From: a virus
IMG/VR virus record: IMGVR_UViG_3300005253_000602
Coordinates: 1 to 30,882 of that record
Strand: one strand, 5' to 3'
Length of the DNA: 30,882 bases
Translations under genes and position numbers: made by a program
Notes under the pieces: model-generated
Told to the model about the DNA's origin: nothing
What the model saw: the letters and a program-made list of their open reading frames with translations, nothing else
The model's database searches: none
Shown here: positions 1 through 30,882 of the stretch, one piece after another
Position numbering within the stretch: position 1 is the stretch's first letter
Layout: each line of letters begins with the position of its first letter

Positions 1-2
1 CC

Positions 3-53
3 ACTAAAGAGGCTCTAGGTGGTAGTCCTCTCGCTGAGGGCTCTAAAGACTAG
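3..53 (+). CDS. C-terminal end of an unidentified upstream gene (partial)
   Basis: An open frame enters from the left edge and ends at TAG 51-53, giving 16 residues ending in AEGSKD. The next start (ATG 63) follows 9 bases later behind an AGGAG, so this looks like the tail of the preceding gene of the rightward structural operon. The product cannot be identified from so short a piece. Confidence 0.45.
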   Translation, partial: TKEALGGSPLAEGSKD

Positions 54-62
54 GAGATCACA

Positions 63-217
63 ATGCCTAGCAGAGAGAGAGAGCATTAGCTGCTGCACTG
101 GAAGCCTGTAAGGTCATCGAGGATGATGAGAACATTCACTCACGCCAGCAAAAGCAGATAGAACTACTAACCGCCGAAGTCATATACCTGATCATACAAG
201 TCCGAGAACTCAGTTAG
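63..217 (+). pseudogene. Small coiled-coil-like gene split by a GA-repeat frame change
   Basis: ATG 63 follows AGGAG at 53-57 and reads MPSREREH before a TAG at 87-89. Another frame is open from just after the AGAGAGAGAGAG tract to TAG 215-217. It encodes an Ala, Glu and Gln-rich helix ending in YLIIQVRELS. The two frames join exactly if the GA tract is shortened by one GA unit, giving about 50 residues. The intact product would be a short helical protein of unknown role between structural genes. The break could be real slippage, a frameshifting signal, or a sequencing or assembly error. Confidence 0.5.
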
Positions 218-241
218 TCAGCCTACAGGAAGGATAACCTA

Positions 242-1477
242 ATGGCTGACATTACAGTAGGCACTTCCGTACAGTCTCTTCTGCATCGTAAGAGTGTACG
301 TGCAGGCCCTGTCTGGATTAACACCAACGCTGCCTATATCTTCTATGTTGATGGTTCTGCTGACCTTGTGTACCAGAAGACCTCTGATGGAGGAGCTACC
401 TGGGCAGCGGCAGTTAGTGTCAAGGCCGCCACACTCATCAAGACTAGTATCTGGTACGACCGCTGGACACCAGGTAACGCAGGCAGACTGATCCATATAG
501 CCTACTCCGAGGCTGACGGCGATGACATCCTCTACCGTAACCTTAACACTCTGGACGATTCCCTCAGTACAGAAGTAACCGTATTTGCAGGTGCCTCGTT
601 CACCAATGGTAACTGGGACACAGGAGTGGTGGATATAGTGAGGGCTAGAGGTGGCAACCTGTACCTCGCCTTTTGGGGGGATGCTGACGGAGAGTTTGGT
701 TTCTACCGCTCTACTGACAACGGAGACACCTGGACTAGCCGCGCCCAGTTGGCCGATGGCAACGCCGTTGATCTCATTCTACTCATGCCTGGGAATGAGG
801 ATGATGCCGATGACATCTGGTGCGTTTACTGGGACGTGTCAGTGAACATAATTACGGTCAAGGTCTACGATGACTCTGAGAACGACTGGCCTATTGAGAC
901 ACTGATCTCAGCAGGTATGGATAATAGTATCTCGTTCTACCAAATGTCTGCTGCACTTCGCCACAGTGACAACCATGTTATCATAGCTGCCTGGAGTGAG
1001 GTCGATGCGGCCACTGCTGATCTAAAGGTGTGGGATGCTGTACTCAGCCTGACACCTGCTGATGTCGCTGTCACTGCCCTGGCCAATGTTGCAACCGACT
1101 TGGACGCCTCCGCTCAGGTGGCCGTCCTCATTAACCAGCAGAACAACGACATCTATGTAGCTTATCTCAAGGGTGGGGAGTTGCAGGCCACCGTAGACGT
1201 GGTCTACAAGAAGTCCACAGACGGAGGCACCACCTGGGGCTCTGAGCAGGCATACTCTGAGGCTGCGGCTGATGACATTCGCGCTCTATGGGCTGGTATC
1301 AGCATAGGTCCTGATGGTGGTAGATTCCAGCCTACATTCTTCAACATTGATTTGACTGATCTGTTCATCAACCTAGTCAATACCATATACATTTCGCCCA
1401 GTGTGCTGCCACTCAGGGACGCATACGTGGGAGCCTCTGTAGACGACATCCCAAACCAAGGCTCTGCAAGGAGTTAA
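242..1477 (+). CDS. Phage structural protein with Asp-box (BNR/sialidase-type) repeats
   Basis: A 411-residue protein starting at ATG 242 behind AGGAAGGA. It has at least three Asp-box motifs of the S-x-D-x-G-x-x-W type: SDGGATW near residue 48, STDNGDTW near 160 and STDGGTTW near 325. Such motifs mark beta-propeller blades in sialidases and other carbohydrate-associated proteins. In a phage late operon this suggests a virion-attached propeller, for instance in a tail fibre or baseplate. No catalytic sialidase residues could be assigned, so enzyme activity is not claimed. The next gene starts 3 bases after the stop, consistent with one operon. Confidence 0.65.
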   Translation: MADITVGTSVQSLLHRKSVRAGPVWINTNAAYIFYVDGSADLVYQKTSDGGATWAAAVSVKAATLIKTSIWYDRWTPGNAGRLIHIAYSEADGDDILYRNLNTLDDSLSTEVTVFAGASFTNGNWDTGVVDIVRARGGNLYLAFWGDADGEFGFYRSTDNGDTWTSRAQLADGNAVDLILLMPGNEDDADDIWCVYWDVSVNIITVKVYDDSENDWPIETLISAGMDNSISFYQMSAALRHSDNHVIIAAWSEVDAATADLKVWDAVLSLTPADVAVTALANVATDLDASAQVAVLINQQNNDIYVAYLKGGELQATVDVVYKKSTDGGTTWGSEQAYSEAAADDIRALWAGISIGPDGGRFQPTFFNIDLTDLFINLVNTIYISPSVLPLRDAYVGASVDDIPNQGSARS

Positions 1478-1480
1478 TCC

Positions 1481-2599
1481 GTGAGCGTTACATTACGATT
1501 CATAGTAGAGGATATAGATACTCAGATTGCCACCTACGAGAGCATCCGTGTCTATCGTGCATCATCTCTTACAGGCACATACTCTGTCATAGACACGGTG
1601 ACTCTAGTAGCCGACACGTTCTACTACTCCTACGCAGACTCTTCCGGTGATCTCAACAAGTGGTACAAGTATTCCTTTTACCACTCTACAGGCCCAGTAG
1701 AGTCTGATCTCTCCTCACCATTCCGAGTAGATGGGGTCACCAGGCTCCGAGGACGTCAGGCTGCACTAGCCAAGTATGGTGCAGGTATAGTCCTAGTCAA
1801 TACGGGCACCGATAGTAATAAGATCACTACTGCTGACTACCGAGTTAAGACTACTCTGTTCAGAGACGATAGAGGCAAGGGTACATGGCTATGGCCTACA
1901 ACCGGCAACAACGCTGAGAAGGCTAGACTCATCTCCGCTGCTGTAGCCTCTACAGGTGTCATAACCGTACTGCCTACTTGGGCTGGTGCATTTGTAGATG
2001 GTGATGAGATAGAATGGCACACGCTGGCTGATCCTACTATATGGAATGACTCACTCAATAGAGGTCTAGCCCGCTACTGGTATGTAGAGCGAGTGCCCAT
2101 AGTAGGCGTCGCCAGTCAGGAAGAATACTCTCTGGTAGGTATTCCGTTCCTCAAGGACAAAGAACACGTCCATGATGTTCGCTGGTATCCTACATCAGGA
2201 CTAGACGTGGATGAGTCCTTCGGCACAGATGGTCGCTGGTGGAGGATTAGAGAGGATGTAGGTGTACTAACTCTCCAAATCCATCCTGCTATAGCAGCTA
2301 CGCAAACTCTCTACCTGGAAACCACTCGCCCGATGCAACCTCTTTACACCGACGCATCAGCCGCACCTGCTAACGCTGCCGAGGAGCTGGTAGCTGCACT
2401 TGCCTACGACGAGGTACTAGCACATCTCAGTGCCCCAGGCCGTGGCTCACTGGATGCTAGGAAGACCTGGCGCATTGCTAGAGCGGCCCATGCTAGTGAA
2501 CTCCACCGTCTCCTAATTGAACACCGGCCTAAGCCACGCCAGGGTCAGCCACAGATGCCGTGGCCTCCGAAAGTGCCTCAGCCGTGGGGCGCTAGGTAA
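1481..2599 (+). CDS. Phage structural protein with Fn3-like N-terminus, function unknown
   Basis: 372 residues from GTG 1481, chosen because AAGGAG sits 8 bases upstream and the preceding gene ends at 1477. Residues 1-80 are rich in beta-type segments and resemble a fibronectin type III-like fold (IRVYRASSLTGTYSVIDTV, then WYKYSFYHSTG). The C-terminal third is helical and basic and ends in a Pro-rich tail. The stop overlaps the next ATG in a TAATG junction, so translation is probably coupled. Its place among tail genes suggests a virion component such as a neck or tail adaptor. That is inference, and no family was recognised with confidence. Confidence 0.5.
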   Translation: MSVTLRFIVEDIDTQIATYESIRVYRASSLTGTYSVIDTVTLVADTFYYSYADSSGDLNKWYKYSFYHSTGPVESDLSSPFRVDGVTRLRGRQAALAKYGAGIVLVNTGTDSNKITTADYRVKTTLFRDDRGKGTWLWPTTGNNAEKARLISAAVASTGVITVLPTWAGAFVDGDEIEWHTLADPTIWNDSLNRGLARYWYVERVPIVGVASQEEYSLVGIPFLKDKEHVHDVRWYPTSGLDVDESFGTDGRWWRIREDVGVLTLQIHPAIAATQTLYLETTRPMQPLYTDASAAPANAAEELVAALAYDEVLAHLSAPGRGSLDARKTWRIARAAHASELHRLLIEHRPKPRQGQPQMPWPPKVPQPWGAR

Positions 2600-4428
2600 T
2601 GGCTAGTAAACCCAAACACGTAGGAACGGTCAAGATAGGCTCCGAGTCTTACAGCTTAGTAAAAACTGACGAGAGACAGGCTTGGCGAGAGGAGTACCTC
2701 CATGAGCCTCCCTGGACCGAGGGCTTACCTGCGACACTCTCAGCGCCTCAAGAGACGTGGCATCTTGGAGGCCTAAAGTCCAAGCAGGGTATCCCAGGGA
2801 CATCTGAGTTTGGACTCAACACTGATGCCAGGTATCCTTTCCGACTTTTGCCTGGGCCTGCGGTCACTACTATTACTCTCACAGATAGTGCATCTAATCC
2901 CACCAGAATCTTTGAGGCGCTAGGCTACATATGGGTTGTCTGTGGTAGGCGCGTGTTCCGCATTGATCCCTCAGATGACAGCATTGTGGAATCCAAGGAT
3001 TTTGGGGCAGGTGGCACACTAGGTGTCGATGGACTAAAGTGGGAGGATGATACTGGCCTAGTGACCACTGACGACGCCGACCAATCCCTATGGGAGGTCA
3101 CAGCTATAGGCACACCTGACACTTGGGCTCAGGCAGAAGCCGGTGTCAAGGCCTACAGATTGGCCGCAGGTATTGACCGTATGTACGGTGTGGAGGATAG
3201 CGCACTCCTACGCAACTGTGTCTCAGGTCTGGACCCTATGCTTTCTGCTAGTTGGTCTGATGAGATTCAGTGTGGAGAGGTTTCCACTAAGCCCACTGGT
3301 CTACTAGCCTTCGAGAAGACAGCCCTAGTGGGAAAGCCTGAAGGACTCTTTGGCGTGAGTCCTGAAGGCAAAGGTGTACCTCTGATTAAGCGCATGATGA
3401 GGGATGATACCAACTGCTTAGGTATGCATATGCATGAGCCTTACGCGATCATACCTCATAGCAGAGGCGCATATAGATTCGTCCCTGGTCTTGTGGAAAG
3501 CATGGGCATAGAGAAGGAGCTTCTCAATAACAGTGTCATACGAGGCAGATTCAAGGCTTTCGTCACCGACAACCAATGGCTACTAGGGCTTATGCAGGTA
3601 GGCACGGGCATCGGTATCCATGTAGCCAGAGACAGGGCAAGTGGAGAGCCAGGATTTGGCCCTATGATATGGGACACCTTAGTGTTCCTTCTGCTGACAA
3701 CTAGTCAGGCTATGTATATATCCTCACTCACTACTCCTCCTAGAGTGTGGTTTGGCAATGACAACGATATATCCTACATCAAACTCTCATCGAACTCAGC
3801 AGGCGCTCCTGATGTGGGAGGCTCTGACTATGCGTTTGCTGTTGGAGGTTCTCGCTACACCGTCAAGTATGACTTCGGAGACTGGAGAGATAAGGACTTT
3901 CACAAAGTTGTAGTGGTAGGCAGAGGCACACTGTCTGCTGCTAGGTACTGGGATGTATTCTTCAATGTGGATGGCGGGGGTTTCTCTAGCCAGGACATTG
4001 ACAGTAATACCATGAGAGTGAACTCTGACGGCTTACACACCTTCTACTTGCCTCTTACGGCTGTAGGTCGAGAGATTCAGTTCAGACTGGATTTCACAGG
4101 AGACTCTGCCACTGCTCCTCCTGAAATAAGCTACTTTGAGCCCTTTGCAGTACCACAAAGCAAGAAGGTGCCTCTCAATATTGTGCAGTTGCACCTGGTT
4201 GCTGATGAAGTAGATGGTGAAAGGATGGAGGTCAGGACCGCTGCTCAACAGCTAAGTGACCTACACACTCTCGATGAGTCATCCTCACCTCTAAAAGCCA
4301 GTGGACCCTGGGGTGAGAGCAAGGATATGTGGCTCAAGTCCTTAAGTCTAATAGGTGTCATACAGGAGTCTGACGCAGAAGCTGAGTTCCTGGTGGAGGT
4401 GGCGTTGCAGGAGAGGAAAGTGTCTTAG
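2599..4428 (+). CDS. Large phage structural protein, possible beta-propeller tail component
   Basis: A 609-residue protein starting in a TAATG overlap with the gene before it. It is rich in Gly, Thr, Asp and aromatic residues, with repeated short strand-turn patterns across residues 90-480, as expected for an all-beta or propeller protein. There is no signal peptide or membrane segment. Its position between other tail genes fits a tail tube, nozzle or hub protein. No diagnostic motif was found, so the precise role is open. The stop TAG 4426-4428 overlaps the GTG start of the tail fibre gene. Confidence 0.5.
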   Translation: MASKPKHVGTVKIGSESYSLVKTDERQAWREEYLHEPPWTEGLPATLSAPQETWHLGGLKSKQGIPGTSEFGLNTDARYPFRLLPGPAVTTITLTDSASNPTRIFEALGYIWVVCGRRVFRIDPSDDSIVESKDFGAGGTLGVDGLKWEDDTGLVTTDDADQSLWEVTAIGTPDTWAQAEAGVKAYRLAAGIDRMYGVEDSALLRNCVSGLDPMLSASWSDEIQCGEVSTKPTGLLAFEKTALVGKPEGLFGVSPEGKGVPLIKRMMRDDTNCLGMHMHEPYAIIPHSRGAYRFVPGLVESMGIEKELLNNSVIRGRFKAFVTDNQWLLGLMQVGTGIGIHVARDRASGEPGFGPMIWDTLVFLLLTTSQAMYISSLTTPPRVWFGNDNDISYIKLSSNSAGAPDVGGSDYAFAVGGSRYTVKYDFGDWRDKDFHKVVVVGRGTLSAARYWDVFFNVDGGGFSSQDIDSNTMRVNSDGLHTFYLPLTAVGREIQFRLDFTGDSATAPPEISYFEPFAVPQSKKVPLNIVQLHLVADEVDGERMEVRTAAQQLSDLHTLDESSSPLKASGPWGESKDMWLKSLSLIGVIQESDAEAEFLVEVALQERKVS

Positions 4429-6935
4429 TGGTACAGGAAAAGGGTATGAATCGCTTGCGCCTGCTAGGTCTGGTAGGCGACGGCGATAATATTCTACAAA
4501 GTGTCGTTGACAGACACGATGTTCTCTTAGGCAAACTCATCAACGAGGTGGGCCTAGGAAATATTCTCTACGGTATAGAGTCTCCTGATACTGATGTGAC
4601 TACCCATGCGGCCAGCTCCTCGGCTCACCACGTCAAGTACACTGACGCCAATGCCATTGCGGCTGTCGAGGGTGAAGCCACTTTAGTCCTTACAGGCGCA
4701 GTCTCAATAGCAGACGGCAAGTACCTTACGCTGTTGACTGACGGCTTAACAGGTGGCATTAAGTTCGGTGCTAGTGGTGATGTAGTCCTGTACAGAGGTG
4801 CAGCGAACACGCTCTACCTCGGCACTGGCGATAGCCTAAAGATAGTATCGGGTGCCCTCGACGTCATTCACATCTCCACTGAGGATGATGACCACGCATT
4901 AGAGATTGACCTCAACGCGGACGGGCACGGTGATGTCAAGGCCCTCGACATTGACTACATAACCGGAGCCATAGCACTTGGTGATGACGAAGGTGTTGCC
5001 CTCATCAACATCGATGGGATTGCCGCCACTGGGGGTGAGGTATTTGGCTTCGAGGTACTGGCTACTGAGAGTTCTGCACTTCTTCGTGGATTGAAGGTAG
5101 GAGTCGGGATAGACCCTGTTCACCACGATTCAGGTGTCTTCGTCAACCCCACGACAGGTACGGACAACACCACCGATGCCGCCTCGGGAACGAGCACAGC
5201 CGTTGACGCAACTTCCTTGACCGATAGTGGTGCGTCATGGGGAGTAGATCAGTGGATAGGCTATACCGTTACCATACCTACATCTGGTGGGTTTGGTGGC
5301 ACCGCAACCGTCACCAGTAATACAGCTACCGTCCTGTCGTTCTCGGCATGGAGTAGCGCGGGTGACCCTACTGACGAAACCTCTGTCTACACTGTAAGCA
5401 ACGTGCCGAACATGATCGACGGCGCCATAGGCACAACTACGGCCATCTTTGAGAACCAGAATGAGTACATCCTTCTAGGAGCTGCAGCGCCCTTTGAGGA
5501 GATAGAGGCCATCCTCACCCAGTTCGCTAGCGGGGCGGGCATCAAGGCTACCTTCTGGTACTCGACTGCCGGCGCCCACCAATTCACACAGTTCAGCCCT
5601 GTAGACGGCACCAACAACTTCAGGAACACAGGCGTCATTGCATGGGAAGCCGCTGACCTGACGAGCCACGCTGTCAACACGGATACCGGCACCTACGACA
5701 TCAAGATCATAAGGACGAGGGCAAGCCTGAGTACGACTCCTATCCTGGGGTTTGCCAAGACCGCAGCCACGACTGAGTATGTCTGGGACAAGGACGGCAA
5801 TCTTAACATATTTGGCCTGACCGTCGCAGATAAGGTGGGGATTGGGACAGCAAGTCCTCAAGAATTGTTGCATGTGGGAGAAGGAACAGATGTATCTGAT
5901 ATATCGGCAACTGATTTATTAGTAACAAGAGCTGGCCCAAGTAATTTATCAGTTAGAGACAGCACAAATGGTGTTGAGACATTTCTTTTTGCTTCTTCTG
6001 TTGGTGGAATTATAGGAACCATTACAAATGACCCCTTAAACATTAAGACTAACAACACTAGTGCTATTTTTATTAATGCTTCTGGCAATGTAAGCGTCGC
6101 CAAGTCTTTCAGCCTCTCCGGTGACATCTCCCCTGCACAGATAACTGCCGACACGCACAACTACGATCCTGCCGGACTCTCAGATGCATCCAGAATCCGT
6201 GTCTTTACTGACGCCTCGCGTAACCTCACCGGAATCGTACCTAAGTCACCCGATGATGGACGTATCCTCATAGTCTGCAACATCGGGTCTAATGATCTTG
6301 TCCTCGTTGCACAATCGGCCTCCTCGACAGACGTTAATCGGTTTGGTATGTCAGGGAGCATCACGCTGGTAGACGGTGATGCGGTAACTTTACAATACGA
6401 TACCACGTCTAACCGCTGGCGAGTAATCGGACTAAGCCCTGGTTCGGCACCAACTTATGCTTCCATTGCCGAAACTAATACAGGCACAGAGGCTGCTAAA
6501 TCTGTTACTCCTGACGGTCTAGCAGGCTCCAACTACGGCGAGCGCACGATTGATGTCCTGGTGTCCGATCCTAATGGGGACGCCATCACAACAGGAGACA
6601 GCAAGGCCAAGGTACAGATTCCGTCAACCATGAACGGCTGGAATCTTGTGGAGGTGGAGTCTTCCCTGTCTACTGTCTCTAGCTCAGGTATACCGACAGT
6701 CCAGATTCGCAGGTCACGGCGGGCCTCTGCCACATCCAGGACGAACGCCGATATGCTCTCCACCAAACTGACTATTGACGCTAGTGAGTTTGATAGTGTG
6801 GACGCTGTAGCAGCCGCAGTCATTAACGGCAGCAACGATGACGTGAACACAGGTGACCACATCTATATCGACATAGACGTAGCGGGAACAGGCGCTAAGG
6901 GGCTGTCTGTTCGGATGACATTCAGGTTGCCGTAA
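4428..6935 (+). CDS. Tail fibre protein
   Basis: 835 residues from GTG 4428, which overlaps the preceding TAG. The sequence has the repetitive Gly, Asp, Thr and Ser-rich texture of trimeric fibres. It includes a GIGTASPQELLHVGEG segment near residue 472, a type common in phage fibres, and a later stretch (about residues 565-680, ISPAQITADTHNYDP followed by DASRNLTGIV) typical of fibre shaft or tip modules. The likely role is host recognition at the tail. The DNA at about 5850-6095 is clearly more AT-rich than its flanks although the frame stays open, suggesting a module gained by recombination. It ends in a TAATG junction with the next gene. Confidence 0.75.
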   Translation: MVQEKGMNRLRLLGLVGDGDNILQSVVDRHDVLLGKLINEVGLGNILYGIESPDTDVTTHAASSSAHHVKYTDANAIAAVEGEATLVLTGAVSIADGKYLTLLTDGLTGGIKFGASGDVVLYRGAANTLYLGTGDSLKIVSGALDVIHISTEDDDHALEIDLNADGHGDVKALDIDYITGAIALGDDEGVALINIDGIAATGGEVFGFEVLATESSALLRGLKVGVGIDPVHHDSGVFVNPTTGTDNTTDAASGTSTAVDATSLTDSGASWGVDQWIGYTVTIPTSGGFGGTATVTSNTATVLSFSAWSSAGDPTDETSVYTVSNVPNMIDGAIGTTTAIFENQNEYILLGAAAPFEEIEAILTQFASGAGIKATFWYSTAGAHQFTQFSPVDGTNNFRNTGVIAWEAADLTSHAVNTDTGTYDIKIIRTRASLSTTPILGFAKTAATTEYVWDKDGNLNIFGLTVADKVGIGTASPQELLHVGEGTDVSDISATDLLVTRAGPSNLSVRDSTNGVETFLFASSVGGIIGTITNDPLNIKTNNTSAIFINASGNVSVAKSFSLSGDISPAQITADTHNYDPAGLSDASRIRVFTDASRNLTGIVPKSPDDGRILIVCNIGSNDLVLVAQSASSTDVNRFGMSGSITLVDGDAVTLQYDTTSNRWRVIGLSPGSAPTYASIAETNTGTEAAKSVTPDGLAGSNYGERTIDVLVSDPNGDAITTGDSKAKVQIPSTMNGWNLVEVESSLSTVSSSGIPTVQIRRSRRASATSRTNADMLSTKLTIDASEFDSVDAVAAAVINGSNDDVNTGDHIYIDIDVAGTGAKGLSVRMTFRLP

Positions 6936-7684
6936 TGAGAATAGTTGGCATCGGCACCAAGGCTAACCTCTGGAAGCCCACGGCCAAACAGCTCACTCTC
7001 CCAAACTGGGATCAGTCTTATTTGGAGTGGGCCGATCTGTCAGGGTTCAAGGTTCCTCAGATGCGGGACGCTGATCTCCGCAACTACAAAGCCACGGGCA
7101 CCGTCTTTGGCAACACCGACTGGACGATCATGCGTGACCCCATCGACCTCACAGGCGCGATCTTCAACCCGTCTTCCTACAACCACGACTTGGTAGTGGA
7201 GGCGGTGCGGCAGAACCTCTCTTCACTCTCAGGCAAGGCGCTGCTGATGGCCCAGGTGATTATCGTCAGGGTGTCGTCAGACTACGGATCGTCCTGGCAG
7301 GACACTCTCAACGCCGTGGTGGAAGCTGGGCTCTCCAAGGATGATCTGCAGGAGGGCGCAAAGGTGTTCGCAGGCCGGCCCAGCTTGCTCAGTCGATTGG
7401 AGTATCACCTCTCCGCCGATCTCATCACGTCTGTGAAACTAGGGGACGGCATATCCGTCGAGACTCCTATTCGCGTCAAGCTCCCCCACGGGGACGTTTC
7501 AGAACGGTTCGACTTCTTCCTCACGGGGACCGACCGTTACATCGCAGCGAGAGCCATCGAGCAAGCCTACGGAGAGGTTGTGGCTCACGTCGGACAGCTT
7601 GACCCCTGGCCCTACGTAATCGTCGCCAGCCCCGTGAGAGTAGTGGCCGATTTCGGGTGGTGGAGAACATCATGGCCATCATAG
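6935..7684 (+). CDS. Unknown late protein following the tail fibre
   Basis: 249 residues starting in a TAATG overlap with the tail fibre gene. The product is globular, with mixed helix and strand and no membrane segment or signal peptide. Its codon use is more GC-rich than the genes before it, and this style continues in the next gene. The last 13 bases overlap the ATG chosen for the next gene. Its place between two fibre-type genes suggests a fibre-associated, assembly or baseplate protein, but no family was recognised. Confidence 0.45.
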   Translation: MRIVGIGTKANLWKPTAKQLTLPNWDQSYLEWADLSGFKVPQMRDADLRNYKATGTVFGNTDWTIMRDPIDLTGAIFNPSSYNHDLVVEAVRQNLSSLSGKALLMAQVIIVRVSSDYGSSWQDTLNAVVEAGLSKDDLQEGAKVFAGRPSLLSRLEYHLSADLITSVKLGDGISVETPIRVKLPHGDVSERFDFFLTGTDRYIAARAIEQAYGEVVAHVGQLDPWPYVIVASPVRVVADFGWWRTSWPS

Positions 7685-8937
7685 GATGCCACTGTTACGA
7701 CGAGGGGTTCGGCGATCAGGGCGCAGGCGGCGCGGGCTATCCCTGGTCGGCAGTGGGTGTTCTTTCCCCGACTCGTGTTGACAGTGGCCCTCAGTCACGT
7801 GGAGGCTGGAGGTTCTCAACAGGGGACGGGGGCAGTCTCCAAGCTGATTTCTGGGACTCCCCTGTGTCTGGCAAGGTATGGTATTACTTTCCGTTCGAAG
7901 GTGTCTCACAGGCCGACGCCGTTAATACCTCATACAACATCGCGTACTTCCACTATCAGACAGCAGCGGCGACAGGAAAGGTACGGGCGGTGTGGGTGTA
8001 CAACACCGCCACAACTGGGCACTTCCGCCTGGAATATCATAATGGTTCTGCCTGGACTCTTATCGCTAACGGGGCGGCTATTGCCTTAAACGATTCGGGG
8101 GAGCCCTGGTATGTTCGTGTTGAGATTGACATTACTCCCACTACGGGAAGGGCGGCTGCACTCTCCGTCAATAATGGCGCAAGCGGTGGTCTTAGCGGGT
8201 CTACCGGCACAACCGACTTGATTGCAGGAACACTGGCTCTCTTGGCCGGACAACTAAAAGGTGGTGGAACGCTAACCTGGGATGCGTGGGAAGCGTTCGC
8301 CAATGATACCTCCGGTTCAGGGGCTCAGAGCGCCGCGATGGATTACACCGGCTTGTCGAGCAAGGTTCACTGTTTCGGCAATTACCCTGTCTCTGACGTG
8401 GCCGGTGGCGTATGGGCAGCGGTCGGCAACGTAGGGGCCTGTTCAGGTGATGTGTACCGAGCGGTAGACGACCCAGAGGACACTGAGGACCAAGCCTTTG
8501 ACTATGCTGTAATCACAGGCGCGTCCGGCTCGGACAAAGACCAGGAGTTCGAGATTTCTGACCAGGATCACGCCAGCGCCGCCATCTACGGGGTGAGTAT
8601 CTACGTGGAGGCCGGAGTCCCTGATAGCTGGGTTCCTCACAAGATACTTGTAGCTGTCCCCTCCGAAAGCGGCAGCCCGACCGCCTATGCGGGCACCCAG
8701 ACCGGCTCGACCAACAACGGAAGGTTCCTGTTCCTCGCTCTCACCCCTAGTGGCAACGCCTGGACAAAAGCTAAGTTCAACGAAATCCAGGTGGGCGTCA
8801 GGCGGGACTCCGCATCCTCAAACGAGCAGCGATGTTACATGGTGTGCGTGAGCGCCGTGGGGATCAACTTGGAGCGTCCTACTCAGGCAGCAGCGTGTCC
8901 AGTATCGGCCTTTATTCCAAAAGTAATGTACTGTTAG
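7672..8937 (+). CDS. Lectin/LamG-like tail fibre or receptor-binding protein
   Basis: 421 residues from ATG 7672. This start is preferred over an upstream GTG at 7657 because GGAG lies 6 bases before it (7662-7665). Residues about 45-210 alternate short strands with Gly, Asn and Trp turns (VWYYFPFEG, FRLEYHNGSAWTLI, PWYVRVEIDI). This is typical of concanavalin A-like lectin jelly-rolls found in phage fibres. A second beta-rich half follows. The likely role is host surface binding on the virion. It is the last structural gene before the lysis cassette. Confidence 0.6.
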   Translation: MAIIGCHCYDEGFGDQGAGGAGYPWSAVGVLSPTRVDSGPQSRGGWRFSTGDGGSLQADFWDSPVSGKVWYYFPFEGVSQADAVNTSYNIAYFHYQTAAATGKVRAVWVYNTATTGHFRLEYHNGSAWTLIANGAAIALNDSGEPWYVRVEIDITPTTGRAAALSVNNGASGGLSGSTGTTDLIAGTLALLAGQLKGGGTLTWDAWEAFANDTSGSGAQSAAMDYTGLSSKVHCFGNYPVSDVAGGVWAAVGNVGACSGDVYRAVDDPEDTEDQAFDYAVITGASGSDKDQEFEISDQDHASAAIYGVSIYVEAGVPDSWVPHKILVAVPSESGSPTAYAGTQTGSTNNGRFLFLALTPSGNAWTKAKFNEIQVGVRRDSASSNEQRCYMVCVSAVGINLERPTQAAACPVSAFIPKVMYC

Positions 8938-8952
8938 CAGTAGGAGGTAGTC

Positions 8953-9141
8953 ATGGAGATAATCAGAGGACTGTTTGCGGAAGGTGGGCCGTTCCGTGTA
9001 CGGTCGATCCTAGCATTTGCGGCTGTCGGAGTGTATGCTTACCTAGCGATTAAGGGGGAGATACCAGTTGAGGACATCAAGGAGATAACGCTACTGGTAG
9101 TTGGTTTCTACTTCATCACTAGGGCTGCAAGAGGTAGCTAA
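8953..9141 (+). CDS. Small two-helix membrane protein, holin candidate
   Basis: 62 residues from ATG 8953 behind a strong AGGAGGT at 8942-8948. Two hydrophobic segments are visible: about residues 18-34 (SILAFAAVGVYAYLAIKG) and about 46-57 (TLLVVGFYFITR). They are joined by an acidic turn, and the C-terminus is basic. This is the size and layout of a class II holin, which would form the inner-membrane lesions that let the endolysin out. The position two genes before the endolysin supports the call. Holins are too divergent to confirm by eye. Confidence 0.6.
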   Translation: MEIIRGLFAEGGPFRVRSILAFAAVGVYAYLAIKGEIPVEDIKEITLLVVGFYFITRAARGS

Positions 9142-9142
9142 G

Positions 9143-9382
9143 ATGGCTAACCCATTTCGCAGATATAGAGATAATCCAGGGCCTCAAAGTGAGGAGCCAC
9201 CTGCACTGGACGGTGATGAGCCAATAATGGAGGCACACTCTTCTCTGTGGCGGTTCCTCTTCCACCTGGATAAGAGACAGGCCATCACAGATGAGCGTGT
9301 GCTGTTTATCCTCAGATGGATGCTGCCTCCCATCTTTGGAGTAGAGTTGCTTATACTAGGCTACCTGATAGGGGGCTCGTAG
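9143..9382 (+). CDS. Small membrane protein of the lysis cassette
   Basis: 79 residues from ATG 9143, just after the stop of the holin candidate and behind GAGGTAG. The first half is soluble, Pro-rich and charged. The C-terminal part has one hydrophobic helix (WMLPPIFGVELLILGYLIG). The stop TAG overlaps the GTG of the endolysin. A one-helix protein between holin and endolysin could be a second holin, an antiholin or a release accessory factor. The sequence does not discriminate between these. Confidence 0.55.
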   Translation: MANPFRRYRDNPGPQSEEPPALDGDEPIMEAHSSLWRFLFHLDKRQAITDERVLFILRWMLPPIFGVELLILGYLIGGS

Positions 9383-10371
9383 TGGAGTTAGAGAAGTGGA
9401 CAGACTTTAGCAAGTGGCAAGGAGACGTCTCCGGTGCAAGTCTGCAGGCCATGAAGGATGATGGTGTCAAGGGTGTCTGTGTAGGGTCCTGGCATGGCAT
9501 CAGCCCTAATCCGTATGTCAAGAGTGTACTCAACCGTGCTAGGAGCATTGGTCTGGACACTGCTACCTACTACGTCTTCAATAGTAGAGATGGCAAGGAA
9601 ACTGTAGAACGAGCCTTCAACGCCTGTGGTGGTGCAGAGTGGGACGCTTGTCTATTCCATGCTCCTGATGTGGAGATCAGAGGTATCACCGAGCAAATCC
9701 TACGTGACGGACTGAAGGTTACTGAGGATGTAGGTGGCTGGCCTATCATCTACACGGGTAACTGGTTCTGGAACTGGTGGAGACTGGACTTAGGCTATGA
9801 CCCTGACTTTACAGACTGGCCCTCATGGATCGCCGTCTACAATGGTATGCCTAATCTTAACGTGGCTCCTGCACCAGGCTTAGGCACTCTACGTATCCAT
9901 CAGTATGCCGGCAGCACTCAAGCCTTCGGAACCACAGTAGACTTCAATGTAGCAAACAAGGCATGGATGGACCTGGCTAGAGCAAGATTTAACAGGCCCA
10001 TACCTGAGCCTACACCCGAACCAACACCAGAGCCTGATCCAATAGAGGAGGACATCATGGGGAAGATTGCAGACTCAATGAAGGCTACGGGCCTAGAGAT
10101 TGAGCGCCAGATGGCTGATGCCACTAAGGGTGCTAAAGGTGACAAGGGTAACACCGGAGCTACAGGTGCTACTGGGCCGCGAGGTGCAACAGGACCAGCA
10201 GGTAGTGGCACAGCCCCCCGCACCTACACAGTGCAACCTGGGGACAGCTTAGGCGCTATCGCTCGCAAGTTCGATGGTGTTACCTGGCAGCAGATATACG
10301 ATGTCAACAAGCTGCTGATAGGCAACAACCCTGACCTCATCCAGCCTGGTATGGTACTGGTTATTCCTTAG
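9382..10371 (+). CDS. Endolysin: GH25 muramidase, collagen-like linker, LysM domain
   Basis: 329 residues from GTG 9382, in a TAGTG overlap with the preceding gene. Residues 1-205 form a GH25 lysozyme domain. DFSKWQG (8-14) is the N-terminal Asp motif, and D96-V-E98 in HAPDVEIRG matches the catalytic Asp-x-Glu pair of this family. It should cut the MurNAc-GlcNAc bond of peptidoglycan. A Pro-Glu-Thr linker (about 211-222) follows, then nine Gly-X-Y triplets starting GAKGDKGNTGATG (about 243-269), then a C-terminal LysM (YTVQPGDSLGAIARKF onward) for wall binding. A collagen-like stretch inside an endolysin is unusual. An in-frame ATG at residue 226 has its own strong ribosome binding site. Confidence 0.9.
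   Translation: MELEKWTDFSKWQGDVSGASLQAMKDDGVKGVCVGSWHGISPNPYVKSVLNRARSIGLDTATYYVFNSRDGKETVERAFNACGGAEWDACLFHAPDVEIRGITEQILRDGLKVTEDVGGWPIIYTGNWFWNWWRLDLGYDPDFTDWPSWIAVYNGMPNLNVAPAPGLGTLRIHQYAGSTQAFGTTVDFNVANKAWMDLARARFNRPIPEPTPEPTPEPDPIEEDIMGKIADSMKATGLEIERQMADATKGAKGDKGNTGATGATGPRGATGPAGSGTAPRTYTVQPGDSLGAIARKFDGVTWQQIYDVNKLLIGNNPDLIQPGMVLVIP
10057..10371 (+). CDS. Predicted internal translation product of the endolysin (collagen-LysM subunit)
   Basis: Inside the endolysin frame, GAGGAGG at 10045-10051 lies 5 bases before ATG 10057, which is in frame as codon 226. Translation from here would give 104 residues containing only the helix, the Gly-X-Y repeats and the LysM domain. Several characterised endolysins make such a separate binding subunit from an internal start and assemble it with the full-length enzyme. 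The spacing and strength seen here fit that arrangement. Expression is inferred and not shown. Confidence 0.55.
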   Translation: MGKIADSMKATGLEIERQMADATKGAKGDKGNTGATGATGPRGATGPAGSGTAPRTYTVQPGDSLGAIARKFDGVTWQQIYDVNKLLIGNNPDLIQPGMVLVIP

Positions 10372-10475
10372 TGGATGTGCTGTCCATTATAGGTTGGTCA
10401 CTCGCCGGACTATCTGCGTTCGGTGGAGTGGCCTTCCTAGCATGGATGGCATACTCTAACCCCAATAAGGACTGA
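10371..10475 (+). CDS. 34-residue single-pass membrane microprotein
   Basis: GTG 10371 overlaps the endolysin TAG (TAGTG, the same junction used elsewhere in this phage), and the frame runs to TGA 10473-10475. The product starts MDVLSIIGWSLAGLSAFGG and continues with a hydrophobic helix ending WMAYSNPNKD. It has one membrane segment and fits a lysis accessory protein or small holin-like peptide. Its last codons and stop lie inside the first copy of the 79-bp repeat, so its C-terminus was defined or changed by that duplication. Confidence 0.55.
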   Translation: MDVLSIIGWSLAGLSAFGGVAFLAWMAYSNPNKD

Positions 10476-10544
10476 TCTTCACATTGAACGGAGTGTGGAG
10501 GTCAGGGCAGATATGGTCTAGCTCCTTAGGAAAGTCTACCTTGC
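10466..10544. repeat. 79-bp perfect direct repeat, copy 1
   Basis: This segment is identical to 10588-10666. Copy 2 is the 3' end of the DNA polymerase gene, and copy 1 stands alone beyond the polymerase stop codon. On the minus strand it would encode a second version of the polymerase C-terminus (from KVDFPKELDHICPDLHTPF) ending PYWG-stop. A 43-base spacer separates the copies. Confidence 0.95.
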
Positions 10545-10577
10545 TATACGGCAGGTCTTCCAGGAGGTTTGGGGGAG

Positions 10578-12383
10578 CTAGCTCCAGTAAGGACTGATCT
10601 TCACATTGAACGGAGTGTGGAGGTCAGGGCAGATATGGTCTAGCTCCTTAGGAAAGTCTACCTTGCCATCTATCAGTATCTCATCGTGAACCTGTAGTGC
10701 CTGGTCGAAGCCCAATGCCTCACACCTGAGCATGGAACGTTTGATTATATCAGCCGCCCCGCCTTGGATAGGATAGTTAATGCGGCAGTTGACCTTGTGC
10801 TTCCATGTAGTATAAATCTCTGCTGGTAGCCTACATTTCCTGCCATACAGATTCTCTATCCACTCCTCTCCCTCTTCCTGGTTCTTCATCCATTGGTAAG
10901 CCATCGGGTATGCCTCATCCCACACCCCGCTATATCTCCTGCACACATCTACAGGCAGCTTGGTGTTGGCGGATAGAGTCTGGACTATGGCGTAGAATAT
11001 CTTAGCGAAGTTGAAGGTCTTAGCTCTACGTCTCATCTCCTTGTCCTTGAGATCACTGCCAGGCCACAGGGTCAACTGTGTGGTAGCATGGATGTCTGAG
11101 CCCTCAGCATACGCTTGTATCATTGCAGGGTCCTGAGTGATGAAGGCGAACACCCTCAGTTCAATTTGTGAGGCGTCAGCAACAGTCCATGTACCTGTAT
11201 CAGGTGCAAAGATTTCCCTGATGCGCTCAGGTATATTCTGCTGGTTGCTGTCATAGGAGCTGAGTCTAGCTGTACTCAGGTCCATGCGGAAGTGGGTGTA
11301 ATCCCTAGCTTGTCCTCTCATCTTCTCCAGGTATGTGGTCTTTAGCTTAGTGTACTCCCTATACTTGAGAACTACCGTAGCCAAAGGATCAGACAGTTGG
11401 CTAAGTATCTCCTCACCCGTAGCCAGTTGCTTACCCGATGGAGTGAAAGGCAGGAAACTGCCTCGCTCTGCCAGTATGTACCCTACTTGCTGATTACTAC
11501 CTGGCTGGAACCCTTCGTTCAGGCAGATGTCCTCCATCTGTAACCTGGCCTTGCTGGTTCTCTCGTACCAGTCCTCCACCAGATCAGCCCTCAGTGCTAT
11601 ACCGCGTCTCGACATACGCATGAGGAGTATGGTCAGCTTCATATCCACCTGATAGCAGTCCTTCATAGCCTGGGTTACGGTGTAGCTGGTAGGCTCAAAC
11701 GGGTCACAGCCGTCGTACCAGTTAAGCTCATAGGTCCAAGTGTGACTGTCAGGATACCACCATGCAGGACCACCTATCTTATTGTATACGCGATGAGTAG
11801 CTAGGCAGTCATCTAGGCATTTCCTAGCCACCACCACCGTATCCAGGTCCATCATATTCTTACGCGCAGGCAGTATGTCTGAGATGGCATCAATCTTGAA
11901 GCCTACATACGCTCTCGACATCTCACCTAATGCACCAGATGGTAAGGCCTGTATGTGAGCCTGAGTAGAGATGTCTGCTAGCCTACCATAGCCTAACCAA
12001 GCAGGTAGTGTGGCCTCTTGTACATTAGCTCCTGCCCAACCATCTAGGCTGGCGATCTGTTCCGCGCTGCCAAGCGTCATATCCGTATCTGATCTGTACT
12101 CTGTAAGCGCGTACAAGTCGTATAGCGCGTTGCAGAACACTTTGACCCCGTGACCCATCATCAGCCGCCATGCCAGATACAGGTACTTGGAGCGGTCTGG
12201 TAGCACAGGGAAGTAGACGGCCTCTCTCTCATTCAAGGATATCCCTATACCTATGAGAGTGCGGTCCTTGAGGGAGATAGTCTCAGTGTCTATGGCTAGG
12301 ACATCAGGGTTCTCTGACTTGAGCCTCTCTACTAGTTGCTCCTCGGTGTAGTCGTGTGGGCCGATGTAGGCTATGTTGGCCAT
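10578..12383 (-). CDS. DNA polymerase, family A, with 3'-5' exonuclease domain
   Basis: 601 residues, the usual size for a phage polymerase I type replicase. The N-terminal exonuclease is marked by D32-T-E34 and by NALYDL near 85-90. Polymerase motif A is ADASQIELRVFA (402-413), motif B is RRRAKTFNFAKIFYA (451-465), and motif C is QVHDE (564-568) with the catalytic Asp and Glu. It would replicate the phage genome. The O-helix departs from the common NFG-x-IYG form: Gly is replaced by Ala460, and Phe-Tyr stands where Tyr-Gly is usual. F459 sits at the position linked to dideoxynucleotide discrimination. It is the last gene of the leftward replication operon, and its 3' end is duplicated downstream. 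Confidence 0.95.
   Translation of the reverse strand: MANIAYIGPHDYTEEQLVERLKSENPDVLAIDTETISLKDRTLIGIGISLNEREAVYFPVLPDRSKYLYLAWRLMMGHGVKVFCNALYDLYALTEYRSDTDMTLGSAEQIASLDGWAGANVQEATLPAWLGYGRLADISTQAHIQALPSGALGEMSRAYVGFKIDAISDILPARKNMMDLDTVVVARKCLDDCLATHRVYNKIGGPAWWYPDSHTWTYELNWYDGCDPFEPTSYTVTQAMKDCYQVDMKLTILLMRMSRRGIALRADLVEDWYERTSKARLQMEDICLNEGFQPGSNQQVGYILAERGSFLPFTPSGKQLATGEEILSQLSDPLATVVLKYREYTKLKTTYLEKMRGQARDYTHFRMDLSTARLSSYDSNQQNIPERIREIFAPDTGTWTVADASQIELRVFAFITQDPAMIQAYAEGSDIHATTQLTLWPGSDLKDKEMRRRAKTFNFAKIFYAIVQTLSANTKLPVDVCRRYSGVWDEAYPMAYQWMKNQEEGEEWIENLYGRKCRLPAEIYTTWKHKVNCRINYPIQGGAADIIKRSMLRCEALGFDQALQVHDEILIDGKVDFPKELDHICPDLHTPFNVKISPYWS
10588..10666. repeat. 79-bp perfect direct repeat, copy 2 (inside polymerase 3' end)
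   Basis: Identical to 10466-10544, at an offset of 122 bases. It encodes the last 26 or so residues of the DNA polymerase on the minus strand. The perfect identity means the duplication is recent, is maintained by recombination, or is an assembly artefact at the meeting point of two convergent operons. Confidence 0.95.
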
Positions 12384-12389
12384 AGTTGG

Positions 12390-12623
12390 TTACTCTGTGA
12401 CGATCACTATATGTCCTAGACCTGTCTCTTCCCATCTGTACGTTGGTTTGTGGTTACAGCCATGACACACCACCTCTTCATAGTCCCACTCCTCATCTTC
12501 CTCTATATCTGATACTGTGATAGGATTGCTGTCACGATCAAACATAAGGTCCGTTAGGTAAACGCGGTGCAACCACAGAGGATCACCACACTTAGAGCAT
12601 CGCATAGCACTAGGCTCAGGCAT
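12390..12623 (-). CDS. Small zinc-ribbon-like protein
   Basis: 77 residues whose ATG overlaps the stop of the gene upstream (TAATG). Two Cys pairs, CSKC (9-12) and CHGC, are separated by an acidic segment (SDIEEDEEWDYEE). This pattern suggests one structural zinc site. It is translated just before the DNA polymerase. It could be a nucleic-acid or protein-binding helper, but no function can be assigned. Confidence 0.6.
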   Translation of the reverse strand: MPEPSAMRCSKCGDPLWLHRVYLTDLMFDRDSNPITVSDIEEDEEWDYEEVVCHGCNHKPTYRWEETGLGHIVIVTE

Positions 12624-12850
12624 TACGGCTTCGCCCTATCTGCACCCATAGGTGCGTTAATGTCACATGGCCTCTCATAGACCCAAACTATCAGACCGTC
12701 CTTGGTAACGTAAGTCCTTGCGATGGCGTGTTTCTTACGACACTTCCCGATGCCACACCTGGCAGGGCCTATCTTAATGTCCTCATGTACAGGCCAGCCT
12801 TGGGTTTCCACCCAGGAGCGGATGAGGTCGTGTATATCAGGCTGTGACAC
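12623..12850 (-). CDS. Small Cys-containing hypothetical protein
   Basis: 75 residues from a GTG start, overlapping the end of the LAGLIDADG gene by 14 bases and sharing a TAATG junction with the next gene. It contains ARCGIGKCRKKHAIAR, a basic Cys-containing patch, followed by short strands. It was not recognised. It belongs to the run of small genes between the methyltransferase and the polymerase. Confidence 0.5.
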   Translation of the reverse strand: MSQPDIHDLIRSWVETQGWPVHEDIKIGPARCGIGKCRKKHAIARTYVTKDGLIVWVYERPCDINAPMGADRAKP

Positions 12851-13241
12851 TGTTCTTTCCTCTCGTAGCTAGAGTCCTCATACGTGCTCTCATGGCCTTA
12901 TCATCTGTTGCATCTCGGTCTTTGTGCTGAAACTCTAAAGCTAACAAAGCCTGGTCAGTCTTACCTACCAAGTATGGCAGTATGTCCTCCAGGAACCTAG
13001 TTGCTTTGTCTCCCATTACCCACCACTTGAAGTAGGACCTGCCGGTGAGGGTTTGAGTCTCACAGATTCCTCCTCCCCACTGGTCGCACAGCAGGTCAAT
13101 AGGAGCTCTCTCACAACCTGCTAAATAGATTATGAATCTGTACCTGGTCTTAGTAACAGGAGTGCGACGGTCATGGAGTTCCTGTATCTGTATAGACCCG
13201 TCTCCGTCCATAATACCTGCAGCGTAAGCTTCAAGACACAT
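12837..13241 (-). CDS. LAGLIDADG-type homing endonuclease, single motif, free-standing
   Basis: 134 residues from ATG 13241 behind GAGAGG. YAAGIMDGDGSIQI (6-19) is a clear variant of the LAGLIDADG helix with its metal-binding Asp (G-D-G), followed by the family's strand pattern (RYRFIIYLAG) and FLEDILPYLVGK near 86-97. A single motif implies that it acts as a homodimer. It lies between the methyltransferase and polymerase genes. No intron or intein was seen in its neighbours, so it appears to be a free-standing mobile gene. It could alternatively have been recruited as a structural or regulatory DNA-binding protein. Confidence 0.75.
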   Translation of the reverse strand: MCLEAYAAGIMDGDGSIQIQELHDRRTPVTKTRYRFIIYLAGCERAPIDLLCDQWGGGICETQTLTGRSYFKWWVMGDKATRFLEDILPYLVGKTDQALLALEFQHKDRDATDDKAMRARMRTLATRGKNSVTA

Positions 13242-13242
13242 A

Positions 13243-14058
13243 CTAACCTCTCTTCTTGAATATTAAAATGTCTTCATCCTTGATTACCATAGCTCCCCTA
13301 CTTTCCTGTATGTGTCGTTGTGCGGAACCAGGGGGAAGCCACTTGAACCAATCTTTAAGGTCAAATCCTGCCTTACTCATGTACTTGATGATGTCCCTAG
13401 ACAGGAACACCCTGTCACCCTTCACCATATCCCTAGTAATAATAGCTACGGACGCTCCAGGCACTAGCCTCTTGTACATCCTCTCATACACCAGCTTCAT
13501 ACTCTGCTGGAAATAGAAGGGATTGAGCTTGCCTAGATTCTGTGGGTGAGTAGCGTAGTCTGTTACCTGCTTTGCCACTGAGGGTAACGGCTTGGCTCTC
13601 ATTATAGACGTGCTATACGGAGGGCTGAATATGGCAGCGTCACATAGGAACTGAATGTCCTTTAACTTCTGCTTACAGTCTCCTTCATAAATGAGTATCC
13701 TCCCAGGGCCCTTGACCTCACCTGTGACAGCCAGCTCCACTCCCTCTTTCCACATAGCCTCAGTCTCTCTCAGCAGCTTGATGTTGTAGGGTTCCAGCTC
13801 TATCAGGGCCACGTTCCTCCCGCTGAGTACGCCTATCAACAGACTTCCGGTGCCTCCGAACGGGTCTAGTATGGTGTCTCCTGGTTCAGTCAGATAGTCG
13901 ATCAGTGCTTGTATCAGGAACATATTGTTCTTGGCCGGATGGTCGAATACTCCTTTAGGGAACAGCCGTCTCCTCCACTCCACATCTCTAGGGAAGAGGA
14001 TGAGTTCCATGTTGTCCATCCTCTCTCGCTCAAACTTCTCAGCGAATACCTTAGTCAC
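13243..14058 (-). CDS. DNA methyltransferase (amino-group type, SPPY motif)
   Basis: 271 residues from a GTG that overlaps the preceding TGA. The S-adenosylmethionine site is DPFGGTGS (65-72), followed by IELEP (86-90). The catalytic motif IV is SPPY (145-148), the form typical of N4-cytosine and some N6-adenine enzymes. A motif X-like HPAKN (40-44) precedes motif I, giving the order X-I-II-IV. No partner endonuclease is adjacent, so it is an orphan enzyme. It probably modifies phage DNA against host restriction or marks it for another purpose. The target sequence cannot be read from the protein. Confidence 0.85.
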   Translation of the reverse strand: MTKVFAEKFERERMDNMELILFPRDVEWRRRLFPKGVFDHPAKNNMFLIQALIDYLTEPGDTILDPFGGTGSLLIGVLSGRNVALIELEPYNIKLLRETEAMWKEGVELAVTGEVKGPGRILIYEGDCKQKLKDIQFLCDAAIFSPPYSTSIMRAKPLPSVAKQVTDYATHPQNLGKLNPFYFQQSMKLVYERMYKRLVPGASVAIITRDMVKGDRVFLSRDIIKYMSKAGFDLKDWFKWLPPGSAQRHIQESRGAMVIKDEDILIFKKRG

Positions 14059-14471
14059 TTGCAGGCCTCCTTAAGCTGTGCCACTATACTTAGCCTCCGG
14101 TCGTAGGTCGCTACCATCTCAAGCTGTTCTTCACTGCTGCCTACTGCGTTCTCAATTAACCCTGAGCCATCCGCTAGAGGGTTATCATGCAGGAAGTCAG
14201 CCCATGCCTGGTGCATTGCGCGAGCATCCTCCAGGCTCCAGATGAGCCAGTCAACCTCAGATGAAGGTGGGCAGTTGGCTGGAGCAACAGGTACTTCAAC
14301 AACGATCTCCTCAATTACCTCCACTGGTACTTCCACTGGCACCTCAACTATTACCTCCACTGGTACTTCCCTGACCACCTCTCTCACCACCCAGTTGGTG
14401 ACTACAGGTTCAGCACTGTCACACGCTAGGAACAGCAGCGCTAGTGGTATGAGGAATAGTAGCCTATACAT
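14055..14471 (-). CDS. Lipoprotein with Val-Glu-Pro repeat
   Basis: 138 residues from ATG 14471 behind AGGAAGG. A signal peptide MYRLLFLIPLALLFLAC ends in a lipobox (L-F-L-A-C17), so the mature protein should be lipidated and anchored outside the cytoplasmic membrane. Residues about 27-63 form a low-complexity repeat built on E-V-P-V-E-V units. The remaining part is helical and acidic. A secreted lipoprotein inside a replication operon suggests expression early in infection. Superinfection exclusion is a reasonable hypothesis, and an envelope-spanning role is another. No family assignment was possible. Confidence 0.7.
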   Translation of the reverse strand: MYRLLFLIPLALLFLACDSAEPVVTNWVVREVVREVPVEVIVEVPVEVPVEVIEEIVVEVPVAPANCPPSSEVDWLIWSLEDARAMHQAWADFLHDNPLADGSGLIENAVGSSEEQLEMVATYDRRLSIVAQLKEACK

Positions 14472-15192
14472 CAGGCCTTCCTACTCCTCTCAGAAACTTA
14501 ATTGCCACAGCTTTGCCTATACCCTCAACACTAGCTAGCATCTCAGGCGTGGCAGTGGCTACGTTGTACACCGTGCCAAACCTCTTAATCAGTGCCTCCG
14601 CTCTCACAGCTCCTATACCTAGATGCCCTCCCATACCCATGAGACGCTGCACCATAGGATTGGGATGGAAGGTTATATCCTTAAGATACCTGTGGAACGT
14701 AGTATGCTCAGGCTTCTGGTCAGCTTTGTAGAAGGCTGTCAACATACTCAACGTGGCTCCGTATGTAGGCGTCTGGTGCACCTCTATATACTTACCCACC
14801 TCATACAACCACGCATACACTCCCTTCATTGGGCCTAAGAAGTAAGACTTACCCGCGTAAAACAGGTGCCTCTTACCTTTGGTAGTCTCCTTGAATACTG
14901 TAGTGCCTTTGGGACTAGGCACTGCCACGCCCTCTACTATCAGTATGAGCCTCACACTAGGATGGGCTGCTAGTTGCCTGCGTAACTGGTCTTCTATACT
15001 GTCCAACCCTCCAAGCAACTCATACCAGGTCTTCCTCTCTACCTGCTGTCTACCATCCACGCCTGTCCACAGGTAGTCCGCATAGCCTTCACTGTTGAGA
15101 GGCTGGACAGCACACGGTATGACAGGTGACAGAGTAGGCAGGGCTTCACTAGGCTCATGCACGTCTATGCCGAACAGTTCACCACTAGTCAC
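14464..15192 (-). CDS. ERCC4/XPF-type nuclease with helix-hairpin-helix
   Basis: 242 residues from a GTG that overlaps the preceding gene's stop. D39 and the VERK signature (51-54) with the following helix match the V/I-E-R-K core of ERCC4-family nucleases, which use metal ions to cut branched or flap DNA. The C-terminus (about 185-235, LGIGAVRAEALIKRFGTV then VEGIGKAVA) is a double helix-hairpin-helix for DNA binding, as in XPF/MUS81 proteins. It is likely to act in phage recombination or replication fork processing together with the neighbouring ATPases. Confidence 0.85.
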   Translation of the reverse strand: MTSGELFGIDVHEPSEALPTLSPVIPCAVQPLNSEGYADYLWTGVDGRQQVERKTWYELLGGLDSIEDQLRRQLAAHPSVRLILIVEGVAVPSPKGTTVFKETTKGKRHLFYAGKSYFLGPMKGVYAWLYEVGKYIEVHQTPTYGATLSMLTAFYKADQKPEHTTFHRYLKDITFHPNPMVQRLMGMGGHLGIGAVRAEALIKRFGTVYNVATATPEMLASVEGIGKAVAIKFLRGVGRPDV

Positions 15193-15382
15193 TGGCCTTG
15201 CCCTCCATAAAGTCGTTCAGGTCTTCCAGGCATATCCGTATCAGCTTGCCCGTAGGCCTGCTGGCCTTTAGCTTACCTGAGTGAACGTACTTCTGCATGG
15301 TGACATAGTGGACCTTGATATGATCGGCAGCCTCCTTCATAGTCAGCCATGTGCAGGACACATCAGGATGTGGTGTGTGCAT
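15185..15382 (-). CDS. Excisionase/MerR-type helix-turn-helix DNA-binding protein
   Basis: 65 residues from ATG 15382 behind GGAGGAG, overlapping the end of the ATPase gene by 20 bases. WLTMKEAADHIKVHYVTMQK (12-31) followed by SGKLKASRPTGKLIRICLED fits the HTH_17 excisionase family, where a helix-turn-helix and a wing bind DNA. No integrase is present in this window, so a regulatory or recombination-accessory role is as likely as excision. Confidence 0.75.
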   Translation of the reverse strand: MHTPHPDVSCTWLTMKEAADHIKVHYVTMQKYVHSGKLKASRPTGKLIRICLEDLNDFMEGKASD

Positions 15383-16223
15383 TGTTTCTCCTCCCTATCT
15401 CTATCCTATCCCCCGTCCCCATTGCTATCAGGTTAGCTATGGAATCCCAGGTAGGATTGTTGAGCACAATACCCTTCTGTGCTATGTTGTAGCCGTTCTT
15501 CAATAGTGTGCCTTTAATCTCTCCATCCTCTTCCGACATAAGTATAGCTACGTCCACAAAATTGTGCGTATCGCCTAGCCCCTCAAGTACGCGGTTGCCT
15601 GTAAGCGTTTGTTCAATCCTGCCGTCAGCCCCAGGCATGGCTTTCCTTTCATCTGTTATGTGATGAGTAGCTATGAGGTTCTTTTTGCTTCCCTCTGCCG
15701 TAACATAAACGTCTCTGATAGCGTTGTTGACCTTGCCATACTCAATTTGTTGTAACTGCTCTCTTGGTCTAACCGATCCTATACGGTTACCTTGATCGTC
15801 GTAAGCGGCGTTCTGCAAGTTTTCTAGGTTAGCACTAGCCTTGGTCCTGCGGGCCATTGTCATAGTGTCTACTCCTATAGTAGGCACCTTAGGGTCAGCT
15901 AGAGCTGCAGCAGCAAGGTTAACAAAATATGTCCACAGTGCGATGTTGCCCATCAACCTCATCGAATCCAGTTGGATAGGGGTAGGTAACTCGAAGATGG
16001 TTATGTCGTGGCCTTCCCAAGGTGGAACATCTCCCAACTGCGTTGCGTCTTTGCTGTATGGCACGATAAGGATGTCCAGCCCCGCGAACAACTCCTCATA
16101 CTTGCCTCCCTTAATGGCTCTTTCAATTCCCATATCGAAATTGAATGAGACCATAGGCAAAGGAGCTGAAAGAGCTAAGGTAGTCTTGCCTGACGCTTTC
16201 TCACCTTCTATTGAGAGTATCAT
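15363..16223 (-). CDS. RecA-fold ATPase, Sak4/AAA_24-like recombination protein
   Basis: 286 residues starting in an ATGA overlap. Walker A is GEKASGKTT (7-15), and a Walker B-like strand TIGVDTMT lies near 115-122. ATHHITDER follows, as in phage AAA_24 and Sak4 proteins. These single-domain RecA relatives take part in single-strand annealing or strand exchange during phage recombination. The adjacent ERCC4 nuclease, PD-(D/E)XK nuclease and helicase form a coherent recombination-replication set. Assignment to Sak4 specifically, rather than another AAA_24 protein, is inference. Confidence 0.75.
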   Translation of the reverse strand: MILSIEGEKASGKTTLALSAPLPMVSFNFDMGIERAIKGGKYEELFAGLDILIVPYSKDATQLGDVPPWEGHDITIFELPTPIQLDSMRLMGNIALWTYFVNLAAAALADPKVPTIGVDTMTMARRTKASANLENLQNAAYDDQGNRIGSVRPREQLQQIEYGKVNNAIRDVYVTAEGSKKNLIATHHITDERKAMPGADGRIEQTLTGNRVLEGLGDTHNFVDVAILMSEEDGEIKGTLLKNGYNIAQKGIVLNNPTWDSIANLIAMGTGDRIEIGRRNNAHTTS

Positions 16224-16426
16224 CCCATCTCCTTATCTGCATCCTGAATCTCTGTCCTTATCTCCTTCATCTCGTCAATCAGCTTGGACATATCCCTTAT
16301 ACAGGTATGAGAGGTGTCCACCTTAGCTTTATACCTGGCCGCATGAAGATGCTGCTCCTTCTCCAGGTACTCCACTAAGGAGTCAGCGTAGCCTATCTGC
16401 TTGTCACTCGCCGGATGGCACGACAT
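16220..16426 (-). CDS. Small coiled-coil hypothetical protein
   Basis: 68 residues with GAGGGAGGG upstream of ATG 16426. The N-terminal part (ASDKQIGYADSLVEYLE) resembles a short motif common in phage and bacterial proteins (T/S-x-K-Q-x-x-Y/F). The second half is a charged coiled coil (MSKLIDEMKEIRTEIQDADK). The stop overlaps the ATPase start as ATGA, so the two may be co-translated and might interact. Function unknown. Confidence 0.6.
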   Translation of the reverse strand: MSCHPASDKQIGYADSLVEYLEKEQHLHAARYKAKVDTSHTCIRDMSKLIDEMKEIRTEIQDADKEMG

Positions 16427-16583
16427 AGCGGCCCTCCCTCACTGCCTCGTCAATGACTTCATGGCCTCGGTTAACCGCTTTCATCAGAGGCGGGCGATCC
16501 ATGATGTAACTGAGAGCCAGCTTGCCTACTGCCTGTAGCAGCTCATCTAAGGCTTTGAGTTCTTCAGGATTAGTCACTATCAT
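16404..16583 (-). CDS. Small hypothetical protein
   Basis: 59 residues. ATG 16583 was chosen because it forms an ATGA overlap with the stop of the gene upstream and follows GAGGAGGAG closely. A GTG at 16577 with better spacing is an alternative. The product (MIVTNPEELKALDELLQ onward) is helical, with no membrane segment or Cys residues. Not recognised. Confidence 0.5.
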   Translation of the reverse strand: MIVTNPEELKALDELLQAVGKLALSYIMDRPPLMKAVNRGHEVIDEAVREGRYVVPSGE

Positions 16584-16741
16584 CTCCTCCTCGGCTTGTG
16601 TCCTGCGTGAAATCCGGTACAGAAGGCACACTTGTATATCACCAGACTAGGCCTCAGCCCTGACAGCCGAGCCTCCTGCTTAGACGCATACCGCTTCTTG
16701 CGCCTACACTGCCGTCTCCTAAGCCTTCTCTTGCTCGCCAT
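16580..16741 (-). CDS. Small basic zinc-finger-like protein
   Basis: 53 residues beginning MASKRRLRRRQCRRKKRY and ending with YKCAFCTGFHAGHKPRRR. The C12 and C-x-x-C plus H-x-x-x-H pattern with a very basic sequence is a style of phage microprotein that binds nucleic acids. Its TGA overlaps the next ATG. The ATG at 16741 lies inside the end of the gene upstream, so the three genes are stacked. The function is inferred only from composition. Confidence 0.6.
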   Translation of the reverse strand: MASKRRLRRRQCRRKKRYASKQEARLSGLRPSLVIYKCAFCTGFHAGHKPRRR

Positions 16742-16898
16742 GTGTTATCTCTATGGAGGTACTGTTAAATATTTCTATAGCCTGTTCAAGTGCCTGTAGC
16801 CTCCACTCTACCAGGTCAGACTTGTGAATAGACTGTTTCCTTGACTTAGCTATCTTCTCCTCTAGCACCTTCCAGGCTATACTGTATATATCACGCAT
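16719..16898 (-). CDS. Small helical hypothetical protein
   Basis: 59 residues from ATG 16898, preceded by GAGGAGG with 6 bases of spacing. The sequence starts MRDIYSIAWKVLEEKIAKSR and is almost entirely amphipathic helix. It overlaps the stop of the gene upstream by 8 bases and the start of the gene downstream by 23 bases. Unknown role. Confidence 0.55.
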   Translation of the reverse strand: MRDIYSIAWKVLEEKIAKSRKQSIHKSDLVEWRLQALEQAIEIFNSTSIEITHGEQEKA

Positions 16899-17091
16899 CT
16901 AACACCTCCTCTCCTATGTCAGCATCCTCCTGTGTAGGTACGAGGAATGACAGCCCTTCAGCCAAGGGGTACATACCGTCGTCTACATACTTCTCCCAGG
17001 CTTCTAGGTCAGCACTTATGGGCTCCTCAGGAGTCGCCTCGTAACAGTCATACCCGCAGCAGAGGCCATCACCTAAAAACTTGGTACACAT
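16891..17091 (-). CDS. Small acidic Cys-containing protein
   Basis: 66 residues from an ATG in a TGATG junction with the nuclease gene upstream. The N-terminus carries four Cys in a short span (CTKFLGDGLCCGYDC). The rest is acidic. This could be a metal-binding site, or an inhibitor or adaptor of the nuclease translated just before it. Not recognised. Confidence 0.5.
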   Translation of the reverse strand: MCTKFLGDGLCCGYDCYEATPEEPISADLEAWEKYVDDGMYPLAEGLSFLVPTQEDADIGEEVLDA

Positions 17092-17957
17092 CAGGCCTCA
17101 CCTTTCGTTACACCTAGCTCCTTAGCCTGCTCACAGAACTGCATGACAGGACAGTACCTTGCACAGCGTACCTGCTCACCAGGCCTGTACTCTATCACGT
17201 ATGGACTACCAGAAGCACTAACTAGAGCCTGAGCAAGGACTTCTTCCTCAAACACCCGATAAGCTCTCTTAGCACCAGGCTTCATCACGGCCCAGGAGTC
17301 AGGCCTAGCCCACCTCTCTATGGCAGTACACTCAGGGTACTCACCGTCAATAGCCCTCTGGTGCAACTTGACCTTATCCTGGAAGATCAAGGCTTGTGTG
17401 TCCAGCGACCACATAGGTATATCATGCTCGATGACCTTCAGTGGAGGATACTGCTTGTCCCTCTCCACCTGACTTGCCATCCAGTCACGGAACCACATGA
17501 CAACCTTCAGCTTGTCCACTTGTAGCTTGTTCCGCCGTGCTAGGTAGGCATAGAAGTTCAACTGCTCATTATGGTCCTGCTTGCCGCCCAGTATATGCCC
17601 CCACACAGATGACACCTTGTAGTCCTTGAGCGTGTGAGTGTCAGTGTACAGCACATCAAACTGGCCTGAGATAGTCCAGCCTGAATACTCCACCGTCATC
17701 CTATGCTCCTGCATCACTGCCAGCGGCTCACCCTTAGCCTGAGATATGATATGGTGCAAGGCCCTCCCTTCAAGGGAGTACAAGCCTTCAACCACATCTT
17801 GCACTATCTCATCCCCGTGTACACTCTCCAGGTAGGTGATCTGTGGTGGCCTCACTAGCCGCGTCACAGATATGTCACCTACTGCTTCATAGTCGTCCTC
17901 CATCACAGCCCTTGCTATGACAGGATCAATGTTATGGTTGTTAGTCCACTTAGTCAT
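17091..17957 (-). CDS. PD-(D/E)XK nuclease, Cas4/RecB-like, with Cys cluster
   Basis: 288 residues from ATG 17957 behind GAGGAG. The nuclease core is visible as EGRALHH (63-69), then the catalytic GQFD101 and D112-Y-K114. This is the usual order for RecB/Cas4/AddB-type exonucleases. Near the C-terminus, C265-x3-C269-x5-C275 resembles the iron-sulphur cluster ligands of Cas4 and AddB. The fourth ligand is uncertain. It probably resects DNA ends for recombination with the adjacent ATPase and annealing functions. There is no CRISPR array here, so a Cas4 adaptation role is unlikely. Confidence 0.8.
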   Translation of the reverse strand: MTKWTNNHNIDPVIARAVMEDDYEAVGDISVTRLVRPPQITYLESVHGDEIVQDVVEGLYSLEGRALHHIISQAKGEPLAVMQEHRMTVEYSGWTISGQFDVLYTDTHTLKDYKVSSVWGHILGGKQDHNEQLNFYAYLARRNKLQVDKLKVVMWFRDWMASQVERDKQYPPLKVIEHDIPMWSLDTQALIFQDKVKLHQRAIDGEYPECTAIERWARPDSWAVMKPGAKRAYRVFEEEVLAQALVSASGSPYVIEYRPGEQVRCARYCPVMQFCEQAKELGVTKGEA

Positions 17958-17978
17958 AGTGCTCCTCTCTATGTGTAT

Positions 17979-18016
17979 GGGGTGACCTCAGGCTTGTGGC
18001 TACCTGAAGCCACCCC
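17979..18016 (-). other. Strong hairpin between two early genes
   Basis: GGGGTG at 17979-17984 pairs with CACCCC at 18011-18016, and the stem continues inward through CCTCAGG and CCTGAAG around a 10-base loop, about 14 pairs in all. There is no T-run on either side, so it is not a typical intrinsic terminator. It could set mRNA processing, stability or partial attenuation between the Acb2/Tad1-like gene and the nuclease gene. Confidence 0.6.
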
Positions 18017-18022
18017 GCTTAC

Positions 18023-18352
18023 CTACTCCTGATGGGTGCCTTCCACACCCCTACTTTGTCGATCCTTGGTACGCTGGTCTAGGGACAAGAGGGTGTTGTT
18101 CAGGCAGATGATGGCCTGACTGTTCTCTTCACATCTGAACTTACCTCCACATACCTCCTGATACCACTCTATCCTCTGCAACGCCGCTGCTATGATCGTC
18201 TCGACGAAGGCGCCGTTAGGCTCAAGACGGTCAGCACCTGTACCTAGCGGCCCGTTCTGCCAATAGATACTGAACCCTACTCCATCCACCATGCCACCGG
18301 CAGGCAGGCCCTGTGCATCCGTGAGGTTACTGCTTGAGAACTCCTGCAACAT
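18023..18352 (-). CDS. Acb2/Tad1 hairpin-family-like protein (candidate anti-CBASS/Thoeris sponge)
   Basis: 109 residues starting in a TAATG overlap. The pattern is a short strand and turn (GFSIYWQNGPLG, 26-37), NGAFVETIIAAALQRIEWYQ (46-65), then FRCEENSQAIICLNNTLLSL (72-91) and RTKDRQSRGVEGTHQE. From memory this matches a widespread phage family now annotated as Acb2/Tad1 hairpin-domain proteins, especially the C-EN-AI and RT-R-RGVEGT blocks. Characterised members bind cyclic nucleotide or ADP-ribose signals and blunt CBASS or Thoeris defence. Sponge activity here is inference. It could be a related protein with another role. Confidence 0.5.
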   Translation of the reverse strand: MLQEFSSSNLTDAQGLPAGGMVDGVGFSIYWQNGPLGTGADRLEPNGAFVETIIAAALQRIEWYQEVCGGKFRCEENSQAIICLNNTLLSLDQRTKDRQSRGVEGTHQE

Positions 18353-19095
18353 TACGCTGGTGCCTCTGAGGGTGTAGGGTTACTGCCACTCAATGTGTTG
18401 TCTGCTGTAACCTTATGCAGTATACCCTCAGCATCCCTGGTTATCAACCCCATCTCGGTCAGGGTAGACAGCAGCTTCCGCCCAACAATAGCCTCAACTA
18501 TGTTAGGCCGTGCTGTCACCTCAGCATTAGTCAGGGCATCCTCGTAAAACTTCGGCTCGGTCTTACCGTCAGCCAGGTCCACTAGGAACACGTTGAAGTC
18601 CGCGTCCTTCTCTGCCACAGACCCGATACCCTCCACAGACACTACCTTCCAGCACAGCACGTCAACGTCACCCCATAGCTGCTTCTGATTACCGTCCAGT
18701 TGAGGATTGCCCTCTTCATCAGCCAGCGGAGAGCGGACTTTAGCAGGCAATCTCGCCCACTCCTGTTGCTTTCCCACCAGTAGGTCCAGATCGGGATTCG
18801 TAGGTAAGAGCTTCCGCAGGCTAGCGGCAAACGCATCCCACTTAGTCCCACCTCTGGAATCCTTGGGCGGCTTGTAACCTAAAGTAAGTATCACGATAGG
18901 GTATGGGTACGGCTCCTCCGACTCTAGCACCTCAATTCCACTAAAGTGGAAGTTGATTACCATATACTTACTCTGGTCACTCTGCCTCGTCTTCTCCTCA
19001 GGCTTGATCTCGGCCAGCACTCCCTTGAATCTAATCAGAGGGGACTCCCCACCTGTCGGGCGGTCCACACTAGGCTTGAATCCTTGTACCATCAT
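18352..19095 (-). CDS. Hypothetical replication-operon protein, possibly ssDNA-binding
   Basis: 247 residues from ATG 19095, or the adjacent second ATG, behind AAGGAG. Residues 20-75 (IRFKGVLAEIKPEE then KYMVINFHFSGIEVL and YPIVILTLGYKP) alternate strands in a way that would fit an OB-fold. The tail is flexible and rich in Ser, Pro and Thr, with an acidic centre (DADFNVFLVDLADGKTE). Phage single-strand binding proteins often look like this and sit beside helicase and recombinase genes. No decisive motif was seen, so the function is a hypothesis. Confidence 0.45.
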   Translation of the reverse strand: MMVQGFKPSVDRPTGGESPLIRFKGVLAEIKPEEKTRQSDQSKYMVINFHFSGIEVLESEEPYPYPIVILTLGYKPPKDSRGGTKWDAFAASLRKLLPTNPDLDLLVGKQQEWARLPAKVRSPLADEEGNPQLDGNQKQLWGDVDVLCWKVVSVEGIGSVAEKDADFNVFLVDLADGKTEPKFYEDALTNAEVTARPNIVEAIVGRKLLSTLTEMGLITRDAEGILHKVTADNTLSGSNPTPSEAPA

Positions 19096-19310
19096 ATCTC
19101 CTTACTACAGAACAAACTATCCTGGCACGTCTGACATAGGCCAGACAGCCTGTATTCTCTTGAACTAAGAATGTCCTTGAAATCTCCAACAGGTTTGCCA
19201 CAACCTATCGGCTCATCGACACATCGGTCAGCCTCTATAGCTGTAGTCCTACCACTGAATCCTTCAAGTAACCTCGTTATCTCCGGTGACTTGGGCGCAG
19301 GTGTTGTCAT
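19092..19310 (-). CDS. Small Cys-rich zinc-binding-like protein
   Basis: 72 residues from ATG 19310 after GAGAGGAG, with its stop in an ATGA-like overlap with the next gene. Cys residues occur as DRCVDEPIGCGKPVGDF (28-44) and SGLCQTCQDSLF (56-67). Proteins with a conserved YRLSGLCQxCQDS-like C-terminus are frequent in phage early regions. A structural zinc site is likely. Function unknown. Confidence 0.6.
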   Translation of the reverse strand: MTTPAPKSPEITRLLEGFSGRTTAIEADRCVDEPIGCGKPVGDFKDILSSREYRLSGLCQTCQDSLFCSKEI

Positions 19311-19319
19311 CTCCTCTCC

Positions 19320-20126
19320 CTACTTAATACTAATCAATCTCTCACCTTCATGGAACGTCAGGTCTTCCCTATTAAACACCACCTCCTTTGGTTCAATTAA
19401 CTCCTCAGCGTGTCTAATGATGTCAAAGTTCAGTGTCAGTCCTACTTCATTGCCTTTCTCTCCTGTCTTTACAATCTTACAAACGGTATCCGCCCAGTAG
19501 GAGAACACAGCGGCACCTAGCATATCATCTGAGCCTAGGTCAAAGCTGCTGTCCTCACTAATAGCAGACTTCCTTGCATGATGAGCGAACACCACTGAAA
19601 CCTCATACTGACTCAGCATCACGTCAACCTGATCGCACACTTCCCTCACGTGGTTAGGATCAAGGATGTTACCTGAAATGGTCTTGTATATAGGGTCTAT
19701 CATTATAACAGCAGGCTCTATCATCTCCACGTAATGCTTAATCGTCCCTATCCCCTCAGCCCTGTCCAGCTTGAGTAGAGGCTCAGTCCAGATATACATA
19801 TTAGTCCTGACCCGCTCTAACAACTCCTTCCTGTCCACCGCATCCCAGGCCATCTCCATCTTGGTCATTCTCTTGTGTAGTAGAGGGTGAGGAATCTCAA
19901 GCTGCAAGTAGATGACCCTGCTGCCCTGCTCTGGAGTCTTGAATGACATCCAGGGTTGGCCTGCTGCTATGCACCTGGCCATACCTAATAGCGTCATAGA
20001 TTTGAGGGTCTTATACCTGCCATAGATAATCATTTTGGTTCGTGCATATAATACTCCTCCCCCTATAATTGCGTCAGGATAGATTGGTTTCCAAGCGAGG
20101 AACTCATCTAGGCGTTGTGGCTCCAT
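19320..20126 (-). CDS. RepA-like/AAA_25 hexameric helicase ATPase
   Basis: 268 residues from ATG 20126. The RecA core reads MIIYGRYKTLKSMTLL (32-47, Walker A position), VIYLQLEIP (about 70-78), VIMIDPIYK (Walker B, about 140-148) and VVFAHHARKS (about 178-187). These match RepA and AAA_25 replicative helicases. The Walker A departs from G-x4-G-K-S because Leu41 replaces the second Gly. ATP use is still plausible but should be treated with caution. It probably unwinds DNA for the family A polymerase of the same operon. Confidence 0.75.
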   Translation of the reverse strand: MEPQRLDEFLAWKPIYPDAIIGGGVLYARTKMIIYGRYKTLKSMTLLGMARCIAAGQPWMSFKTPEQGSRVIYLQLEIPHPLLHKRMTKMEMAWDAVDRKELLERVRTNMYIWTEPLLKLDRAEGIGTIKHYVEMIEPAVIMIDPIYKTISGNILDPNHVREVCDQVDVMLSQYEVSVVFAHHARKSAISEDSSFDLGSDDMLGAAVFSYWADTVCKIVKTGEKGNEVGLTLNFDIIRHAEELIEPKEVVFNREDLTFHEGERLISIK

Positions 20127-20127
20127 A

Positions 20128-20199
20128 CTAGAATATGGTGTAGGCTAGAACAGTTGCCACTGTCCCTACATATAGACCTAGTACAAAGTTCCAGTCCAT
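20128..20199 (-). CDS. 23-residue membrane microprotein
   Basis: ATG 20199 overlaps the stop of the HTH gene (TAATG) behind GAGGTTG. The product MDWNFVLGLYVGTVATVLA ends YTIF and is one hydrophobic helix. It stops two bases before the helicase ATG. Size and coupling suggest a real translated gene. It could be a small membrane effector, or it could serve mainly to couple translation of the helicase. Confidence 0.5.
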   Translation of the reverse strand: MDWNFVLGLYVGTVATVLAYTIF

Positions 20200-20465
20200 T
20201 ACAACCTCAACCCTAACCTGAGCCTCCACTTAGACACCGTACTCTCTTTCACACCTATCAATACCGCAACCTCCTTCAGACTACCCTCCGACAACAGTTC
20301 CTCAATTACTACACCCAAGCGAGCCTCGATCAGCCTCATAGCCAGAGTCTTGTTGGGATCATCAGGCTCGTCAGGCATAGGCTCCAGATGCCCCTGGCCT
20401 GTGCGTACTAGACCTCGCCTCTTGAGTATCTTTTGCCTGATCTTCTCCTTAAAGTGTGGACCCAT
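20199..20465 (-). CDS. Helix-turn-helix DNA-binding protein
   Basis: 88 residues whose ATG overlaps the stop of a microprotein (TAATG). The C-terminal region (about 62-86, SLKEVAVLIGVKESTVSKWR) is a classical helix-turn-helix of the transposase/sigma-like type. The N-terminus is basic. It could be a replication initiator accessory or an early-to-late regulator. The target is unknown. It lies directly upstream of the helicase module. Confidence 0.65.
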   Translation of the reverse strand: MGPHFKEKIRQKILKRRGLVRTGQGHLEPMPDEPDDPNKTLAMRLIEARLGVVIEELLSEGSLKEVAVLIGVKESTVSKWRLRLGLRL

Positions 20466-20530
20466 TAGCTCTCCTTCTTAGTAATCCAGTCACGCAACCT
20501 GAGTATCCAGTAGCCGAGCCAGATTCTCAT
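20465..20530 (-). CDS. 21-residue amphipathic microprotein
   Basis: ATG 20530 has GGAGAGGAG about 5 bases upstream, and the stop TAA overlaps the HTH gene's ATG. The peptide MRIWLGYWILRLRDWITKKE plus Ser is rich in Trp, Arg and aliphatic residues and would form a membrane-seeking amphipathic helix. It is too short to compare with families. The strong ribosome binding site and coupling are the reasons for calling it. Confidence 0.45.
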   Translation of the reverse strand: MRIWLGYWILRLRDWITKKES

Positions 20531-20553
20531 GCACTCTCCTCTCCGTGCCTCGC

Positions 20554-20946
20554 TCATCGGGGCTCCAGCAGAAGGGGGGATACAGCTTCCACTTCCTCCA
20601 TGTCCCCGTAATCCTGCCCTTCCCCGTCGCAGTAGTCAGGCCCCATGGCGATGTTGCTCTCAAACACTCTCTTCCACAAACTCATATCGCTCCTTACTCG
20701 GCGTACCCAATGGATGCGGTAGTGAACGATGCTGTCCGCCGGAACCCTTCTGGCCGATGTAAACTGCCAATGGGGTGGTAGTTTCTTCTCATCGAAGGCC
20801 ACACCGAACACGTGTGGGCCTCCATATTCGAGAGCATCCTCTAAGTGCCGCGCAAAATATGTACCCTCATCGAAGCCCTCACGCAGGATGTTCTCTGCGC
20901 TGCGTTCGTCAGTTCCGTGAAAGCAGATTCTCAGCGGCACGTTCAT
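20554..20946 (-). CDS. ADP-ribosyltransferase-fold-like protein
   Basis: 130 residues from ATG 20946. ICFHGTDERSAENILREGF (7-25), GTYFARHLEDALEYGG (28-43) and VFGVAF (46-51), then a basic segment and HYRIHW (75-80), follow the His-Tyr order seen in ADP-ribosyltransferase folds and related small enzymes. H10 and Y30 are the candidate NAD-contacting residues. No certain catalytic Glu was found. It could modify a host protein or nucleic acid early in infection. This is the first gene of a leftward block with more GC-rich codon use than the replication operon. Confidence 0.5.
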   Translation of the reverse strand: MNVPLRICFHGTDERSAENILREGFDEGTYFARHLEDALEYGGPHVFGVAFDEKKLPPHWQFTSARRVPADSIVHYRIHWVRRVRSDMSLWKRVFESNIAMGPDYCDGEGQDYGDMEEVEAVSPLLLEPR

Positions 20947-21224
20947 TTCCCCTCTTCTTCGATGGCAGCGTGGGCGCGTTCTTTATTGTCCCTGCATTGG
21001 AGACAGTCAGGATTGTCGCCCATGTCCCCCAATGCCTCTTTCCGCCGCTCTGCCAGCGCCTCAGCCTTCGCAAGCTCACTAAGGCAAGCGTCACGATCAC
21101 CCACCGCCAGGTTCCACTTGCGCTCGGCCTCCTCCACCCGCTCCTGTAGGCGGGCGTTCTCGGCACGAAGGTCGTCTATAAGATTGGAGTTTACCTCTGC
21201 TGCGTGATCGTGGCTAAGACTCAT
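20943..21224 (-). CDS. Coiled-coil protein, paralogue of the 23567-24016 gene
   Basis: 93 residues with a long coiled coil. RAENARLQERVEEAERKWNL (20-39) is shared almost exactly with pieces of the 149-residue protein at 23567-24016, but the order and spacing differ. A CLQC pair (74-77) and the ending RAHAAIEEEGK follow. ATGA-type overlaps join it to its neighbours. Probably a structural or adaptor protein. No enzymatic motif was seen. Confidence 0.6.
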   Translation of the reverse strand: MSLSHDHAAEVNSNLIDDLRAENARLQERVEEAERKWNLAVGDRDACLSELAKAEALAERRKEALGDMGDNPDCLQCRDNKERAHAAIEEEGK

Positions 21225-21370
21225 TTCTCCTCCTTGACAGCGGCACGGGCTCTCTTAAGCACTAAGCCAATCAAAACTATAGGGGTGAGAAGAACTGCTG
21301 CTGTTGCAAGCAGGATTGGTATGCTGAATAGAAGGATGGCTGCCAATAGGAGGGCCTCTAGCATACTCAT
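21221..21370 (-). CDS. Small hydrophobic membrane protein
   Basis: 49 residues from ATG 21370, chosen for its ATGA overlap with the preceding stop. Almost the whole chain up to residue 38 is hydrophobic (LLLAAILLFSIPILLATAAV onward), forming one long or two short membrane helices. A basic cytoplasmic tail RARAAVKEEK follows, resembling the tails of nearby coiled-coil proteins. It could be a second holin-like or envelope-active early protein. Confidence 0.6.
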   Translation of the reverse strand: MSMLEALLLAAILLFSIPILLATAAVLLTPIVLIGLVLKRARAAVKEEK

Positions 21371-21738
21371 GCGTCCCCCTTGAGGATGCGGGCAACTCGC
21401 CGCGCTAATCCACAGACAGCGTGTTCGCAGGTCTTCTTGCTGCGGCACGAGACGGTGTGAAGCTCCTTGTCCACCGCCGCCAGCTTCCCCTGCGCCTCGG
21501 CCAACTGGCCCCGAAGTGCGTTCGCCTCGAACACCGCTGCGTCGACGTCACTATGGTCAGGCAAGTCAGACAAGATAGTTTTAGCCTCGGCCAACTGGCG
21601 CTCTAGGTCAGCAATGCGCTCATGGTGGCCCTGCCAATCGTCGCTATCAGGTGCAGGCAGGCTACAAATCATGCACTTCTCTGGAGGGTGTTCACGTATC
21701 AAACGCCTCTCTGCTTCTCTTGCTTGTTCGCTCATCAC
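21367..21738 (-). CDS. Coiled-coil protein with Cys pair
   Basis: 123 residues. A CMIC motif (22-25) follows a helical N-terminus, then a long coiled coil (ERIADLERQLAEAK, then ANALRGQLAEAQGKLAAVDK) and a Cys-containing basic end (SCRSKKTCEHAVCGLARR). It is similar in style to the coiled-coil proteins at 20943 and 23567. The stop overlaps the next ATG. Role unknown. Confidence 0.55.
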   Translation of the reverse strand: MMSEQAREAERRLIREHPPEKCMICSLPAPDSDDWQGHHERIADLERQLAEAKTILSDLPDHSDVDAAVFEANALRGQLAEAQGKLAAVDKELHTVSCRSKKTCEHAVCGLARRVARILKGDA

Positions 21739-21750
21739 TCTCTCCTACTG

Positions 21751-22443
21751 TCACTGACACCAGGGCCAGGGGCTTGTCCTTGTTCCTTCATGGCTCAACT
21801 CCCAGGCTGCTAAGGTATTATTCGCATCGTCCTTCAACCATTCATATCCGTATCCGTGTCCTCCCCAGATTTGGAACAGTCCGGTGTAGGGATTTCGCTC
21901 GTCGTAGGCCCAGGGGTCCAGCCCGAGAGTGGATTCACAACTAGCGACGGCCACCCAGTAATCGCATCCTTGAGGCCAGGGGTAGGCACAGATGATTCCT
22001 TCAATTCCTGCTCTACCGCTCGATCTAGCCTGATTAACCTCAGTATCCTGATCCCACCGTTGGTCCACGCCGACTTGCGGCTCGCCAATATTGTCAAGCT
22101 CTCCGGCTTCGGGAGTTGGTGTACGTCCTTGTGTTTGCAGGTGCGCCTGTGTATGAAGTTGAACATCTAGTCCGGCACCTTCCTGGGTTGCCACTGTTCC
22201 ATCCTTGTGGCAAGCATCCGCAGTTCCGTCCTGCTCATTGTCGGACCACATCCGATCAATCCAACTAAGTCTGCGTAAAGCCGAACTACAGTAGGAGCCA
22301 GAATGTCCTGTCCCCGCAAGATGAAGACTGGTTCGTCCTTCGGAATGTCCTTCTCCGAAGTCGTCACCCGTCCGTACTTTGTATCCATTTCCATTATCTC
22401 CTCCTATCACTGTGGTCAACAGCAGCCCTACGACCGCTATCAC
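21751..22443 (-). CDS. Lysozyme-like (SLT/transglycosylase) protein with N-terminal hydrophobic segment
   Basis: 230 residues from GTG 22443 in a TAGTG overlap. Residues 1-15 are hydrophobic and could be a short signal peptide or anchor. Residues 17-140 have no visible domain. Residues 150-230 match the lysozyme-like superfamily: VAVASCESTLGLDPWAY with candidate catalytic E170, NPYTGLFQIWGG (184-195) and a WELSHEGTRTSPWPWC ending, as in soluble lytic transglycosylases and Rpf-like proteins. It may degrade peptidoglycan. A separate gene with its own strong ribosome binding site is nested in another frame within residues 17-92. The true start could therefore be internal. Confidence 0.6.
   Translation of the reverse strand: MIAVVGLLLTTVIGGDNGNGYKVRTGDDFGEGHSEGRTSLHLAGTGHSGSYCSSALRRLSWIDRMWSDNEQDGTADACHKDGTVATQEGAGLDVQLHTQAHLQTQGRTPTPEAGELDNIGEPQVGVDQRWDQDTEVNQARSSGRAGIEGIICAYPWPQGCDYWVAVASCESTLGLDPWAYDERNPYTGLFQIWGGHGYGYEWLKDDANNTLAAWELSHEGTRTSPWPWCQ
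22167..22394 (-). CDS. Small conserved-looking phage protein nested in the lysozyme-like frame
   Basis: 75 residues from ATG 22394 directly behind AGGAGGAGATA, one of the best ribosome binding sites in the region. The sequence KYGRVTTSEKDIPKDEPVF (6-24), with LRGQDILAPTVVRLYADL and a WQ ending, resembles a small phage protein seen next to early genes. It looks more protein-like than the overlapping frame. It sits entirely inside the linker of the lysozyme-like gene on the same strand. Function unknown. Confidence 0.65.
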   Translation of the reverse strand: MEMDTKYGRVTTSEKDIPKDEPVFILRGQDILAPTVVRLYADLVGLIGCGPTMSRTELRMLATRMEQWQPRKVPD

Positions 22444-22736
22444 TAACCATCGAATCCTACGCGCTCCTCTCTAGTCCACTGTTCAGCTTCCGACCATGCG
22501 GCCTCAGCATCAGCCTCCACATCAGGGTAGTATTCACCTACACAGATGAACTTTGATATTCTAGGCAAGTCAGTGTACTCAGGGTGAGTCCTACCATCAA
22601 TCGTACCATAACCCCATCTAATCAGAAAACGCTCATCTCCTACGTCATGTGTGTGTCCACATACACTGGTGTCAGCCAGTACAGCTATCCTATTGCCTAG
22701 CATAGCTATGCGGTGCCCATCAGTCAGCTTATCCAT
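22443..22736 (-). CDS. Small hypothetical protein
   Basis: 97 residues from ATG 22736, which overlaps the previous gene's TAA (ATGGATAA). An upstream extension is possible but would overlap that gene heavily. The chain (MDKLTDGHRIAMLGNRIAV onward) has CGHTH, then short strands, and an acidic C-terminus EADAEAAWSEAEQWTREE. Its TAG overlaps the GTG of the lysozyme-like gene. Not recognised. Confidence 0.5.
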   Translation of the reverse strand: MDKLTDGHRIAMLGNRIAVLADTSVCGHTHDVGDERFLIRWGYGTIDGRTHPEYTDLPRISKFICVGEYYPDVEADAEAAWSEAEQWTREERVGFDG

Positions 22737-22947
22737 GTGGCGCCTCCCTAAACAATGGCACCCCACATGACCTACATCTGGCACTCTCTCTAGGGTGACC
22801 TGAGAATCTGTGCTTGCCGGAGCCTGCAATAGCACACGTTGATGCTGTCAAACTAATACGGCTGTACATCTGCCTCATGGCGCTTATGAAGATAAAGTAG
22901 CTCAGAATCCTCTCATCAAGGTCTCCTACTGTAGGTGTGTTATCCAT
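22729..22947 (-). CDS. Small hypothetical protein
   Basis: 72 residues from ATG 22947, two bases after the stop of the zinc-ribbon gene upstream. The N-terminal half is helical (DLDERILSYFIFISAMRQMY). The end has CRSC (58-61). The frame overlaps the following gene by 8 bases. There is no clear ribosome binding site, so translation would rely on coupling. Moderate to low certainty. Confidence 0.4.
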   Translation of the reverse strand: MDNTPTVGDLDERILSYFIFISAMRQMYSRISLTASTCAIAGSGKHRFSGHPRESARCRSCGVPLFREAPHG

Positions 22948-22949
22948 TA

Positions 22950-23120
22950 CTAAAGCAGACCACTAGGCTTGGCACACCTACAACCTAAGTACCACATAGG
23001 CTGCAAGTCACCACTCTTGTTCTGTATCAGGCCACGCTTGGCCTCTCTAGGCGACCGACACTCAGGGCAGAACAGGTATGTAGTAGGGATATGAATGTGT
23101 CCGCATCCAGGTGCAAACAT
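22950..23120 (-). CDS. Small zinc-ribbon-like protein
   Basis: 56 residues from ATG 23120, which overlaps the TAA of the upstream gene (TAATG) and follows AAGGAG. CGHIH (6-10), CPEC (18-21) and CRC near residue 48 are consistent with a zinc ribbon. Codon use is like the replication operon (CTA, AGG) rather than the GC-rich genes around it. Role unknown. Confidence 0.6.
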   Translation of the reverse strand: MFAPGCGHIHIPTTYLFCPECRSPREAKRGLIQNKSGDLQPMWYLGCRCAKPSGLL

Positions 23121-23263
23121 TAGGAGTCTCCTTTCGCTACAATGCAGGCAACGCAGGTGCTACGATGCCGTTGTAGGCATTCCCTGCAACGTTCCAACGG
23201 GTGCAGGCGAGCATTGTCTGTTCCTATGCGTAGTATGTTGCAACCGACACAGTTACAAACCAT
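23120..23263 (-). CDS. 47-residue Cys-rich protein
   Basis: ATG 23263 lies inside the end of the gene upstream and follows GGAGG. The product has seven Cys in 47 residues: CNCVGC (3-8), CREC (26-29) and CVAC (37-40). This suggests one or two zinc sites. It ends in a TAATG overlap with the next gene. A nucleic-acid or protein-binding microprotein is likely. Confidence 0.6.
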   Translation of the reverse strand: MVCNCVGCNILRIGTDNARLHPLERCRECLQRHRSTCVACIVAKGDS

Positions 23264-23570
23264 GCCTAACCTCCGTTTCAGTGGTTAGTCCGCAGGCTGC
23301 TAGGAATCGCTCACGGTCGAAGCCGCCCTCGAAGTTGTGCTCCCCCAACTGCGGCACGTAATGACAGCTACCACCCCCCGTTGTTGTAGCGGGTTCGCCA
23401 CAATTAACGCACCTTGGCGGGTTGTCGGCGGCGAAGAGGTCAGCGAAGTTCAGCGCAGCCCGCTTAATGGCATGGGCAGCGGCTTCGTTCCATGTCTGCG
23501 CTGCTTCATACTCTGCCGCCAGCAACTTGGCCACGTCCTCGATCTGGCTCTTCTGGTATCTGGTAGTCAT
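23253..23570 (-). CDS. Hypothetical protein with zinc-like Cys residues
   Basis: 105 residues. The first half is a helical region (SQIEDVAKLLAAEYEAAQTW) and the centre has CVNCGEP (54-60), followed by HNFEGGFDRERFLAACGL (78-95). The last block looks like a motif common in small phage early proteins. The start overlaps the end of the upstream gene. No function can be given. Confidence 0.6.
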   Translation of the reverse strand: MTTRYQKSQIEDVAKLLAAEYEAAQTWNEAAAHAIKRAALNFADLFAADNPPRCVNCGEPATTTGGGSCHYVPQLGEHNFEGGFDRERFLAACGLTTETEVRHGL

Positions 23571-24016
23571 GACGTCGCCCCCTGCCGGCGCTGTCGGTCT
23601 ATCTGTTCACGTAGTGTCTCGGGTTGACGGTATTCCTTGCCACAGTGGTTACACTTCCACCAGTATGGGTCTAGGTTGCTGGCTATCGCTGACTCGATGG
23701 CGGCGTGGGCCTCTTCAATATCTTCATCCACCATACAACCGTCTTCAGTGACGGGGTGCCACTCTTCGGTGTAAGCTGTCATGTGCACCAGTGCCTTCTT
23801 CCGCCGCTCTGCCAGCGCCTTTAGCCTTCGCACCGTCAGGTTCCACTTGCGCTCAGCCTCCTCCACCCTGGCCTGCAAAGCGTCACGCTCCTTTATCACC
23901 TGCAAGCTTGTCTCAGTAGCTATATCCGCGTGCTCCTGTAGGCGGGCGTTCTCGGCACGCTCTTTCCTTAGCTGCTCCTTGAGGGTGTCGATGAATTGTT
24001 GCAGATTCTCAGCCAT
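23567..24016 (-). CDS. Coiled-coil protein with C-terminal zinc knuckle
   Basis: 149 residues. Residues 5-70 are coiled coil, with RAENARLQEH (20-29) and RVEEAERKWNL (50-60). Both blocks are shared with the 20943-21224 protein but are rearranged here. An EEAHAAIESAI segment follows, then a WKCNHCGKEY zinc knuckle (119-128). Shared DNA blocks with the paralogue indicate recent duplication and shuffling. Probably an adaptor or nucleic-acid-associated protein. Confidence 0.6.
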   Translation of the reverse strand: MAENLQQFIDTLKEQLRKERAENARLQEHADIATETSLQVIKERDALQARVEEAERKWNLTVRRLKALAERRKKALVHMTAYTEEWHPVTEDGCMVDEDIEEAHAAIESAIASNLDPYWWKCNHCGKEYRQPETLREQIDRQRRQGATS

Positions 24017-24176
24017 CGTTCTCCTCCTCTTCGATGGCGGCGCGGGCGTAGCGGCGCCCGTTGACCGTCTCTAGTAGGACGCAATCCCCTTGCGGTAGGC
24101 TTGACCGCTTGGCGATGGCCCGTGTCGCCTCAGTAACGGCGGCGGTTAGGTTTTCGGCTAGTATTCTGAGCTTCAT
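24009..24176 (-). CDS. Small hypothetical protein
   Basis: 55 residues from ATG 24176, ending at TGA 24009-24011 within the start of the next gene (ATGGCTGA). MKLRILAENLTAAVTEATRA is helical, and the ending RRYARAAIEEEENDG carries the same Ala-Arg-Ala-Ala-Ile-Glu tail found in other proteins of this cluster. Function unknown. Confidence 0.55.
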   Translation of the reverse strand: MKLRILAENLTAAVTEATRAIAKRSSLPQGDCVLLETVNGRRYARAAIEEEENDG

Positions 24177-24442
24177 GCCATAACCTCCTCTAGCCTGTGT
24201 TCAAACTCATCACCGTGGATACGGCCGCGCTTGCATCCGCCGTCGATCCAGTTGAGGTGCTTGCCAGTGGTCGGCCCCCAATCGTTCTGACGTACAAGCA
24301 ATGGCTGTGTACGGGTGCGGAACGCAACCGGCGTCTGATAGGAGAAATACACGTCTAGCCCAGGCGTACTGAATACTAGGGTGTGCGCTCCATAGCTGGC
24401 GCTGCTGTACCGTCCATAGTTCTCAAAGCTCGGTAGTTCCAT
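24173..24442 (-). CDS. DUF8033-like small phage protein
   Basis: 89 residues. ENYGRYSSASYGAHTLVF (7-24), VYFSYQTPVAF (31-41), NDWGPTTGKHLNWIDGG (53-69) match, from memory, a family of small phage proteins now called DUF8033 (Y-G-A-H, FSYxTxVAF and TTGKHLNWI blocks). Members are common in early accessory regions and have no known role. Its ATG follows GGAGGGAACAGAGAGC. Confidence 0.65.
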   Translation of the reverse strand: MELPSFENYGRYSSASYGAHTLVFSTPGLDVYFSYQTPVAFRTRTQPLLVRQNDWGPTTGKHLNWIDGGCKRGRIHGDEFEHRLEEVMA

Positions 24443-24457
24443 GCTCTCTGTTCCCTC

Positions 24458-24580
24458 CTATCCGGCCAGCTTACGAACCGCCGGCCAACCTTCTGATTTG
24501 ACTAGTTGGATGATGTCTTGATTGGTGAGCCCGGATGCTTTCCGGCTCTTTAAGGTTATTGCCGTTGGTAGTGATTTCAT
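24458..24580 (-). CDS. Small hypothetical protein
   Basis: 40 residues from ATG 24580, which forms an ATGA overlap with the upstream stop and follows AAAAAGGAAAA. The product starts MKSLPTAITLKSRKASGLT and ends with a helical DIIQLVKSEGWPAVRKLAG. Not recognised. It is slightly more AT-rich than its neighbours. Confidence 0.5.
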   Translation of the reverse strand: MKSLPTAITLKSRKASGLTNQDIIQLVKSEGWPAVRKLAG

Positions 24581-24909
24581 TTTTCCTTTTTGCCCATTTC
24601 CAGTGTTAAGGCAAGTGCTTTTCGATTCTCTTTTAACCATGCCATTGCATCAGCCTCGTCAACGTGACACTCAAAGCCTGGTGCATCCTTTTTGTCGCTA
24701 ACGAGGTCAAGGTACTTGAACATTAAGCGCACTTCTTTATTGTGCTCAGCCATGAACTGTGCTACGTAATCCGCAGGGTAATCCCCACCCCAACCGCATT
24801 CAGCAAGTGCACCAATTGACTCAGCACTGGCCTGAACAAAGTAGGGTGCAGCATCAAAGCTAGCTTCTCGTACTCGATCGTCAGAGTGACACTCAGCCTT
24901 GATAGACAT
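24577..24909 (-). CDS. Hypothetical phage protein
   Basis: 110 residues from ATG 24909. The middle contains ALAECGWGGDYPADYVAQFM (34-53), a block I associate with small phage early proteins of unknown role. The remainder is helical and acidic, ending EMGKKEK. No catalytic pattern was seen. Confidence 0.55.
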   Translation of the reverse strand: MSIKAECHSDDRVREASFDAAPYFVQASAESIGALAECGWGGDYPADYVAQFMAEHNKEVRLMFKYLDLVSDKKDAPGFECHVDEADAMAWLKENRKALALTLEMGKKEK

Positions 24910-24985
24910 ACCTTTGCTCTATTCTTTCCTGACGCCTAAGCGCCATTAGAATTACCGCCGTTCGTAACTGATCTAAGGATTTCAT
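24893..24985 (-). CDS. 30-residue microprotein (uncertain)
   Basis: ATG 24985 lies one base after the upstream stop, and the frame runs into the next gene by 17 bases, giving MKSLDQLRTAVILMALRRQE and ten further residues. It is a basic amphipathic helix. There is no clear ribosome binding site, so only position and coupling support it. Confidence 0.35.
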   Translation of the reverse strand: MKSLDQLRTAVILMALRRQERIEQRYVYQG

Positions 24986-24986
24986 G

Positions 24987-25187
24987 TTAGCTATCCGAGC
25001 GGACGAATAGAACAGCGTCGCAGCCCTCACAGCGTATCTCTATGGTTTCAGCGTCACTAAAGTCATGCCGTTCACATTCCCCGGTGCTGCCATTTACTAT
25101 GCAGATGATAGCTTCTGTCTCGATAGTCTTACCTGTGAAATTGAGACAGTCGGTTTTATGTGCTTTAAGTAGGCTGACCGTATCCAT
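24987..25187 (-). CDS. Small Cys-containing protein, first gene after promoter A
   Basis: 66 residues from ATG 25187 behind AAAGGAAGC. IEIRCEGCDAVLFVRSD at the C-terminus holds a C-x-x-C, with other Cys at residues 14, 28 and 38. The 71 bases upstream are non-coding and contain a copy of the TGTAAC-N17-GTCTATA promoter block, so this gene likely begins a transcript. Function unknown. Confidence 0.55.
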   Translation of the reverse strand: MDTVSLLKAHKTDCLNFTGKTIETEAIICIVNGSTGECERHDFSDAETIEIRCEGCDAVLFVRSDS

Positions 25188-25226
25188 GTTGTGCTTCCTT
25201 TCTTGTTTTCCTGTTACTCTTACTTA

Positions 25227-25256
25227 TATAGACGTGGGTTGCTCGCTTTTGTTACA
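25227..25256 (-). promoter_or_regulatory. Early promoter block, copy A
   Basis: On the minus strand, TGTAAC (25256-25251), a 17-base spacer and GTCTATA (25233-25227). The same two elements with exactly 17 bases between them occur at 26426-26455 and 27015-27044. It sits about 40 bases before ATG 25187, in a gap with no gene. Confidence 0.65.
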
Positions 25257-25258
25257 GT

Positions 25259-25453
25259 TTATTTCTTTTTCATGCGAATGTGAGTAGCGGTTGACTTCTG
25301 TCGGGCAACCACTGTCAGCAGGCGCACTACATCCTCCAGCGCCTCCAGCAGCTTGGCGTTGACGCCCTTTAGCCGACGAATCTCATTGAGTCTCTTCCCG
25401 AGAGCGGCGGTGTAATTGGCGATGGTATCTTCAGGTGTATGCTTGTCAGTCAT
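25259..25453 (-). CDS. Small coiled-coil protein
   Basis: 64 residues from ATG 25453, two bases after the stop of the preceding gene. A longer upstream frame is dismissed because it would overlap that gene. YTAALGKRLNEIRRLKGVNA then LLEALEDVVRLLTVV is an amphipathic or coiled helix with a basic end (HIRMKKK). Not recognised. The copy A promoter follows immediately downstream. Confidence 0.5.
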   Translation of the reverse strand: MTDKHTPEDTIANYTAALGKRLNEIRRLKGVNAKLLEALEDVVRLLTVVARQKSTATHIRMKKK

Positions 25454-25455
25454 GG

Positions 25456-25671
25456 CTACCACGTCTCCCCTCTGATAGCGATGCCTTCGCGGTTGGCGCG
25501 GGCGAACAGCGCGGCCATGTGTCCACCAATAGGGGTATGCTCGCAAGGCCACAACTCCCCCTCTGTACGTCCGCTAGTACCTGTGTCGCTCACCCACTCA
25601 ACGTACAGCTTCACCTGTTCGTTATCGGAGTAGCGGCGCACGTAGGCGTCTGTGATTCGTGCGATACTCAT
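25456..25671 (-). CDS. Small hypothetical protein
   Basis: 71 residues from ATG 25671, selected because it makes an ATGA overlap with the preceding stop and follows AGGAGGG. MSIARITDAYVRRYSDNEQ is followed by strands (VKLYVEWVSDTG) and GGHMAALFARANREGI. It appears to be a compact alpha-beta protein. Function unknown. Confidence 0.55.
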   Translation of the reverse strand: MSIARITDAYVRRYSDNEQVKLYVEWVSDTGTSGRTEGELWPCEHTPIGGHMAALFARANREGIAIRGETW

Positions 25672-25865
25672 GCTGGTTTCCCTCCTGCTAGGACGGCCTT
25701 TGCGGCATCCACTAGCCAATAGCTGTAGGTTTGTGCATTGGCGATGATGCGGCGTAGTCTGTCAGGGTGCCAAGCGGACAGCTCGATTACGGTTCGGGTA
25801 TACCGCTTGTGCCGTTCAACATCGCACAACCTGTATGGGTCGTCGCAACACTTGTAATCGCTCAT
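25668..25865 (-). CDS. Small Cys-containing hypothetical protein
   Basis: 65 residues. The N-terminus YKCCDDPYRLCD (4-15) has three Cys. The rest is helical and basic (RLRRIIANAQTYSYWLVDAA). The ATG follows AGGAGGG. Possibly metal-binding. Not recognised. Confidence 0.55.
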   Translation of the reverse strand: MSDYKCCDDPYRLCDVERHKRYTRTVIELSAWHPDRLRRIIANAQTYSYWLVDAAKAVLAGGKPA

Positions 25866-25944
25866 GCTTTCCCTCCTGCTAATCCGTCCGGTGCTGGCCC
25901 CGACGCCAGGGGGTGCTGAACGTCAGGACCAACGCTGGGAGGGA

Positions 25945-26136
25945 CTAGCGTCCGGTCTTGTCGTCTATGTCATGTATCCCAGGCTGATCTATCGCGTTCT
26001 GCTTCCAGTCGGCGTCAGCGATGGCATCAGGATCACCCTCTGCGACGCAAGCCGGACAGCCAGCCTCGCAGCCGTTCGGGCCGCTGATGTGGTCGGGGAT
26101 ACTGTCGTAATCCCTTTGCTTTGTCGGCGTCTCCAT
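25945..26136 (-). CDS. Small acidic protein with Cys cluster
   Basis: 63 residues from ATG 26136 behind AGGAGGG. GCEAGCPACVAEGDPD (22-37) is a C-x3-C-x2-C cluster in an otherwise acidic, probably flexible chain. The 79 bases downstream (25866-25944) hold no gene I can support. Confidence 0.5.
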   Translation of the reverse strand: METPTKQRDYDSIPDHISGPNGCEAGCPACVAEGDPDAIADADWKQNAIDQPGIHDIDDKTGR

Positions 26137-26191
26137 TGTGTCTTCCCTCCTGACTACTGATCCGCCAAGTGATTGCGGCCCTTGATTGCAA

Positions 26192-26407
26192 CTAGACCTT
26201 TTTTCCTGGCAAGCCCCTCATCAATTTAGCGCGGGGAAGAGGAGGGTGTACGGAGAAGTCATAAGGAGTGCACTTGGAGCCTTGATGGTCCCCGTAGCAA
26301 CGCACTCCAGCGTGCCGCTTCCGCCTGAGTGGGAGAGAAATAACTTTGTACCCACCCTGCGCGTTACGGGGCCAGGACGAGTGTCTAATCGGCTTAGTTT
26401 TCATCAT
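26192..26407 (-). CDS. Small basic hypothetical protein (uncertain)
   Basis: 71 residues from ATG 26407, placed 7 bases after the GGAGGT that follows promoter copy B. The chain is strongly basic and low in acidic residues (LPLRRKRHAGVRCYGDH), which is unusual for this phage. A rightward frame across the same DNA looks about as plausible by composition. The promoter and ribosome binding site are the main support. Confidence 0.4.
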   Translation of the reverse strand: MMKTKPIRHSSWPRNAQGGYKVISLPLRRKRHAGVRCYGDHQGSKCTPYDFSVHPPLPRAKLMRGLPGKKV

Positions 26408-26610
26408 ATCGTATACCTCCATAGATATAGACGCGCCGGCCCCTGATTCGTTACACGATTATCGCGTTTCCTGGCCCTATTTCGATGAGCTTTTCCGCGG
26501 CATCTCTCCCCACAGTATTTCCTCGTACTCCTACCTCGTGTTAGCCGGCCGCAATACCTACATACCACATCTACTAAATGGTAGTCCTTCGCTCCCCTAA
26601 CACGAGACAT
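26404..26610 (-). CDS. Small zinc-ribbon protein
   Basis: 68 residues from ATG 26610 behind GAGGG. CRYCGRLTRGRSTRKYCGERC (17-37, two C-x-x-C-like pairs) and a following basic stretch (KAHRNRARKRDNR) suggest zinc-dependent nucleic acid binding. Promoter copy B lies within its 3' end, so the downstream gene can be transcribed separately. Confidence 0.65.
   Translation of the reverse strand: MSRVRGAKDYHLVDVVCRYCGRLTRGRSTRKYCGERCRGKAHRNRARKRDNRVTNQGPARLYLWRYTI
26426..26455 (-). promoter_or_regulatory. Early promoter block, copy B
   Basis: TGTAAC (26455-26450), 17 bases, GTCTATA (26432-26426), followed after a few bases by TATGGAGGTA. It is embedded in the end of the zinc-ribbon gene and precedes ATG 26407. 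It shares the TATGGAGGTA leader with copy C. Confidence 0.65.
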
Positions 26611-26625
26611 TAGAATACCCTCATC

Positions 26626-26736
26626 CTATCTATCACGTTGACGTAAGCGTGAGTGTGTGCGTCTGGATGTACTTGCATCCACTGTTACCTGCATCTGGTG
26701 GTAATTGCGGTCATTGGTAGTTGCAACTGGTTGCAT
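26626..26736 (-). CDS. 36-residue hypothetical microprotein (uncertain)
   Basis: ATG 26736 follows the TAA of the gene upstream directly (TAAATG). The peptide MQPVATTNDRNYHQMQVTVD continues basic and Ser/Arg-rich. The DNA has several TTGCA and GCATC words, so it may instead be a non-coding spacer. Only the junction supports translation. Confidence 0.35.
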   Translation of the reverse strand: MQPVATTNDRNYHQMQVTVDASTSRRTHSRLRQRDR

Positions 26737-26880
26737 TTAGCGGGGAGGGAGCATGTAAGATTGAGCCAGGCGAAGGAGGAGCCGGCAATCAGCGCAATAT
26801 CGATTCCCCGCGCAGATGACACATGATCGAACGGCGTGACATACGGTCCCGCAGCCGGGGCAACCCGGTTTCATGTTCAT
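26737..26880 (-). CDS. 47-residue Cys-rich zinc protein
   Basis: ATG 26880 was chosen over in-frame ATGs at 26886 and 26874 because GAGGG lies 7 bases upstream. CPGCGTVC (7-14), CVIC (20-23) and CADC (29-32) give seven Cys in 47 residues, fitting one or two zinc sites. Its start region overlaps the end of the previous gene, so the two are co-transcribed from promoter copy C. Confidence 0.6.
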   Translation of the reverse strand: MNMKPGCPGCGTVCHAVRSCVICAGNRYCADCRLLLRLAQSYMLPPR

Positions 26881-26882
26881 GT

Positions 26883-26996
26883 TCATTCCCTCTGTATCCA
26901 ACAAGGGCACTCACACCTTAGGCATGCACTGGTGACCACGTTCCAACCCACGCGAGTAAAGGTGTGGTCCCTGTATTTGTGGCCGCACCTACACAT
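26883..26996 (-). CDS. 37-residue Cys-rich microprotein, first gene after promoter C
   Basis: ATG 26996, 7 bases after GGAGGT. An in-frame ATG at 27002 is too close to it. MCRCGHKYRDHTFTRVGW is followed by CLRCECPC, so the peptide has C-x-C, C-x-x-C and C-x-C elements plus His residues, probably binding zinc. It is the first gene of the leftward early region and would be among the first made. Confidence 0.6.
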   Translation of the reverse strand: MCRCGHKYRDHTFTRVGWNVVTSACLRCECPCWIQRE

Positions 26997-27014
26997 TTTC
27001 ATTACCTCCATAAG

Positions 27015-27044
27015 TATAGACGGGTGAGGAGGCCAGGTGTTACC
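27015..27044 (-). promoter_or_regulatory. Early promoter block, copy C
   Basis: GGTAAC (27044-27039), 17 bases, GTCTATA (27021-27015), then TATGGAGGTA. It heads the whole leftward early region. The palindrome array begins 8 bases upstream of its -35-like element, so this copy is the one most likely to be regulated. Confidence 0.7.
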
Positions 27045-27051
27045 CTATCTC

Positions 27052-27069
27052 AGTGAACAATTATTCACT
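27052..27069. promoter_or_regulatory. Palindrome AGTGAA-N6-TTCACT
   Basis: Perfect inverted repeat of six bases around a 6-base AT-rich centre, just upstream of promoter copy C. It suits a dimeric repressor or activator site. Confidence 0.6.
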
Positions 27070-27109
27070 TTCAGAGTGTAACAGATCACCACTATCGTCA
27101 TCGTGATGG

Positions 27110-27129
27110 ATTGTGAAAGATATCACAAT
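27110..27129. promoter_or_regulatory. CRP-like palindrome ATTGTGA-N6-TCACAAT, site 1
   Basis: Perfect 7-base arms with a 6-base spacer. TGTGA-N6-TCACA is the known CRP consensus. It recurs almost unchanged at 27212-27231 with similar flanking bases (TGTC followed by CG-rich DNA). Confidence 0.7.
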
Positions 27130-27180
27130 GTCCTCGCGCGGCCGTGACCCAATCCGTTACACACACATGTTCTGATCCAG

Positions 27181-27201
27181 GTGAATGTTTGGTAAATTCA
27201 C
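27181..27201. promoter_or_regulatory. Inverted repeat GTGAAT-N9-ATTCAC
   Basis: Perfect 6-base arms, related to the 27052 palindrome by the GTGAA half-site but with wider spacing. It may be an additional operator or part of a replication origin. Confidence 0.5.
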
Positions 27202-27211
27202 ATCCCTATAG

Positions 27212-27231
27212 ATTGTGATAGATTTCACAAT
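27212..27231. promoter_or_regulatory. CRP-like palindrome ATTGTGA-N6-TCACAAT, site 2
   Basis: Same arms and spacing as site 1, centred 102 bases away. The spacer differs (TAGATT against AAGATA), so the arms are what is conserved. Confidence 0.7.
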
Positions 27232-27241
27232 GTCGCGGCGC

Positions 27242-27259
27242 TTGTGACGAATTTCACGA
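27242..27259. promoter_or_regulatory. CRP-like palindrome, imperfect site 3
   Basis: TTGTGA-N6-TCACGA, one mismatch from the other sites, centred 29 bases from site 2. Confidence 0.5.
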
Positions 27260-27494
27260 TTGATTGGTGTGTCGATACGCGGATATAGGTATATAGATAT
27301 GGTATTCAGCGATCCCTTCCGTGCCCAAATTTCTACGCCCAGAGGAAATCATGTAAATGCTAAGGAAAGTGATCATTTATTCCCACCGATTCCACCACTT
27401 GAAGAACCACGTGAAGGGGCAACGCTGGCAATGATAACGACGGAAATAGACCGCGCGAAATGGCCGGTGGATTCCCAAGCGGCAGAGAAGTGGC
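27260..27494. other. Gene-poor stretch next to the operator array
   Basis: No convincing gene. A rightward frame from ATG 27299 (MVFSDPFRAQISTPRGNH onward) is open but lacks a ribosome binding site and runs antisense into the gene at 27495. The whole interval 27045-27494 would suit an origin or control region. Confidence 0.4.
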
Positions 27495-27695
27495 TTACCC
27501 ATCAGCAGACCCATCGTCGCTGCCTTCGTATTCTTTGCACATCTCCAGGGTCAGTAACTCCGGGTGCTTGCAGAGGTAGGACGCGCCTTCCTCAGTGAGC
27601 CGTAGGCGAACGTACACACCGTCCCACATGAACGTCATGCGCATGTGTTTCATCTGGTCGGAGTCGATGGTGATGATCTTGTTTTTGATCGCCAT
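27495..27695 (-). CDS. Small hypothetical protein
   Basis: 66 residues from ATG 27695 behind AGGAGGAG. MAIKNKIITIDSDQMKHMRM is followed by strands (WDGVYVRLRLTEEG) and an acidic tail EYEGSDDGSADG. It is read leftward from the divergent promoter pair at 27717-27759. It could be a regulator acting on the adjacent operators, but no DNA-binding motif was seen. Confidence 0.6.
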   Translation of the reverse strand: MAIKNKIITIDSDQMKHMRMTFMWDGVYVRLRLTEEGASYLCKHPELLTLEMCKEYEGSDDGSADG

Positions 27696-27716
27696 AGTTC
27701 TCCTCCTTCACCTTCA

Positions 27717-27746
27717 ATCGTACCATGCCCTCGCTATTCGAGTCAA
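27717..27746 (-). promoter_or_regulatory. Sigma70-like promoter for the leftward gene at 27495
   Basis: Minus strand TTGACT (27746-27741), 18-base spacer, TACGAT (27722-27717). It lies 22 bases upstream of ATG 27695. It sits back to back with the rightward promoter at 27751. Confidence 0.5.
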
Positions 27747-27750
27747 CGTG

Positions 27751-27759
27751 TGTTATAAT
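27751..27759 (+). promoter_or_regulatory. Extended -10 promoter TGTTATAAT
   Basis: TG-n-TATAAT is a perfect extended -10 element. No good -35 is present, as is typical for this class. Start of transcription is expected near 27766, the 5' end proposed for the structured RNA. Confidence 0.6.
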
Positions 27760-27765
27760 GGGTGA

Positions 27766-28121
27766 GTCGCCGAGAGGGTGGGTAGCGAGTGGTCGAGTCC
27801 ACTGAGGAGCATCCCAGGGACAATACCTGGGCAACGTGTAGGTGGCCGACGGACAAGGCTGTAGCCTCGGAGCGGCAAGAAATTCTTCCCCGGTGTCCGC
27901 CTAACGGATGGACCGTAAGGTTCAGCGACCAGGCGAACTACAACTGAGGGATACAATTCTTCGGCCCTCCCGGTGGGCTCCCGTACCGCCAATGTAAGTT
28001 CGTGTATACGACGACGGTACTCTGGAGACGGGGGCCCACCGGGGGTGATGTGGTTTGCCCCGGCCGAAAACCCGCAAGGGACATGTCGGGAACCAGGGTT
28101 CGACTCCCTGCACCTCCACCA
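27766..28121 (+). ncRNA. Structured RNA of about 355 nt with tRNA-like 3' end (tmRNA-like candidate)
   Basis: The stretch has no supported gene but is full of hairpins: AGTGG/CCACT (27788-27803), CCCAGG/CCTGGG with a 7-base loop (27813-27831), CGGACA/TGTCCG (27850-27899) enclosing GGCT/AGCC, GGACC-GTAA-GGTTC with a GNRA loop (27910-27923), and a 12-pair helix GGTGGGCTCCCG/CGGGGGCCCACC (27972-28040) enclosing TACCG/CGGTA and TCGT/ACGA. It ends in a tRNA-like domain at 28041-28121 with encoded CCA. Promoter, length and CCA end recall tmRNA, but no proper tag reading frame was found and the 5' acceptor strand lies only 81 nt from the CCA. The 5' end is inferred from the promoter. Confidence 0.55.
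28041..28121 (+). tRNA. tRNA-like acceptor and T-arm domain with encoded CCA (not a standard tRNA)
   Basis: GGGGGTG (28041-28047) pairs with CACCTCC (28111-28117), with one G-U pair. The T-arm is canonical: CAGGG, loop TTCGACT, CCCTG (28094-28110). A discriminator A and CCA end at 28121. Between them, no proper D-arm or 7-base anticodon loop can be drawn. Instead CCCG/CGGG encloses CCC-GCAA-GGG. This matches a tmRNA-type tRNA-like domain, a degenerate tRNA, or an attachment-site copy of a host tRNA/tmRNA end. Confidence 0.55.
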
Positions 28122-28176
28122 ATCGAAAAAGCGAGCCCGTCAGGTGGCTCTGAGCATCCTGACCTCTGACCAAACC

Positions 28177-28213
28177 GGGGGTGGTCATACACAATGGCCC
28201 CCACCATTTTCTT
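28177..28213 (+). terminator. Putative intrinsic terminator after the structured RNA
   Basis: GGTGG (28180-28184) pairs with CCACC (28201-28205), with alternative G5/C5 pairing, followed by ATTTTCTT at 28206-28213. An additional stem GTCAGG/CCTGAC lies at 28139-28163. The stem is short, so efficiency is uncertain. Confidence 0.45.
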
Positions 28214-28224
28214 ACCCCAGGATA

Positions 28225-28253
28225 TTGACATATCAATCGATCCGTGATATACT
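28225..28253 (+). promoter_or_regulatory. Near-consensus sigma70 promoter for the late rightward genes
   Basis: TTGACA (28225-28230), 17-base spacer, TATACT (28248-28253). The start point would be near 28260, only about 10 bases before ATG 28271. It is the best sigma70 match noticed in the window and precedes the fibre and terminase genes. Confidence 0.8.
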
Positions 28254-28270
28254 CCTAGATGTGAAAGCCA

Positions 28271-28516
28271 ATGCCAATTTGGGGACCGAGCTTCCTTGGA
28301 CCCTATGGTAAGCCGCCCGAGCCTTACGGGAAAACTCCCGATACAGGTGGGGCGGTCAAATTTGGTGACCACGAACCCTGGAACGTATTCTGCCCGTGTG
28401 AGAAATGCGTTATCCCGCGTCTCGCATTCCATCGGTGGCGTTACCGGCGCGGACTTCTAACGGAGGACCTCAACGCTCCGAAAAGGACGAAGATTAGCCC
28501 GAAAAAAGGACGGTAA
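28271..28516 (+). CDS. Small protein with Cys pair, first gene after the late promoter
   Basis: 81 residues from ATG 28271, with little or no Shine-Dalgarno and a very short leader. The N-terminus is Gly and Pro-rich (GPSFLGPYGKPPEPYGKTP). FCPCEKC (41-47) may bind metal. The C-terminus is basic. It is followed 6 bases later by the next gene. Not recognised. Confidence 0.55.
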   Translation: MPIWGPSFLGPYGKPPEPYGKTPDTGGAVKFGDHEPWNVFCPCEKCVIPRLAFHRWRYRRGLLTEDLNAPKRTKISPKKGR

Positions 28517-28522
28517 TTTCGT

Positions 28523-28813
28523 ATGTCGCAGTTAATCGGCCCCCAGTTCACGGCAAGCGAGTCTATCACCGTATCGACTGTGGCGGTCGGCCTTACAGCG
28601 GCTACCTTCGGAACTCGGACACATGCTCACATCACCTGTGAGACGAATCCCGTCCGGTATTGGCTAGACGGGACTTCTCCCACGGCCACTGTCGGTCACC
28701 GGCTTGAAGTCGGTGGAGTCCTCGACCTAGACAGTTCCGACCAACTCGCCAACGTCTCGTTCTTCGCAGTCGGCGCGGACGGCGTTCTCCGCGCGTCCTA
28801 TGGGGAGGGATAG
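28523..28813 (+). CDS. Small virion-associated beta protein
   Basis: 96 residues behind AAGGACGG. SITVSTVAVGLTAATFGTRT (14-33), RYWLDGTSPTATVGHRLEVG (45-64) and a final ADGVLRASYGEG resemble small beta-sandwich proteins found beside tail fibre and terminase genes in many phages. The role is probably structural or decorative. The C-terminal strand resembles those of the next two genes. Confidence 0.55.
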   Translation: MSQLIGPQFTASESITVSTVAVGLTAATFGTRTHAHITCETNPVRYWLDGTSPTATVGHRLEVGGVLDLDSSDQLANVSFFAVGADGVLRASYGEG

Positions 28814-28819
28814 ACTTGA

Positions 28820-28951
28820 GTGAAGATGACACCTCCGGCCGGGGCCCCCGCCGTCTTGGTGATACCTCCTCCTGGGGGCAAGCGTATCAAGAAAATCTTC
28901 GTCACGGACGACGGGAAGCTACAGATCGAATATGAAGACATTCCTGAGTAG
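28820..28951 (+). CDS. Small protein with C-terminal beta tail
   Basis: 43 residues from GTG 28820. This start is favoured over ATG 28826 because GGGAGGGATAG before it matches the leader before ATG 29310. A Pro-rich N-terminus (PAVLVIPPPGG) is followed by a basic segment and FVTDDGKLQIEYEDIPE. The ending parallels the next protein's QRDATGQLEVEYDD. It is probably a small virion or assembly protein. Function unknown. Confidence 0.5.
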   Translation: MKMTPPAGAPAVLVIPPPGGKRIKKIFVTDDGKLQIEYEDIPE

Positions 28952-28964
28952 GAGGTAACGGAAA

Positions 28965-29291
28965 ATGACACTAGCTACTTTTGTGATCGACCCTGCCGCG
29001 GCGATTCCGCTGACGGGAGACGAGATCGTGGCCAAGATCAACACCGATACCGTCGACCCAATCTCGCGGGCTAGTTCTGTCTCTGCGGCCGCGCGGCCCC
29101 TAGAGGCTGATGAGGTCAGTGATGTTGAGCTAACACCTACAGCAGCCAAGGACAACCTAAGCGCTATGGCAGACGTTGACCGTGGCTTCATCCGAACACT
29201 CCCAACTTCCGGTGAGTTCCCTATCATCAACGTGCAGCGAGATGCTACGGGACAACTGGAGGTCGAGTACGACGACGTGGCCATAACCTAG
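28965..29291 (+). CDS. Hypothetical late protein
   Basis: 108 residues behind AGGAGGTAACGG. TGDEIVAKINTDTVDPISRA is followed by a helical middle (TPTAAKDNLSAMADVDRGFI) and INVQRDATGQLEVEYDDVAI. Its shared C-terminal strand with the preceding proteins suggests a common binding partner, for instance a fibre or hub. No catalytic signs. Confidence 0.55.
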   Translation: MTLATFVIDPAAAIPLTGDEIVAKINTDTVDPISRASSVSAAARPLEADEVSDVELTPTAAKDNLSAMADVDRGFIRTLPTSGEFPIINVQRDATGQLEVEYDDVAIT

Positions 29292-29309
29292 AGGGAGGGA
29301 TAGTCTGAC

Positions 29310-30125
29310 ATGAGACTTACAGTTCCGGGCCGAGCCCCAGTCAATACTTTCGACCTCCTCGACCAGATTGTGGCGATACTGGGCGCGACTAAGCCTACGC
29401 TTTTCCCCTTCCTGGAGATGGTGGGCGGAGGCACGGCCGGCTTCAACAGTATCGAGAGTTATAAGGGGGCCACGCACTTTGTTCAGGCAGTGGACGAGGT
29501 CCCGAATGCGATCACGTTGGAGGGCGAGTTCAGTCCGTACATGCACGTGGGTGGGGTGGGGAGCTACAGCTTAGACGCGGGCGGGAGCCAGTACCTACAG
29601 GGCGAGGATTCAACGGACTACGAGTTCGCTGCAAACGCCGCCTTTAGCGTCGGCGCCTTCATTCTCCCGACCGACATTACGTCCGTCGCAGTGTTGGCTA
29701 AGTACGACGTCAACGTTCAACGTGAGTGGAAGTTCGGGCTCCAAGGCGCCGGCAAGATCGAACTGGAGAGCTACGACGAGTCGAACGACCAGAGCAGGAT
29801 TGGTGCAGGCGACACCGCAGTGACGATCAACCAGTGGTCTTTCATCTGCGCTACTACGGACGGGGCTGACCTCGACGCATCGCAGAGCTTCTACCTCAAC
29901 GGCGTGGCGGACGGCAGCGGCAACACCGAATCCGGTGCCGCATACGCGAGCCAGCCAGGTACAACGGCCAAGCTTGCTATCGGCGCGGCCCACAACACCA
30001 CACCTGCGGTGACTGAGATATTCAGTGGCAGGATTGCTCTGCCGTTCATCACTGGTAAGGAGCTGACCGCGGCCAATGTCGCGGCAATCAATGGACTTGG
30101 TCAACGACTTCTGGGCCTCGCGTAG
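29310..30125 (+). CDS. LamG/concanavalin A-like tail fibre protein
   Basis: 271 residues from ATG 29310. Residues 85-255 read as a jelly-roll lectin domain: SLDAGGSQYLQGEDSTDYEF, AFSVGAFILPTDITSVAVLA, then WSFICATTDGADLDASQSFY and LNGVADGSGNT. This order is typical of LamG/ConA-like modules, which bind glycans on cell surfaces. It is probably a receptor-binding or fibre protein. Such genes are more often near the tail block than beside the terminase, so the location here is noteworthy. Confidence 0.7.
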   Translation: MRLTVPGRAPVNTFDLLDQIVAILGATKPTLFPFLEMVGGGTAGFNSIESYKGATHFVQAVDEVPNAITLEGEFSPYMHVGGVGSYSLDAGGSQYLQGEDSTDYEFAANAAFSVGAFILPTDITSVAVLAKYDVNVQREWKFGLQGAGKIELESYDESNDQSRIGAGDTAVTINQWSFICATTDGADLDASQSFYLNGVADGSGNTESGAAYASQPGTTAKLAIGAAHNTTPAVTEIFSGRIALPFITGKELTAANVAAINGLGQRLLGLA

Positions 30126-30136
30126 GAGGAGGCTTC

Positions 30137-30592
30137 ATGCCATCCGGGAAGCCCCTTAAAAAACAGAGGGAACAGGCCGCAACTGTCCGTCAGTCTGTGG
30201 CTGCGATGACCCGTGTTCTCCAGGACGAACTGGAGACCAAGGGTTCGGATGTCCGGGCGAAGATTCTGGACAGCTTCGACGATACTCTCGCTGCGGTGGA
30301 AGCTCTGGCACATGGGATCATAGTCGAGTCAGACAAGGGAGACCACAAGGTTGTCTACTCCCTCCCTCCACACTGGCCAGCGCTGAAGTGGCTGGCCGAC
30401 TGGGGCCGGCAGATTCTCAAACAAGAGGCTACGACGGTTCAGGAGCATCGGATCGATCCTGAGACCGCACAAATGATGAAGGACTTTATCGAAGAAGGTA
30501 GGAAGCGCCCACCTGTGATGGAAGAGGGCGGCGTGTATCAGCTAGGGGTGCCGAAACCCGTAACAACGGGGGATAACGGTGTCTCCGAATAG
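30137..30592 (+). CDS. Hypothetical protein before the terminase, possible small terminase
   Basis: 151 residues behind GGAGGAGG. It has a basic N-terminus (MPSGKPLKKQREQ), a helical core and IDPETAQMMKDFIEEGRKRP near 106-125. It overlaps the large terminase start by 14 bases. The position suits a small terminase subunit or DNA packaging helper, but no helix-turn-helix was evident, so this is positional inference. Confidence 0.4.
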   Translation: MPSGKPLKKQREQAATVRQSVAAMTRVLQDELETKGSDVRAKILDSFDDTLAAVEALAHGIIVESDKGDHKVVYSLPPHWPALKWLADWGRQILKQEATTVQEHRIDPETAQMMKDFIEEGRKRPPVMEEGGVYQLGVPKPVTTGDNGVSE

Positions 30593-30882
30593 CATCCTGT
30601 CGATCGAGGACCTCAGCCCAGAACTAAAGACCCTGGCGCTGGAGACCCGGTGTGCGGCCGACTTCCCGTTTTGGCTGGAGAACTACGGCGTGGTGGAAAT
30701 CCGCGGTGTAGGTGTCCGGCCGTTCCGCGAGAACATCTGGCCGTATCAGACCGGACTGGCTCAACTGTTCCAGCAGGAATCACGATTGGTGATCCTCAAG
30801 GCACGTCAGACCGGCGTATCGACCATGGCCATGCACTTCGCCTACTGGCTCTGCCGGTTTGGGGAGCCTCATTCCCAGCACG
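30579..30882 (+). CDS. terL: Large terminase subunit, N-terminal part (runs off the window)
   Basis: 101 residues are present from GTG 30579, behind GGGGGA. FPFWLENYGVVEIRG (residues 30-44), WPYQTGLAQLFQ and the ATPase Walker A region VILKARQTGVSTMAM follow the order of phage large terminases, where K-x-R-Q-x-G-x-S/T is the packaging motor's ATP site. It would drive genome packaging with its C-terminal nuclease, which lies beyond the edge. It sits downstream of the late promoter. Confidence 0.85.
   Translation, partial: MSPNSILSIEDLSPELKTLALETRCAADFPFWLENYGVVEIRGVGVRPFRENIWPYQTGLAQLFQQESRLVILKARQTGVSTMAMHFAYWLCRFGEPHSQH

Follow-up and report, generated by a model that had tools for sequence, protein, structure and literature searches.

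What RNA is specified between positions 27766 and 28121 of the viral record IMGVR_UViG_3300005253_000602? The stretch analysed (30,882 nucleotides, hereafter the window) had been read by a first-pass annotation as carrying there, behind a perfect extended -10 element, a long structured RNA that ends in a tRNA-like domain with an encoded CCA and that might be a new phage RNA, a rearranged tmRNA or an attachment-site copy of a host gene. The bacterial RNA known as tmRNA frees stuck ribosomes, and trans-translation is the main ribosome-rescue system of bacteria. The analysis supports with high confidence a narrower answer, in which positions 28041-28121 on the plus strand are the tRNA-like domain (TLD) of a tmRNA without its messenger part, here called a mini-tmRNA. 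The earlier direction towards tmRNA was thus right, while its rearranged, attachment-site and strictly new options were not supported.

Identity and structure of the 81-nucleotide RNA

The sole match to Rfam (release 15) in the window was to the tmRNA model RF00023, at 28041-28121 on the plus strand (51.9 bits, cut-off 47, E 7e-18), which agrees with the tmRNA reading of the first-pass annotation. The alignment spans model positions 1 to 374 and includes the acceptor, D-loop, helix P2, T-arm and CCA, and 20 nucleotides stand in for approximately 312 model positions that make up the messenger domain and the pseudoknots. Only these 20 nucleotides lie between the P2 strands, leaving no messenger domain, resume codon or tag. 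The mini-tmRNA shares with standard tmRNA the acceptor with G3-U70, the stemless D-loop, P2, the T-arm, A73 and CCA, but it lacks the messenger domain, the pseudoknots and any resume codon, tag or stop codon, and is 81 rather than 230-400 nucleotides long. The features are collected in Table 1.

Table 1. Features of the mini-tmRNA locus in window coordinates
Feature	Position	Strand	Evidence
Extended -10 promoter element TGTTATAAT, predicted start near 27766	27751..27759	+	Exact consensus match
Putative 5' leader of precursor, presumably removed by RNase P	27766..28040	+	Fold z -2.4
Mini-tmRNA (tmRNA tRNA-like domain without messenger domain or pseudoknots)	28041..28121	+	RF00023 51.9 bits; model R1 75.7 bits
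Acceptor stem 5' strand GGGGGUG	28041..28047	+	Pairs 7/7 with 28111-28117; G3 of G3-U70 at 28043
Stemless D-loop AUGUGGUUUGC	28048..28058	+	Alignments; GG and UU conserved
Helix P2, 5' strand	28059..28064	+	Covariation at six of six pairs (29 relatives); pairing checked in the window
Inner hairpin CCC-GCAA-GGG capping P2, GNRA loop	28071..28080	+	Fold
Helix P2, 3' strand	28085..28090	+	Covariation; window pairs checked
T-arm CAGGG-UUCGACU-CCCUG	28094..28110	+	Rfam and relatives alignments
Acceptor stem 3' strand CACCUCC	28111..28117	+	Alignment; U70 at 28115
Discriminator A73 and encoded CCA	28118..28121	+	CCA itself at 28119-28121

Several details noticed earlier find their place in this structure. 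The absence of a supported gene between 27766 and 28121, the canonical T-arm and the encoded CCA were all borne out, and the GNRA-loop hairpin proved to be the inner hairpin capping P2, a comparable version of which can be formed in 44 of 49 longer relatives (a weak test). The acceptor 5' strand does begin 81 nucleotides before the 3' end, because 81 nucleotides are the whole molecule. The D and anticodon arms had been described as missing; this holds for the anticodon arm, since tmRNA has none and carries helix P2 instead, but a D-loop is present, of the stemless tmRNA type (GATGTGGTTTG in the window, one base short of the usual UUCGAC). When the 81-mer is folded alone, the acceptor pairs have predicted probabilities of at least 0.99, and the predicted minimum is 0.5 kcal/mol more stable than the canonical structure. 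A 12-pair helix proposed to end directly before the acceptor partly draws on G bases that also form the acceptor 5' strand, and the two compete in the folding model.

The Rfam score is insufficient on its own, because a bacterial tRNA-Ala also passes the gathering score (locus L130, 1501-1575, 48.4 bits), and the case therefore rests on the relatives and their covariation. That a tRNA-Ala passes the tmRNA model is also a caution for automatic annotation. As for the window RNA itself, ARAGORN finds no ordinary tRNA, nor is a cloverleaf with a D-stem and an anticodon arm present. The same program makes a doubtful call of a permuted, two-piece tmRNA at 28029-28402 with the tag VKANANLGTELPWTLW. 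Such a rearranged gene could draw on a second GGGGGUG downstream, near 28177, but the permuted Rfam model reaches only 29.7 bits (cut-off 47) and the TLD closes on itself in the normal 5'-3' order with seven of seven acceptor pairs, which makes a permuted gene highly improbable.

Relatives, covariation and alanine identity

Relatives were sought in 2.9 million viral contigs with degenerate patterns; inspection of the matches removed tRNAs, permuted tmRNAs and chance hits, and isolates found by BLAST were added. The resulting collection comprises 58 distinct mini-tmRNA sequences in 30 clusters, all from phage or viral contigs, with lengths mostly of 62-83 nucleotides and only a handful at 91-118; several relatives checked individually against Rfam scored 53-73 bits. 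A model built from 29 relatives (R1) gives the window 75.7 bits, the window itself being one of the 29. The exact T-arm/acceptor pattern of the window had no match in viral contigs; a pattern built on its own P2 and inner loop gave none either, nor did blastn of the window stretch against phages.

The covariation that the first-pass annotation had suggested looking for in homologous phages was found: in the 29 aligned sequences, two-sided changes occur at six of the six P2 pairs, with further covariation at acceptor pair 5 and at the three outermost pairs of the T-stem. Over the whole structure there are 154 cells with two-sided changes compared to 54.7 in shuffles, and the covariation score is 0.552 compared to 0.130 in shuffles and at most 0.16 in slid controls, although the aligned rows are unequally related and the shuffle counts should not be taken as probabilities.

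The pair G3-U70 is kept in 58 of 58 sequences while pairs 4, 5 and 6 vary, but U70 was fixed in every scan pattern and G3 in some, so that most of this count is no test of the pair. More telling cases are the pattern with a free 5' strand, in which each genuine mini-tmRNA recovered has G3, and the BLAST-found isolate phages, all eight of which keep G3-U70 even where pairs 4-6 are replaced, as they are in several (GGGUUUG/CAAAUCC in BRock and Tomas). The discriminator is A73 in 53 of 53 relatives, at a position left unconstrained in two of the pattern scans; CCA is encoded in 16 of the 53.

These results bear on the suggestion that the locus is an attachment-site copy or a decayed fragment of a host tmRNA. 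Genes for tmRNA are common integration sites (PMC11915505), and phage LilSpotty has a weak match beside an integrase; however, the window holds a whole TLD with both ends and a complete 5' half, covariation is strong across the 29 relatives, and no integrase or resolvase (tyrosine or serine recombinase) was found in the record, which is possibly incomplete, or in two long relatives. A copy of this kind is accordingly very hard to credit.

The leader and its surroundings

The perfect extended -10 reported at 27751 is present as described, and the window contains three such elements where 0.46 would be expected by chance. The claim of a long structured RNA stands in part: the leader is modestly structured (fold of 27765-28040, z -2.4, with 3 of 200 shuffles equally stable; z -2.85 for leader and mini-tmRNA together, 27765-28121), but no relative of it was found. 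Comparison by blastn with relatives and phages gave no significant homologue, and 27766-28040 had no Rfam match at gathering score, including GOLLD, ROOL and other large phage RNAs. Another carrier, locus L008, has a TATAAT followed by approximately 210 non-coding nucleotides before its mini-tmRNA; its leader aligns to that of the window with a score of 40, where shuffles reach 46, and no relationship is shown.

It is possible to read these data as a long functional RNA in which the leader does the work and the TLD serves as a 3' processing signal (RNase P cutting at 28041) or as a stable 3' end. The fold of the leader, the similar arrangement in L008, and a leader hairpin that covers the acceptor 5' strand in the folded precursor (pair probability 0, compared to 0.99 in the mature RNA) would agree with this reading. 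It is nevertheless improbable, given that leader homologues were not found, that the two leaders align no better than shuffles, that many mini-tmRNAs are without a long leader and either abut a stop codon or lie inside tRNA arrays, and that the covariation falls within the TLD. A role for the 275 upstream nucleotides as part of the functional molecule is therefore not supported. Under the preferred reading, a TLD-only tmRNA cut from a precursor, the predicted pairing of the leader with the acceptor strand could delay maturation, or it could reflect a limit of the folding model.

Other elements of the surroundings are recorded here as separate observations. One intergenic stretch holds the only three TGTGA-N6-TCACA palindromes in the window (27112-27127, 27214-27229 and 27243-27258, one of them mismatched), which are operator-like. 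Just past the mini-tmRNA, ahead of rightward genes, lies a strong promoter-like TTGACA-17-TATACT with TG (28225-28253).

Possible role and distribution among phages

The proposed sequence of events is that a transcript would start at 27766, that RNase P and 3' trimming would cut out the mini-tmRNA, that host AlaRS would charge it with alanine through G3-U70/A73, and that host SmpB and EF-Tu would bind it. It might then become a competitor of host tmRNA for SmpB and stalled ribosomes, and either block the host pathway or hand its alanine to the nascent chain, leaving the chain untagged; since resume codon, tag and stop codon are all missing, it cannot complete trans-translation. A search of 19 records identified no SmpB gene, so that host SmpB would be used. 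This account draws on the sequence, structure, covariation, alanine-identity elements and phage distribution observed here, from which we infer processing, charging, SmpB binding and a benefit to the window phage. Taken as a whole, from processing to competition with host tmRNA, it is the probable one, and we lean, with much the same or very slightly less assurance, towards inhibition or subversion of trans-translation as the outcome.

Published comparisons support parts of this account. SmpB contacts the TLD elbow, and alanyl-TLD with SmpB and EF-Tu binds the stalled ribosome (4ABR, PMC3968760). A 'TLD only' tmRNA is reported for mycobacteriophage DS6A (tmID 11587; Mao 2009, Williams 2014; PMC4131195), so that the window RNA is not, in the strict sense, the novel type of tRNA-like RNA that had been suggested. 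Of 97,179 sequences, nine are counted as standard tmRNAs devoid of a coding part, with DS6A named as the phage case (PMC11915505). The window RNA is likewise a TLD without a coding part in a phage genome, a likeness of description, but it belongs to a different phage lineage and has 81 nucleotides with P2 capped by a GNRA hairpin. Inhibition of tmRNA was reported for the DS6A type of molecule (Mao 2009, cited in PMC4131195, PMC11915505), and a TLD-only molecule of this type reportedly inhibits E. coli tmRNA strongly whether chargeable or not, perhaps by titrating SmpB (PMC4131195, PMC11915505). Competition with host tmRNA is favoured for this reason. Because the reported inhibition needs no charging, the retention of G3-U70 and A73 would be left unexplained if the RNA acted as an SmpB sponge alone. 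So strictly kept an alanine identity suggests some further contribution from charging, either EF-Tu delivery to the ribosome or a conceivable tag-less transfer of the nascent chain.

The latter might amount to active rescue, in which the peptidyl-alanyl-TLD drops off and is hydrolysed, so that ribosomes are freed and phage proteins stay untagged. Strict conservation of alanine identity would suit such a rescue factor, but we know of no release step that works without a stop codon. Mitochondrial tmRNAs without a tag frame do persist alongside SmpB (PMC11915505), whereas the effect reported for such a molecule in E. coli (PMC4131195, PMC11915505) is inhibition, and tag-less rescue appears rather unlikely. 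The jakobid mitochondrial tmRNA and the tag-less plastid tmRNAs of approximately 65 bp (PMC11915505) have also lost the messenger region; they are organellar and the mitochondrial ones usually permuted, whereas the mini-tmRNA is phage-borne and in standard order. Full-length phage tmRNAs (Streptomyces phage Tomas, SlimJimmy, Bxz1) are phage-borne too, but they keep the tag frame and pseudoknots. Tomas (L067) is awkward for simple inhibition, since it carries both a diverged mini-tmRNA (1976-2056 of L067) and a full-length tmRNA approximately 9 kb away (97147-97421).

Isolate carriers include the Streptomyces phages BRock, LuckySocke, GiJojo, pSt2308, Shaeky and Tomas and the Stenotrophomonas phage Jojan60; the isolate copies are located within or next to clusters of tRNA genes, and none is annotated as RNA. 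A stricter pattern with CCA required, scanned over 84,980 bacterial and archaeal species genomes, gave no true mini-tmRNA (three chance or tRNA matches), and model R1 applied with strict pre-filters to 397 genomes of one bacterial phylum gave only two matches, both tRNA-Ala (43-44 bits). The class looks phage-borne, with absence from bacteria only partly covered by these scans. Close relatives of the window phage (L046-L056, G001, G002) have neither mini-tmRNA nor leader, and the window shares no gene with other mini-carrying loci at E 1e-4. Because of this, and because two long relatives lack it, the mini-tmRNA is regarded as an accessory gene in the window phage. Host prediction from the DNA polymerase of this phage returned only distant matches (approximately 28% identity).

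In the literature covered, a TLD-only tmRNA was already known and singled out for one phage, DS6A; the breadth of the class, the covariation and the conserved alanine identity appear to be new. Across unrelated phages the RNAs fall into at least 30 sequence clusters, most of them lacking annotation; their structure covaries and their alanine identity is invariant. It is a tentative proposal, with slightly less than even chances, that mini-tmRNAs form a widespread, selected class of phage RNA needing alanylation, as charged decoys or tag-less rescue RNAs and not mere SmpB sponges. If this is true, phages of many hosts take control of ribosome rescue through charged mini-tmRNAs. Isolates with culturable hosts (BRock, LuckySocke, Jojan60) make both the routine disabling or rewiring of rescue and the role of charging testable, and the model and motif can be used by annotation pipelines.

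Further observations concern individual loci. The upstream stop codon abuts the mini-tmRNA in L033, L074, L079, L080 (a 390-aa gene) and L113 (a 639-aa gene), and also in L070, L078, L110 and L115; either the last base of a TAG stop doubles as G1 of the mini-tmRNA or the codon finishes immediately ahead of G1. Where the G is shared, an RNase P cut at G1 would remove the stop codon, giving a non-stop mRNA beside a tmRNA mimic. In Streptomyces phage Alone3 (L120, close to LuckySocke), a copy at 1178-1257 has broken P2 and T-stem pairs and is apparently decaying. Type II hammerhead ribozymes lie approximately 1.3-1.5 kb downstream of the mini-tmRNA in L002, L003, L004 and L005, the last with two. 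Mycobacterium phage SlimJimmy (L068) contains an unannotated full-length tmRNA and GOLLD RNA at 1624-2035 and 2805-3218.
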